Source: Beroe forskalii (lineage: Eukaryota; Ctenophora; Nuda; Beroida; Beroidae). Taken from it: a stretch of 64,000 nt of DNA. Positions within the stretch are counted from its first letter, which is position 1; the number at the start of each line of letters is the position of its first letter. A model generated the notes under the pieces. That model had not been told where the DNA came from. It searched no databases and saw nothing but the letters and a program-made list of their open reading frames with translations. Below, piece after piece: positions 1-64,000 of the stretch. The stretch is taken from contig WFMF01000342.1 in assembly GCA_011033025.1 (NCBI GenBank), positions 62,001-126,000 of the forward strand. Direction: 5' to 3'. Both the position numbers and the translations under genes were made by a program.

Positions 1-87
1 AATCTCCACGTTTACAACTTTGTACATTCCTCACAGTTGTCTTGACTCTTGGGCCGTCCCTTACGTATCTGAAGCTGCAGCGGAGGT

Positions 88-612
88 CTTCAGCGTGCTG
101 AACACTGTAGCGTGCTGAGTTCTGCAGCATGCTGAGTTCTGCAGCATGCTGAGATCTGCAGCGTGCTGAGTTCTGCAGCGTGCTGAGTTCTGCAGCATGC
201 TGAGTTCTGCAGCGTGCTGAGTTCTGCAGCGTGCTGAGTTCTGCAGCATGCTGAGTTCTGCAGCGTGCTGAGTTCTGCAGCATGCTGAGTTCTGCAGCAT
301 GCTGAGTTCTGCAGCATGCTGAGTTCTGCAGCATGCTGAGTTTTGCAGCGTGCTGAGTTCTGCAGCATGCTGAGTTCTGCAGCGTGCTGAGTTCTGCAGC
401 ATCCTGAGTTCTGCAGCGTGCTGAGTTCTGCAGCATGCTGAGTTCTGCAGCGTGCTGAGTTCTGCAGCATTCTGAGTTCTGCAGCGTGCTGAGTTCTGCA
501 GCTTGCTGGGCTTCTCAGCTTAAAATAATAATCTAGCATAGTGAACTCTGCAGCGTTGAGAAATCACCAGCGTGCTAAAATCTTCAGTATGCTTAGCACT
601 TCAGTCTTCAGC
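88..612. repeat. 17-bp minisatellite
   Basis: About 25 tandem copies of a 17-bp unit, ATGCTGAGTTCTGCAGC, with A/G variation at its first base, run from about 88 to 520. Decayed units continue to about 612. Because 17 is not a multiple of 3, the array gives long open frames on the minus strand that merely cycle the repeat. I see no independent sign of coding. Confidence 0.93.
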
Positions 613-3600
613 CGGTATGCATTAAACTGGGTTCCCTCAGAATTTTCTTTCTTAGTAAACGCATTTATTATAGGGCCTTTTTCGAAACTATGTTGCACGT
701 TGCTGTTGAATTTTTTGATCAAGGAAGGCATAATGGTCAAACTCTGCAAATGCTCAAATGACACATTAAGAACCTATAAACACGTTAGAGTATAAGTATC
801 AGATGAGTATAAGTATCAGATGAGGTTTCAGATCATTGTTTGTACTGAGCCATGCTACAGTGGATAGTTGATAGTACGAGGTTTTTGATAGGCCTGCGCA
901 TGTGCCATTCTTGAGAAATGGCAATCAATGACCTACATAAACCACGAGTTGCTGACTACCATTATGCCTCTTTTTGCTTTAGAAATTCTCAAATTCTTTG
1001 AGCGTAAAATCCTTGATCCTTTCTGTTTGATGTCGAATTTCGTCCAACCAAGAATTATAAGTGCATTAAATGATAAACTCTTGCAGTTTTACACTATACC
1101 AAGTCGGTTTGAACTTTGAGCTGTTTGAGCACCTCAGACTCTGAAAACATCAGCCATGTCATCTGCTGCACACAGGCCTCGCAACCGGGAACCGGACACG
1201 AGGTCGGGGGACACGAGGTCGGGGGACACGAGGTCGGTGGACGCTATAGGTCGGCGACGGAAAACAGGGTGGACGTTAGGTCGCCGGTCGGTAAATCCCC
1301 ACAGGGTGGACGCGAGGTCGGCAGCCCTTTCCTATTTTATTCCTTTCCTTTAGTGTGTTGCTCATACGGTAGATCACTTGGTATAACCAAGTCAGAAGAG
1401 CAAGTCAAGTGTACTGTACCCAAATCCCTATATTGGGCTTGAATGTGCCTCAAGTCTCAACATCACATGCACAAGAATTGCTGCAAGTGCAATGGTAAAA
1501 ATACAAAATATGAATGCCCTTAGCAAATGCAGACTACAGAAATTCGTCTCAAGGATTTTTAATGTTTGAAGGACGTTTTTATTTCGATTGAATACCTCTT
1601 TTTAACCATTATAAAAGTATAAACCTGGATTAAATTTCAAATCCACCCCGACCAGAAAAATGTTATTGTTTTTTTTCTTGAAATGCAAAACTTGCGGATT
1701 GATGTGAATTATAAATCTTGCTGAACTTTGAACTAATAGTAATACGTCATAGGACAGGAGGAAACGACCGGTTATAACCGAACCAAAACACCGGAAACCG
1801 GGCGCTTTTAGCCAAGCCAACCGAAGCCCGAAACCGTAACCGGATATTTTGATTTCGCAATCGGTCGGTTAACCGAACCGAAACCGAAATATCGATAAAC
1901 CGGAGTTTTTGGCAAACCGAAACCGTAGCCGGATTTATTGAGAAATGGTAATCGGTCGTTTGGTAACACCCAGCCCATCAAATGGGCTTGGTGGTCTGCG
2001 AAACTTGTCTGTGAGTGTGATAACAATGTCTGATAGATAACTCCTGTATGCATTTCTACCGGGTTATTTCTCAGAACGCAACAAATTGTAAAAGTTTTGA
2101 AAAATTGTTTTAAAATTGTTTCATGTTTTGTCGGGAATTTCACAAACAATCCTCCCAGTATTCAAAAAATTCCTCCCGTTAGCACTGTTAACCGTGCTAA
2201 CCATTTTTGGAAACATAATAATTAATTCTACGGAAGAATTGGAAATTATAAGGTCCCATTTTATCGTTAAAAGCACGCGACACGGAATCATGTTTTGTAT
2301 GACACTATGTACTTATATATGACACTATATTATATGAGTATGACATCCGTGTAAAATTTGATAAGTACAACTCCGAACACATGCAGTAGACTGAACATCC
2401 TCATTTCATTCAAACAGCAGGTTCTATACAGTATACAATACTCTGAAAATGACTTCTAAAGAATAAGTTTTGTACAGTTGTCATTTTATCACTGATCTCA
2501 GCAGATCACATTTCAGAGCTGGATTTGAAATGTTAAATCTGATCAATGATTGCATCCTGATTTTTCATGGTAACCAGTCAAACTCAAATTTCAATTATTG
2601 AGCTTGAATGTGTTCAGTTGTCCGGCAGTTCATAATTGCTATTCTGAATTGATTATTTCAAATTGATTATTTGAGATACATAATTTCTGCTTCAATTCGA
2701 TTCTAAGCACCTTTTATCGTGGCCCGTAGCCATAGTTGGATGTAAAATACAATGAGAAACAGTACAGAAACACGGGTCAATTAAGTGTGAAATAGTTGAA
2801 TGAAATTTCATAATGTGATACTTACCTACATAACACAATTCTGAAGATCATGATGTCTGTTTAGAATTATTTAGTTGCGATAATTACAATAGGTGTGAAC
2901 GAAGACAGTTTTGATTTACCTGCCATTCTGTTTCGTAGTTATTTCGTAGCCGTCAACTCGCAAGTGCTTGAGTAATGAGTACTTCCCTCGTTGAGCTTCA
3001 TCCTATGGCTACATAGAGAAGTTGTGGATTAACACGTTTGTAATAATAATTCCAAGTTCAAACTGAAGGATTCGTACAGTAAGACTGAGGTGATTTATAA
3101 AGGAGCTGTGATTTTGCTGGTCGTATGTTTGTGACTCCCTTAGAGCCACGATTTCAATGGAAATGTTATCATTTTAACCTTTTTAGAAAAACTTACTAAA
3201 AATTGGACTGAGCATTCGTTTACAGGTACTATAATTGTTTAATTGGATAGCTTAAAATAGGTATGCTGTGTATCATGTATGACGAAAAGTGCATCTTGTC
3301 CAAGGCACCAAAGCTTCATGGCATTACTGGGAGTTGTACAATGCGGTCATTGTGAGGCGTGGGCATTACTGTAGCGCAATCATTGTCACATGCATATTGT
3401 TACAAAAATATGTGCATATTTCATTTTCTTGTGGCTCTGGTGGAATATTACTTTTGACCATTAAAAATTTGCCTTGCCAAGAATTCAAGTTAACTCTTCG
3501 CAATGTTTTTGCAAGAATATTGCTTCGTGGCATGTTTTATTTATGCGATTTTCATTTTGTTCACTTGTAAACTTGCTAAAATTTGAATTCAAAACCTAAC

Positions 3601-3920
3601 GAAGTTAAATTTGAGGTGAAAGCCACACAAACTAGCTTTAATGGTAATTAGGGATGTGTAATACCGATATCCTTCAAGACCCCAATATCAGTCCCTCATG
3701 ATGACTTATTTTCCGGTGGTGACCAAGGACACCAAATGCTACCTCATTATCATCCTATCCTGCATCTTTTTCTCCCTCAGTTCCCTGTTTACAGGTGCGA
3801 AAATGTTAAATAAGAAATTTTCTTGCGTTTGAAATAGTAACTTGAGTTTGATGTTTGAATGTTCGTGAAGTGTTGAAGAGAGCATACACTATTCATGACC
3901 ATTGACTGAATTCTTTTCAG
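613..3920. other. Non-coding stretch before the transporter exons
   Basis: No gene is supported here. The stretch holds a short GC-rich minisatellite at 1194-1240 (three copies of GGACACGAGGTCGGG) and a degenerate AACCG-rich tract at about 1775-1935. The remainder is AT-rich. The first exon or exons of the SLC35G-like gene should lie upstream of 3921, but I could not recognise a first transmembrane segment with a matching splice donor. Confidence 0.55.
1194..1240. repeat. 15-bp GC-rich minisatellite
   Basis: Three tandem copies of GGACACGAGGTCGGG, followed by decayed copies containing AGGTCG to about 1320. The local base composition is far richer in GC than the flanks. Confidence 0.8.
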
Positions 3921-5510
3921 ATTTGATATCAAACATCCCAGTCACAGAGATCCTTTGGTGGCGTTTTCTCCTCTGTTCCTGCGTAGCTCTGCTCTATAAC
4001 CTGTTCAGTGAGCACCCTAAAGCCTTCCTTTCCGGATGGAAGGATCGGAGCCTCCTCCTGTCCGCCATGTTCGGAACAATAACAGCGTCCTGCACTGTCT
4101 TTGCTCTCAGGTATATGAAGAAATTGAGTGAATTTCCACCATTTTCAGGTCAAATCATTGTCAATCATAATCCTACCGCTGCCATTGATATCTTTCATTT
4201 TCAAGGAAAATTGCCACATGTGACTTCAATATGAAATAGTGTCGCGTCTCTAAAGCTCCTTCCCACAGGGTGTTACCCATAGGAGAAGCGACCCTCCTCC
4301 TCACAACAGCCCCCATCTTCACAGTCCTGCTGTCAGCAGCATTCCTCGGAGAGCACCTCAGGTGGACGGACCACCTGGCCCTCCTCACAGCCACCAGTGG
4401 GGTCGTGTTTGTAGCCAAACCAGACTTCCTCTTCCACAGCCCTTCCCCCTCCACCTCAACTACCACCACAATGTTCTACCTCGCCATAGGAGCCGCACTC
4501 GCCAGGGGCTTCTTCAAAGCCGCTAAGTTCGTGGCGGTCAGCGTGACAGGATCAGGAATCCTGACTCACGTGATAGTGATATACCTGTCCTGCATGGGGC
4601 TGACAGCTGTGTCTCTCATCAATCTCTACATCTACTGCAGAGCTAGTTATGGCGAATCACAGGAAAATGAAGAGGTCTTCACTATCCCTTCACCCAAGGT
4701 AATACGAATTACCAACAACGGATTACGGAGTTTTGAATTTAAGTTTGAAAATGCTCTTGTACGATTGAATTTGACATCACACGGTAATTGTAGGGATGCA
4801 AATGAGAAATGCCAGCATGGGCCATAAAGGTTAAATGGTATTTGGTAATCATTTATTACCTTTTGAATTTCTATGTTTCTAATCATCAAATTTCTCCTCA
4901 GAACGCATTGTTTCTGGTACTGATGTCAGTTTGCTACTTTCTACAACAACTTTGCGTTTGTGCAGCAATGAGGTAACTGAAATACAAATTACTGAATATT
5001 GACATATTTTCTGCAGAACTAGAAATTGATTTGGATGACATCATTTGCTGTATTTATTTTCTATTCTCAAATTTCTATTTCTTTAAATACGGGAACATGA
5101 TAACCTCATAAATAATACTGGAAGATAATATTGGTAACCTCATCAATCCGGGAACATGATAACCTCATCCATACGGGAAGATGATAACCTGATCAATAGC
5201 ATAACACAACACATCACACCGCAGGTTTGGAAAGCCAGCTAAAGCATCCCTCCTGAAGTACCTGGACATCGTCCTGCCCTTCGTATTCCAAATAACCATA
5301 TTCAGACAGTACCCTGACCTATGGGACATGGTGGGGTGTGTGCTCATCATAGGGTCCATGCTAACAGTAATCATGGTCAGGAGAACAGGGAAAGGTTCCA
5401 TGGTGGACGCCGGGGAACCTGGGGTCACTCTTAAGAGATCGTCCCTTTTAGGGGACTACAGCAAGTTGAATGGGGAGGAAGTGGCAGATGAGGAAGAGGA
5501 GGAGGAATAG
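3921..5510 (+). CDS. SLC35G-like EamA/DMT transporter (5' end missing)
   Basis: Four exons are visible: 3921-4110, 4269-4698, 4902-4972 and 5225-5510 (TAG stop). Each is bounded by AG and GT, and all join in frame, giving about 324 residues. The first exon starts after TTCTTTTCAG, two bases into a codon, so at least one upstream exon is missing. The second exon carries a typical EamA stretch, with PIGEAT, then a TAPIFTVLL helix, then AFLGEHLRW and SGVVFVAKPDFLF, as in SLC35G1-type members of the drug/metabolite transporter superfamily. Several hydrophobic helices follow. The C-terminus is a cytosolic-looking tail ending in about eight acidic residues. Family members are multipass membrane proteins; the substrate cannot be read from sequence. 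The SLC35G1 proteins I know are about 365 residues, so roughly 40 residues with the first helix are absent. A 41-bp tandem repeat containing AATAAA lies about 420 bp downstream. Confidence 0.82.
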
Positions 5511-5933
5511 GAGAGGGTGGTAATGGTAGGAGAGGTTGGAGAAGGGGCCAAGGGGGACATTCAGACGACAGACTCACAGCTGTGAGAAAGAAAGAAGAGT
5601 GGTAGGCGTGGACGTAGTACATGGAGAGAAAAATTTTATCGGACAATTTAATTTTAAGCTATGTTGTTCGGAAAAAAAATCATCTCCAATATGGTATTGG
5701 GGGAATTGTACAGGAGTAATAGAGGATGAAGGAAGATGGCGGGGGATAATTATCAGAATTCAGAGGGAAATAATTGGAGCAGTGGGGATAGAGCAGAGTT
5801 AAACTTGAATAGGAATGCGCTTACATAGTGATACTTGATAGAGTGCTTAGCGTCTAAATAAGTTTTAGTTGATATGGTTTTTAATTAAATTAGATGAATT
5901 TTTATTGAATAATTGATATTTTGAAGGAATATT

Positions 5934-6055
5934 AAATTAGCAGATTGATCGATTAATTTTTAGTCATTGATAATAAATTAGCAGATTGATCGATTAATTT
6001 TTAGTCATTGATAATAAATTAGCAGATTGATCGATTAATTTTTAGTCATTGATAA
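5934..6055. repeat. 41-bp tandem repeat, three copies
   Basis: Three nearly identical 41-bp units start at 5934, 5975 and 6016. Each contains AGCAGATTGATCGATTAA and the first two end in AATAAA-containing sequence. It lies downstream of the transporter stop and may fall within its 3' UTR or just beyond it. Confidence 0.9.
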
Positions 6056-8741
6056 CATTGGTCGAGTTAATGAGTTATTATAAAAGTTATTTATTTTCGT
6101 AAATTCTTTAAGCAAATTCGTTACTTTGTCTAACAGTAATTTGAGTAAGAATTTTGATTAATCTCTGCAGCATTTTTTTCCTCTGCAAATTGCCGTCAGA
6201 ATGTATTTTAACGGCTTTTCAGTCATTTATTCCACTGAAAATTGCCTCATTGCACTCGATAATAATTAAGTTACACGTACATTTACTAACGTTTATAGCC
6301 GTGTGTGTGCGAGGGGTATACCGTCATCACAAGTGCAATGAGGCGATATTCTGGTTGACACTGGAATGTCTGACCGGAATAACGCAGTTTTAACTCCCCA
6401 CCCATTTGCACCTTTTAAACACAGCTTTAAAACGTATGTTGTTGTCGGGACAATGACCTTGACATGGCAGGTGTATTGAAGTAGAAGTATAGTGTGGCCT
6501 GGGTCTGTATCATGATGATGCCTAGCACTACAGTATTCATACTAGTACTTATTTTTTTACATTAGTACAACCACTAAACTTACTATTTATTTTAGAAACT
6601 TAAAAACAGCTATAACACTAACAGCTTTTTTGACGAACATGAACAATACTGGTCACTTTAGCCTGGAAAGCAGAAGTTTACACCATTTTGAAAACACGAT
6701 CTTACACGGAGTAGAAAACATCGCATTTCTTAGCTATTACTTTCCTGTTGGAGTACAAAATAAGTATTAGGCAGATTAGTAACACCGAACACGTCATGTT
6801 TCTGCATACTTCCGTTGTAGAGAATAAACTTTTTTGACTTGAACAAGCTATTTCGTATTTTATGTATACAGTAAGGATTACTTTCAGAGATAATTTGGGA
6901 CTAATTTTGAACGACATTCAGTTGATTATTATATACAGTTCCAGCTTCCAGTAATTCAAAGTTTGGGAGTTTCCCAGCTCCTCATACCTCAACCTAAAAG
7001 AGTTGGTAAAACAGTAAAATAGAGAAGGAGGAAAGGTTGAGAAACATATTTGAAATTCTGCTTGAGAATTGATGAATTTAAAATCAAAACCAGTCAAGTG
7101 TAGTCGAATAAGTCCTCGGGATTGAATGAATTCTCTATAAATATGAAACAGTGTATTTACAATAATGTACATGATAAGTAATTATTTATTGCTTATCTAT
7201 AGACTAAAATACAAGGAGAAAATCTACAATAACAAAACTATAATCCAATGAAGATTGAAGAAATTAAAAAATATCTAGAAAAATCTTAAAAATTAAATAT
7301 TTTATTCTATATATAAAAAGTTTATAACTAACTTGCGGTGACAGTTCGAACTGCAGTTTTTGAGACTGAGACTGAGAGCAGTGTAACTGTAAGTTTGCGC
7401 GACGTAAAGACATATAAATAACATGGCTGTACGCCGCGCAAACTTACGCCGCACTCTCAAAAACCTGCAGTTCGAACTGCCACTGTAAAACGAAATCAAT
7501 GCTTTGAATCCAAATTGCTGCAAGTAGTTCTTTCAAAAGCAACATCAACTACGTAACAGTTACTAAAACTTCAGAAGACAGGAGTATATCCACACAAAAA
7601 GATTGGAAGTACCCCTAAATAAAGACTAAACATAAACCTACTCAATCACTGCATCAGCATGAACATGGAACACATCTTGATTTATATGAATGCGCTAAGG
7701 CAATGTGAACACGACACATGTTCAATTAAACATGTTCAGTTGAGCAATCATTCAAAGTTCGTTTCACGATCACTTAAGCAATAAAATAGTCCATTAGCCC
7801 AATTGCCACATCCACTTGAACTTCCCCCATTGATTCCTGATTTTGATTCTTTTGTAGATTGACCCAATATGACCGAAACATGTTCCTCGGACCTCCAACA
7901 AGTTCTCAAGTATATCACAAAGCCCGAAACTGTCTTCTGTCGTAAGAGACAACGACGATAATCACATGATGATGATTTTTGAAAGCTCCTGATTTTAAAC
8001 TTTATCGTATCATTGAACGTTTTAACTTGCTCCCTTAGAGACAAATCTTCAATTGCAGCGATACGTTAGACTTTGACAAATCGTACAAGTAGATAGGACA
8101 AGGTCTTTCTATTCCAACTTGAGAAATTAACATGGGAAGTTCGGTGGAGGGAAGCCGAGCAATTTCTGCGTCCCAATTTCAAGGTCTTTTTGCAGCTTGA
8201 AGGTTTGAATTTTGATGTAGGGTTGGTGAAGGATTGATGTAGGGTTGATGATTCAGTAAGAGAAAGTAACTTTTTTGGATATATCGCATGACAGACTTTG
8301 GCATTTGGATTGCAATCAGTGTGCACTGTGCAGATCGCTCGATGTATGGGACATGACAGCTCGATAAAGCTCGATAACAGATGCTATTGATCACGTGGCA
8401 AAGTAGCCATCTGACGCTTTTACTTCACTGATATTTACTTCATGAATTCGCACGAATCCAAACACAAGGAAATAATATATTTCCATGGAAATTATAACAA
8501 TTCCGTGGAGGAAACGAGATCAGCAAAGGAGAATGTGCTATCAGTTTGACCGACGTAAGATGTCACAAAATCGTTGACATCTCTCTGCGAGGAATTTCTT
8601 GATAAAAGGCAGCTGAGTAGGATTTTTGGCTGCAATTCAAAGGGGTTCTTCGATTTTTGGAGACGAAAAATGCTGCAAGGAATTTCATTTTTCGGTTTAA
8701 AGTTTGTGGGGGCCGAAGGAAGGGGCGTAAAATTAACTTAC
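6056..8741. other. Non-coding stretch with one palindromic element
   Basis: No gene is supported. Short open frames on both strands lack recognisable domains or splice partners. The 3' end of the minus-strand EF-hand gene should lie here, since its last recognised exon (8742-8830) ends in a donor. One possible terminal segment at about 8132-8220 is too weak to claim. Confidence 0.5.
7334..7487. repeat. Imperfect palindrome, probable MITE
   Basis: The two halves are inverted copies. CAGTTCGAACTGCAG near 7342 pairs with CTGCAGTTCGAACTG near 7465, and GTAAGTTTGCGCG near 7390 pairs with CGCGCAAACTTAC near 7436. The whole can fold as a long hairpin of about 150 bases. No clear target duplication was found. 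Confidence 0.7.
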
Positions 8742-11700
8742 CTCGTCAGAGATTTCATCTTCTAGCACGGAGTTTTCGAGCTCACTCCAAAACTTGTAGA
8801 CACAGAGATACTCCAGGAATGTTAACTTATCTGGGAGGAAGAGGTGTTAAATGATTTAAATTAAATCAAGGTTTTGATGGTCAGTCTGTAAGGGGACAGC
8901 TGCTACAATGCAAGTTCATTTTGTAAATCATTTATCAAATTCAGCAACGTGATCTGAATAAATTGCAGTACTTTCCTATATCGAAAATTTCAAATTATGA
9001 ATGTCAATTGCTGAAGAGATTTAAGACTATTATCGTTAGGACTGCAGTTGACAAGTTCGAAGATTGACTGCATCACAGGTGGTTCTATCACTAGTTTGGA
9101 GATACTGTGTATCACCCCAGACATACTTGGGTGATCCAAAGAATCAAACTTCCTCTGAAAGCGGTGAAACTGTCAAATTACAGTCAGGGCAAACATAGCG
9201 GATGAATCGAGTAGAATTGTCCTGAACGCAACCATCGGATTCGGACTAATTTCTGTGGGCCCCGGCGGCCCGCCCATTTCTGCTGGTTTATTTTGATAAA
9301 TTTTTCTTTTGACTGAATAATAAATATCATAAAGTTTTGTAGTAAGGGCAAAATTAGCGGCCCTGTTCCAGTTCACTGTTCCGTGCTGAAGTGTTGAGTG
9401 ACAGATTCTCGGAATGGGTGCATGGGATCTTCAATCAGCCAATAGGAGCCCGTGGTGCCTATCCCGTGACTCTGAACTCTGCCGGAGTAGTGCGCGGAAC
9501 CTCACTCCCAATGACTCAGTTAAAAACTCTTGATGATATGAAGCTCTAGGAAAATATAGTGAGAATTATAGAGATTAAAATGATTCTGTTATTTTGCTAC
9601 CTTCAGATTTCTGTTTACCCTGCCTGCAAATGCAATCACGGTTTATTTTCTCTACTTTCCACCAGGACGCTCTTTTGCGGCCGTAAAAGAGCGTCCTAAC
9701 CACAAGACGATCGCAGCCGGCAACGAACTTCGATGTTTGCCCAACTTATTCTCATTATAGGCACTGATGATGTGTGAAAGCGAAAGATTTCTGCCTCATT
9801 TGATGAGAGTTTATGTATTTATTGGATCATTCAACTGTTTGGGAATTAAGATTGAAAACTGAAAACATTCATCATACCATGGTCCATTAGGTTTATTTCG
9901 AATCAGGGAATAGATTTCCAATAACATGGGAGAGAATGAAGACCTGGACTCAGAAAGTTCTTCAGGCACATTTACGGACTGGAGTCTCATGGAATTAGTA
10001 CGAACCAGCAACCAACGTATCTGAGCCGGAGCAGACGGGGGAGTAAATGAGGATCAAAATCAGCCAGGACCCTCAGGACCTCAGAATTAACTGCCAGAAC
10101 TGATACTTGAAACAACATTAGATGATAAGTCACAGGCTCATGAAACAATATCGATAGAATCAGTGGTGGATGAAAACTCTAAGAAGGAAACATTAGAATC
10201 AAAACTCGAATTTCACAAGGAAACAAGTGCCAAGTGTAAGGTTAACCTCTGGTTAGACCAACAGCAAAGTTCACTTAATAGGCCAAAGCGCTTGAAATCG
10301 GAAGTAACGGTCCCGGAGAAGACCAGAGAAATGTGGCGTAGACCCCAGCAACCACCTAAAAGGAGGATTTGCCGCATTCCTAGATGGGATCGTCTTCCCG
10401 GACCAGCCCTGCTGAATCAAGCTCCCGAAAAGCAGATTAGAGAACAAGAAGAGCATCTGCTGAATGAGCTGGGCCACGCTGAAATAAACTTACCACACAT
10501 GAGGAATCAGGTCTTTGAAATACAAGCACGGATGTTCCGGGAAGTAGCAAGGTTCGGAAAACAAATGAATAATAACAGCATGGTTGACAAGCAGAGATAC
10601 AACATCAAAGCATTCTGTGGGCCTGCCATTGATTTTATCAATGAAATATATGGTTTGCCCAGGAGATATCAGGTCATCCAGCTCAAAGACCTGATTAGAA
10701 GGCTCAAGTTTGTCAACCATGAATCTCTCTACAGGGATTTGGAAGCAGTTTGATTTATAAGCTTGATGAGTCTCGACCCTCGACCAACGTCAACACACTC
10801 TCAGTCCAGATTGGTAACTTTTCGAATTAAATCCAGTACCAATCCAGTACCAATACTCACAGAGTTGTTGGACATACATACGTACTTTTTGAACGCTTTT
10901 TGTGAATTAGACTGGGTGTGCTCAGGAAATCTGCTACCTGCCCCATGCGCGTCTCCTTCCAGCTCAGTAATGATCAGTTTTGGTGTACAACAGTGTAAAA
11001 ACTAAATGAAGACAATTAACATAAATGAAGACAAATAACATAAACTTTATAGCATAAATTTAAATTTTATATTATATGTTTTATCTGAATTAAATGATAA
11101 CTTTATAATTTTTGGGCCCCAGAAAGACAATTTATTCTGCTAGGATGGAAGGTGAGTTGTGGCCCCGTCCCTTTTTGTATTTTTTTGAAAAAAAATGTTC
11201 CTTTTTTAATAAATAGTATAAAATTTTGTAGGAAGGGCAAAGTTCGCGGCCCTGTTCCAGTTCACTGCTGAAGTGTTGAGTGACAGATTCTCGGGGTGCC
11301 GGGTGCGTGTATACGGATCTCCAATCAGCCAATAGGAGCCCGTGGTACCTATCCCGTGACTCTGAACTCAGCCGGAGTAGCGCGCGGAACCTCACTCCCA
11401 ATGACTCAGTGCATTTAAAATATGAAGTTAAATCTTGAAATGAAGCTCGAGGAAATGTATTGAGAAACATAGAGAAAAATCGATTCTGTTATTTCGCTAC
11501 CTTCAGATTACTGTTTACCCTGCATGCAATCACGGTTCATTTTATTCTCTACTTTCCAAAAAATATAAGGCGGCACCGCACATTTGACATTTCATTATCT
11601 CCCCATGCCTTGCAATGCAACTATTTACGCCCGACATTTTAAATTTCAATGATAATCTGACAGAACACATCACATCAAGGTATTGAGAATGCTATATTTA

Positions 11701-14700
11701 CCATGAGATCAGGAAAATCATGTGTTTAGGTCAACAGACCTAATCTTTACACAGAGGTAGAGTTCTTTCGTAACACTGACATCATTAGCCCCATCAGTAC
11801 CAATAAAGAATCATCAGCAATGAATTGTCAGTTCTTACCCTAAGAGAGTTGAGCTTTGCGTCCAGTTTGGAGAAGTCAATGTCTGTATCCTGGTAGAGGT
11901 GCCTTGCAAGACTAATCACCACGATGTACTCACAGAGATCAACTAGACCGTCCTTGTTCACATCCATCACCTGTGATAATTAGGCGTAGTCAATAGTCAT
12001 CCATTAACACAGCACACCTAGGGGTTCATTTCAGTGTAGAGTGACCGACTCGTAATCAGGCTTAATTTCATACGTGCAAGTTTTTAGGGATAGAAAAGGT
12101 TAAGACGTAAATAGACTATGAAAGGTGCTTATTCAAGATTAATCTCGCCAGTGGGGTCCAACTCCTAGGTCCTTTTTTTATCTTTTCCCACAAATCGGAC
12201 CATCCTACCTGTACAGCGAAGGAAGGGTCAGAGCACTCCGAAACTAGTTCCTCCGCAAGACTATACGGCAGTGTTTCGGACTGGAGGGAGATGGCTCTGA
12301 ACCGCCTGCTGAGTTCCAACACACTGTCACGACCTAGCAGACTGCAGGGCGACTGAAATGAGGTGTTAAATGTGGTGTGTTGAAAATATAAATTGGGGAT
12401 TTTTCATTATCATTCATGATTATGAACAAAAAATATGAAAAAAAAACTACTAAACTATTAGCCACTATTCATCATGATATCCTAGAAGAGGATATATTCC
12501 TTCTGAATTAGGCAGAACTGCAGAAGTAATTCTAGAATGATTACACAAACCAACCCACTGCAACGTATGCCGAACTACACTAACCCTGTAGTTGGGACAC
12601 TTCCTGACAGTAATCTCGTTCATGACAATAGGTTGGGAGGACTGGGTTAGGAAAGCCTCGGAAGCCCCTGGCGTGGCACTGTTCTTCTTCCTGCTGTACA
12701 CCGTGGCTGTGGCACTGGTCCTACTGCCCGACCTCCTGTCCTCCAACATGAGGGAGTCATGGAGGTGGTGTGGCGGGGACTGGGAGACCAGGGTCTGGTG
12801 TCCTCGGGGTATGTCCGGCAGCGTCTGGAGCGACTGCAGGGGAGTGAGAGCTAAGTTCTCAAGATCAAGAGACTTTTTATTGAGAGACTTGTGGGTACTA
12901 GGTTTCAGTAAGGGGCACAGGGTGGTTATCTGTAGAGACCAGATTTTGGTCTTAACATGAGTAGGAAATAAAGACTTGCATCAGGTCGGAGTATAATTTG
13001 AATAAATGATTAAAATGGATTATTACCCTCCCGTGGCTCAAACTCCAGTGTGATAATTATCGATATATCACTCCTTTATAGGACTACTGAACAGTGGCGG
13101 AATAATAGCAGAAGAATATCGAAATAAATTGTTGATTTTATGATAATCTATAAAAACGCGAATTCAGACGAGGGTCGTATGGTAACTGTTTTGTCTATAA
13201 AATTAATTCATGAGCGATTGTGATATCGAAAATTGTCAAACTCGGCTGACGCCTCGTGTGATAATTTCGATATACCCCATTCGTTAATCGTACATTTGAG
13301 CTTCTTTTAGTGACCGTGTAAGTTTACGGTCTCCATTGAATTACAGTGTAAAAAGCTTAAAATGAAATTAGATTTTATAAAGGAGCACTCAAAATCTACT
13401 TAAACGTTGAATTCGGACGAGGTCGTCAGACCCGAGTGGGAAGAAATACTGTTGTTTGGTCAGAAAATAGTCGGCCATAGCTATTTCCGGTCGGGGGTAT
13501 AATCCGGTTCCATGATCTCAGCTGTGACCATACCTTCGAAATGATACGGAAGATAGCTTATTGGGATTAAAGATGTGATTCATACCATATCGCTGCTTGA
13601 ACGATGCTGTAACTTCAAGGAGGAACCAAGCATGAAGTACTCTTTTTCTGAGCGGTGTGGGACCACTCGCTGAAAAGGAATGTTCTGTCAATTGCCATGT
13701 GTTCAAAACGTCGTGCGCGCACCCTAAATGTTGAAGATATATCAAGATTTCATTTGGTAATCGGTAGCGTGCTGCGCGCGTACTTTTTCGCGTATTTAAC
13801 AAACCCTATTCAGACCTGGTGTTGCCATTTCTCGTCACGTTCTTTTGAGAAAAATACGCGCATTTTTCTCTAGGAGCCAATACGCTGTACTTTTTCCCGA
13901 TTTTTGCACGTTTTTAACAACCCTGGCTAAAGAACCATAACACATTCGGCTCCTCCAAGCGCAAAAAGAACCGGTACTGCAGCAGTACCTACCTCGATTG
14001 ATGACCTTTCAATAAAATGCTGTATGCTGGGTCTTCGAGTGTTCAATTCGTGATTTTAGACACTTTCAGTATCTCTGGTGTCCATTAAATCTTTAAACCA
14101 TTAAAAAATATTTGTTCCATTAACCCAATCTTATTAAACTGTGTTTTGTAGTTTCATGCTTTCATTGAGCGTCCTTTTGTCACACGACGCACTAATTCTA
14201 TCGTGCGGCAGCGTGACGCACGGAACTTAGACAAAATGATCTCGTGAATCGTGATATTCAATAATGGTTTATTGATTTGTTGTAGTGTTACTTTGCATTC
14301 CCCCGAAAATCATAACACCATCACTGCTCGTGAAGTTGGAGTTAGTTCTCCACATATCTACCTTTTCAGTGGTTTCAACATTTAAACTTAAAGTGTATGT
14401 TATTATGATCCACCGACCACCCGCAGTAATTATCTACTTAAAAATTCTGTCCAGTTCAAATTCCTAATTCTAACTATTTGATTATATAACAATTACCAGC
14501 CTGTTCGACACAAAGACGTGCTATAATATTGCCTGCCACAGTAGGTACTTCAGTAGCATAGCAATACAATGCAGGCTGATGACATTTTCGTCCCTTCTCA
14601 TCTCTCACCTACAGAAAGATACTGTCTGGTTACTTGGTGTATTATCACGATCCTAGTCGGACTTATCGGGTCAACCATCATCCTGCTGGTCACTTCCCAG

Positions 14701-17700
14701 CCTCGCGGTATATGTCTTGATCCTGTCAGCCTGGTGCTCATCCGAAACATTGCCGTCTGTGACATTGGTTTTATTCTCTTCGCATGCCTCCCTGTACTGG
14801 TAACGCTGACCATGAAAAGGTTCCCTCTGGCAATAGAAGCGTGCTACGTCATATCATACCTCAGGTCTCCCTGCATGGGCGTGGCCCTCCTACTGATCTG
14901 CTCCTTCCATGCTAACAAACTTTTTAGCATTGCCTATCCCATGCGAGCTCGGGTCATCAGAACAAGACGCGCCGGAATTACTATCAGTATAATTATGTGG
15001 TTCCTTTCTACTCCTGTCCTCGTCCCTAAGCTCATAATCAATCCGACGGACTTTGTGTTTAACAAAGAAGTTGTTTTCAAATGCCATTATGCTTTCCGAG
15101 ATCCTGTATGGAGGACACTGCAGCCTGTCACGAGTTTATTCATGATTGCAATCCCCAGTATCAGTGTGGCGTGTACGACTGTAGCCCTCCTGGTGTTAGC
15201 GAGGAAGGGTGGGAGACTGAGGGCGGCTGGGGTGCTAACAGCTGTCTATGTTGGGGCTGTCTACCTCCTGGCATACTTTCCCATAGGCATCTTCAGCATA
15301 CTACGCAGGACCGATGCTTACAGATCACATCCCAAATTCAGGCTATTTATTGGTGTTTACTTTTCTAAATTCGCCCACTTCATGACCTTGCTTAATGTAA
15401 TGGGCAACTTTTTTATTTACTACACTTCTCTGGAGAGTTTTAGAATTGCAGTTAAACGCTATTTCTTTGCCTGTATCCGGAGAGAACCTGCTGTACTCAT
15501 TCGTAATCAACACCCACCTACTCCTGGTATCAGGCTCAGGGTAGCAGCTGTTTCTCCGGAAAATCGTGAGTGACAATATTTTTCGAATGCAGCAATAACA
15601 AAAGGTCAATTCGCTTTAAAGTTTCTTGAATTCCCACTATCAGCTGCTAATAATATGGAGAAAGTGAGAAAATTCACAAAGTTTGTCATTTCTACTATAA
15701 GCGAATCACGTGAAACCACTCGTGCTAAAAATACTGTATTGTTGTACGAGAATAACAATTGACCTGTCAATGCAACTGGGTAGGTGTGAATTTTCGTAGC
15801 ATTTGGTAAGAATTGAAAAACAGCTGTTGTAAACACCACACGCCTCTTGTTGTAATACTTTTCAAACTTCTAATAGGATTTCAAAAGTTCGAGTAATCAT
15901 GTTCCTTCTCGTACTGTGCATCTGGGGGCTGATCGGGGCAATAGACTGTGATGAAATCGATGAAGAGGAAGTCAACTACGAGGATTACAAGATAATCCGT
16001 GTGCGACACCCCAGTGACTCGCTGATTGATTACATCGAGGCGCTGGTTGAAGCAGAGAAAGTTGATGTACTAACCCGAGGTTTGGACAACACTATGGATC
16101 TAATGGTGCCTTCGGAGTCTCATGACGTCATCAAGACCATCACCAGTTCCTGTGGTGAGGTGCAAGTCCTTCATGAAAACATGGAGGGCGTATTGGACGA
16201 TGTGGACAGTTTGATGACATGCAGTAGAACGAAAAGAGAGAAAAGATCGGGCAGCTACAACTTCCCACGATTTTTCAAATGTTACCACGAAGTGGAAGGC
16301 CAACATAAATTCCTGAAGGAACTAGCTAATGCACATCCCGATAAAGCTGAAACATTCAGCATTGGTACGTCCTACCAAGGCCGAGACCTTCTGGCGATCA
16401 GGATTAGTGAGAACGTGGGCAGCTCGCACAATAAACCAATGATATGGATTGATGGCAACATCCACGGCAGAGAGTGGATCTCATCCACAACAGCCCTGTG
16501 GATTGCTGGAGCTCTGTTGGGGGTTGTGGATAATGTCCAAACAGACGAAGTCCTGAGGAAGTACCAGATTGTAATCCTGCCCATGAGTAACCCAGACGGC
16601 TATGATTACTCTAGAATGTCTCGGCTTACCAGATTCTGGAGAAAAACCCGGAGTAAGATTGATTGCACGTTGTCAGAATGTGCGAAGGATATCAACAACG
16701 TGTTGTGCCGTGGTGTGGACCCCAACAGGAACTTTGACGCGGGTTTCCAAACTCACAATGACAAGTGTTCAGAAAGCTGGCCCGGGAAGTCAGCTTTCAG
16801 CGAGAAGAACACCCAAGCAATGCGGGACTTCCTGTCCGCTAACATCGACAAGATAAACTTGTACCTCAGCTACCACTCCTACTCCCAGCTGTTCCTGCGA
16901 CCGCTGGGCTGGAGGTACGTGCTGGGCCAGGAGTCATGGGACCACCAGGTAGCTGGGGAGGCATACACCGCAGCTGTGAAGGACACGCACGGCGTCGAGT
17001 ATGACAGTATGCGGAGTATGGAGCTGTACCCCAACCACGGCACCTCCATGGACTGGGTCTACCTCCAGGGGGTGACCCACTCCTACACTGTCGAGCTGAG
17101 GGATAAGGGCGAGCACCTCTTCTTCCTGCCCAAGGACCAGATCCAGCCTTGCGGAGAGGAGAATCTGAGGGGATTCCTAGCGCTGGTGGAACAGCTGAAA
17201 CAGGACTAGGCGCGATTCACTTGGTGTGCGAATAGTACAGAGATCAATGCTTTTTGTTTGATTTTCTGTTGAGGGACTGGGAGGGACTGAATCTTTGATG
17301 AAAGATAAATGTTAAACGATAAATGTTAAATGAATTTTAGTAGCTCAAAGCTGCCGACGGAAAATTGTGTTTATAAATTTCAAATAGTGTTTATATATTT
17401 CAAAAAGTGTTTATAAATTTCAAATAGTTGAAAGAATTCATTTTAAAAGCAACCAGAGCATTTTAAGGCTTAGCTGAGGCTGGCGACAGTTGTCGCCGTT
17501 ACGCCGCCCCTCGGCCTCCCGACGACCACATTGGAATTTGGAAATGAGCCAGCAGATTTTCTCAAAATCTCACATGTGGAACAACCTGAAACCTCAACGA
17601 TGGCTAGGGGTCAGAGCAGATAATCAGACTAGCAAAAATTCCAAAGTAGGCTATGAATTTCGTTCGAACGGAAACCACCGTCCGGGCTGTTCCACTGGTT

Positions 17701-20700
17701 TCCGATTTCTATTCGGCTCGTTCCGCATTGAAAAAAAGTAGCCACATGAAAATTTTGTTAGAGGTGATGGGTTTTTTAAGGTCAAGTTAAATGAAAACGG
17801 ACTTAACAGCAGCAAGACGACCTAACACACAAATAAAGGACCTCAATTTACCCGCGACTTATCGCGCGCGGCTAGCAGGCGTTTGGTTGCAGTGAATGTT
17901 TTTTAGGGTCCTTGTTCTTAGCTACATGTTCTCGCGCGCGCCGTACATGTTTTAGCGCCAAACGTAATTCAGTAGATGTTCTAGCCCAAAAATGTCATGA
18001 TTTTACAGGAGTTGTACCTATTGATCCTCGACAGAGCATGCGGCGCGTTCCGTAGCTGGACACGGACAAGCTCCTACGAATTTCTAAGAATATCTGTAAT
18101 CGATATCATGATACGGACATGAGGTTATTCAAGCTAGTAGACAATTGGGCGTAATCAAGCGTCCACTCTGCTCAATTAAAATTACGTCAGCCGAACCGCC
18201 TAAAACATAGAACGTGACATCGAACAGACATATTGCAAGCCGCAAAGCCACAGGGAGCTCTTTGTTGATTCTTTAATTGAAGGAAATTCCGTAAAATCCA
18301 TGACAAGAATGGAGAGGAACCTCTTGTAAAATCCTGTAAAATCCTGACACTTTTATGACAAAAACGCTAGAACACCTTCTCACGTAATTTGTCAAGACAC
18401 AGTCAAGTTTTATGAGTTTGCAGTCACATCAATGACAAAATCAGACAACCATCTATGATCTAATTCCCCTAAAAGGCAAACCACAAACAATGTTTACTGA
18501 ATGGCAAATTAAATAGCGTCAATGTGTACCCCTTTCCCATTTCGTGACGTAAAAACATTTAACAACTACCTTTATCCTGGCGTCATGATTCAAAATGTTG
18601 ATATTCTACAAATTAGAAAGCTGTCATTTGTTAGCATTAAATAATGATGCGTGAATCAAACTAATTTAGGAAATTAAAGTGTGGACAGCGAAGGGTGACG
18701 TCAAAATGAAATTTGTAGTGTCGGACTTTATTGGCGTACAAGTAGTCAAGTACTCTGGGGTGTTCTGTATTTCATAATTGATTTAGTGTGTGTGGACACT
18801 TAATGCAAGCCACGTATTCAGATCCTTGGCTCTGAAATAATATGGACAATGTGGGACACTGGTGCCGGTGCTTACTGCTTCTCTGATACCCTCTGAGTCA
18901 AGGACCAGGATATTGTGATATTGTCATACCAGGGTCCAGGTGTCAGCACGGAGGACTGTTCACATCGTGGCTGTCGCTGATGCCTCAGAAACACTGGCCA
19001 TGCTCTATTCTCCAGTTTACAGCCTCTTAAGAATTGCGATGGATCAACAAGCGCATCCAGGAGTCAAAGTGGTTTGTGGAAGGTCTCGGTACAGAGGGTA
19101 TAAATAGCATTCAGCTGATGAAATCAGTGAGAATTATAACAGCCACCCTTTGTATTTTCTTCTCCTTTATTGTTTTTTCTATCAGCAACAGTTATGGCAG
19201 ATTTGTTAGCCGTTCTTTCTATTACAACCATTCAACACAATAATTTATACTGGAAACATAGGATCAGCAAGAAGTAGAAAGCCCAAACAAACTAGTGTTG
19301 TAACAATGTATTTGAAACAAGTCTGCAATTATTTAATCTCAGACTCACCATAGAATGTCTGAGCCTCTCTTTAGCTCCCAGCAACATTTCATTCTCCATC
19401 CGGTGCCTATCTCGTGGTGACAATTGGTAGTTCGGAGTCAGGCGACCCTCAGTGGGAACAAATTACAGAAATCAGTTGTCTATAACCTCGAATTACAACA
19501 TAACGGGAAAAACCTTCAAAAAGCGAAATCCTTAATTACTGTAGTTAAATGAGTAATTTTGCAACAATCAAGTCCAACTGAATATGAATTTCATGAAAAC
19601 CTGAATTACATGAATGGTCTCATGAATGATCTCAATGAATGGATTGATCAGCTTACAGCACTTCTGTACTGTGGTTGGAACTGTGGTTTGTACTGTAGTT
19701 TGTTGCTAAAAATACACACTTACGATGAAGGAATGAACTGGAACTTACAACAAATCTGTTAGAGGCTACAGGTTGTTTTCTGTACCCTCTGGCTGGCACA
19801 TAGTAATCGTTGTGTAGCGATGGTAGAGTCACTGATATCACTTGGGTTCGGGCACTGGAAAGAGTTGAAATTTCGATCATAATTGGCATTTAATTTAAAT
19901 GTAATTAATAATCCAGATACTGTTATATCTCTTGAAGGTAAAAAAGGTATAATTATTGTGAGTTAGGGTGAGTTGTGGCTCGCAACACCATGATAATTAT
20001 TCTCCTTTTAATGTGCTAAAGCTCAAATAGAAAGATTCTAAACGCCGACGTTGTCACTCAACACAATGCCATATTTTGATCTTGTGACTTGTGTAATCAT
20101 GCATAATATACATACAGGTTGGGTGTGAAGTGCGACTAGTTATCACGCGCATAATTATCGTGTATAGCTGCAGTCCAAGCCATGAAATGAAGTTCAGTGG
20201 TTGCCAAGAACTCGTCAAGAATTTTAGAATTTACTCAAAACCATTCAGAAATTTACCAAATTCTCTAAGAATGCGTCATAGACCCGCACCAATCGGGTCC
20301 GTGTGGGGATATTTTCTGAGAAGCCCGGGTGAAGTACCTTTGCGGTTTTATAGACTCGCAGCCCCATGGGTAAGGGTCTTATTTTCAAACCAACATCTTC
20401 ATCCTTCCCGATTAGGTAAGGTCCATTTATTATAGACACCAATAAAAACTTCATGGGTGTCAACTGTCTATAACTCCCTCAAATTAAGGAAACTGCTCGA
20501 GCTAGTTTCTTACGGCATTTTTAATAACATTTCAATAATTCAGCAATAATTCCGAAATTAAAATTTTTCGCTCTTTTCATCAATAAAAAGTTGTTATAAA
20601 AACATGCAACCTGAATATGCGTTACTCTAATTAAAACCACGTGAGGTTATTATTTAAATTACGCATAAATAAAGTTTTGTAAGTTATTGTTATTCGTGAT

Positions 20701-23700
20701 ATTTAAAAAGGCATCATTAGGAGGCAAAAAGCCGCCGACGCGAGCAACGGTCATGTTAAAAGTGACTTGAAAATAACTTTAAAATCACCTCAAATATTGC
20801 AGACTTACCTACAGAGTGAAAATAAGAAAATAATGTTTGTCGTGACGAACGAATTATCATTAGGAAAACCTACAACCTGAACTCACTATCGCAATCAGTT
20901 CCTCTTCCGAACTTACTCTGCCTAACCTGCTTACAAGATAAATATAATGATCACAGTGCACTGCTGACTGCAGTGAGTTGATGACGTTATTAAAACCACC
21001 TCTTTCTCACGCGCAGGGTTCATTGTGCAGTGTTTACAGCAACTTGTAGAGATGACACAGCAGTATACCTCCAGGTGGAACGTTCTAGAAGGAATAGCTC
21101 CCTGTGTGTACTTTAAAACAGTAATTTGCAGGGTAACAGGGATTCAGTAATAATAAGTTAATGCCCTCTCATCAGACATGGACAGATCTTTGTAACATCA
21201 TGTAAAATCCTGGGTCACAAGTTAATAACAGACGACTTAATGTGATGGCATCATCACATTTTAAAGTGGTGGGCTGATGGCCTAAAACCGCCTAATTTCC
21301 AGGCACGACCACTCGCAGCTTCGTGTACACACGCTCACATTTCAGGTATATCATCACAGCGGCTACGAGGGTAGTGGTATTATGCCGCATTAAGTCCCCC
21401 AGGAATAGCAACAATTAGACTGTTAAAACTCTGTGATGTCGTAAGAGGTAAGTTAGCGGGCGCCACAAATTCCTCCACGAGTTTTACTGCGTGAATTATT
21501 AGATGAGCATGAAGACTTTCATATTTCAACGACCAGTTCATCACTCATCAGGTGGGTGAGTGGCCGGTTCCGGGAGAAATAATAGTTTGGCGGGGTATAT
21601 TTCAGACGCAAATAAATAAGGACGCTATGAAACCACTTCAAGTATAACATTATCATCGGGGTACCATGATCCAAGATAGAGTTAATGTTGCTTTTCTCGC
21701 AGCCCCCTACTGGAATTATCCTACTGGAGATACTACCATTTTAACACTTATGTGCTCTTTGTTAGTTTGTTAGTGATGTACCTGCATTAATGGCGGGTAG
21801 CAATGAATCAATAGCCTAATATCAAAGCCTTATGTACTCCAACGTGTTTGTTCCATTATTCACCTGCAGTCCTTGGTACACCTGAGGTCGCACCATACAT
21901 GCTCTAAGTTACCCACTAATAGGTAAAGTCAAGAGGTGATTTGGGACGATATTTTATGATCATTTCTGGGGGTTGATAACTATCTTTAAAAGTTTGGAAT
22001 AGACTTTAAGGTATGTTTGGAAAACGTGAATTGGGTGGTGGAAGGTAAACCTTCATTCGAGTATTCGTTCTAATTTGAAATTTGTAAGGCGAACCAAGTT
22101 CAGGAAAGTAAGCCTCAATATATTCAATATTATTTTGTTACTACGAATGTTATAGCATTATATTATGTTTGTTATACCCACTATTAGCAACATATTCTAT
22201 ACGTTGTACACAGGAGTAATTAAGTCATACTGTACTGATAAGTGAGTGATAACACGCAAGGTAGTTTAGCAAGCTGTTCTCGTATGGTAGAAAGTACACA
22301 GTGACGTACTTATCATAGGTTAAAATGGAGAGAAGTGGACCCTAAATTGCAAAGCAACCATACAGGCAATGGCTCTATTAGTGTAGTTAAATCACAACTA
22401 ACCAATTTATTAGCGTTTGGGTCGAAAGTCAAACTTGTAAAGGCGTGTTCGGACGTCATCCATTCACCGTTCTAAACCAAAATAATGACATCACCTTCAT
22501 TTCTAAATGCCAATTAAAATTCTAAAGAGTTGAGTATACGGAAAGAAATAAGAAAACGCTTTGCTTCTAGCTTTCTAGAACCAATCTTATTCTAAAATAA
22601 TTTTTAAATTCTAATTCTAATACCTATCTAAAATCATTTTCGATTCTATGGGACCATTAATTGCATTAACCACATTTCACCTGTGCAGTTCAACTGTTCA
22701 AGGTTTTTCAGCTCAAAAATTTAGGATGAATTTGGCATACTGACAAACACTGGGTCAGGTTGACAGAATTTCCCAGATAATTCTATAGATAGCCCGATAG
22801 CCATGATATACATCCTGTAAGTACTCATTAAGTCATAAGAACTCCATTGGAAGATGGGTGTGGTCCCGCACTCCAGCTGCTATAATACACTTTTAATATA
22901 ACCACTACTACCAGGCTTAACAATCCTCCTGCCTTCTCTCAGCAGCATATGTCACATAACCACAGTGCATCTGCAACTGCCTATAACGACAAAGGTTCCC
23001 CGACTTCCAAAATACAGTTCACTGTATTAAATACATAGACACGCGCCTATCGGGTCCATTTTGGGATAATACCAGAGGGCGTAAGCCCGAGGGATGTATC
23101 CGGTTTTGGTCCGAGCCCGTAGGGAGAGGGTCTAAACCAATATGGACCCGATCAGCCAAGTGTCTTAACATTATAGACCCGCATGAAAACGTCAGAGTGT
23201 TCTATAATTAAACTGTAAAATTGAGCTCCATACAGAGAATCCCCGTATATTTCCATCATAGGCAACACGTCATCCATATGTTCACATATCTTATACCATT
23301 ACATTTATCACATTTAATAAGACATTACTAGGTATCAAATGTACACGGTTCTACTTGTACTCAGTTACTCATTACAACATGATGGTCAACAGACACGCCT
23401 TTTCAGCAACACGTCAGTTTTGTCTGCAAAAATTCACGTGTTTGGAAAAGTTTAGTTTTAGTAATACCATAGGGAAGGAACTGCATTGTATGCATACCTC
23501 CCTGCTGTTCTTGCATAGAACCAGTAAGGTTACGTCATGCGTCATGATGTTGAAATTTCTAGAAATAGTGCCTTATGTTGTCATGATTGCTTGATCAATG
23601 ATTATACCAAAATTCTAGAAAATGTTTGCGTCAAAGGAACAGATTGACGAATAGCTCACGCCTCGAGACGGCAGAAAAGCGTGTTTTTGCAAGTAAATTT

Positions 23701-26700
23701 CTTAGAAATTTCACCACTCGGGCCAATATTTTTGCAATCGAAATCAAATACTCAATATTTTAATAGTATTTTGCGACGCAATGAAATTCAAAAGCGTCGA
23801 GTTTTACGTCAATGTACCCTTTTGTAATGGTTTGAGAATAGAGAATTCTTCTTTGGCTTTGTGATTGAAATTTGAGAAAAAGAAGGAAGAAAAAAGGGCG
23901 AGGTGTTAAAATGGGTGGCGGATGCAAGGAAACGTACTCATGAAGTCATGAAGAACGTTTGTAGGGAAATTGAAAAGATGAAAAAGCGATGATTGGTGCA
24001 GTCACAGTGTTTGGTGACAGTGCGCAGGGGTGTGCAGTTCTTACTTTCTTATGTTTAGTGTCAGAGCGCAGTTTTGAGTGCAGTTACTGTGTTAAGTTAC
24101 TGTGTACAGTTACTATGTACAATTCCAGTCCACAGTTATAGTGCTGATTCTCTGAATAGTCCACAGCTATAGATATCGCATCATGAACCAACTGTTTTTG
24201 ATCTTGCCACTGTCCAATGCCTTGGAGTATATACTTATCAATTACTGAGTATGCACAGAACATGATAGACTGTCTTGTGTACCTGTGTGTTCCAGTGCTA
24301 AGACGTGGTTTAAAATTGAGATAATATCTTTGTATTCATACAATAGTGCTGTGGCAGTCATAGGAAGCATGTGATGGTGTATTATTCTATTACATCAAGT
24401 AGTTTTATTGTTTTATTTAAATTCTCACACTGTTTTCCGCTGGTTCCCGTGATATTTCTATTAACGGCAGCCCGCGGCTGGTACCAACACAGTATAGATC
24501 TACATGTAAAATGTTGGACAAAGCTGTGAATATTGTTTTAAAATAAAACTACTTCATGCTGAGCTGTATACAGGAGCTTTTCACGGTAATTGATTAACAT
24601 TCCGATAAGGGGGAATGGTGATATTCGACTTCTCGGCAATAATTATTGGCCGACAACATGACGTCAGCAAAAACATTCAACCCAACTGAAGCACTGCCGG
24701 AAGCGTCTATCGGCTTGAAACTGTCAGTCCATAGAGCGTGCTGGCGACACTCCAAGTACTGAAAGTTTCAAGTTGATAAGTGCTCCCGACTCTAACCCAG
24801 GGAAGTTGCAATTTGCAAAAATTCTATTGTTGGTAAGTTTTAATTTCCTTTTCCGAGGGTTGAGCGCAGCGTTGTTCCTAAAAGTTCAATTTGTTCCTTA
24901 TGCATCTCGTACTCACTTGCACTACTCACTAAGCTCATTATTGGATGAGGTTGAGACCATGGTTAATTACTTCCGAATTTCCATTAAAATTGCTGTAACT
25001 CATTGTTGTGACGTGTGACGTAATGATGTCTCAATTCAGTTGATAATGGAACTATTAAGCCCACACATAACACTCTCATAACAGGGCAGACTACAGAGTC
25101 TGGGAGAATAACAATGGCGGGTTGGCGGCTATGAAGATCGCATATGATTCACGCGCAACATAGAGGGCTGGTGACGTCACTCCGATAATTCACGTGTTTT
25201 AAAGCTTGTAATATGCGACCTGTAGTCATCTCTACTCCTCTTCATTATGTGCTATAAATAGCTGTATTGCTGCACAGATAACCACCGCCTTATAAGATAG
25301 GAATGTGGAGAGTTAGTGAAGACATGAGGATGAGGATGAATATTCTAATATTGGGCCTTCTATCAAGGTTTATAAATGGTCGCCCTTCCGAAAGTGTGTC
25401 TCGCTTAATCTCAAATCTAAAGCAGTGAAGTACTTGCCCCAGCAGTTCTCACATCACCACTTTAACCAGGTCTATAAGAAGATCAGACTACCACGCAAAG
25501 GATCAGAACTTTGTGTAATTTTACTAAGATCAGCCCTGCTCTGTGTAGCACTTGGGTATCTACTATCTCCGAAACTCTCCATTCTTAAGTTCTAACCTTT
25601 CATGTCAACAATTCCCCTTTTAATTCGTCAAAATGACGTCACTACCCACTCTGAATAGTCAGTATCTACTGCACTGGGTAGTGGGTATAATGAATCTCTG
25701 AAATCCATTCTCAGAATCCACTCTGAGCTGGTTCCTCTGTGACATCACAATATCATTGTGCGTGTGTCACAGCACAGTAGTATGTAAGATAGTGAGATAC
25801 TACCGTATGTTAGATACAGGCTATATTCAGTACATTATTATATCTGAATTCATCTGAACATATGGTAGATCTGAGTAATATTCGGAGCACAGGAGTCATT
25901 GGTGCTCATCAGACCTTATTTAGACTACCCTCACAGAGAGAGAAAACATACAGTGGTTTCTTTACTGAAGAGTAATAGTGGCAGTACCGGCATTATGTTA
26001 CAGTAGGTTACCTTGTGGGACTAAGAACCAATGCTAACACTGTTCTTAGGATTCTTAGTGGTGGTGATCTTTGATCCACAGTGTATCTATTATGGTGTAT
26101 GGTATAGGACAATGATAGCGTAACTGTGTGTGTCATGTAATGTTAGATAATAGGTATAGAATGAAGATAGAATGAAGATTAGAGGACTTTAATATGGTTT
26201 ACAAACCCTCATCTTACACTGTATAGTACATTCTCAGGGTAACATACGGACTGCAAACTTGAAATGATGTCATCACCACAGCTTTAAGTGGGAAACTCAT
26301 GACGACGTCATCATAAAGTGATACATTGATCAAGTATAACTGATTATTTTCGCGAGCGAACGGGGCATAATGGCATATCGTTATTTCAATATAAGAATAT
26401 AATTTCCATTGAGCCCTGAACACAAAACGTATCCATTTTACTAACCTTACTTTTCACTAACCCTACTGAACACTAAACCATTGTAAACACACAATGTCCG
26501 GAGTGTATAATGAGCGTGTGTGTGTACTTACTGCCTACTTGGAAGCTGTATGGTGGTTTGGGAGTCGTTACAAATCACCGTGCTTTACGATGACGTCATT
26601 GCGTGTACACAGTTTAAAATATAATGTGGCTCTTAACAACGCCAAACAATGGTGAAACATCATGCTTACAGCTTAGTAAGTTACTACGAGTATTTGAGTG

Positions 26701-29700
26701 CTGGGGTAAAGGATATACTATACCGGGCAGGGCACAGCTTTGAGATGCATATTGAACGAGGGCACCCGAGTTTTACATGCACAGTATGCATCGGGTCGAT
26801 GTCCGGTTTCGTAGTCAACCGCATGAGCATGCATATCATGCATCTCAAAGAGAACGGACTTTGTGATATTCCTATGTCTTAAGTTTATTAGGTCATGTGA
26901 GGGGTGAAATTTTACAAATTATTTTACGCTCAAAATGGGCTGATAAAAATCATTGACTATTGTATTATTCAGCAGGGGGAGTAGAAATTTATCTCGTCCT
27001 GGTAGAATTTGAGTTCCTAAACCCTCAGCTCAATAGTTTCTAGAACCAACTTCTAACGTCCGAATTGTGGGGACTTTCTAAGCTCTTCAAGAACCTTCAC
27101 TATAATATGTAACAGTGGAACAGTGCCTAGACCCTGACACAGTGAAATTCAACGTTGAGCAACGTCTCCAATTGCAAAATATTTCACATAATTTCCGTAT
27201 GATAAAATATGATAAAATGACACATGATATTACCAGAGATTCATGGAGTTCCTACCAATATGTAACATGTGACAAGATAAGAATTACTTATTAAATGTTT
27301 ACATCACCAAGACCACTTGCAAACGTCACATCGTTACTAGTTGTATAGAATCAAAGGTGAAACGTATCATTATGATTTGAAAACAAATTAGCTAATTACC
27401 ATGACATATTAGTTAATTACCAAGATATCAAAGATATGATTTACCGGGTTCCTTAATAGGTTAACTGTTTAAGGAGGATTCACAAGGCAAATGGTGACTC
27501 AAATAGATCTTGAAAAAGGTAAAATCTTTCAGCCGTAAGCTAGTAAGCAGATGGGACTGTAGCTGGTCTGGCTGGTGGCATTGGGACAAATGGCTGTACA
27601 TCAAATCTCATGAAGGGCAGTGACGTAATTATCTATGGCGGATGGTCCCTTTTGTGGGAAGTCAGAAGAAATTCTTTTCAGCAAGTCCAAACATTTCTTT
27701 ATACTTTTTTATTTTTATATATATTTGCGGACATTAATAAGTTAAAATCATAAAAGCATAAAGTGAGAACATGATGCAATATATTGAAATATGACCTGCA
27801 ATAAAAATAAATGTGATGTAATTGTGGTTGACGCCACCAGTTAGCGGGTGGTCCTGCATTGACTGTAATGCAGTGAATGTAGGGCAGTGGAAGGGTGGGG
27901 CTCAGGCTGGGACATAGTTGGTGTATGGTCTTCCGTCAACTCCACAAAATGTGACAGATGGTGGTCAAATATTATTGCGCCATCCGGATGCGCCCTCCGG
28001 TTGGCAAGTGTTAAACTCATTGGATACCTTATTGGCCTTTATTTAACCGGCCCTTAAGGACAAAAACGACTTTGAGATTTTTGTCTAAAGGGCCGGTTAA
28101 AAAAAGGCCGGTTAACGTGGGGCCGGTCAAATTAAAGGCCACATAATTCTGGTAAAATTAAACTTTTAAGACTTGGCCTATTTAGTGTTAAATTCACTGG
28201 AAGATCATTATATAACACGATTATGACCTAAATCATAATATTAGACCGGGATTCGGGTCTTTTGTTGCAAATTATTAACTTTAAATGTGATTTAGTGGTC
28301 ATCTAAGAGCATAAAATCCTTGATCTGGTAACCACCAGAAAAATTTTTGCCCAAGGGGCCGGTTAAAACGGTTCAAAATGATTCGATTTTTGTCCATAGG
28401 GCCGGTTAAAAAAAGGGCCGGTTAAAAAAAAGGCCGGCTAAATAAAGGCCAATAAGGTAATGCAAAAATGATTTTTATATACTGTAGCACGTCGGGATGA
28501 ATAATCGGGATGAATAATCCCATAGACATAGAAATTTTCAAATTTCTATGCTAAGATCTCGATCACTGGTATGTGCGAAGCCATGGTGCCTTACTTCAGG
28601 ATGTTAGCTGCTTCCTGATTTCTGATGTAAGAATAACCACACGCAAATTATAGCTATTGATATAATGTGCTAATTCCAATGAATGATTATATTGCACTCA
28701 TTCCAAAGTTCTTTTGTCTCATTGTGCTATTCATTGTTAACGGTTTCGTGACGTTACAAAACCAGTGACGTCAAGAACTAGAACATTGAGTAAGTTATAA
28801 TTCAACGGTGAGTAAGAATACCAAAAGTGAAACAAAACTGAAAATCAGAAACCTCTCAAATCACGTACACTGCCAACACAGAAAGGAGTGGCAGGATGGA
28901 TAGTGGATACTTATCATATACCGAGTAGATCCTATGAAATTTTGAAAATCAGGGAAATTAACAAGTCATCAATCCATTTAAACTAAGACCTAATACCAAA
29001 TAATTACCCATATGGTGTAAGGCTTTATCTTATTAAGCTTTTGCACTGTAATTTTGTGGTGACCGTATATTTAACACTGTCCCTCAAACGACTGACGAGC
29101 GACGAAATAATGGGGCACTAACACTTAACACCTGGACCTACTGTACCGAGCCGCACAACGTTTTCTGTTTTACTGACCTGAAGGAACCCCCGACAGATGC
29201 CGGCTGGTCGAGTGTCGTCAGAGGTCGGAGAGTCAGGGAAACAGGAGTTGGGAGAGGAGAAAGCTCCGAAGTCATCTGAAATAGTGAGGTGGTTTTATTA
29301 AGATCATGACATCATTTTGATCGTGCGTCAAATCTATTTAATAATTATTTGACTTCTTTTACTATAGTGACACCTGAACGATTACGACTCATTTCATGAA
29401 ATTCCAATCACCTTTGTAAGTTTGTAGTCTTACAGTCTGTACATATTAAGTCCTAAATTCCACCCAAAATGCTTAAAATTATTAATTGCTCATGAATGTA
29501 TGAATATTATGTTGCTTTATTTTTGCCACAATATCACGGCAGAAAGTCACGGACAATGCGACCTTTCAATAAAATGTACACAGAGAGAGAGAGAGAGTGA
29601 GAGTTCGTCCTAATATAGTCAAGATGCTTGATGACTGTTTAATGAGCATTACAATCTACTAAACTTTTACTATAGAGTTTATAATATCCACATTCTAATT

Positions 29701-30391
29701 GTTGGAGTGTTTTTCAGCACACAAGAAAGAGAAAAAGAAAAACTTCGCTTGCTCGCACTGGCGAAGCCCAGCATAACATGCAACTAATCGAGGGAGATAG
29801 AGAAGTGTCGAGCATATACCATTATCATAATATTATCATAACATCCTAGATTAGTGCATATTGTAGCTCGAATTAGAAGAAACACTCTGCAGCATTGAGC
29901 AATGAGCAGCTAGTGGCATTTTCTTAGTGATAGATCAGGGATCTATGGAACTAGGGGCAGTATCAAACTGATAATATGGATTTAGAGAACTAGAGAGATA
30001 GATTGATTTAGAGAACTAGTGGTATCATCGTACTGATTAAGTAATAAGAGAGATCTAGAGAACTAGAGAACTAGTGACATTATCAAACTGATAAGAGAAT
30101 TCTAGAAAACTAGTGACATTTTCAAACTTCTTGATAAGATCCAAAGAACTAGTAGCATTATCAAACTTATTGGGAACATGTATCTCTTCAGTTTGCTATA
30201 TAGAATCAGGGTGTTCCACCACTCCCTTGTCAGTGAATAGATGCACTAAATTACGATAGAAATAATGAATTAATACTAACGTGACAGTTGCCACATCACA
30301 CAACCCCTCCATCTCACCTTCTTGAGACTCCTGAGAGGCGAGCCTCGGAAGCTGTGCACGGGAAGCCAAGGTCCCTCCATATCTACATCTA
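8742..30391 (-). CDS. EF-hand protein, multi-exon, family not recognised
   Basis: Seven minus-strand exons, in transcript order: about 30391-30318, 29275-29178, 19447-19349, 12929-12585, 12352-12209, 11970-11839 and 8830-8742. All have AG before and GT after. The first three join in one frame, with DDFGAF crossing the first junction. The exons at 19447, 12929, 12352 and 11970 are whole numbers of codons and join in phase 0. The 11970-11839 exon encodes a canonical EF-hand loop, DVNKDGLVDLCEYI, with Asp, Asn, Asp, Gly, Asp and Glu at the calcium positions. The 8830-8742 exon encodes KLTFLEYLCVYKFW, like the second half of another EF-hand. That exon enters one base into a codon, so at least one exon between 8830 and 11839 is missing. 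The long Ser/Pro-rich exon 12929-12585 is low complexity. The start codon and 3' end are not located. Grouping all exons into one gene is inference from strand, order and phase. Confidence 0.62.
9247..9660. repeat. LTR-like direct repeat, left copy
   Basis: This segment is a direct repeat of 11109-11557. Shared landmarks include GCGGCCCTGTTCCAGTTCAC, a CCAAT box in CAGCCAATAGGAGCCCGTGG, GCGCGGAACCTCACTCCCAA, and a TTTACCCTGC stretch near the right end. The copies differ by scattered substitutions and indels. It lacks an evident TG...CA boundary, so LTR status is not proven. Confidence 0.6.
9664..9697. repeat. 13-bp-stem hairpin
   Basis: AGGACGCTCTTTT at 9664-9676 and its exact reverse complement at 9685-9697 are separated by the 8-base loop GCGGCCGT. 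It sits just inside the left direct repeat, before the broken ORF. Confidence 0.85.
9926..10753 (+). pseudogene. Intronless ORF with two in-frame stops, unknown
   Basis: One frame can be followed from ATG at 9926 to TGA at 10022-10024, TAA at 10088-10090, and then openly to TGA at 10751-10753. The last 590 bp alone are open. The product would be about 275 residues and is hydrophilic. It has an acidic, Ser-rich N-terminus, a basic Arg/Pro segment (MWRRPQQPPKRR) and a Glu-rich helical region. I recognise no domain. It lies between two LTR-like direct repeats in an intron of the minus-strand EF-hand gene. It could be the decayed gene of a small retroelement, or a processed host gene captured between repeats. 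Confidence 0.42.
11109..11557. repeat. LTR-like direct repeat, right copy
   Basis: Direct copy of 9247-9660, about 450 bp, in the same orientation and with the same CCAAT box and GC-rich blocks. The pair encloses about 1.45 kb containing the broken ORF at 9926-10753. Confidence 0.6.
13000..14568. other. Intronic non-coding stretch
   Basis: No supported gene. It lies in an intron of the minus-strand EF-hand gene, upstream of the nested receptor gene. Some CG-rich patches (about 13700-13800 and 14180-14230) break the AT-rich background. The promoter of the receptor is presumably in the last few hundred bases, but I see no convincing TATA element. Confidence 0.45.
14569..15573 (+). CDS. Divergent rhodopsin-family (class A) GPCR
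   Basis: Single-exon ORF of 334 residues with seven hydrophobic segments. TM1 is about 24-42, TM2 52-82, TM3 94-120, TM4 137-158, TM5 187-211, TM6 219-245 and TM7 258-287. TM2 has an N-x4-D motif (N60, D65). C92 before TM3 and C172 in the second extracellular loop can form the class A disulfide. TM4 has W144 and TM5 has P196. Two signature motifs are degenerate. The DRY site reads N116-K117-L118, followed by a recognisable AYPMR in the second intracellular loop. The NPxxY site reads NFFIY (280-284). TM6 lacks the CWxP motif, with AYFP instead. The C-tail is short and Arg/Pro-rich. It would act at the plasma membrane, but the ligand and G protein are unknown. It is nested, on the opposite strand, in an intron of the EF-hand gene. 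Intronless orphan receptors of this kind are common in invertebrates. Confidence 0.82.
   Translation: MQADDIFVPSHLSPTERYCLVTWCIITILVGLIGSTIILLVTSQPRGICLDPVSLVLIRNIAVCDIGFILFACLPVLVTLTMKRFPLAIEACYVISYLRSPCMGVALLLICSFHANKLFSIAYPMRARVIRTRRAGITISIIMWFLSTPVLVPKLIINPTDFVFNKEVVFKCHYAFRDPVWRTLQPVTSLFMIAIPSISVACTTVALLVLARKGGRLRAAGVLTAVYVGAVYLLAYFPIGIFSILRRTDAYRSHPKFRLFIGVYFSKFAHFMTLLNVMGNFFIYYTSLESFRIAVKRYFFACIRREPAVLIRNQHPPTPGIRLRVAAVSPENRE
15899..17209 (+). CDS. Secreted carboxypeptidase A-like zymogen (M14A)
   Basis: Single-exon ORF of 436 residues. Residues 1-17 form a signal peptide. An acidic propeptide follows, ending near a basic KREKR site at 112-116 that suggests trypsin- or furin-like activation. 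The catalytic domain has the zinc ligands H189 and E192 (in IHGREW) and H326 (in SYHSYSQ). It also has the substrate-binding DPNRNF block, the down-moving tyrosine Y377, and the catalytic glutamate E399 in ELRDKG. The Y377-E399 spacing equals Y248-E270 of bovine carboxypeptidase A. The residue equivalent to position 255 is Met (GTSMDW), which suggests preference for hydrophobic C-terminal residues rather than the Lys/Arg of B-type enzymes. A Cys-containing insert of about ten residues lies before DPNRNF. All catalytic residues are present, so it should be active. It starts 325 bp after the receptor gene, on the same strand, within the EF-hand gene intron. Confidence 0.95.
   Translation: MFLLVLCIWGLIGAIDCDEIDEEEVNYEDYKIIRVRHPSDSLIDYIEALVEAEKVDVLTRGLDNTMDLMVPSESHDVIKTITSSCGEVQVLHENMEGVLDDVDSLMTCSRTKREKRSGSYNFPRFFKCYHEVEGQHKFLKELANAHPDKAETFSIGTSYQGRDLLAIRISENVGSSHNKPMIWIDGNIHGREWISSTTALWIAGALLGVVDNVQTDEVLRKYQIVILPMSNPDGYDYSRMSRLTRFWRKTRSKIDCTLSECAKDINNVLCRGVDPNRNFDAGFQTHNDKCSESWPGKSAFSEKNTQAMRDFLSANIDKINLYLSYHSYSQLFLRPLGWRYVLGQESWDHQVAGEAYTAAVKDTHGVEYDSMRSMELYPNHGTSMDWVYLQGVTHSYTVELRDKGEHLFFLPKDQIQPCGEENLRGFLALVEQLKQD
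17210..19348. other. Intronic non-coding stretch after the carboxypeptidase gene
   Basis: Contains the carboxypeptidase 3' flank and a short tandem block at about 17365-17430, with GTGTTTATAAATTTCAAA-like units repeated three times. The rest is AT-rich with CpG patches (17855-17945). No gene is supported. Confidence 0.45.
23048..23155. repeat. Short palindromic element
   Basis: Inverted ends: ATCGGGTCCATTTTGG near 23058 pairs imperfectly with CCAATATGGACCCGAT near 23139. The interior is rich in GGGCGTAAGCCCGAGGG-like sequence. A related ATCGGGTCC stretch occurs near 20292. Probably a small MITE; its boundaries are uncertain. Confidence 0.5.
26734..26852. repeat. Hairpin-forming repeat
   Basis: CTTTGAGATGCAT near 26738 and its reverse complement ATGCATCTCAAAG near 26838 form a 13-bp stem around an interior with further ATGCAT palindromes. 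A 77-codon open frame across it looks incidental. Confidence 0.55.
28027..28457. mobile_element. MITE with TA target duplication
   Basis: The termini are inverted: CCTTATTGGCCTTTATTTAA at the left end and its near reverse complement at the right end, with TA immediately outside both (28025-28026 and 28458-28459). The interior has many copies of GGCCGGTTAA in both orientations. Length is 431 bp, with no coding capacity. The TA duplication fits a Tc1/mariner-type non-autonomous element. Confidence 0.78.
28460..29177. other. Intronic non-coding stretch
   Basis: AT-rich sequence between the 28.0 kb MITE and the minus-strand exon at 29178-29275. A small duplicated CGGGATGAATAAT lies at 28492-28518. 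No gene seen. Confidence 0.45.
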
Positions 30392-30945
30392 CTGCTTTAA
30401 CAACAGGGGACGCGGGGAGGGAAAGGGTACACAACATATTGTATATATCGGCTGATTATATCAACAGGAGCAGCACACACGACGGCACACACAACGCACA
30501 AAATATATTATAGAAATGCTAACCGTGCCTCGCACAGCACTCTTTCAGCTCTCCGCCGTGTATCATGTTAACCATTATCACTCAAAACACCACCACAAGC
30601 TGGCGAAATGCGGACACACAGTGCTATTTATTTGTAATTCTTTTATCTGCTTGTTTCCAGTATTCATTGATCGCACTTCTTTTTAAACGTGATCTCGTCA
30701 ATAACGTTATATAGCGCAGTGATTCTCTTTTCTGATCGATTTCACGGTCACGTGGTGCACTGTTCTGGCATTTGATTGGCTAAAAACCTTGCTACCACCA
30801 TGATAGGTTCACACGTTGCTAGAGCAACGTTATTTCATTATAGCAATAAACGTGCTTCATATAGCATATGGCAATTACTTATCAGATTTCCTTCATATTA
30901 TGCTCACATATATCAGTATCTGGCAGCGTGCGAGGGGTGCAATTT

Positions 30946-31632
30946 GCTAATGACTGGCAGAAGGGGTGGTAATGACTGGCAGTAGGAGAGGTAATGACTG
31001 ATAGAAGGAGTGGTAATGACTGGCAAAAGGAGTGGTAATGACTGGCACAAGGAGTGGTAATGACAGGTAGAAAGAGTGGTAATGGCTGGCAAAAGGAGTG
31101 GAAATGGCTGGTGGAAAGAGTGGTAATGGCTGGCAAAAGGAGTGGAAATGGCTGGTGGAAAGAGTGGTAATGGCTGGCAAAAGGAGTGGTAATGACTGGC
31201 GAAAGGAGTGGTAATGACTGGCAAAAGAAGTGGTAATGACTGGCGAAAGGAGTGGAAATGGCTGGCACAAGGAGTGGTAATGACAGGTAGAAAGAGTGGT
31301 AATGGCTGGCAAAAGGAGTGGAAATGGCTGGCAAAAGGAGTGGTAATGACAGGTAGAAAGAGTGGTAATGGCTGGCAAAAGGAGTGGTAATGACTGGTAG
31401 AAGGAGTGGTAATGGCTGGCAGTAGGAGTAGTAATGGCTGGCAAAAGGAGTGGTAATGACTGGCAAAAGGAGTGGAAATGGCTGGCAAAAGGAGTGGAAA
31501 TGGCTCGTGGAAAGAGTGGTAATGACTGGCAAAAGGAGTGGAAATGGCTGGCATAAGGAGTGGTAATGGCTGACAGGAGTGGTAAAGGCTGACAAAAGGA
31601 GGCGTTAAATGGCTGGCAGAAGCCGTGGTAAT
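30946..31632. repeat. 21-bp minisatellite
   Basis: About 32 tandem copies of a 21-bp unit built on GGAGTGGTAATGACTGGC plus a variable three bases. Two main variants are interspersed, TAATGACTGGC and AAATGGCTGGC. Because 21 is a multiple of 3, all three minus-strand frames stay open for 235-260 codons (HYHSFCQPLPLLLP-like repeats). These are artefacts of the array, not genes. Confidence 0.95.
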
Positions 31633-33802
31633 GTTTACCAATGAACTTGAGCAAGTGGCAGTTTGACTGTGAAGTAGATTCAATTTAGATAGCACTATTG
31701 ATGGAACAACAGGCCTAGGTCACCATGTAAACGATATGGCTGCAAATTACTGTGACTTGTATAAGTGACAAGTGTAGTGGTGGCACTAGATCAACATTGC
31801 GACAGTAACTTGATATTGCTAACAAGTTAGTTAAGTAGTTACAAGATAGTCCAAGATAATTCATCGTTTGAAGAGTTGAGACTACTACTAAACGCCGTTT
31901 ATGATACCCATTCAGTAACTATCTGGGACACCTGTTTGATCCTTTAATAGGACATTTACTTTCAGTAAACAGCAAACGTTCTCAGCCAAACGATGACAGA
32001 AATAATATGGCAGTAGAGACAACTACAAAAAGCTTCGTGCTCGCTTTTTAAAAAGTGAAAAGGTCTTAGCAACGGAAAATCACAAAACTATGCACTAATG
32101 GATGTGCTACAGAGCATTGCAACTCGAAATATACAGAATGTGATTCTTTTAAGCTTTAAATAAATGTTAATAATCTTAAAGCGCATTGAATGAAAGACGA
32201 AATAATTCGGTTAAGACAATATTTGGAATATTTTAAACTTTTAAACTGCCTACAGAAAAACGTAGAATTGTTAGCACTCGGAAATCTGCCAGACTTCCGG
32301 GCGATCAAGTTGAAAAACATTCTTACTTTCTTAGATTACTTATCTGCTCACTGTATAGCATTTAATTCAATTCATGGAAAAGTGGATACGGTCAGTGTAA
32401 GAAAATCAAAACTTGCTGAAATCATCATTATTAACAGAAAGCAAAATCCAGTTACCTATGCAGACAGTTAGATAAAGAAGTGTTAGCTTTAATCTTAGAG
32501 AACTGATCAAGGAAGTAACACTGCTGCAACAAAGTAACAACGTGTATAAAATTGAGTAATATCACCAGCATCGCCACATTCGAAAGTTTCTTAATTTACC
32601 TACCGGCTTCCTTTAAATCGGAATACTCCCCCTTCGCAAACAAGATCACGGTACAAAAGCTCAACAAACAAGCAGTATTTGTGTTCGTTAGGGCCACGCG
32701 GCTCTCACACACAACACCACCTTGATCTGTTTTCTCAGCAGGGGGTTTCTACAACAAATAATCCTGTTGCACTGCGCTGCTGCTGTTGTTACTGTTGTGG
32801 AATGTTTCATCGGGAGTGGTTTTAAATTAAATTCACTTCATGAGTAGGGGCTTTTGCGCTAAAAACTTGTTTTTTAATAAAACAATTAGTTCAATTCTGG
32901 CAGTTTTATTTCTGTGATTTTGGACTTTTGTGACCCAAGTTTGAAGTTCCAGCTCCAACTATCCAAGGATATAAGGATGCAGTGATGCACTGCAATTTCT
33001 AATGAGTTCCCTAGAAGTTGACTGAATACTGCAAAACTCAACATATATCGTTTATTTCACCTACACGGTATGTAATAACTGTGATCTGTGATCTGGAAGA
33101 TGAACGTTATCAGGCACACGAAGCTCCGATGGGTATATATTAATATCGTTGGAGGGATTAATATAGCATTCTATTTTAGGCAGCACACTGATATCACAGT
33201 ACTCAATGAGTGGGCTGTCGGAGTGGGAAGCTACTTTCTACCCACAGGGTATTTATTAAAGGCGCAATGCTCGGCGGCTTCAGTGCCAGCTAAATTTAGA
33301 GCTTACGATCATACAGATCAGGTATTTATACCGGAATTATGCCAGCATGCTAGTCAACTTTATGATGAACTAGTTATCTAGCTCTACTTAAATTATGATT
33401 TAGTATTAAATGCCCATTTAGGAAAGGGCAATATGTATTTAGAGACTTCCAGGATTCAGGGTCCTAACTGCCTTTGAAGCTTCAGCCAAAGCTTATACTG
33501 CTCTGGAGTTGTTAGGGATAAATATTTTAATAAGATTTAAATCGTGTGACCATTCGAGCTAACATCCGAGCTGTAGGTAGGGTTAGTGTGTCTGATTCTA
33601 TGAGAATTAACTGAAAAACGCCAAGTTAGATAATGATGGAGGGAACGTAGCCAAGACATTACACTACTGTTGAGATGATTCGGGAAAGTATGATTATACC
33701 CGATCGAGTAGGAACCACTCAACTTTAGAACTGTAGAGAGTTGAGGTGATATATGATTATCTGGTACATGTCTGTGTAGTGAGTGTAGTCTAAGTCTCGC
33801 CT

Positions 33803-33912
33803 TTAAGCAGCCTATAGAGACTCATCACTAAGCAACCTATAGAGACTCATCACTAAGCAACCTACAGGAACTCATCACTAAGCAACCTACAGGAACTCAT
33901 CACTAAGCAACC
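33803..33912. repeat. 25-bp tandem repeat
   Basis: About four and a half copies of a 25-bp unit containing CACTAAGCAACCTA and ending in ACTCAT. Confidence 0.88.
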
Positions 33913-34687
33913 GTGTAATGATATTTCCTTTCGAAAGGACAAACAAGTATTATTAAAAAGTCATATTATGATGATATTATGACTCGCAAATCACGATTTT
34001 AAAATTAAATATAAGTCCATGAATTCAAGCAGGCTATGCCATGACCAAAACTGCAGCAGAGAAACATAGGAGAGAACCACACCAAACTCATCAACTTTTC
34101 TAGCTTCCAGCAATCAATTGTAGTATAATTGAATGCACAACCACAACAGAAAACAAAGTGATGTTTGGCAGGAATACTACAAATGATATGGCTATTAAAG
34201 TATTAAGAGATTAAACCAAGGTAACTAAACACGCTGAACACAATGAGCTAAACACGTCTGCCTTGAGCACGTTCCAGTAAGTGAGCGTAGCAATATTAGG
34301 TGCCCTGGGTGCTGTCAGTGAGGGATCACTGCAACAATCCATGGGATTTCATTGCCATCCCGTGATACAACTCACATCAATAGTTAACTATCTTTGGAAG
34401 AACTATCATACCAAAGTCAAAATCATGATTACCCGCATTTTTTCTTTATTTCTTTAAAGACAAAAATTGTGCCTGCTTCCCTGGAAGTTTTTGTCGAGCG
34501 CTTGAATTTTCCTCCCCATACGTGAGCTGTTAGCCTACAAATATAATATGACAAAAAAGTTGACCGGGTCAGGATTAGGAAATCCAACGACCTTCATGAT
34601 CAATTCTAAAGCATATATAACTTCAACATTCCATTACAAGTGACAAACAAAAGCACAAAGCCATTTTAGAACACACTAACAAGAAAT

Positions 34688-34735
34688 GCGCCTGCAGGCT
34701 TATTTCTTGTGCCCGTTGTTCCCGTATGCAGGCGC
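34688..34735. repeat. Structured 48-bp repeat, divergent copy
   Basis: GCGCCTGCA and TGCAGGCGC form a perfect 9-bp stem around a TTATTTCTTGTGCCCGTTGT interior. Related sequences occur at 45387-45432, 52830-52873 and 57245-57286, where the interior reads GCATTTCTTGTTGCC. It looks like a small dispersed family; its class is unknown. Confidence 0.6.
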
Positions 34736-36185
34736 TTAATTTCCTGTTCCCTGGAGCTGGTATTAAAACACGCCGTCATTTGATCGACAATCGTTGTCCG
34801 ACTTATTTACTGAAATGATGAGTTGACGATAAAGCATAAAAGTGACCATCCAAATCATGATACAATCGCGCTTCTTCTATCAATTAGTGTCACATCGCAA
34901 TACTCACATCATTAAATCAATTTTATAAATCTTCGTTGTTATGCGGGTGCTATATATTTCCCTCTCCTAAAAGTTTGAATTGACGCGCGCAGATAAAAAT
35001 ATCACGTGGGCGATTACGTTCCACGTGCCAAATGTTCGCGCGCGCGCGTTCCCGCCATTTCATAGAGCTCTTTGAACTTGAAGATTCGTTTAGTTGCGCG
35101 CCGTTCAGAGTGTCATAACTTCGATCACCGTTTTCCTTACGCGTTACGTTTTCTTATGTGTTGCGTTGCAGATATCAAACTGATGCAATGTTCTTTATCG
35201 TTTTACCCCGTCTTAATTGTTTTTCAAGATTGAGATACTGTACACAATATAATATTTACTGAACAAGAGTAAGATAAAAGATTCAGATATATCATTATTA
35301 TCAATATTGGACCGAGACCGAGACAAACTCTCATGTCTTTCTTTCCTCTCGTCAATTCTTTAGATCATTCATAACTGATTGCACTAATACTGCCCATTGT
35401 AAATTGCCCGAATTGCCCGCTACTTAAAGAAAGCCAAATGAGTATGTGATTGAAATCCAATCAATTATTTGATTGATTCCGTGAAAATTGATAAAGCTTT
35501 GATTTCATTTTTAAGAATTGTTAAATTTTTGAGAGAGAATTAATTTCAACATCAGAATGAACAGAGCAGAGCATTGAACTCAAATATTTACAACGCTGTA
35601 ATAGCTAGCTGCAACCCACAATGCAAAGGATGCCACTACACCAAGCTACTCTGACGCGAGTGATGTTATAAAGGAGCAGTTGGATGCTTGATCGAAAGTG
35701 TACCAACAACCACCACCACCACCACCAACGACATACGGTCGCGTGCAGCACCACCTACTTCAGATTTAACAGTACTCGTAAAGGTAGTATACACACAACC
35801 CCCAAAATACACGATCTCTGCTAACCTTTTCTCAATGCCTTTTTGTAAAACAAAAACGCGATTGGGAACAGGAAAAAATAGGTCACAACTCTAACCAAAC
35901 TAAATGATACGACTCATTTTTTGCGATAAGCTTACAGATAGCTAAGATGAGTTGATTGAAGTAGGTACTTAGGTACCGCGCAAGTTCTGCTTGAAAATAA
36001 TCTAATTTATCAGAAAAACAGTTCTGGCATCACAAACGAATGATCAGTGAACTTATTCAGAAAACGGACTACGCATTTCAAAACTTCACTGCTCCTATGT
36101 TACGATAAGTATTAAGTATCATCAGGGACAGTTCAATAGATGATTTAATTCACAGGTGGCTCATTGTTATATCAAACACATGACA

Positions 36186-36325
36186 CCAGAATACCGTGAG
36201 TTACCACATAATACTGAGTGACAAAATGTGTTACCACACAATACTGAGTGACAAACTGTGACAGCGTGGTCACAGCAAAATGCCACTGTGTCACAGCAAA
36301 ATGCCACTGTGTCACAGCAAAAGTG
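36186..36325. repeat. Two adjacent short tandem repeats
   Basis: GTTACCACAYAATACTGAGT is repeated twice at about 36200-36255. Three copies of GTCACAGCAAAATGCCACTG follow to about 36325. No coding significance. Confidence 0.8.
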
Positions 36326-38106
36326 CAGTGCCACACTGAAGACGACCATAGGGGTGCAAAGTAACGCTTAACATATCAAAAAGTATTATCAATACCAGGG
36401 AGTGATCTATATTCAGCATGTTAAGTTAGCAAGTGAATCAGTCGGATGCAACGAATCACTCTGGTGAGGGAATGTTTTAAATAGCCTGCTGCGTTTTATC
36501 TGCACAAATATTACACTCGTGCCGATCCATCGCGATGCAAATAAAACATGGGTTTTAAACGCCGCCCCGAAAACGGGATATTATTTAAAATATCTCATTG
36601 TTAAGAGCAATTGTTCACCTTCATTTAATGGTATTGTTAATATGGGCTGAGAACTAATTATCGTCAGCTGACAGCTTTTGATAGCACCAGATCCTGTGAT
36701 TGATTATATCTCAGTTTCAAAGATTTGCTGATTATTCGACAACTAAGTACAGCGAATTTATTAATACCGGAATTCGCAGAAATATATCATTTAAAGCGAG
36801 CAACATCCATTATTGAGTTTCCAAAAGTTAAAATTTCTATTAACTTTAGTAGTAGGCTGTTGTGACGCACAATACATCGTATTTTCCTGCTCCAGTACAC
36901 ACACGATGTTTTACATGCGAAGGTTTAGCGCTCAATAATATCATTATTCCTAAGATGTGGTTTATCCATGGATTAAATGGATTATGGGATCACTACAATA
37001 TGATGTAATTATTGATCGTCAATAGGTTAGGCATAGGGTCAAGGTAAGCCTTATAAAAAGTATAAAGCACTAAAAGACAATGATTGACGATCTGCCAATT
37101 GCGCCAAACAAGGTAAAAATGGTTCCTAAAATAATGAGAGTGCAGACATTCACAAACCAATGCTACAAAGTGATGTATCAAATAACATGATTATTACCAT
37201 GGTGCTGAACTGGCGAGAGGTTTGGAATTTCATGAAACGGTGAATCAAGTAATCTCAATAGTAAGTAAATTTCAATTGCATTCGTTCTTTGACCTCGCTG
37301 AGCCTGCCAGAAGTTATGCTAGAGGGCATGAGTATGTTGCCACATTGGCTTGGTGAAGCTCGCATGCTATTCTCACACTGGCCAAAAGCAGACCGAAGTT
37401 GCGAACACGTTAAAAAGGGCCTGCCCAGGAATATGCCCAAATTCTATATCAATGTTTTAGACTTATTGAAATTAACTTTCCAATTGTTTTGAGAGCTGTC
37501 ATTAATTTACACAAAAACTGAATGAGGAATCTTTCACATGCAAAAAAGAGAATGGAAAGGGAGTTTTCAAATTGTTACATTACATTTATTAAAAAATAAA
37601 ATGCCACTAATAATGCTTAAGGTAAGAGGGTCTGAAATTGATTATGTGAATGAACCCAAGGGGCCTAACAGAATGGCGTCTACCACCTTACCTTGTACGT
37701 TTCACTTAGGAGTGTCTTCTTTGTTTGTCACCATCGCTCAGTTCTCAAACATTGACAACAGAATCTTCCCACAACTGCAACATGCTAAGTGGTTGATTTA
37801 TATAATGATCTTTTGAACAAATGAAATAAAGTTGGATCAATTATCTCCTTTTGATACAGTTAAAAGTTTTCTCATCAACTTTCAACTTTTCTCCCACGGA
37901 TTTAAAGACTGAGTTGCATAAAAGGATAATATAAATGAAGGCAATCAATTTTAGGAATTTATTTCTATTTTCAATAAGCAAATATCAATTTCACACATAG
38001 AAATAATATTAAAAACATTCTGGGACACCTAAAATGTTGAAGAGAAAAAGTTTTTTTCACTTGTGGCTGAAAGCACACTTTTAAAACGAATAATGCAACA
38101 TTATTA

Positions 38107-38339
38107 GGTGACCGTAACGTTCGTTGGTCGATCGAATGGAACTGATCGATCGATCAACTCCATTTGAAAGAACGATGTGTTTTACTGGTCCGTAATGGCT
38201 TGAATCGTATTTCAATGAGCAATGTTTAGTTGTTTCCTTACTAGCTCAAAGATTTTCTATTTAAAACACATCAGTCGATCAAATAAAGCCGATCGATCGA
38301 CCAACTCCATTCGATCGACCGACGAACGTTATGGCCGCC
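38107..38339. mobile_element. PIF/Harbinger-like MITE
   Basis: 233 bp with inverted termini. The left end has TAACGTTCGTTGGTCGATCG followed by AATGGA, and the right end is its near reverse complement. TTA lies immediately outside both ends (38104-38106 and 38340-38342). A three-base TWA-type target duplication is the signature of PIF/Harbinger elements. CGATCGATCGA blocks recur internally. No ORF. Confidence 0.75.
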
Positions 38340-38883
38340 TTATGATAATTACAACTGCAATATCCAGAAACAATCAACTATGATGCTTACCAAACAATGG
38401 TCTCATTGCTCATATCTTATTACTCTTATCTTATTATCTTTTTAATCACCATAATTGAACTAGAAATTATAGGCTAATTCGTACTCTGTGACTTCATGCA
38501 ATTTGGAAGATATTTTGAACGACCTGCATATCAGGGAGTACAAGCTACATAGTCACTCAATAATATCAAGTCCTTTATTGTATATGGAGACAAAATCGAA
38601 TTCCAAGGCAAATTAGGGTATTTTCAAATATGCTTATATAGATAGATTTCACATATCTAGTAGATATAAAAAACCATTCATGATCATTAATGATGCTCTA
38701 CCAATCATACTGTCTTACTATCATAACATCATGATGTTTCATAAGAAATCTAAGACAAATAGCTTATGAGATATTTAAGCAGTTAGTATATTGAATCAAT
38801 TTAAAACCCTTAGCAACTATTTTGGAACAATCATAGGAAAGATACAAGGCCAGCTTCCAGGGTTACAATCTGGCTGATTAACT

Positions 38884-39046
38884 GATTAACTCAAACCCAA
38901 ACTATAACCCTAAACTAAAGCATAGTTTTAACCATAACCATGAACCATATCTTACCCTGATGATGATTAACTCAAACCCAAACTATAACCCTAAACTAAA
39001 GCATAGCTTTAACCATAACCATGAACCATAACTTACCCTGATGATG
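38884..39046. repeat. 81-bp tandem duplication
   Basis: Two copies of an 81-bp unit start at 38884 and 38965. They are rich in CCCAAACTATAACCCTAAAC and AACCATAACCATGAACCATA and differ at only a few bases. Confidence 0.9.
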
Positions 39047-39915
39047 ATTAAAGTATGCTTCTTGAAAGCTTCTGGTTTTAATTAAGTTTCCCATATCATT
39101 CAATGTTTTCAACTTTACCATTAGAACTAACCATAGTCTTATTCCTAAAAGTAACCATAACCAGTTTACTGAAGCCTTAAGTGAACTTGAATTTGCTGTT
39201 CATATGAATTCACTAGAGCTCAGTAGAATTCACCTCACTGCTCATTTCATTTGTGAGTTCATCTAGTTGAATAAATTCATATGGACATTTGCCCAATCAA
39301 AATAAGTTAAATAGTGAATATTTAGTATGATGGGCCTTTGATGACACTCATAAGAATTCAAAGTGGAATTCATAAAATCACTGACAAATTTATGAACAGA
39401 CAAATGAATTCATATTATGGACTCACATGAATTCATTTGAGTTTGTACTAAAGTCATGATAGCTTCAAGTTCACTAATCAAACCCCTCTCAGACTCATCA
39501 TAGTGATCATGTGATTGTGTTGTATGTCACCACTTCAGTTTTGGTATAGATGGTTAATGGTTATACATCAGGTTATATAATTAAAATACAGTATAACAGG
39601 GGATGTAGCACATATCCTGCATCACCATTGGCTATGTGAGGAATTAGCTGTATCATAGAACTGGTATCTAGAGACAAAATCTATATCAAATAACCTCATT
39701 ATCTAATCAAAATTCTAGTGACAAGCCAGGCAGTCATCTGTTGTCACAAAACACGGTTTAAAAACAAAACACTTTCCTACAAATTCGCAGTTCAGATACA
39801 CCATAGGTGTTAAGATTGTTTTGGTCCATTATTTGAACGGAGCCATCTTTCATGAGCACTGATTGATGTCTTGCTCAAGTAGTTTTCTGTATGATCATTC
39901 CAAACAACATGAATA
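39047..39915. other. Presumed 3' UTR and flank of the PKI-like gene
   Basis: AT-rich, with repeated GAATTCA-type words at 39185-39440 and no ORF of note. It is downstream, in minus-strand terms, of the PKI-like stop codon, so part may be its 3' UTR. Confidence 0.4.
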
Positions 39916-40268
39916 TTAGGTCTTTGCTTTTATCTCAGTACAGGCATCTGCAGCAGGACTTTCATTGGTTGATGATATTGTTGTGGATTCTAGCATTGGC
40001 CCAATTATGTCCTGAAACATAATATTTTCATTATGAAGTTACAAGAAGATTGATTGAAAAACTAATTTTTAATAAACCATGATTATCCTATCATAAAACA
40101 AGCATTAGCCAATTGTCATTTAAAGACTTTGATAGGTAGTTAAGTTACTAAGTTAAGAAAAATCTGTCATTTACATACGGGCATGATGCTAGTCTCTGCC
40201 AAAGCATTCCTTCTGGTAAATCGCTCACTCTCTTTGAATTCAACCAATTTATCTGGTGTAGTACTCAT
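39916..40268 (-). CDS. PKA inhibitor (PKI)-like protein
   Basis: Two coding exons on the minus strand. 40268-40179 runs from ATG to a GTATGT donor, and 40011-39916 runs from a TGTTTCAG acceptor to a TAA stop. The 90-bp first exon ends in phase 0, giving 61 residues. The 5' exon continues as UTR to an AG acceptor at 40294, so a non-coding upstream exon is likely. Residues 11-23 align without gaps to the PKI pseudosubstrate helix: F11, S14, R16 and then RRNAL (19-23), matching the F-x2-S-x-R-x2-R-R-N-A-hydrophobic pattern of vertebrate PKI. Ala at the phospho-acceptor position makes it a pseudosubstrate. PKI proteins are about 70-80 residues, bind free PKA catalytic subunit with high affinity and promote its nuclear export. 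The C-terminal half is Ser/Thr-rich, and an LxL-type export signal is not obvious. The motif match is direct; inhibition is inferred. Confidence 0.72.
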
Positions 40269-40884
40269 ACTTTCAACAGTCATGCAAGGCTACCTGAGGA
40301 TAAGTTTTAGTGATGTCTGAATTAAAAAATGATAAAATATGTGAATAAAATATGTGAATATAAAAATGTGTTGAACTTGATTGCTTATAGCATTGACTGA
40401 GGGGGACCCCATAGTGAAACACTGAAAATGAAATAATGGATTCAAGTCAGATCTACTTTTCACCACTGATTTACTGCCAGTTTTGAGAATACAACATTTA
40501 AAATGATTAAATTATCTCTCGTCTTCAGAAAACTCCATATGGTGATAAGCACCTTCCTCATATTTGATTGTAAATAGTAATGTTGTTAAGTTTAAAACCC
40601 CACAAAACTGTCACAAGTCAGTGTGCCACAGTGTTAGCTTTCATTACACAATAGCATTTTTGGTGTCTCATGCTTTATTTGGAACTGCCTAGCTCTCTGA
40701 TGAAAGCATTTCTTTCATGGATCCCGTCAAAGACTATGGTTGGAGTTCAGTGGCTTGACTACAATGATGACTGTGTTTGTTGTACAAAGAAGATATCATA
40801 GAATAATATTGACATATTATCAACTTTACTATTTAAGTTATTATGTTTGTATGTTAATTTAATCTTAATCACAATTGTCATATG

Positions 40885-42000
40885 CAGAGGCGTGCCGTGG
40901 AGGGTCTAGTCAGCATATTTGGGGTGTACGTTACCGACTGACTGAGGGGGTTTGGGGGGCACAATCGCCCGAGGCTATGCGCCGCAGGCGAAACCTCTGG
41001 AAAATAGCTGAAAGAAGCACTCAAAAAGTGCCTAAAACAAGTCTCTTTTTACAAATTATACTATGTTTCAAAAGTTGTATTTTTTGCAAAATTTTAAATG
41101 CTCATATCATGTTGATGTACGAAATTCATTATTCAAAGATCGCGAATACAAGGACGTAGGTATAACACTTCTACACGAGATCATTGGACACATTTACATC
41201 GGATCACTGGATCGAGAACATGACTGGAACGTCACAACACAAGATTATGGGACACAGGTACATCGGATCATTAGATCGAGAACACTGGAACATCGGATCA
41301 TTACATCATGGAACACAGGTACGTCGGATCATTAGATCGAGAACACTGAAACATTAGAGCACTACATCTTGGGTCACAGATACATCGGATCATTAGATCA
41401 AGAACACTGGAACATCAGAACACAGGTATGCCGGAATGTCGGATCATTAGATCGGGAAAACGGGAAAAATCAACAATTAATATGTTAATTAAAACTTATT
41501 TGTCATTATATTTGTTCCGTCTTGAATCTTAGAAATCCGTCATTAGAAAGAAAAAATCAGTCGCAAAACATTCGAGACGAGTAAAAAGTGACCGCGAAAT
41601 CTAAAAGACAATGTTGGAAATGGTACGTGTGCACTGCAAACTGAATGCGCGAAACAGAAAATCGGGGGTGTCACGGGCACCCCCGCGCAATTAAAATACA
41701 GTAGGCACCCCGATTTCACGGCACGCCTAGGGAGATTGCAATTTTACAGTAGTACGGGGTGTATGAGAGTTTTACGCCGCGCAGCGCGCGCAACAATTGC
41801 GCGCGCTAGTTTTGCGAGGAGAATTCAGTAAGATAAATGACAAAATGCGCGGCGCAACGTTGACTAAACGGGGCATTCAGCGATGGACGCTAGGGCAATG
41901 ATCGCGCGTGCGATCACGGAAATGATAAAAATAAAATTTGATTTTCCTAATTTTAGCGGGGTGTACATGGACACCCCAACACCCCCACGGCACGCCTCTG
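40885..42000. mobile_element. Non-autonomous hAT-type element
   Basis: Terminal inverted repeats CAGAGGCGTGCCGTGG at 40885 and CCACGGCACGCCTCTG ending at 42000 are flanked by an exact 8-bp duplication, GTCATATG (40877-40884 and 42001-42008). An 8-bp duplication with CAG...CTG ends is typical of hAT elements. The 1116-bp interior has no transposase. It holds a 41180-41450 block of roughly 30-bp tandem repeats (CATCGGATCATTAGATCGAG) and a degenerate internal copy of a terminus near 41718. Confidence 0.88.
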
Positions 42001-42008
42001 GTCATATG

Positions 42009-43100
42009 ACCAGAAAGAATTAAGCTGTTCAAATTATGGTGTAATGTGCTACTAAATGTAAACTTATTTGTTTTATTAAACTTATTTGTTTTTTATTAAC
42101 TCGAATATTCAAACCAATCTCAAGAAGAGTTGCATCACTAACATAAAGTACCCAAAGGTCGAGGTACCCACAATTATTGCTTTCACAATACAAATTCAAT
42201 GCAATCCAAAGTCTTATCTATAAAGGTGTATGGGTATATTACATACATATCAAAGTACTGCAAACTGACACAATATTAAATGAGGACACACTGCTCTGAA
42301 CATTTGGTCATGCCATCACTACTGATTTATATCTCCTCTTTGTCTGTTTCTTGGACAGAGGACTTCACACTTGACGTGAATGCACACAACTGTTCATCTT
42401 TAAACTCCAACAACTTCCTCTGTAGCTGCACAACTCAATCAGTTTCTGTTGCAACACAAACATCTCACCATAACGTGTATGATATGTGGACAAATGCTTA
42501 TAATAATATATAATATAAAAATAATGGTATTTAACCATCACAATTCAATACAATAAAAACAGATGACTGTATTTGTTCTACAAAGAACATAAAAACTAAC
42601 TTTCATTTAAAAAAACACACCCTCGAACACAGGCACCCATTGCTCAATGTTAAAATCATCATTGATGCAAGTTTATCCTTCTCAATAGCTTTAAAGTTGT
42701 CAATAGTCAATTCTTTTGAGCTTGTGCATCCAAACACCTTCAGTTTTTTCTGTAGCCACATATCCCACATTTCCTGCATGATCATCCATTGCACAATAGA
42801 ACTCAGAAATCAGAATTGAGGGCAAGTTACTGAGAGCATTAAAGGGAGGATGCATTATTTAATGTAGATAATAATCAAGCTCAAACAGACAACACAGCTC
42901 TTCAATTTGTAGATATCCATCAGTCTGAATAAACCTCGCATATTACTTTAGAGTATTCTGTATCTGTATAGAAACAGATAAGTAAATTCATTGTTTATCA
43001 CATTTATTGTTTATCACATTTAACTAAAACTAGATCATCACATTTAACTAAAACTAGATCAAGCCCATATTCGAGTTGACGAGTTAATCCCTTAAGTCAA
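42009..43100 (-). other. AT-rich stretch with possible decayed coding fragments
   Basis: Minus-strand frames at 42794-42603 and about 42470-42335 look coding in composition (for example KLKVFGCTSSKELT and LQRKLLEFKDEQ). They are interrupted by stops and lack splice signals joining them. They may be remnants of a transposon gene. A sequence near 42195-42260 resembles part of an insertion at 49486-49550. Confidence 0.35.
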
Positions 43101-43128
43101 TCCCTTAAGATAAGATAAGATAAGATAA

Positions 43129-43428
43129 GGGCCATCCATAAAGGACGTCCGCAAAGAGGGGGGAGGGGGAGTCACGTAGGGGGGAGGGGTGTTTGGCCAA
43201 ATGCGGACGTCCGCAATTCATGGAAATTTTGGGCGATTTGGCGGCTATTTTACTAGAAAATCATGGAATTTTTGGGGCCAAAATGATGACCTATAAAGAT
43301 TTTGAAGAAAAATGCGGACGTAATCGGGGGGACTAAGGAGGTTTCTGGATTGCGGACGTTTGCGGACAAGGGGGGAGGGAGGGGTCCGAATTGGCCGAAA
43401 TTTTGCGGACGTCCTTTATGGATGGCCC
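43129..43428. mobile_element. 300-bp MITE inserted in a TAAGA microsatellite
   Basis: Inverted termini begin GGGCCATCCATAAAGGACGT at the left, with the exact complement at the right, and extend for about 27 bp. The interior is G-rich (GGGGGGAGGGGGAG). It splits a (TAAGA)n tract that is uninterrupted in copy B (48434-48622). The target duplication is ambiguous because the flank is itself repetitive. Confidence 0.85.
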
Positions 43429-44897
43429 CTAAGATAATATTTTTGACATAACATCAACTCAAATATTCAAACTAATAGCAATGACTTCATAATGCAGCCA
43501 TTGATATTGAGATCAAAATGAAGCATACCCCTGTAATCAGCACCATGCCAACAGGATATAAAAGTCAATTTCATACAGAATTCGTAAAAATATTTTACCT
43601 AGCGCCCGAATATTTTAAATCTCCAAGGTGGGAATGGCGCGCACTCAGTGGCGCCGTCTTTTATGTAGAAACACCACGGTAACACTTACGTGTCGACTTG
43701 TCGAGTAAAATTACAACTTTTGTGCGCGGCGCACCAAAATATCTGAAATTTTGTAGTGCCAGTTATAAATCAGATTAGAACTGCATATTTTGCGGAAATT
43801 GCGGAAAAATAATGACATGACATGATGTAACATTTATGTGTAGCATAAAAATAAAATTAAATATACGTTATTACCCGATTTCAGCCGGTGCACTCGCTGG
43901 CGCTTCTGAGCCACGCGCGCGCACTTTACACGCATGAAAATTTCGACTGTGTGTAGTCAGATCCGTTATTAACTTGCTAAACATGTGTACCCCTGTTATC
44001 GTGTCGCGCCGCGGCGCATTTTCTCAGAAAATTAACAGTGTCAGAAAATGAATAGGGAATTGGAAGCGCGCGGCGCGTACACACACAAACACACCTATGC
44101 GGGTTTAGGAAGTAATTTAGTAATTTACTCAAGGAGAGCTTTTTGGTACCAAATATTTCAATTTTAGAGAAATTTTCACATCATCTTGCATTTTTTGTCC
44201 CTAAAGCTAAGTGTCTCCACTACGTCACTAAAACAAAAGTGTGACAAGTTTCTATTGCAACGGTTTTAACGAGTAATTAATCTGCAATGGTTTGCTGTTC
44301 AAAGTCATCATCAATAAAATCTGACAAAAGGAGGATGATTCTGGGAAAACAGCTGCCAAAGCTTTCAGATTTATGCTTGATAAGTGATAACTGTAAAACT
44401 TTACCAAAAGATAAGATAGCTTTTCATAAAGTCAATCTTAAAGTTATGAATCGAAACTGTCAGTTGATATTGTGGAGTAGTTATTTGGCTTGAATCATAA
44501 TTGTTGCTTTCAATGAAAGACAGCAGTTTTATTAGATATGAATTTTCATTTGATTTATATGTATATTTTTCAACAGTGATGGTGTTAAACAACTCTTAAC
44601 TGTCCCTCACTGTAGTAATAATACAAAAATTGTACTGATGAGTACACTGGTGCCCACAGGGATTCTGAATACTATGTACTTACCTGCTGAAAGATGCACA
44701 ATGAAGTATAATAAAACCTAACCTTCTCTGTAGAACAAATACAGTCATCTGTGTAGTCTAGCCTAACCTAATTTGTCTAGCATACTCATCTGCATGGTCT
44801 TATCTTGGGGAGTAAAGTCTTGTAGAAACTTTATAACTCTCTGAATCAAGCCAACTTTAAGTTCCTTATATTCTACATAAATGGTACTATTTTTAGG

Positions 44898-45029
44898 ATG
44901 GCTCTTGGCCGAATAGTTGCATTGTTTGTTGTTGCAGCACTGGCATTCTTGTCTGGAGCTACAGCTGAAGTTGAATGTGGTGGGAATGGATCTTGCAAAT
45001 CGTGCATTAATGGCACTTTTTCAGGAAAA
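44898..45029 (+). CDS. Second copy of PTTG1IP-like exon 1
   Basis: 132 bp encoding the signal peptide and first PSI cysteines, ending at a GTAAGT donor. The protein is identical to that of 50593-50724, with a synonymous TCG/TCT difference in the SCKSC motif. No exon 2-5 copy follows it before the N gap, so as assembled it is an orphan exon. It is most simply the allelic copy of exon 1 from the other haplotype. A real partial duplication giving alternative promoters is possible but less likely. Confidence 0.8.
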
Positions 45030-45386
45030 GTAAGTGATTTGGTTATGAGTAATAGTATTGCTAATACATGCAATTTCATTGATTATAATAGAAAAGAAGA
45101 TTAATAGAAAGAAGATTATAATAGAAACAATTTCTATTTTAATCATCATTTCAAATACAAGTCAGATTAATGTTGAAATTGATTGCTTATAGCATTGACT
45201 GATTAATACATTGATTGGGGATTAGACTGAAACAAAATTTATTTTGTAATGTTGTATAGCTTTACATAACTCTGAATTGAAATTTTCAATAAGGTGGAAA
45301 TGAATGGTCATAAGAAGTTTTATATTTAAGTGAAGAAGCATGTAAAGGCTGGAGGCAATTGCACTATACAAGAATTCACAAGAATT

Positions 45387-45432
45387 GCCTGCCAGTGCAT
45401 TTCTTGTTGCCTTTTGTTCCTGTATGCAGGTG
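45387..45432. repeat. Structured repeat, copy A
   Basis: GCCTGC at the left and GCAGGT at the right bracket GCATTTCTTGTTGCC and TTGTTCCTGTAT. It belongs to the same family as 34688-34735. Confidence 0.6.
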
Positions 45433-45464
45433 TTTATTGGGGGATGCCACTGTCCCAATTGTCC

Positions 45465-45790
45465 CTAAGTCAAAAAAGTGGATTGGGACAGAGACAAATG
45501 GGTCATTTGGGACAAATGGATCAATTGGGACAGAGAAAATGGGACAATTTGGACTCAAAAAGTGACTTGCAACTGATAAAAATGGGACAATTGGGACAGA
45601 TGAAACAGAAAAATGGGTCTCGAAAAATGAATTGGGACAAGGAAAAATGTGACATTTGGGACAAATGTGACATTTGGGACAATTGGGACATTTGGGACAA
45701 ATGTGAAATTTGGTACAAATGTGACATAATTTGGACAGATGTGACATTTAGGAGGAATATAACATTAAGGACTGAGATAAATGGGACTCA
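45465..45790. repeat. TGGGACA-rich degenerate array
   Basis: Dozens of TGGGACA/TTGGGACAAATG words in near-tandem order. The copy B equivalent is 52910-53220. Open frames on both strands across it (WDKEKCDIW-like, CPNCPKCHICP-like) are repeat artefacts. Confidence 0.85.
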
Positions 45791-45958
45791 AATGGTTGCG
45801 TTTGTGAGCAGCATTTTAGCATTATTTTCCTCACAACATATGATATGAGAAAGATGGATGTTCCAATGCAACAACAGCTGCTTCAATGTTAAAATATCAG
45901 TTACTTTCCTAGTATAGTAGAGTAGAAGTATGGTTTAGGTAAATTGAGCGATCCATTT

Positions 45959-46215
45959 AGGCCAGTATCACACCTGTATCATGCCAGCTCCACACCAGTA
46001 TCACACCAGTATCAGGCCTACCTCTCGCCAGCATTGTGCCAGTATCACACTAGTATCACGCTAGTAGCATGCCAGTAGCACGCCATGCTGGCGTGTTACT
46101 GGTGTCCTGGCTTTAAGCTTGATTGGTGCAATACTGGCATGATACTAAATTACTAAAGTGCTACTGACATACTACTGGTGCAATACTGGTACCTGCTACT
46201 GGTGTGCTACTGGGC
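45959..46215. repeat. Large imperfect palindrome
   Basis: The left half is built from CCAGTATCACACTAGTATCA-type words. The right half carries the reverse complement (GGTGTGCTACTGG, TGCAATACTGGTA), with the turn near GCACGCCATGCTGGCGTG at 46078. It recurs at about 56722-56973 in copy B. Confidence 0.75.
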
Positions 46216-46451
46216 CTAAACAAATTGCTCAATTTATCATGGTTTATTAGCATAGATATAAATTTCTGACAGAAATATTCAGAAATTATTTGAATGATAA
46301 AACAGGGACAAATTTGAAAATCACTTATTTTTTCCCACTTTTTCATTTGTCCCAATTTTCCCAATTGTCTCAAATGACAGTCCCTAACTCAAAAAAAGTA
46401 AATTGGGACAGGGACATTTGGGACTCTGACATTCTCCCCTTTATTTTCTTA

Positions 46452-48287
46452 CCTTCCAATAGTGGTCAGTCTCATCAGCAGTGCTGACAGGGAAAAATTT
46501 TGGCAAACTGGGGAATTTTCAGTCATTGACTCCCTTTGCGCGCGCGTGGCGTGCAAAGCAGGTTCAAAAACGAAAAGCTGGGGATGTCTGAAGTTGGCGA
46601 TTTTCATGGGGGAATTCCTTTTTGGTAGGATAGTCGACAGATGGAACACAAATATTGAAACTGGGGCAGCCTAGGAGTAACTTGGGACTAAAAAGCTTTC
46701 AGATTGGGCCTGGGGTAGGAATAGTCTGGCTTCACGATTGGGATAGGGGTAGGAAAAGTAGGGCTTCAAGATTAGGATAGGAGAAGTGAGGCTTCAAGAT
46801 TGGAACTGGGGTAGAAAAAGTGGGACTTCAAGATTGGATTGGGGTAGGAACTAGGAAAAGTTGGGCTTCAAGATTTCGGGGGAAATTTTTGGCAAATAAC
46901 AGAAAATAATTGTAGATACCATTGTCGGACTTGTGCCAAGGACAATTTTAATTGAAGAACAAACTCATGATACGATTGATGAAGTTTTTTTTCCAGTGTT
47001 CACACCTTCTATCAGGTTCATTTCAGGCACTTTGAAAATCAGCTTAAGTTAGGGTAGAATCATTATGAGGTGACATTTTAATCTTCACAGAACGTCTGGC
47101 TTCTGGGGGCTGCCGCCCCCAGACCCCTGCTTGTGATTCAAAATACAGTTCGTTTTAAATTTTCTGTGTCAGGCATCAGAAAATCCGGCCAGAGTAAAGG
47201 TAAAAATCACTATGAGGTGACAATTTCATCAACTCAGAACATCTGGCTTCTGGGGGCTGCCGCCCCCAGACCCCTGCTTGTCATTTGAAATTCATTTCGT
47301 TTCAGATTTCTTGTCATTCGTCTTGAAATTTCCTCTGAACTAAGGGTATAAATAATTATGAGGCGACAATTTCATCTACGCAGAACGTCTGGCTTCTGGG
47401 GGCTGCCGCCCCCAGACCCCTGCTTGTCAGTGTTATGTTGACAACAGTGTTATGTTATTTTTAAATGTTCATTTACCAACTGTTATTAAGAAACTTTTTA
47501 AATTTATTCAATTTATTTTACTTGGGCAAGTTATGCAGCCTGACCTCGGCACGTCATAAAAATGCAACCTTATTTTTGTAAATATGTTCTTTATTTAAGT
47601 TTTCATACATCTTAATTTAAATGGTATGTACTAGTTTTAAAGAGTACACTTTTAGTTACATTTACTCATTTATTTAAATTTGTTTCCACTATAATTAACC
47701 ATATAACTATTATTAGTCCTTAGTGGGTGACTCTATTAACAGTTTTCATAATTGACTTGATGTCTGCCCTCCGCACATGGAATTTGCCTCTTTTTTATGG
47801 GAAGAAAGGATATTTTTAGAATGAGTGCTGTAAAAAATTGATATTATTATTATTATTAATTCATTTCGTTTTAGATTTGTCGTGTCATTCACCATAAAAT
47901 TTCGGCCAGAGTAAGGGTAAAAATCACTATGAGGTGACATTTTCATCAACTCAGAACGTCTAGCTTCTGGGGGCTGCCGCCCCCAGACCCCTGCTTGTCA
48001 TTTGAAATTCATTTCGTTTTAGATTTCTCGTGTCATTCAATCTGAAATTTCGGCCTGACTAAAATATATATGATGGGTGACAATTTCATCTACGCGAGAA
48101 CGTCTGGCTTGGGGCTGCCACCCCCAGACCCCTGCTTGTTTTTAGACATAACTTCTTTTAGAAAGAACAGTTAATTAGCACCTTAACAAAAAAATGGTAA
48201 ACACTAAAACAAACGGACAGTGAGCCACAGAAAGTTTGGGCAAACTGGGAATTTTCAAAAGCTGCTGACGGAATTTTTCTTTCTGGA
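46452..48287. mobile_element. 1.8-kb insertion with five hairpin-bearing repeats
   Basis: Absent from copy B, where the flanks are continuous at about 57208. The ends are short inverted repeats, TTACCTTCC and GGAAGGTAA, beside a near-duplicate flank (TTTATTTTC / TTTATTTC). Inside are units of about 146 bp, three of them contiguous, each with a GC-rich hairpin. The cores lie near 47102, 47249, 47396, 47965 and 48107. In the intact units TCTGGGGGC and GCCCCCAGA form a 9-bp stem with loop TGCC, followed by CCCCTGCTTGT. Direct copies of TTGGCAAACTG occur near both ends (about 46500 and 48238). No transposase was found. Superfamily unknown; a flank duplication of about 8-9 bp would suit Mutator-like or hAT elements. 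Confidence 0.65.
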
Positions 48288-48333
48288 AGGTAAGTTTATT
48301 TCCCTCCCCCTTGCTAGAGGTAAATTATTGCAT

Positions 48334-48433
48334 NNNNNNNNNNNNNNNNNNNNNNNNNNNNNNNNNNNNNNNNNNNNNNNNNNNNNNNNNNNNNNNNNNN
48401 NNNNNNNNNNNNNNNNNNNNNNNNNNNNNNNNN
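48334..48433. other. Assembly gap of exactly 100 N
   Basis: 100 undetermined bases, a conventional length for a gap of unknown size. It separates locus copies A and B. Confidence 0.99.
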
Positions 48434-48622
48434 CTCAAGATAAGATAAGATAAGATAAGATAAGATAAGATAAGATAAGATAAGATAAGATAAGATAAGA
48501 TAAGATAAGATAAGATAAGATAAGATAAGATAAGATAAGATAAGATAAGATAAGATAAGATAAGATAAGATAAGATAAGATAAGATAAGATAAGATAAGA
48601 TAAGATAAGATAAGATAAGATA
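48434..48622. repeat. (TAAGA)n microsatellite
   Basis: About 37 uninterrupted copies of the 5-bp unit start directly at the contig edge. Copy A has only a few units, split by a MITE. Confidence 0.97.
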
Positions 48623-49197
48623 ATATTTTTGACATAACATCAACTCAAATATTCAAACTAATAGCAATGACTTCATAAACCAGCCATTGATATTGAGATC
48701 AAAATGAAGCATACCCCTGTAATCAGCACCATGCCAACAGGATATCAAAGTCAATTTCATACAGAATTTGTAAAAATATTTTACCTAGCGCCCGAATATT
48801 TTAACACTTACGTGTCGACTTGTCGAGTAAAATTACAACTTTTGTGCGCGGCGCACCAAAATATCTGAAATTTTGTAGTGCCAGTTATAAATCAGATTAG
48901 AACTGCATATTTTGCGGAAATTGCGGAAAAATAATGACATGACATGATGCATAACATTTATATGTAGCATAAAAATAAAATTAAATATACGTTATTACCC
49001 GATTTCAGCCGGCGCACTCGCTGGCGCTTCTGAGCCACGCGCGCGCACGCAAAATTTTGACTGTGTGTAGCGTAGCTGTAGTCAGATCCGTAATTAACTT
49101 GCTAAACATGTGTACCCCTGTTATCGTGTCGCGGCGCATTTTCTCAGAAAATGAACAGTGTCAGAAAATGAATAGGGAATTGGAAGCGCGCGGCGCG

Positions 49198-49289
49198 TTG
49201 TCAGACGTTGTCTGACCATTATTTCAGCGGACGCGCGCGCTTCGCGCGCGCGCCCGCCGAAGGCTAAGGGGTCAGACAACGTCTGACAA
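49198..49289. mobile_element. 92-bp Mutator-like MITE
   Basis: Inverted ends TTGTCAGACGTTGTCTGACC and its exact reverse complement are flanked by a perfect 9-bp duplication, CGCGGCGCG (49189-49197 and 49290-49298). Copy A has the single, empty site near 44075. The centre is an alternating CG palindrome. A 9-bp duplication fits Mutator-like elements. Confidence 0.88.
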
Positions 49290-49485
49290 CGCGGCGCGTA
49301 CACACACACAAACACACCTATGCGGGTTTAGGAAGTAATTTACTCAAGGAGAGCTTTTTGTTACCAAATATTTCAATTTTAGAGAAATTTTCACATCATC
49401 TTGCATTTTTTGTCCCTAAAGCTAAGTGTCTCCACTACGTCACTAAAACAAAAGTATGACAAGATTCTATTGCAACGGTTTTAAC

Positions 49486-50104
49486 GATCCAATGCCTTAT
49501 CTATAGAGGTGTATGGGTAAACTACAAACATAACAAAATACTGCATATCGATTTTCTAATTCAAGGATTGACATGAGATAAAGGAAGAGACTAAACTGTG
49601 AATCATCAGCGGTTACCCTACAGTTGTAAGGTCTCCCTGCCATCTGCGATGAAAGGTGTACCATCAGCAGGTGACAAAGGAAACGGAGGGGTTTCGGCCC
49701 ACGTGCCCCTCACAGCTTACAACTGCAAGGCTGGGGCCACCCAGGACTCCGGATTCCTGAGCAACACAGTTTAGAGGGAAGGGGTAGAAAAAAGAAAGAG
49801 TTCAGTAGAGGTGAAAGATCAATGATTGCTATAATTGTGGAATATCTTAATATAAAGCTATTAAAACCTGAATTTGAACGTTGAAATAAAGGAGGTTGCA
49901 GGCATCTGCCTGTCCAGCCCACATTCAGTCCCAGGCTAATCATACAGAAAGTTATTTGAGGTCAGCAACAAGCTGCATAACTAACCAGTACAGAATGTGA
50001 AGAACCTCGCGTGCCAATACCTAAACAAATTGATCTAAAATTGTACTGTTATCTAAAATTGCATATTTTTGAAAAACTAAGCTATTCTTATTAAGGCAAC
50101 GTTT
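49486..50104. other. Copy-B-specific 619-bp segment
   Basis: Absent from the corresponding point of copy A (about 44273). Its start (CTTATCTATAGAGGTGTATG) resembles 42205-42235. It contains inverted CTACAGTTGTAAGG / CTTACAACTGCAAGG words at 49619 and 49717. No ORF that I trust. Confidence 0.6.
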
Positions 50105-50592
50105 AATCTGCAATGGTTTGCTGTTCAAAGTCATCATCAATAAAATCTGACAAAAGGAGGATGATTCTGGGAAAACAGCTGCCAAAGCTTTCAGATTTAT
50201 GCTTGATAACTGTAAAACTTTACCAAAAGATATGAATTTTCATTTGATTTATATGTATATTTTTCAACAGTGATGGTGTTAAACAACTCTTAACTGTCCC
50301 TCACTGTAGTAATAATACAAAAAATTGTACTGATGAGTACACTGGTGCCCATAGGGATTCTGAATACTATGTACTTACCTGCTGAAAGATGCACAATGAA
50401 GTATAATAAAACCTAACCTTCTCTGTAGAACAAATACAGTCATCTTTGTAGTCTAGCCTAACCTAATTTGTCTAGCATACTCATCTGCATGGTCTTATCT
50501 TGGGGAGTAAAGTCTTGTAGAAACTTTATAACTCTCTGAATCAAGCCAACTTTAAGTTCCTTATATTCTACATAAATGGTACTATTTTGAGG

Positions 50593-53500
50593 ATGGCTCT
50601 TGGCCGAATAGTTGCATTGTTTGTTGTTGCAGCACTGGCATTCTTGTCTGGAGCTACAGCTGAAGTTGAATGTGGTGGGAATGGATCTTGCAAATCTTGC
50701 ATTAATGGCACTTTTTCAGGAAAAGTAAGTGATTTGGTTATGAGTAATAGTATTGCTAATACATGCAATTTCATTGATTATAATAGAAACAATTTCTATT
50801 TTAATCATCATTTTTTTTTCAGATTAATGTTGAAATTGATTGCTTATAGCATTGACTGATTAATACATTGATTGGGGATTAGACTGAAACAAAATTTATT
50901 TTGTAATTTTGTATAGCTTTACATAACTCTGAATTGAAATTTTCAATAAGGTGGAAATGAATGGTCATAAGAAGTTTTATATTTAAGTGAAGAAGCATGT
51001 AAAAGGAAAAGAAATTTTGGAAAAGAAATTTATTTTTAATCATCAATTTGGAATACAATAAAAATAAGCTACACAAAAAATTCCTCACCTTGACCCTTTA
51101 AATAAATAACCCAACATGCTTTAAACAGTACACAACTTCATTTTTGCGCTTTTTGCATGTCGACCCGATAGCAGCTTAAGATAATCTATGGTTGCACGAT
51201 TGCAATTATTAAATTAGCCGTATTGTACTGTTTATTATCTAACTTTAAGTGCTACCCATGCCATCCGTCGCGTGCAGCCCATTGCCGCAAAGACTAAGCA
51301 TAAACAAACGCCACAATCCCACGCCAAACTGGCCGAGCCCACCGACGCGACACCAGCACTGCACCCACCGGGCATCGGCGGTGGCGCCCCATGCCCAGCG
51401 GGCGCTGCCCAGGCTTCGCCGGCCGGGTGACTGCACGACGCTGGTCCAGCCCGTATGACCGACCCAAGCATGCGCGCTGCCGCACTTGGGGGCGCAGCAA
51501 CCGAGCGGCAGCGCACAACCGATCAGGGAGGGCATGGGTGAGAACCTATTCTCAGGTAACCGACAAAGCGCCAAGGCTTAGTCTGCCTGTATGTCCGGTC
51601 GAAGCACGAGGACTCAGGGCCCTAGTCGGCTTAATGGTAGGTTCGGTGGTCGTGACACTTCACTTTGAATCAAGATAAAACCATAAAATATTGACATGGG
51701 TCATGGACACACACCGTCCACACTTATTTATATTTATAGGCGCGATGGTGCTCATGTCCATTATAATATACACTGCGCTCACTTTTCACACCATTGAAAC
51801 TATGCCTAATAGTAATATCAAGTATTCATGCGTAAAATTTCTAATAAAATTTTTTAAGTATAAAGTATTTAATTGCTGATTTCTAAACTTTCTAAGTGCG
51901 TACTTAAATTCATAATAAAATATATTAGATAAAACGAAGATCGAACCGATATAGGCAGGGGTGGATCCAGGCCAAAAAAAGTGGCGGGGTTGTTGGCAAG
52001 CAAAGCGATCTAGCCACCTACAAGAATTTTAAATCTTCCTCCCAGACCCATTTTTAAGATTTCTGTGGCCTGCTTGTTTCGCTTGCGAAATACTAAAAAC
52101 AAATGCAAGGAACGGCAATAATATTTGGAATCATAATCTTTATTGATCTTTTTGAGCGCCGCAGGCGAAAATTTTGAAAATCCAAGACTGCCTTTAACCA
52201 ATTTGGTTACATAATTTATTACAACAGCCCGCTGCTGTCGAAAATCTTCAAGGTGTTTGGTATCTGAATCTGCGTCTGAAGTCAATTTTATAACATGCAT
52301 AACTGTGTAATTTAATAACAGCAGCCTGCCGCAGGCAAAAAAATTTAACGTTTAACATATGCAGTTTCTGTATCTAAGACCGAATTATTAACATTATTTG
52401 ATCACAACACGCCGCAGGCGAAAATTTCTATAATCTATATCTGTGATGTGTCTCAGACCAATTTGGCTACAAAATTTTATCATTGGAGCCTGCTGCGGGC
52501 AAATTTTTTAAAGATTTTGCATCTGAATCAGCCTCTAGGATCAATTTATTGATCTATAATCTGATCTCATCAGCCTGCTGCAGGCAAAAATTTTCAAGGT
52601 TTCAATCTGAATTCGCATCCAGGATCAATTTGGAAATGTATAATTTGATTACAACAGCCCACTGCTCACAATCCCAACAACCCCACTCTAAAAACAACAA
52701 CCCCACAACCCCACTACAACCCCAAAGCAGAAAGAGTGGCGGGGTTGCAACCCCGCCACAACCCCATTGTAGATCCACCACTGGATATAGGCTGGAGGCA
52801 ATTGCACTATACAAGAATTCACAAGAATTGCCTGCCAGTGCATTTCTTGTTGCCTTTTGTTCCTGTATGCAGGTGTTTATTGGGGGATGCCACTGTCCCA
52901 ATTGTCCCTAAGTCAAAAAAGTGGATTGGGACAGGGACAAATGGGTCATTTGGGACAAATGGATCAATTGGGACAGAGAAAATGGGACAATTTGGACTCA
53001 AAAAGTGACTTGCAACTGATAAAAATGGGACAATTGGGACAGATGAAACAGAAAAATGGGTCTCGAAAAATGAATTGGGACAAGGAAAAATGTGACATTT
53101 AGGACAAATGTGACATTTGGGACAATTGGGACAAATGTGAAATTTGGTACAAATGTGACATAATTTGGACAGATGTGACATTTGGGAGGAATAGAACATT
53201 AAGGACTGAGATAAATGGGATACTCCAGTAGCTGAGGGCTGTGCAGTGTACTTTTCATTCTCCATGCAGTTTCTCAACGGTTTTCGTTAGTTTGAAGCAT
53301 AATAAAGAAATCCTGGTAGGTAACATTATGTGAATCGAGCGTCCTGGGGGGGTCGAGGGCCACGCCCATTTTTGCCTTTATGGTGTTATGAGACTGGGAT
53401 TATTTCGACTTCTGATGGTCATAATGACTTCGGGAATTGATTCAGGATGTTCATCTCATCGAGGGGAACAACTTTTCTCTGACAACTTTTTTTGTCAGAT

Positions 53501-56500
53501 GATTAGTTAATTGGCCAATTAGCTAATTGGGTAATTTTCAAAAATCCGAAAAAAAATTTTTCGGCTTTAAATGATCACAATTGCATGAAACGTGGACAAA
53601 AGTAGTTTTTAAGAATATTTTTCACTTAAAAAATTTTCTGGACTTAGAAAAATTTTGAGCGCAAAAAATGAAATTTTCATTTTTGCATCCTTAAACTTTG
53701 TCCAACAATGTTTGGCTACTAAAAGTCAAGTGGGCTCTCTTCAAAACTGGTTGCAGAGCCATGATCACCACTGTTGACAAGCAGCTGACAACCCTTTATT
53801 GTGACGATCTAAACCATGGTGCTCAGAGAGCTGCCTCCACTGTCTACATGCAGAGGAAGGAGCTGAAGAGGAAAATTGTCACAACTGAATTTCTCAAATG
53901 AGCGCATTGCTGCTGATGCCTCCACCTGAAGCCATGTGCTGCCTATCCTTTCCATTGCTACGCCACTTGATAGCCAGATGGACCCACTAAGCTGCCCTGC
54001 GAGGAGAACTCGTGTTCTCCCCGGGACTTGGAACACCCATCATCCTTATTGCGAACTCTTTCTCTCACAACAACCAGTGTCTCCTGGTGGACAGGGACAA
54101 CAAGTGCAATCAATGGATCATGGATGGCACCTGCAAGTCCTCACTCAACCTCTACAGTCTACAAGCACCTATTCACCATCCATGACTACTTCCCAGACGA
54201 ATTGCCCTTCCTTCTTCTATGGACTCCTCAAACCGTCCTGGCAAGACCACTACCCTCTTCAAGCAACTCTTTGGGGAAGTTGAAACCTGTTGACCCTTGC
54301 AACCCTCCTCCATCCTCCTGTACTACGAGCCGACAATCTACAATGCTGTGGCCTTCTACCACCGGGAGTTGCAACTTTCACTTTAAGAATTCCCCTTCAA
54401 GCAATATCTGCCGAGCAGAACTTCTTGATGAGTAGGTACCTGCAGATTGAGAACTCACCAAAGAAAGACTTCGCCAAGATTGGAGCTATTTCCTTTGTTC
54501 TAGTGGGTGATGCTCAGTAAGTGAAGGACACTCCAGCGCCTTTTCCAGTATACATGGCTGCTTTCAGTTTCACCTCCCCAAAACAGCACAGTACTGCAAG
54601 ACGTGATTTTACATCAATTGACGTCTTTACTCTCAGAACTCAGAAGTCGTCTGGGAGCTAAGACGCCATTTGCTGATCAATTATCTATACCATGGCCAGT
54701 GGCCATGGTATCGATAATTGATCAGCAAATGGCTGGCCATTGGCTAGTAGCTGATCCTACTTTAATCTTAGATAATGCGCCATTATAAGTAGTGTATTCA
54801 AACATGATACAACAACAATATTTGTTGATATTGCTAGTGTCATTAATATCGAGCTGCCTTTTTGCGTCCAAAGCAGCTATGGGAGATGAATCCCAAAAAC
54901 CAAACCTTACCCTACTTTTCCTGATTCTTGGGCAAGGTTTCTTTTCTTATTGTTTTTTTTGGCTTCAGCTATAGTGAATTGATTAATTCAAACTTATTTT
55001 AACATTCATGTTTCGCCGAATAGTCACCATTCTTAGCGTGGCAGATCAGCAGTGTTTTGTCACTGGGGTCTGCTGATTCCAAATGTGGCTGAAGATAAGT
55101 GGTGTGGAAGAGGTCCCAATCTCGGTAGGCTTAAAGTAGGAGGTCGAGGCAGCCATGTTTGTAGAGATAAGGGGCATGGCAAGCTCTCCCGCAATTAGCA
55201 TCACCCACTAGAAGGAAATGGTCTCAATCTTGGTGAAGTCTTGAGCCCTCATTGGTGAGTTCTCAAACTGGTACCTACTCATCAGGAATTTCTGCTCGGC
55301 AGATATTGCTTGAAGGGGGATGCTTAAAGAGGAAGTTGCAACTCCCGGTGGTGGTAGAAGGCCACAGCATTGTAGATTGTCAGCTCGTAGTACAGGAGGA
55401 TGGAGGAGGGTTGCAAGGGTCACCAGGTTTCAACTTCCCCAAAGAGTTGCTTGAAGAGGGTAGTGGTCTTGCCAGGACGGTTTTGAGGAGTCCATAGAAG
55501 AAGGAAGGGCAATTCGTCTGGGAAGTAGTCATGGATGGTGAATAGGTGCTTGTAGACTGTAGAGGTTGAGTGAGGACTTGCAGGTGTCATCCATGATCCA
55601 TTGATTGCACTTGTTGTCCCTGTCCACCAGGAGACACTGGTTGTTGTGAGAGAAAGAGTTCGCAATAAGGATGATGGGTGTTCCAAGTCCCGGGGAGAAC
55701 ACGAGTTCTCCTCGCAGGGCAGCTTGGTGGGTCCATCTGGCTATCCAAGTGGCGTAGCAATGGAAGAGGATAGGCAGCACATGGCTTCAGGTGGAGGCAT
55801 CAGCAGCAATGCGCTCATTTGAGGAATTCAGTTGTGACAATTTTCCTCTTCAGCTCCTTCCTCTGCATGTAGACGGTGGAGGCAGCTCTCTGAGCACCAT
55901 GGTTGGAGTCGTCACAATAAAGGGTTGTCAGCTGCTTGTCAACAGTGGTGATCATGGCTCTGCAACCAGTTTTGAAGAGAGCCCACTTGCAGTAGTTTCT
56001 GTTAAATTATTCTTTCAAAACAGCAAAAAGCAACAAGAGTGACTTTTAGTAGCCAAACATTGTTGGACAAAGTTTAAGGACGCAAAAATGAAAATTTCAT
56101 TTTTTTCGCTCAAAATTTTTCCAAGTCCAGAAAATTTTTTAAGTGAAAAATTTTTCAAAATATTCTTAAAAACTACTTTTGTCCACGTTTCATGCAATTG
56201 TGATCATTTTAAGCCGAAAAAATTTTTTTCGGATTTTTGAAAATTACCCAATTAGCTAATTGGCCAATTAACTAATCATCTGACAAAAAAGTTGTCAGAG
56301 AAAAAGTTGTTCCCCTCGATGAGATAGACATCCTGAATCAATTCCGAAGTCATTATGACCATCAGAAGTCGAAATAATCCAGTCTCATAACACCGCATAA
56401 AGGCAAAAATGGGCGTGGCCCTACGACCCCCCAGGACGTCGATTCACATAATGTTACCTACCAGGATTTCTTTATTATGCTTCAAACTAACGAAAACCGT

Positions 56501-59500
56501 TGAGAAACTGCGTGGAGAATGAAAAGTACACTGCACAGCCCTCAGCTACTGGAGTAGGACTCAAATGGTTGCGTTTGTGAGCAGCATTTTAGCATTATTT
56601 TCCTCACAACATATGATATGAGAAAGATGGCAGTTCCAATGCAACAACAGCTGCTTCAACAACAGCTGCTTACTTACCTAGTATAGTAGAGTAGAAGTAT
56701 GGTTTAGGTAAATTGAGCAATCCGCTTAGGCCAGTATCACACCTGTATCACGTCAGAATCGCACTAGTATCAGGCCTACCTCACGCCAGCATCATGCCAG
56801 TATCACACTAGTATCACGCTAGTAGCATGCCAGTAGCACGCCATGCTGGCGTGTTACTGGTGTCCTGGCTTTAAGCTTGATTGGTGCAATACTGGCATGA
56901 TACTAAATTACTAAAGTGCTACTGGCATACTACTGGTGCAATACTGGTACCTGCTACTGGTGTGCTACTGGGCCTAAACAAATCGCTCAATTTATCATGG
57001 TTTAGTAGCATAGATATAAATTTCTGACAGAAATAGTCAGAAATTATTTGAATGATAAAACAGGGACAAATTTGAAAATCACTTATTTTTTCCCACTTTT
57101 TCATTTGTCCCAATTTTCCCAATTGTCGAGTCAAATGACAGTCCCTAACTCAAAAAAAGTAAATTGGGACAGGGACATTTGGGACTCTGACATTCTCCCC
57201 TTTATTTTCCCTCCCCCTTGCTAGAGGGTAAATTATTGCATTTCCAGTGCATTTCTTGTTGCCTTTTGTTCCTGTATGCAGGTGTTAATTTTCCCTCCCC
57301 CTTGCTAGAGGCTAAATGATTGCATAGTGCAGAAAAAAAAGTAAATGAAAAAATTAAACACTCAGTTTGTCACACATGTCTGTGAGTTGTGACACTAGGT
57401 GGTTCATACTTTCATTATTCATAATTAGTTCATGGAAAGCCACTTAATTTTTTCCTAACATTTGGCCAGAGTAATGCTGTTTGCCTTGAGCCATTCATAG
57501 GACAGGCTGATTCAGGATTCCAACCTGTTTATGCATTGCAAAATGCTATTATCTTGAAAAGTTTGCAACAAAAATGTACATTGTGCCCTTGCACAGCTTA
57601 AAACTCTGAAACTTTTTCTTTTCACTGTTTTCAACAACTGTGAGTTGTTGTTATATCTGAACAACTGAAGTTAGTATTTCCTCTGTCCATTGCTATTGTC
57701 AGTCAAAGTGACTCATTGTATGTATAAAAATCAATTAATTACTGTATTTTACTAATCAAGCATAGGCAGATACATTAGCAGAATGAAAATTTGGAAATAC
57801 TAGTTCTATGTATTGTAAAATTGTAACTAGGCCCCTTTTTTCATTGTTAATTCCTAGGTCATATGCCTATCTAGTATATATGTAAATTTATGCAATTTAC
57901 CTGGGTTGTTGGTATACTCATAAAATTGGTCAACTTCTCATGTCACAATGTCCTAGGGCTTCAGCTCTTTAGCAATTTAACTCATTCCAGTTATTAGTTT
58001 TCGATGGATGATTTAGTACCTCCTCTCAGTAATGAGAAATAATCTATTTCAGTGTGCTTGGTGTGCCTCCAACGAAACATGCCTTGCCTATGATCCAGTG
58101 TCAGACATCACCACTCTAAAGGGCTGTGGGAAAGACTTCTATGCCAGCAACTGTGTTGGTGAGTCTAAAATTAAATATCAATACCTATATTCATGATACT
58201 TGTTATTCAATATGAATATTTAATACCATACTGTTTCAAATAGATGTAGGTGAACGAAAGTTGCTTAACTGAAATAACGGATAATTGTTTATGAGCCGCT
58301 GTTCACAACTTTTTCCAGATCATGTTTAATCCTTCTTACAAGTGGCCAGTGCAACATTGTTTTTGTAGCATTCTAACCATTGATTGTAACCGAAAGTAGA
58401 GAACAAATTCCATCAACATTCTCAATTTCCAAGATTGCTAATTGTAACATCATTGGTTACAATATAATACAGATCACAAGACATTCTATGTAATCATGTT
58501 CTGTTCACTGTAGTGTCATAACGTGACACAACCCGCATCACATTATATTTCGTTACTTCATTAGTCACAATCTGAGATTCTCTTCAGGGTAGTATTCCAT
58601 CACCTGATCCCTTTGATAGTGATGCAAAATATGACAGGAGCATTGAGCAAACATGTTCTGTGTTATTTCTTCTTCTCAATTGCCTACATATGCACTGATC
58701 AAATTTGGCATGAAAATTTGAGGTCTAAAGACTAGGTTCCATGTGGCATGTGGAGCCTGGGGGCCCAAATGGCATATTATAAGCATAGTCATTCAGATTT
58801 GTATATAGTATGTAACAGTATACCCACTAATATCAACCCCCCTCTCCAGTTAACCACAAGCTGGTAATCATTGGAGCTGGTGTTGGGGCTGGACTCTTCC
58901 TGCTTGGTGTGACGGTTCTCACCATCTGGTGTTGCTGTTGTCGAGGACGCAAAGCTCGCCTCAAGAAAGTTGCAAAGGAAGAGGCTGAGTATCAGAGACA
59001 GAGAGACCAGATTTCTGCCAAGCATGAAGCGAGGTTAGATACCTTCTGCTAGAAATTAACATATCATACATGGTTGTTCCCATGCTGTACCTTCGACTTC
59101 AACTTTTATGTATTTCATATTTGGCTAATATAGAACTGATGCAATAAATAAACTAAAAGCATATTTTTCGGCTTATCAATAACTCAACAGTAGATGTTAT
59201 TATATTGTTAGTCATATAATATAAACCATCTGCTTTAATTAGTCGAATGTGTCAGAACTGTCATATTATGATAATATGATAAGGACAAAGAAACGTCAGC
59301 CTTTTAGAGTGGATATAATGGCCGACTTTTAATGCTTGAAAGCCTCATATTTAATCTATAATAATACTTGGCCCTTCCTTCCTTTTTGATGAACACAAAA
59401 TGGAACGTTTCATCACCATAAACTATTTCGAGCATCATTTGAAACGATCGATTGGATTATGGCCCATTAATTTTACATAACATTTCAGTCGGGCAGAGCG

Positions 59501-59684
59501 ACAAGAACAACATGACGCCATTCGCATGAAATACGGTAGGTTTCTGATTTCTTTACATTTCTCTATCTTGTGAGGTGTTTCAGTATTATCAATCTATATC
59601 AGTGTTTTTAATTTAAAAACTCAGCTCATCTATCGTTGTGTCTCAGGATTGAAGAAGCCCAACTCGTATGAAAGATTCGACTAG
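50593..59684 (+). CDS. PTTG1IP-like PSI-domain membrane protein
   Basis: Five exons: 50593-50724, 58053-58158, 58850-59033, 59489-59535 and 59647-59684 (TAG). All have GT-AG introns, and the phases join to 168 residues; human PTTG1IP is 180. Residues 1-23 are a signal peptide. Residues about 27-77 form a Cys-rich PSI domain (SCKSC, then CAWC at 45-48, then a C-x5-C stretch). Residues 84-106 are one transmembrane helix, followed by CCCC (107-110), a likely palmitoylation site, and a basic patch. The Glu/Arg/Gln-rich cytosolic helix and its end (MKYGL, then YERF) match the conserved PTTG1IP tail. YERF fits a YxxPhi sorting signal. The human protein binds securin (PTTG1) and moves between membrane and nucleus. 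Intron 1 is about 7.3 kb and transposon-filled. An AATAAA at 60483-60488 may end the 3' UTR. A duplicate exon 1 lies at 44898-45029. Confidence 0.88.
51245..51660. other. GC-rich island of unknown origin
   Basis: About 415 bp with much higher GC than the flanks and rich in CpG, inside the copy-B-specific segment. Open frames of 60-110 codons occur in nearly every frame on both strands, as expected from GC-rich sequence, and none shows a known domain. Candidates are a structural-RNA gene fragment, a retroelement 5' UTR or foreign DNA. I could not match it to rRNA or tRNA by eye. Confidence 0.45.
51956..52783. mobile_element. hAT-type non-autonomous element
   Basis: The ends CAGGGGTGGATCC (left) and GTAGATCCACCACTG (right) are imperfect inverted repeats, flanked by a perfect 8-bp duplication, GATATAGG (51948-51955 and 52784-52791). 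The interior has spaced copies of a palindromic GCCTGCYGCAGGC or CGCCGCAGGCG core followed by AAAATTTT, and ends with CAACCCCGCCAC. No transposase. Confidence 0.85.
52830..52873. repeat. Structured repeat, copy B
   Basis: Copy B equivalent of 45387-45432, with the same GCATTTCTTGTTGCC core and CTGTATGCAGGTG end. Confidence 0.6.
53221..56556. mobile_element. 3.3-kb element with ~1.3-kb inverted repeats
   Basis: Starts TACTCCAGTAGCTGAGGGCT and ends with its reverse complement. The arms, 53221 to about 54515 and about 55199 to 56556, are near-identical inverted copies. A GGA duplication flanks it (53218-53220, 56557-56559). Copy A preserves the empty site ATAAATGGGACTCAAATGG at 45778-45796. Each arm carries the same decayed coding sequence (sense on + in the left arm, - in the right), with pieces such as HNNQCLLVDRDNKCNQW and a P-loop-like NRPGKTTTLFKQLFG broken by stops and frameshifts. 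The centre (54516-55198) contains a 69-bp palindrome. The superfamily is not recognised; a 3-bp duplication would allow CMC/EnSpm-type, Harbinger-type or Academ elements. Confidence 0.88.
54665..54733. repeat. 69-bp near-perfect palindrome
   Basis: Two 34-base arms around a single central G at 54699, with one mismatch. The arms contain TTTGCTGATCAATTATC and ACCATGGCCA. It lies within the central unique part of the long-TIR element. Confidence 0.93.
57245..57286. repeat. Structured repeat, third close copy
   Basis: Another copy of the GCATTTCTTGTTGCC...GTATGCAGGTG family, flanked on both sides by TTCCCTCCCCCTTGCTAGAGG. Confidence 0.55.
57290..58052. other. PTTG1IP-like intron 1, 3' part
   Basis: AT-rich single-copy-looking sequence leading to the polypyrimidine tract and TTTCAG acceptor of exon 2. 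No other feature seen. Confidence 0.5.
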
Positions 59685-61416
59685 ACACCTGAACCAGAAA
59701 CACACAGCAGGCAAGGATCGAGTGTGAGATTCACATTTTACGTGGACGATGACATTCATTCGCTTAATCGAATCGATTTAAACCGTTTATTGCAAAACAC
59801 CCCCTCAACTGATGAATTAGTAACAAGCTCCCTGCTGCACTGTAGTATAGATTCTCAGAAAACAATAGCTGTCATGTCTTGAACTTAAAGTAATGTACAG
59901 ACTATAGTATTGAACACTGCAGTATAATGCTCTGCATAGAGCACAGGGTTTAGGGAATCAGAGTTGTTGAAATTGACGATATACCCGAAGTTATGAAATT
60001 TTATTGAATTCTTGTATTGAGTCACAAATTATTGTAACTATTGACTATTCTGAGAAATTTTATTTCTAGACCCTGCACATTCCAGAATTCAGAATTTCAG
60101 ACTCTTTAACACTCTCTACACTTTTTTAGAAGCTTGGATTTAAACTTTTATTATAAACTTGAATACATCGGCTGTCTATAATGGATAGAGGAACTGTATA
60201 AAATTGATACGAAGCAATCGCATCATTATAGATTTCAAATTTTTAAAATATAACACACTTTTATTGCACTATTGCATGCTTACAAGTCTTACTACGGTGA
60301 GATTTAGTAGATGTTTGTATGATTGATAAGTATTTATTATTTCTACTTTGCATTGCGAAGATATTTCAAATACTTTTGAATTTTCATTTTTACTTACAGA
60401 AACCCAGAAAAATTGAAACATAGTTTTAAATGTAAATAAATGTATGCGTTAATTTTGTTGATTAGTTTTGAATCTATCATCAAATAAACTGTCGTGTTTG
60501 TTATAACTTATGATTATATCGATTGTATGAATACCATTTGGTTAACTTGACTAGCTTTATTCCAATAACCGGTATTTAAATTTTTGGCGAATACCAATTT
60601 CTGCTAGATATATTAAGAAGATTACTTGAATCGTTTTTCTGTTCCTTTGAAGTATTGGCTATGCTACCTCTTTCTAAAACAGCATGAAATTGGCAGCTCC
60701 TGTAGCCTTTTTGATGGGGTTGCAATTTGCAAAGCTAGTTGGGTTACCGACATTTTATATTATTGTGCATTTAGTTGTCAGAAATATACCAATGCAATTG
60801 TCATTATTAAATGAAATATGATTCCAGAGTTTTATGTGACGTAACTTAATGATTCCATTATAACGAACAAGGTATTCTTTATTTCATTGTAGTGAGGGTT
60901 TTCATTTTGTTCCTATCAAGTTTAAAACAAAATCACTACTTCAGCAAACGCTGGCCCTTTCGACCAATAAATAGTTCGCAACACCCACACTCAGATTTGA
61001 CATTTACACTTCATTACTGAGTTACATGCCATTACATTTGACAGGGATTGTATTATTACTTTATTACCAATATTGGAATCATTGCACTCCTTATCGACTT
61101 ATCGAGTCCTTCTTTGCTTCATTCTCCCTTATTTAGTGCTGCTGAAAGTGTCATTACTTTCTAACTTCGTAGCTCATTACATGTCTTTTCCATCATTTCT
61201 TTCATCCACCAACTTAATTCTCAACTAATTCATTTCTTTCATCCACCAACTTAATTCTCAGCTAATACATTCTTCACAGATCTTTTGAGTAGTTCCTTCC
61301 CTACTCTAACTTCCAACACAAACAGAAATACAAATCTCTCTCCCTAATCTTAAATTGAAATCCTCCCTACCCCTTCCTCTTTATCTAACACCCCTCCCTT
61401 ATGTACTAGCTGTCAG
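59685..61416. other. PTTG1IP-like 3' UTR and intergenic sequence
   Basis: AATAAA occurs at 60483-60488 and a similar AAATAAAT near 60430, either of which could set the 3' end. A 43-bp direct duplication containing TTTCATCCACCAACTTAATT lies near 61200-61270. No gene supported. Confidence 0.45.
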
Positions 61417-61464
61417 TTGTTATGTCAGAGAACGGAGACAGTGACGATCACTTCATGGACACTT

Positions 61465-61684
61465 CAGACCAACCACCCAGAGACCTGTAAGTTTGTGTTT
61501 GTGTGTCGGTTTGTCTGTCAGACCAACCACCCTGAGACGTGTAAGTGTGTGTTTGTGTGTCGGTTTGTCTGTCAGACCAACCACCCAGAGACCTGTAAGT
61601 CTGTGTCTGTGTGTCGGTTTGTCTGTCAGACCAACCTCCCAGAGACCTGTAAGTCTGTGTTTGCCTGTGTGTCGGTTTTTCTGC
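61465..61684. repeat. 54-bp tandem repeat with splice-donor-like core
   Basis: Four units start at 61465, 61519, 61573 and 61627; the last is 4 bp longer. Each contains GAGAC[CG]TGTAAGT and ends in GTCGGTTTGTCTGT. As 54 is a multiple of three, frames stay open and encode an 18-residue repeat (TNHPETCK...VCRFVCQ). I regard this as an array artefact. It lies about 350 bp before the retroelement ORF1. Confidence 0.9.
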
Positions 61685-61730
61685 CAGCCAACCAGAAAGT
61701 ATCTGTTATTGTCTTTTATTTTATCTCAAC

Positions 61731-61805
61731 GTTTACTGTCCGTTTAAAAGTTTACTGTCCGTTTAAAAGTTTACAGTCCGTTTAAAAGTTGACAGTCCAT
61801 CTTAA
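61731..61805. repeat. 19-bp tandem repeat
   Basis: Four copies of GTTTACTGTCCGTTTAAAA, progressively diverged to the right. Confidence 0.88.
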
Positions 61806-62032
61806 AGTTGACTGCATGTCTATTTTTCTCTATACTTGTTTGTCTGTTTGTCTTCTGTCTGTTCCCATTGTTTGTCTTACACTCATAACCATTATCTGAG
61901 ACTTGTAAGTGATTGCAATGTATCGTTACTGCCAGTTGTTTTACATTTCACCACATATCTTCTATCACAACGTTAATTTCTGGTTACTTTCGATTGTTTT
62001 GTCTCCGTTTGATCAGTTTTTTGGTCGCCTAA

Positions 62033-63570
62033 TTTTCCTCACTTACCAAACTTAATCATGAAATACTGGATCAGATTAAAGCCCTGGAAAAGCTAACCAA
62101 GGATCAGTCTAATGCTTTCAACATTGAAGTTGGTAAAGTTATCACTGAACTGAAGTCCAAACAAATCAATGCCTGTTCTGACCCAGTAAACCAGGAAAAT
62201 GGGCCCACAGCTAACAAACCACCTGTTTATAAGTTTAACCCTAGTACTTGCAAGCCAATCAAAGATTATGGAGAAAACTTTCTAACTGAAACAAATCATA
62301 CCCAAGTTTTTAACTTCCTGGAAAACTGCAAGGATTTTCAGACTATCACATCAGGAGGCAGTAGCAGAGATGTTGCGTATTATGGAGAGTTTAGGTATCG
62401 GTATGGAGCTATTCAGCATGATGCTAATCCTGTACCCAAGGCTCTTGAACCTATCATGAAACAATTGTCAACAAAATACCCAAACACAGTTGTTAACTCT
62501 TGCCTCATCACTAAATACAAGAATGGGTCCAATATTTGCCCAAGTCACAGTGATGATGAGGCTTTTTTATTGCCCCTTGCTCTGATATATTTACTCTATC
62601 CATTGGCACAGAAAGACCTATGCTTTTCAAATCTTCCTCAGGGGATGAGCAGTCTATAAGTTTAGCTGACAATAGTCTCCTCTCTTTCTCACGGGCATCA
62701 CAAAACTTTTGGAAACATGAGATACCAGAGAATGGATGCTCCACTACCAGGTACAGCATCACATTCAGACAGTTAGCACCTTATTATCTCAACTCAACAT
62801 TGGTTGTTGGTGATTCCAACACTCAAAACCTCAAATTTGGTGCAGGTAGAAATACATTTGGGGTCTGGATGCCGGGTTGTAGGGTAAAGGCAGGGAAGAT
62901 TGATGATATTCCCAAACCTGATGATTTGGATTATCCATATCGTAACCTGGTAGTACACTGTGGAATTAACGATATAAGGGACAGACATCATCTCCCCATT
63001 CCAGCATTAGCTGGAAAGCTAGAGCAGAAATGTTTGGCCCCTACAGTCCAAATTCCCAGATATGAGAATCTTTGTCAGCTCACTTCTTCCCACTAAGGAC
63101 CCAGGTCTCAATTCAATTGTCTGTGAATTCAATAGGGAATTAGAAGCTTTGTGAGTAGGAATACTAATATGTATATGATCTCTCATGATCACAATCTTGC
63201 AAATAGCTCTGGCTTGCTGGCCCATGATCTGGGACGCCATTACCAGGATGGAGGAGCCAAGGTGTTTGATACTGTGCATCTAGGATCCAGAGGAATCTCA
63301 ATCTTTTGCTCCAATATCAAAAACAGTATTATCAAGAAGAAACCAGCCAATAAGTCTGATGATGTGAATGCTAGAAGTCATCATCCAGCCAACAGCAAAG
63401 CAGTTGACCAAAGCTCTCAGTACTGGAATCCTAATCCCAAATATAGACCTAGCAACCGCCCCCTTCCAGCCCATCCATACCCTTGGACTGGCAATCATCA
63501 AGAAAATTTTCCATCAGGACGCTCTCAAAACTTTGAAATGTATAATTTGAACAATGGATACCAACCCTAA
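62033..63570 (+). pseudogene. Retroelement ORF1: AlkB dioxygenase-SGNH hydrolase, frameshifted
   Basis: Coding sequence runs from 62033 in one frame, moves by one base within the T run at 62563-62568, again at about 63034-63048, and again at about 63148, ending at TAA 63568-63570. The first part (about residues 8-40) is Lys/Glu/Leu-rich and probably helical. The AlkB core has YYGEFRYRYGAI, SCLITKYKNGSNICPSHSDDE with the iron ligands H (62546) and D (62552), LSIGTERPMLF after the frame change, the distal iron ligand H at 62716, and RYSITFR with the 2-oxoglutarate-binding Arg at 62767. The SGNH part has GDSN (nucleophile Ser at 62815), GIND (62962-62973) and the D-x2-H catalytic block (D 63268, H 63277). 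A Pro/Asn-rich tail follows. All expected catalytic residues survive. AlkB enzymes oxidatively remove methyl groups from damaged or modified DNA and RNA; SGNH domains hydrolyse esters. Roles in retrotransposition are inferred. Confidence 0.83.
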
Positions 63571-64000
63571 CCTGGCTACTATGCGTGAACCATGTGAGAA
63601 CTGCTCTAAAGATATCTTCACTCATCAAAAAGTCTTGATGTGTTCATCTTGTAACAAAATTCTGCATCACAAATGTGGTAAACATATTTTTGAATATGAT
63701 CAAACTGTTGACCAGTGGTTTTGCTGTGACTGTCGAGCTATGAAGGTAGTCACATATTCCCCATTTAGTTCCATAAGCTATAATAAATATAGTCCTGATG
63801 ACCCTGAAGCTTATGCTGAGATCGAGAAAATAAAAAATTCTCTAAAAAATTGCCAGCATATGTCTAACAAACTGATAAATGCCAAAAACTTTGGTTTTGA
63901 TAAACGGCCTTTGGCCATTTTTTCTAATAATATTGATGGAATGGCACAAAATTTTGATACTGCACTTGCAAAATTATCCCTGCTTCGCAATAAATTTGAT
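63554..64000 (+). CDS. Retroelement ORF2 (partial): PHD finger and AP-endonuclease start
   Basis: Open from ATG 63554 to the window end, 149 codons, in the frame +1 relative to the end of ORF1 and overlapping it by 17 bases. Residues 14-60 form a C4HC3 PHD finger: C14, C17, C30, C33, H38, C41, C57 and C60, with W55 two residues before C57. A charged linker follows. From about residue 120, PLAIFSNNIDGMAQNFD resembles the first strand of LINE apurinic-like endonucleases. The reverse transcriptase should follow outside the window. PHD fingers usually read histone tails, so it could guide target choice; this is inference. Confidence 0.85.
   Translation, partial: MDTNPNLATMREPCENCSKDIFTHQKVLMCSSCNKILHHKCGKHIFEYDQTVDQWFCCDCRAMKVVTYSPFSSISYNKYSPDDPEAYAEIEKIKNSLKNCQHMSNKLINAKNFGFDKRPLAIFSNNIDGMAQNFDTALAKLSLLRNKFD

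What the first reader, a model, noticed from the sequence alone, without database searches (positions are those of the whole stretch)
62033..63570. AlkB-type demethylase fused to an SGNH hydrolase in a LINE ORF1
Seen: a full set of AlkB ligands (H-x-D, distal H, RYSITFR) directly upstream of GDSN, GIND and D-x2-H blocks, followed by an ORF with a PHD finger and endonuclease start. Known: AlkB domains occur in some plant RNA viruses, where they are thought to repair or remove RNA methylation, and SGNH and PHD domains occur in CR1-like LINEs. Inferred: the element may strip m1A/m3C-type marks from its RNA or from target-primed cDNA, either as damage repair or to escape host marking. I cannot say whether this combination has been described.
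Basis: partly seen in the sequence, partly recalled or inferred. Interest (0 to 1): 0.92.

Follow-up and report, generated by a model that had tools for sequence, protein, structure and literature searches.

The report
LINE ORF1 with AlkB and esterase
A family of jumping genes in an animal genome carries its own AlkB-type enzyme, of the kind that removes methyl damage from DNA and RNA, fused to a lipid-type esterase; this suggests that some jumping genes bring their own repair tool for the single-stranded copies they move through.

The parts
62033..64000 (+). 5'-truncated LINE copy (LINE-A type); continues beyond the window to about window coordinate 68122
   Evidence: blastn to sister copy L010: 99.35% over 4157 bp, alignment starts exactly at 62033; two further pieces reach L009:8590, with about 440 nt in between not shared. 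Full 5' end shared by L010, L011, L012
62240..62782 (+). AlkB-type 2OG-Fe(II) dioxygenase domain of ORF1, limits approximate (frame changes once inside, shortly after HSDDE)
   Evidence: Pfam PF13532 on both halves; limits carried over from L010 residues 247-426
62546..62560 (+). HSDDE: Fe ligands His and Asp (HxD)
   Evidence: translation; H and D columns 53 of 53 in A1
62716..62718 (+). distal Fe-ligand His
   Evidence: column 53 of 53
62749..62769 (+). RYSITFR: 2-oxoglutarate-binding RxxxxxR
   Evidence: both Arg columns 53 of 53
62788..63333 (+). SGNH hydrolase (GDSL esterase) domain of ORF1, limits approximate; a stretch at about 63030-63160 reads in another frame
   Evidence: GDSN 62809-62820, GIND 62962-62973, DTVH 63268-63279; sister copies give weak Pfam Lipase_GDSL_2 and a relative's model a strong fold match
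63334..63570 (+). C-terminal tail and stop of ORF1
   Evidence: same end as the open ORF1 of L002/L010
63554..64000 (+). start of ORF2 (first ATG; overlaps ORF1 by 17 nt): PHD-like zinc finger about 63590-63740, then start of the endonuclease; most of EN-RT lies beyond the window
   Evidence: Pfam PHD 0.037, sub-threshold; open ORF2s of other copies give Exo_endo_phos (5.9e-5 to 1.1e-6) and RVT_1 (8.6e-35 to 4.6e-36)

Best explanation
This is ORF1 of a LINE retrotransposon whose ORF1 protein carries two enzymes in tandem: an AlkB dioxygenase nearest to ALKBH2/ALKBH3 and an SGNH esterase. Shown here: the fusion, its conservation, purifying selection, and the folds by prediction. Inferred: ORF1p sits on the element's own RNA in the RNP, as in other LINEs; the esterase targets or handles lipid membranes as proposed for the fish ZfL2-1 esterase; the AlkB domain oxidatively removes Watson-Crick-face methyl groups (m1A, m3C and the like) from the single-stranded RNA template, and possibly from single-stranded cDNA, because such lesions stop reverse transcription. 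A Helitron, a kind of element that moves through single-stranded DNA (established knowledge, not tested here), carries the same two enzymes in reverse order, which fits a job on single-stranded intermediates.
Against: No activity was measured. The Asn of the N-x-Y motif that helps hold 2-oxoglutarate is Thr in 35 of 53 rows, Asn in 16 and Ser in 2 (the Tyr is kept in 51), and the position where I expect (from recall) the aromatic that stacks on the base is Tyr in only 35 of 53, so substrate choice cannot be read off. LINEs with SGNH but no AlkB exist in the same genome (L037, L038). Of 17 RT matches in frames of 1000 aa or more, 5 have no AlkB match within 4.5 kb upstream, and one of these five (C168) has SGNH matches upstream without AlkB; one SGNH match in a long frame (C247) also lacks AlkB. 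The dN/dS pairs were picked among copies with open frames. A role for ORF1p in RNP formation is taken from other LINEs.
Confidence: 0.5

Rival explanations
1. Epitranscriptomic escape: the domain erases m6A (or another host mark) from element RNA so that host readers do not silence or sequester it, as proposed for the ALKBH5-like enzyme of orchid Gypsy elements.
For: Precedent with in vitro m6A demethylase activity in PMC9289625. E. coli AlkB has been crystallised with m6A-containing DNA (4nid, title).
Against: Sequence and fold are nearest ALKBH2/ALKBH3; no ALKBH5 or FTO hit by profile up to E 0.01 and a lower Z for ALKBH5. The HxD(D/N)E signature resembles human ALKBH3 (HSDDE) and ALKBH2 (HRDDE) as printed.
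Confidence: 0.2
2. The enzyme acts on DNA at the integration site or on cDNA (repair during target-primed reverse transcription) rather than on RNA.
For: The matched crystal structures show ALKBH2 bound to double-stranded DNA and ALKBH3 bound to single-stranded DNA (titles); the Helitron is a DNA element.
Against: ORF1 proteins of LINEs are presumed to package the element's RNA (PMC3905857, passages), so RNA is the nearest substrate.
Confidence: 0.17
3. The AlkB fold serves as a nucleic-acid or protein-binding module or modifies a protein, and nucleic-acid demethylation is not the selected function.
For: The Asn of N-x-Y is often replaced and the expected base-stacking aromatic is not universal.
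Against: The iron ligands and RxxxxxR are in 53 of 53 rows, which a pure binding module would not need.
Confidence: 0.12
4. Chance insertion or assembly artefact next to a host ALKBH gene.
For: In the window copy alone the frame is broken in two places.
Against: 178 AlkB places in the genome by the union of two capped searches (host genes and Helitrons included), many in long open frames with SGNH next to them; proteins with AlkB and SGNH in independent public data; host ALKBH-like genes are separate and outside the LINE branch.
Confidence: 0.01

Closest known systems
Esterase-type (type IV) LINE ORF1 of CR1/L2/RTEX clades, e.g. zebrafish ZfL2-1 (PMC3905857; PMC4120745)
   Same: Helical (coiled-coil) part followed by an SGNH esterase in ORF1; ORF2 with APE-like endonuclease and RT; the A1 profile hits the solved 'ORF1-encoded protein' 4c1b at 1.5e-5 (that this entry is the ZfL2-1 esterase is recall)
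   Different: Carries an AlkB dioxygenase directly before the esterase. The survey of 448 Jockey-superfamily elements has 0 occurrences of 'dioxygenase' or 'oxygenase' in its main text and found esterase ORF1s only in vertebrate groups, while PMC3905857 reports them in many animal phyla
AlkB (2-ODD) ORF of Phalaenopsis Ty3/Gypsy elements (PMC9289625)
   Same: A transposable element that carries and keeps an AlkB-family enzyme
   Different: LTR element; AlkB in a separate ORF; ALKBH5-like, nested within Arabidopsis ALKBH5 homologs. Here: LINE, fused to SGNH in ORF1, nearest ALKBH2/3
AlkB domains of plant RNA viruses (Alphaflexiviridae, Betaflexiviridae, Closteroviridae)
   Same: A parasite with an RNA genome that encodes an AlkB domain (as summarised in PMC9289625)
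   Different: No reverse transcription (recall); viral sequences were not compared here
Cellular ALKBH2 / ALKBH3
   Different: Cellular repair enzymes; outside the LINE branch in the tree (99/97)
SGNH-carrying Helitrons of fish (texim genes, PMC4021074)
   Same: An SGNH hydrolase gene associated with a Helitron (abstract)
   Different: The abstract mentions no AlkB; in this genome SGNH and AlkB lie ahead of DUF6570 and Helitron_like_N in one 2026-aa frame

Membership tests
AlkB-type Fe(II)/2OG dioxygenase | HxD...H iron ligands and RxxxxxR 2OG ligands | tested here: met
   Present in the window, in two frames, and in 53 of 53 rows of A1
AlkB-type Fe(II)/2OG dioxygenase | Fold close to solved AlkB proteins | tested here: met
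AlkB-type Fe(II)/2OG dioxygenase | N-x-Y motif | tested here: inconclusive
   Tyr 51 of 53; the Asn position is Thr 35, Asn 16, Ser 2
AlkB-type Fe(II)/2OG dioxygenase | Demethylase activity | not testable with these tools
   Needs protein
SGNH (GDSL) hydrolase | Catalytic Ser (GDS), Gly-x-Asn, D-x-x-H | tested here: met
   Ser, Gly, Asn, His 53 of 53; Asp 51 of 53
SGNH (GDSL) hydrolase | SGNH hydrolase fold | tested here: met
SGNH (GDSL) hydrolase | Pfam Lipase_GDSL_2 match above the curated cut-off | tested here: inconclusive
   17 of 53 A1 members match at E 0.01 or better; L010 is below the cut-off (17.1 vs 32.9 bits)
LINE of CR1/L2 (Jockey superfamily) type | Two ORFs, ORF2 with APE-like endonuclease and RT | tested here: met
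   Exo_endo_phos and RVT_1 in three of three ORF2s scanned
LINE of CR1/L2 (Jockey superfamily) type | Placement of the RT inside the CR1/L2 clade | not tested
   No named reference LINE RTs of these clades were at hand; the name rests on architecture
LINE of CR1/L2 (Jockey superfamily) type | 5'-truncated copies / target-site duplication | tested here: inconclusive
   5' truncation of the window copy is clear; no convincing duplication found for it
LINE PHD finger | PHD zinc finger | tested here: inconclusive
   Only sub-threshold Pfam matches; PF00628 in 4 of 53 ORF1s at E 0.01 or better
Orchid Gypsy AlkB | LTR element with ALKBH5-like AlkB in its own ORF | tested here: not met
   EN-RT LINE, AlkB fused to SGNH, nearest ALKBH2/3
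Helitron (other context, L029+L042) | Helitron_like_N (Rep) and PIF1 helicase | tested here: met
   PF14214 3e-25 in the same frame as SGNH-AlkB-DUF6570; PF05970 2.6e-25 in the overlapping next frame
Host ALKBH gene | Stand-alone locus grouping with ALKBH2/3 | tested here: not met
   Host-like loci L033-L036 group with ALKBH2/3, LINE rows do not

The most novel reading that the evidence does not exclude
AlkB plus SGNH is an exchangeable enzyme pair used by unrelated mobile elements (two LINE types and a Helitron, in both domain orders) as an element-encoded direct-reversal repair kit for single-stranded replication intermediates, possibly with lipid- or membrane-bound RNPs as the site of action.
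Probability: 0.35. Interest if true: 0.9.

Novelty: new variant of a known kind. Interest (0 to 1): 0.8.

Why it matters
LINEs are usually thought to rely on the host for nucleic-acid repair (general knowledge, no call). A conserved, selected AlkB in ORF1 would mean that chemical damage or methyl marks on the RNA template are a real obstacle to retrotransposition, and would make this directly testable with one small enzyme. The same enzyme pair in a Helitron points to a shared need of elements with single-stranded intermediates, in line with AlkB domains in plant RNA viruses and orchid Gypsy elements.

Tried and rejected
Chance insertion or host-gene neighbour: rejected. ALKBH5/m6A-type origin as in orchids: not favoured. 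Single origin of the mobile AlkBs: undecided. LINE types A and B are one branch (99/97), also with Helitron P0046 (99/97); the two own-genome Helitron AlkBs fall beside ALKBH2 on a long branch (95/79), but one clade of all mobile AlkBs is not rejected (p-AU 0.51), nor one clade of the three Helitrons (p 0.19). Against that branch, the own Helitron's SGNH-AlkB piece scores better against LINE AlkBs (best 2.1e-17) than against the host ALKBH2-like locus (5.3e-11).

Viral and prokaryote collections: two viral-contig scans and one genome-contig scan with single proteins gave no relative; such scans find close relatives only. NCBIfam gave no family for the ORF1 pieces. Target-site duplication of the window copy: none convincing; L010 shows a 10-nt repeat that does not abut the aligned 3' end. 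One search counted co-localisation with an incomplete AlkB list (85 of 129 places, the 129 merged by hand from the 148 rows); one search repeats it with the places, but only for 50 SGNH rows in stop-free frames of 500 aa or more (two more such rows with internal stops were left out) and for 23 RT rows in frames of 900 aa or more (14 with AlkB).

Literature: nine searches over open-licence PMC papers, full text; long result lists were seen only in part (30 of 367, 10 of 44). No listed paper, by title, start of abstract or passages read, describes AlkB in a LINE or Helitron; the krill genome paper PMC11294593 (passages) names alkB2 as a host gene. Repbase and most subscription papers could not be searched.

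Full report
What is in the window. Positions 62033-63570 read, on the + strand, as a run of ORF1 sequence in which HSDDE (62546-62560), a distal His (62716), RYSITFR (62749-62769), GDSN (62809), GIND (62962) and DTVH (63268) follow each other, ending with a stop at 63568-63570; ORF2 starts at 63554 with a PHD-like finger. The two pieces of the dioxygenase each hit Pfam 2OG-FeII_Oxy_2 (E 1.5e-4 and 2.2e-6, both under the cut-off). The frame changes just after HSDDE, and a stretch at about 63030-63160 reads in another frame again, so in this copy the gene is broken.

The copy and its sisters. The window lies in a 216 Mb assembly (G000, contig C406). The window copy aligns at 99.35% over 4157 bp to another copy (L010), beginning exactly at 62033, with further pieces that end about 4 kb beyond the window; L010, L011 and L012 share a 5' end, so the full element is about 6.5 kb and the window copy is 5'-truncated. 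A search with the window's AlkB piece gave 148 matches (150 of 187 candidates scored); many lie in open frames of 500-860 aa. Of the 20 places fetched, five (L019, L020, L021, L022, L027) have both ORF1 (692-738 aa) and ORF2 (1145-1200 aa) open; others are broken or truncated.

Selection. Between own-genome ORF1s (10 open ones, 45 pairs), dN/dS of the AlkB part is 0.07-0.11 in the 6 pairs whose AlkB dS was below 2; SGNH 0.04-0.19 in four of these (synonymous sites saturated in two); ORF2 0.07-0.18 in the three of ten pairs not saturated. The AlkB is held about as firmly as the rest. The copies were chosen for open frames.

Association. Of 50 SGNH matches in stop-free frames of 500 aa or more (out of 148 matches), 49 have an AlkB match within 700 nt upstream; of 17 RT matches in frames of 1000 aa or more (out of 135), 12 have one within 4.5 kb. 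Of the other five, C168 has SGNH but no AlkB match upstream; L039 and L040 show no frame of 150 aa or more upstream of ORF2, so truncation or decay is possible; two were not looked at. All counts are from capped searches. LINEs with SGNH but without AlkB also exist (L037, L038); their esterase is recognisably related to that of the AlkB type (24% over 184 aa, E 3e-11).

Other carriers. A second LINE type (L030, L032) has ORF1 of 522-557 aa with AlkB (4.8e-22, 1.1e-20) followed by an SGNH-like region (by motif; Pfam only 0.039 in L032, none in L030), and an ORF2 in which no PHD match was found, 27% identical to that of the first type over 641 residues. A Helitron (L029 plus L042) has SGNH, AlkB, a proline-rich repeat region, DUF6570 and Helitron_like_N in one 2026-aa frame and PIF1 in the overlapping next frame; L031 has the first two domains. 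An independent 2304-aa protein, P0046, carries the Pfam domains of SGNH, AlkB, DUF6570, Helitron_like_N and PIF1, in that order by eye; as predicted it starts after the GDS block. Public data hold 44 relatives of the first LINE type's ORF1 at E 1e-3 (P0044 and P0045 not placed between the types) and 46 found with the second type's profile, all with PF13532; their flanking genes and organisms could not be seen.

Origin of the AlkB. In a tree of 55 AlkB domains the LINE rows form one branch (99/97), apart from the host ALKBH2/3-like loci and human ALKBH2/3; the place of the own-genome Helitron AlkBs is unsure.

Host. The mitochondrial contig (13,339 bp) has a divergent COX1 in which AGA/AGG stand at conserved Arg positions, which by recall points to a non-bilaterian mitochondrial code and, with the short contig, to a ctenophore. 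This was not tested.

Mechanism. The ZfL2-1 esterase binds phospholipids and has been proposed to act at membranes (PMC3905857, passages; PMC4120745, passage). The AlkB part is nearest to ALKBH2 and ALKBH3, solved with m1A- and m3C-containing DNA (titles). The most likely job is to clear methyl groups that block base pairing from the RNA template, and perhaps from cDNA; the Helitron case extends this to single-stranded DNA. This is inference: substrate contacts are not fully conserved and no activity is known.

Literature. The nearest precedent is the ALKBH5-like ORF of orchid Gypsy elements, with m6A activity in vitro (PMC9289625: abstract, passages and two sections read). The ORF1 survey PMC4120745 (abstract and passages) has no oxygenase. 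Bdelloid LTR elements share GDSL and exonuclease ORFs with other retroelements, and the paper's main text has no AlkB or dioxygenase (PMC5408684, passages). Nine searches listed no paper on AlkB in LINEs or Helitrons.

Noticed in passing
L029:877-6003 and L042 (G000:C847:364800-376500); L031 (G000:C225): Helitron with SGNH then AlkB (reverse order) ahead of DUF6570, Helitron_like_N and PIF1; P0046 shows the same in other public data
   Followed up: yes
L030, L032: Second LINE type with AlkB plus SGNH-like ORF1 of about 520-560 aa and an ORF2 without a PHD match
   Followed up: partly
L037:449-1645, L038:460-1680: LINE with SGNH ORF1 of about 400 aa, no AlkB, and a different RT
   Followed up: partly
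L028:1526-4102: ORF1 frame runs from a PHD-like finger through AlkB and SGNH into what looks, by eye, like the C-terminal end of ORF2, as if the middle of the element were deleted
   Followed up: no
window 61464-61814: Tandem repeats (54 bp x 4.2; 19 bp x 4.4) shortly upstream of the LINE insertion point
   Followed up: no
window 14557-15573 and 15833-17209: Rhodopsin-type GPCR and M14 zinc carboxypeptidase, each in one open frame; EamA transporter piece at 4240-4827
   Followed up: no
L041 (G000:C1134, 13339 bp): Mitochondrial contig with divergent COX1 and AGA/AGG at conserved Arg positions; host probably a non-bilaterian
   Followed up: partly
window 83-508 and 30948-31633: Tandem arrays of 17 bp and 22 bp units that make spurious long ORFs
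   Followed up: no
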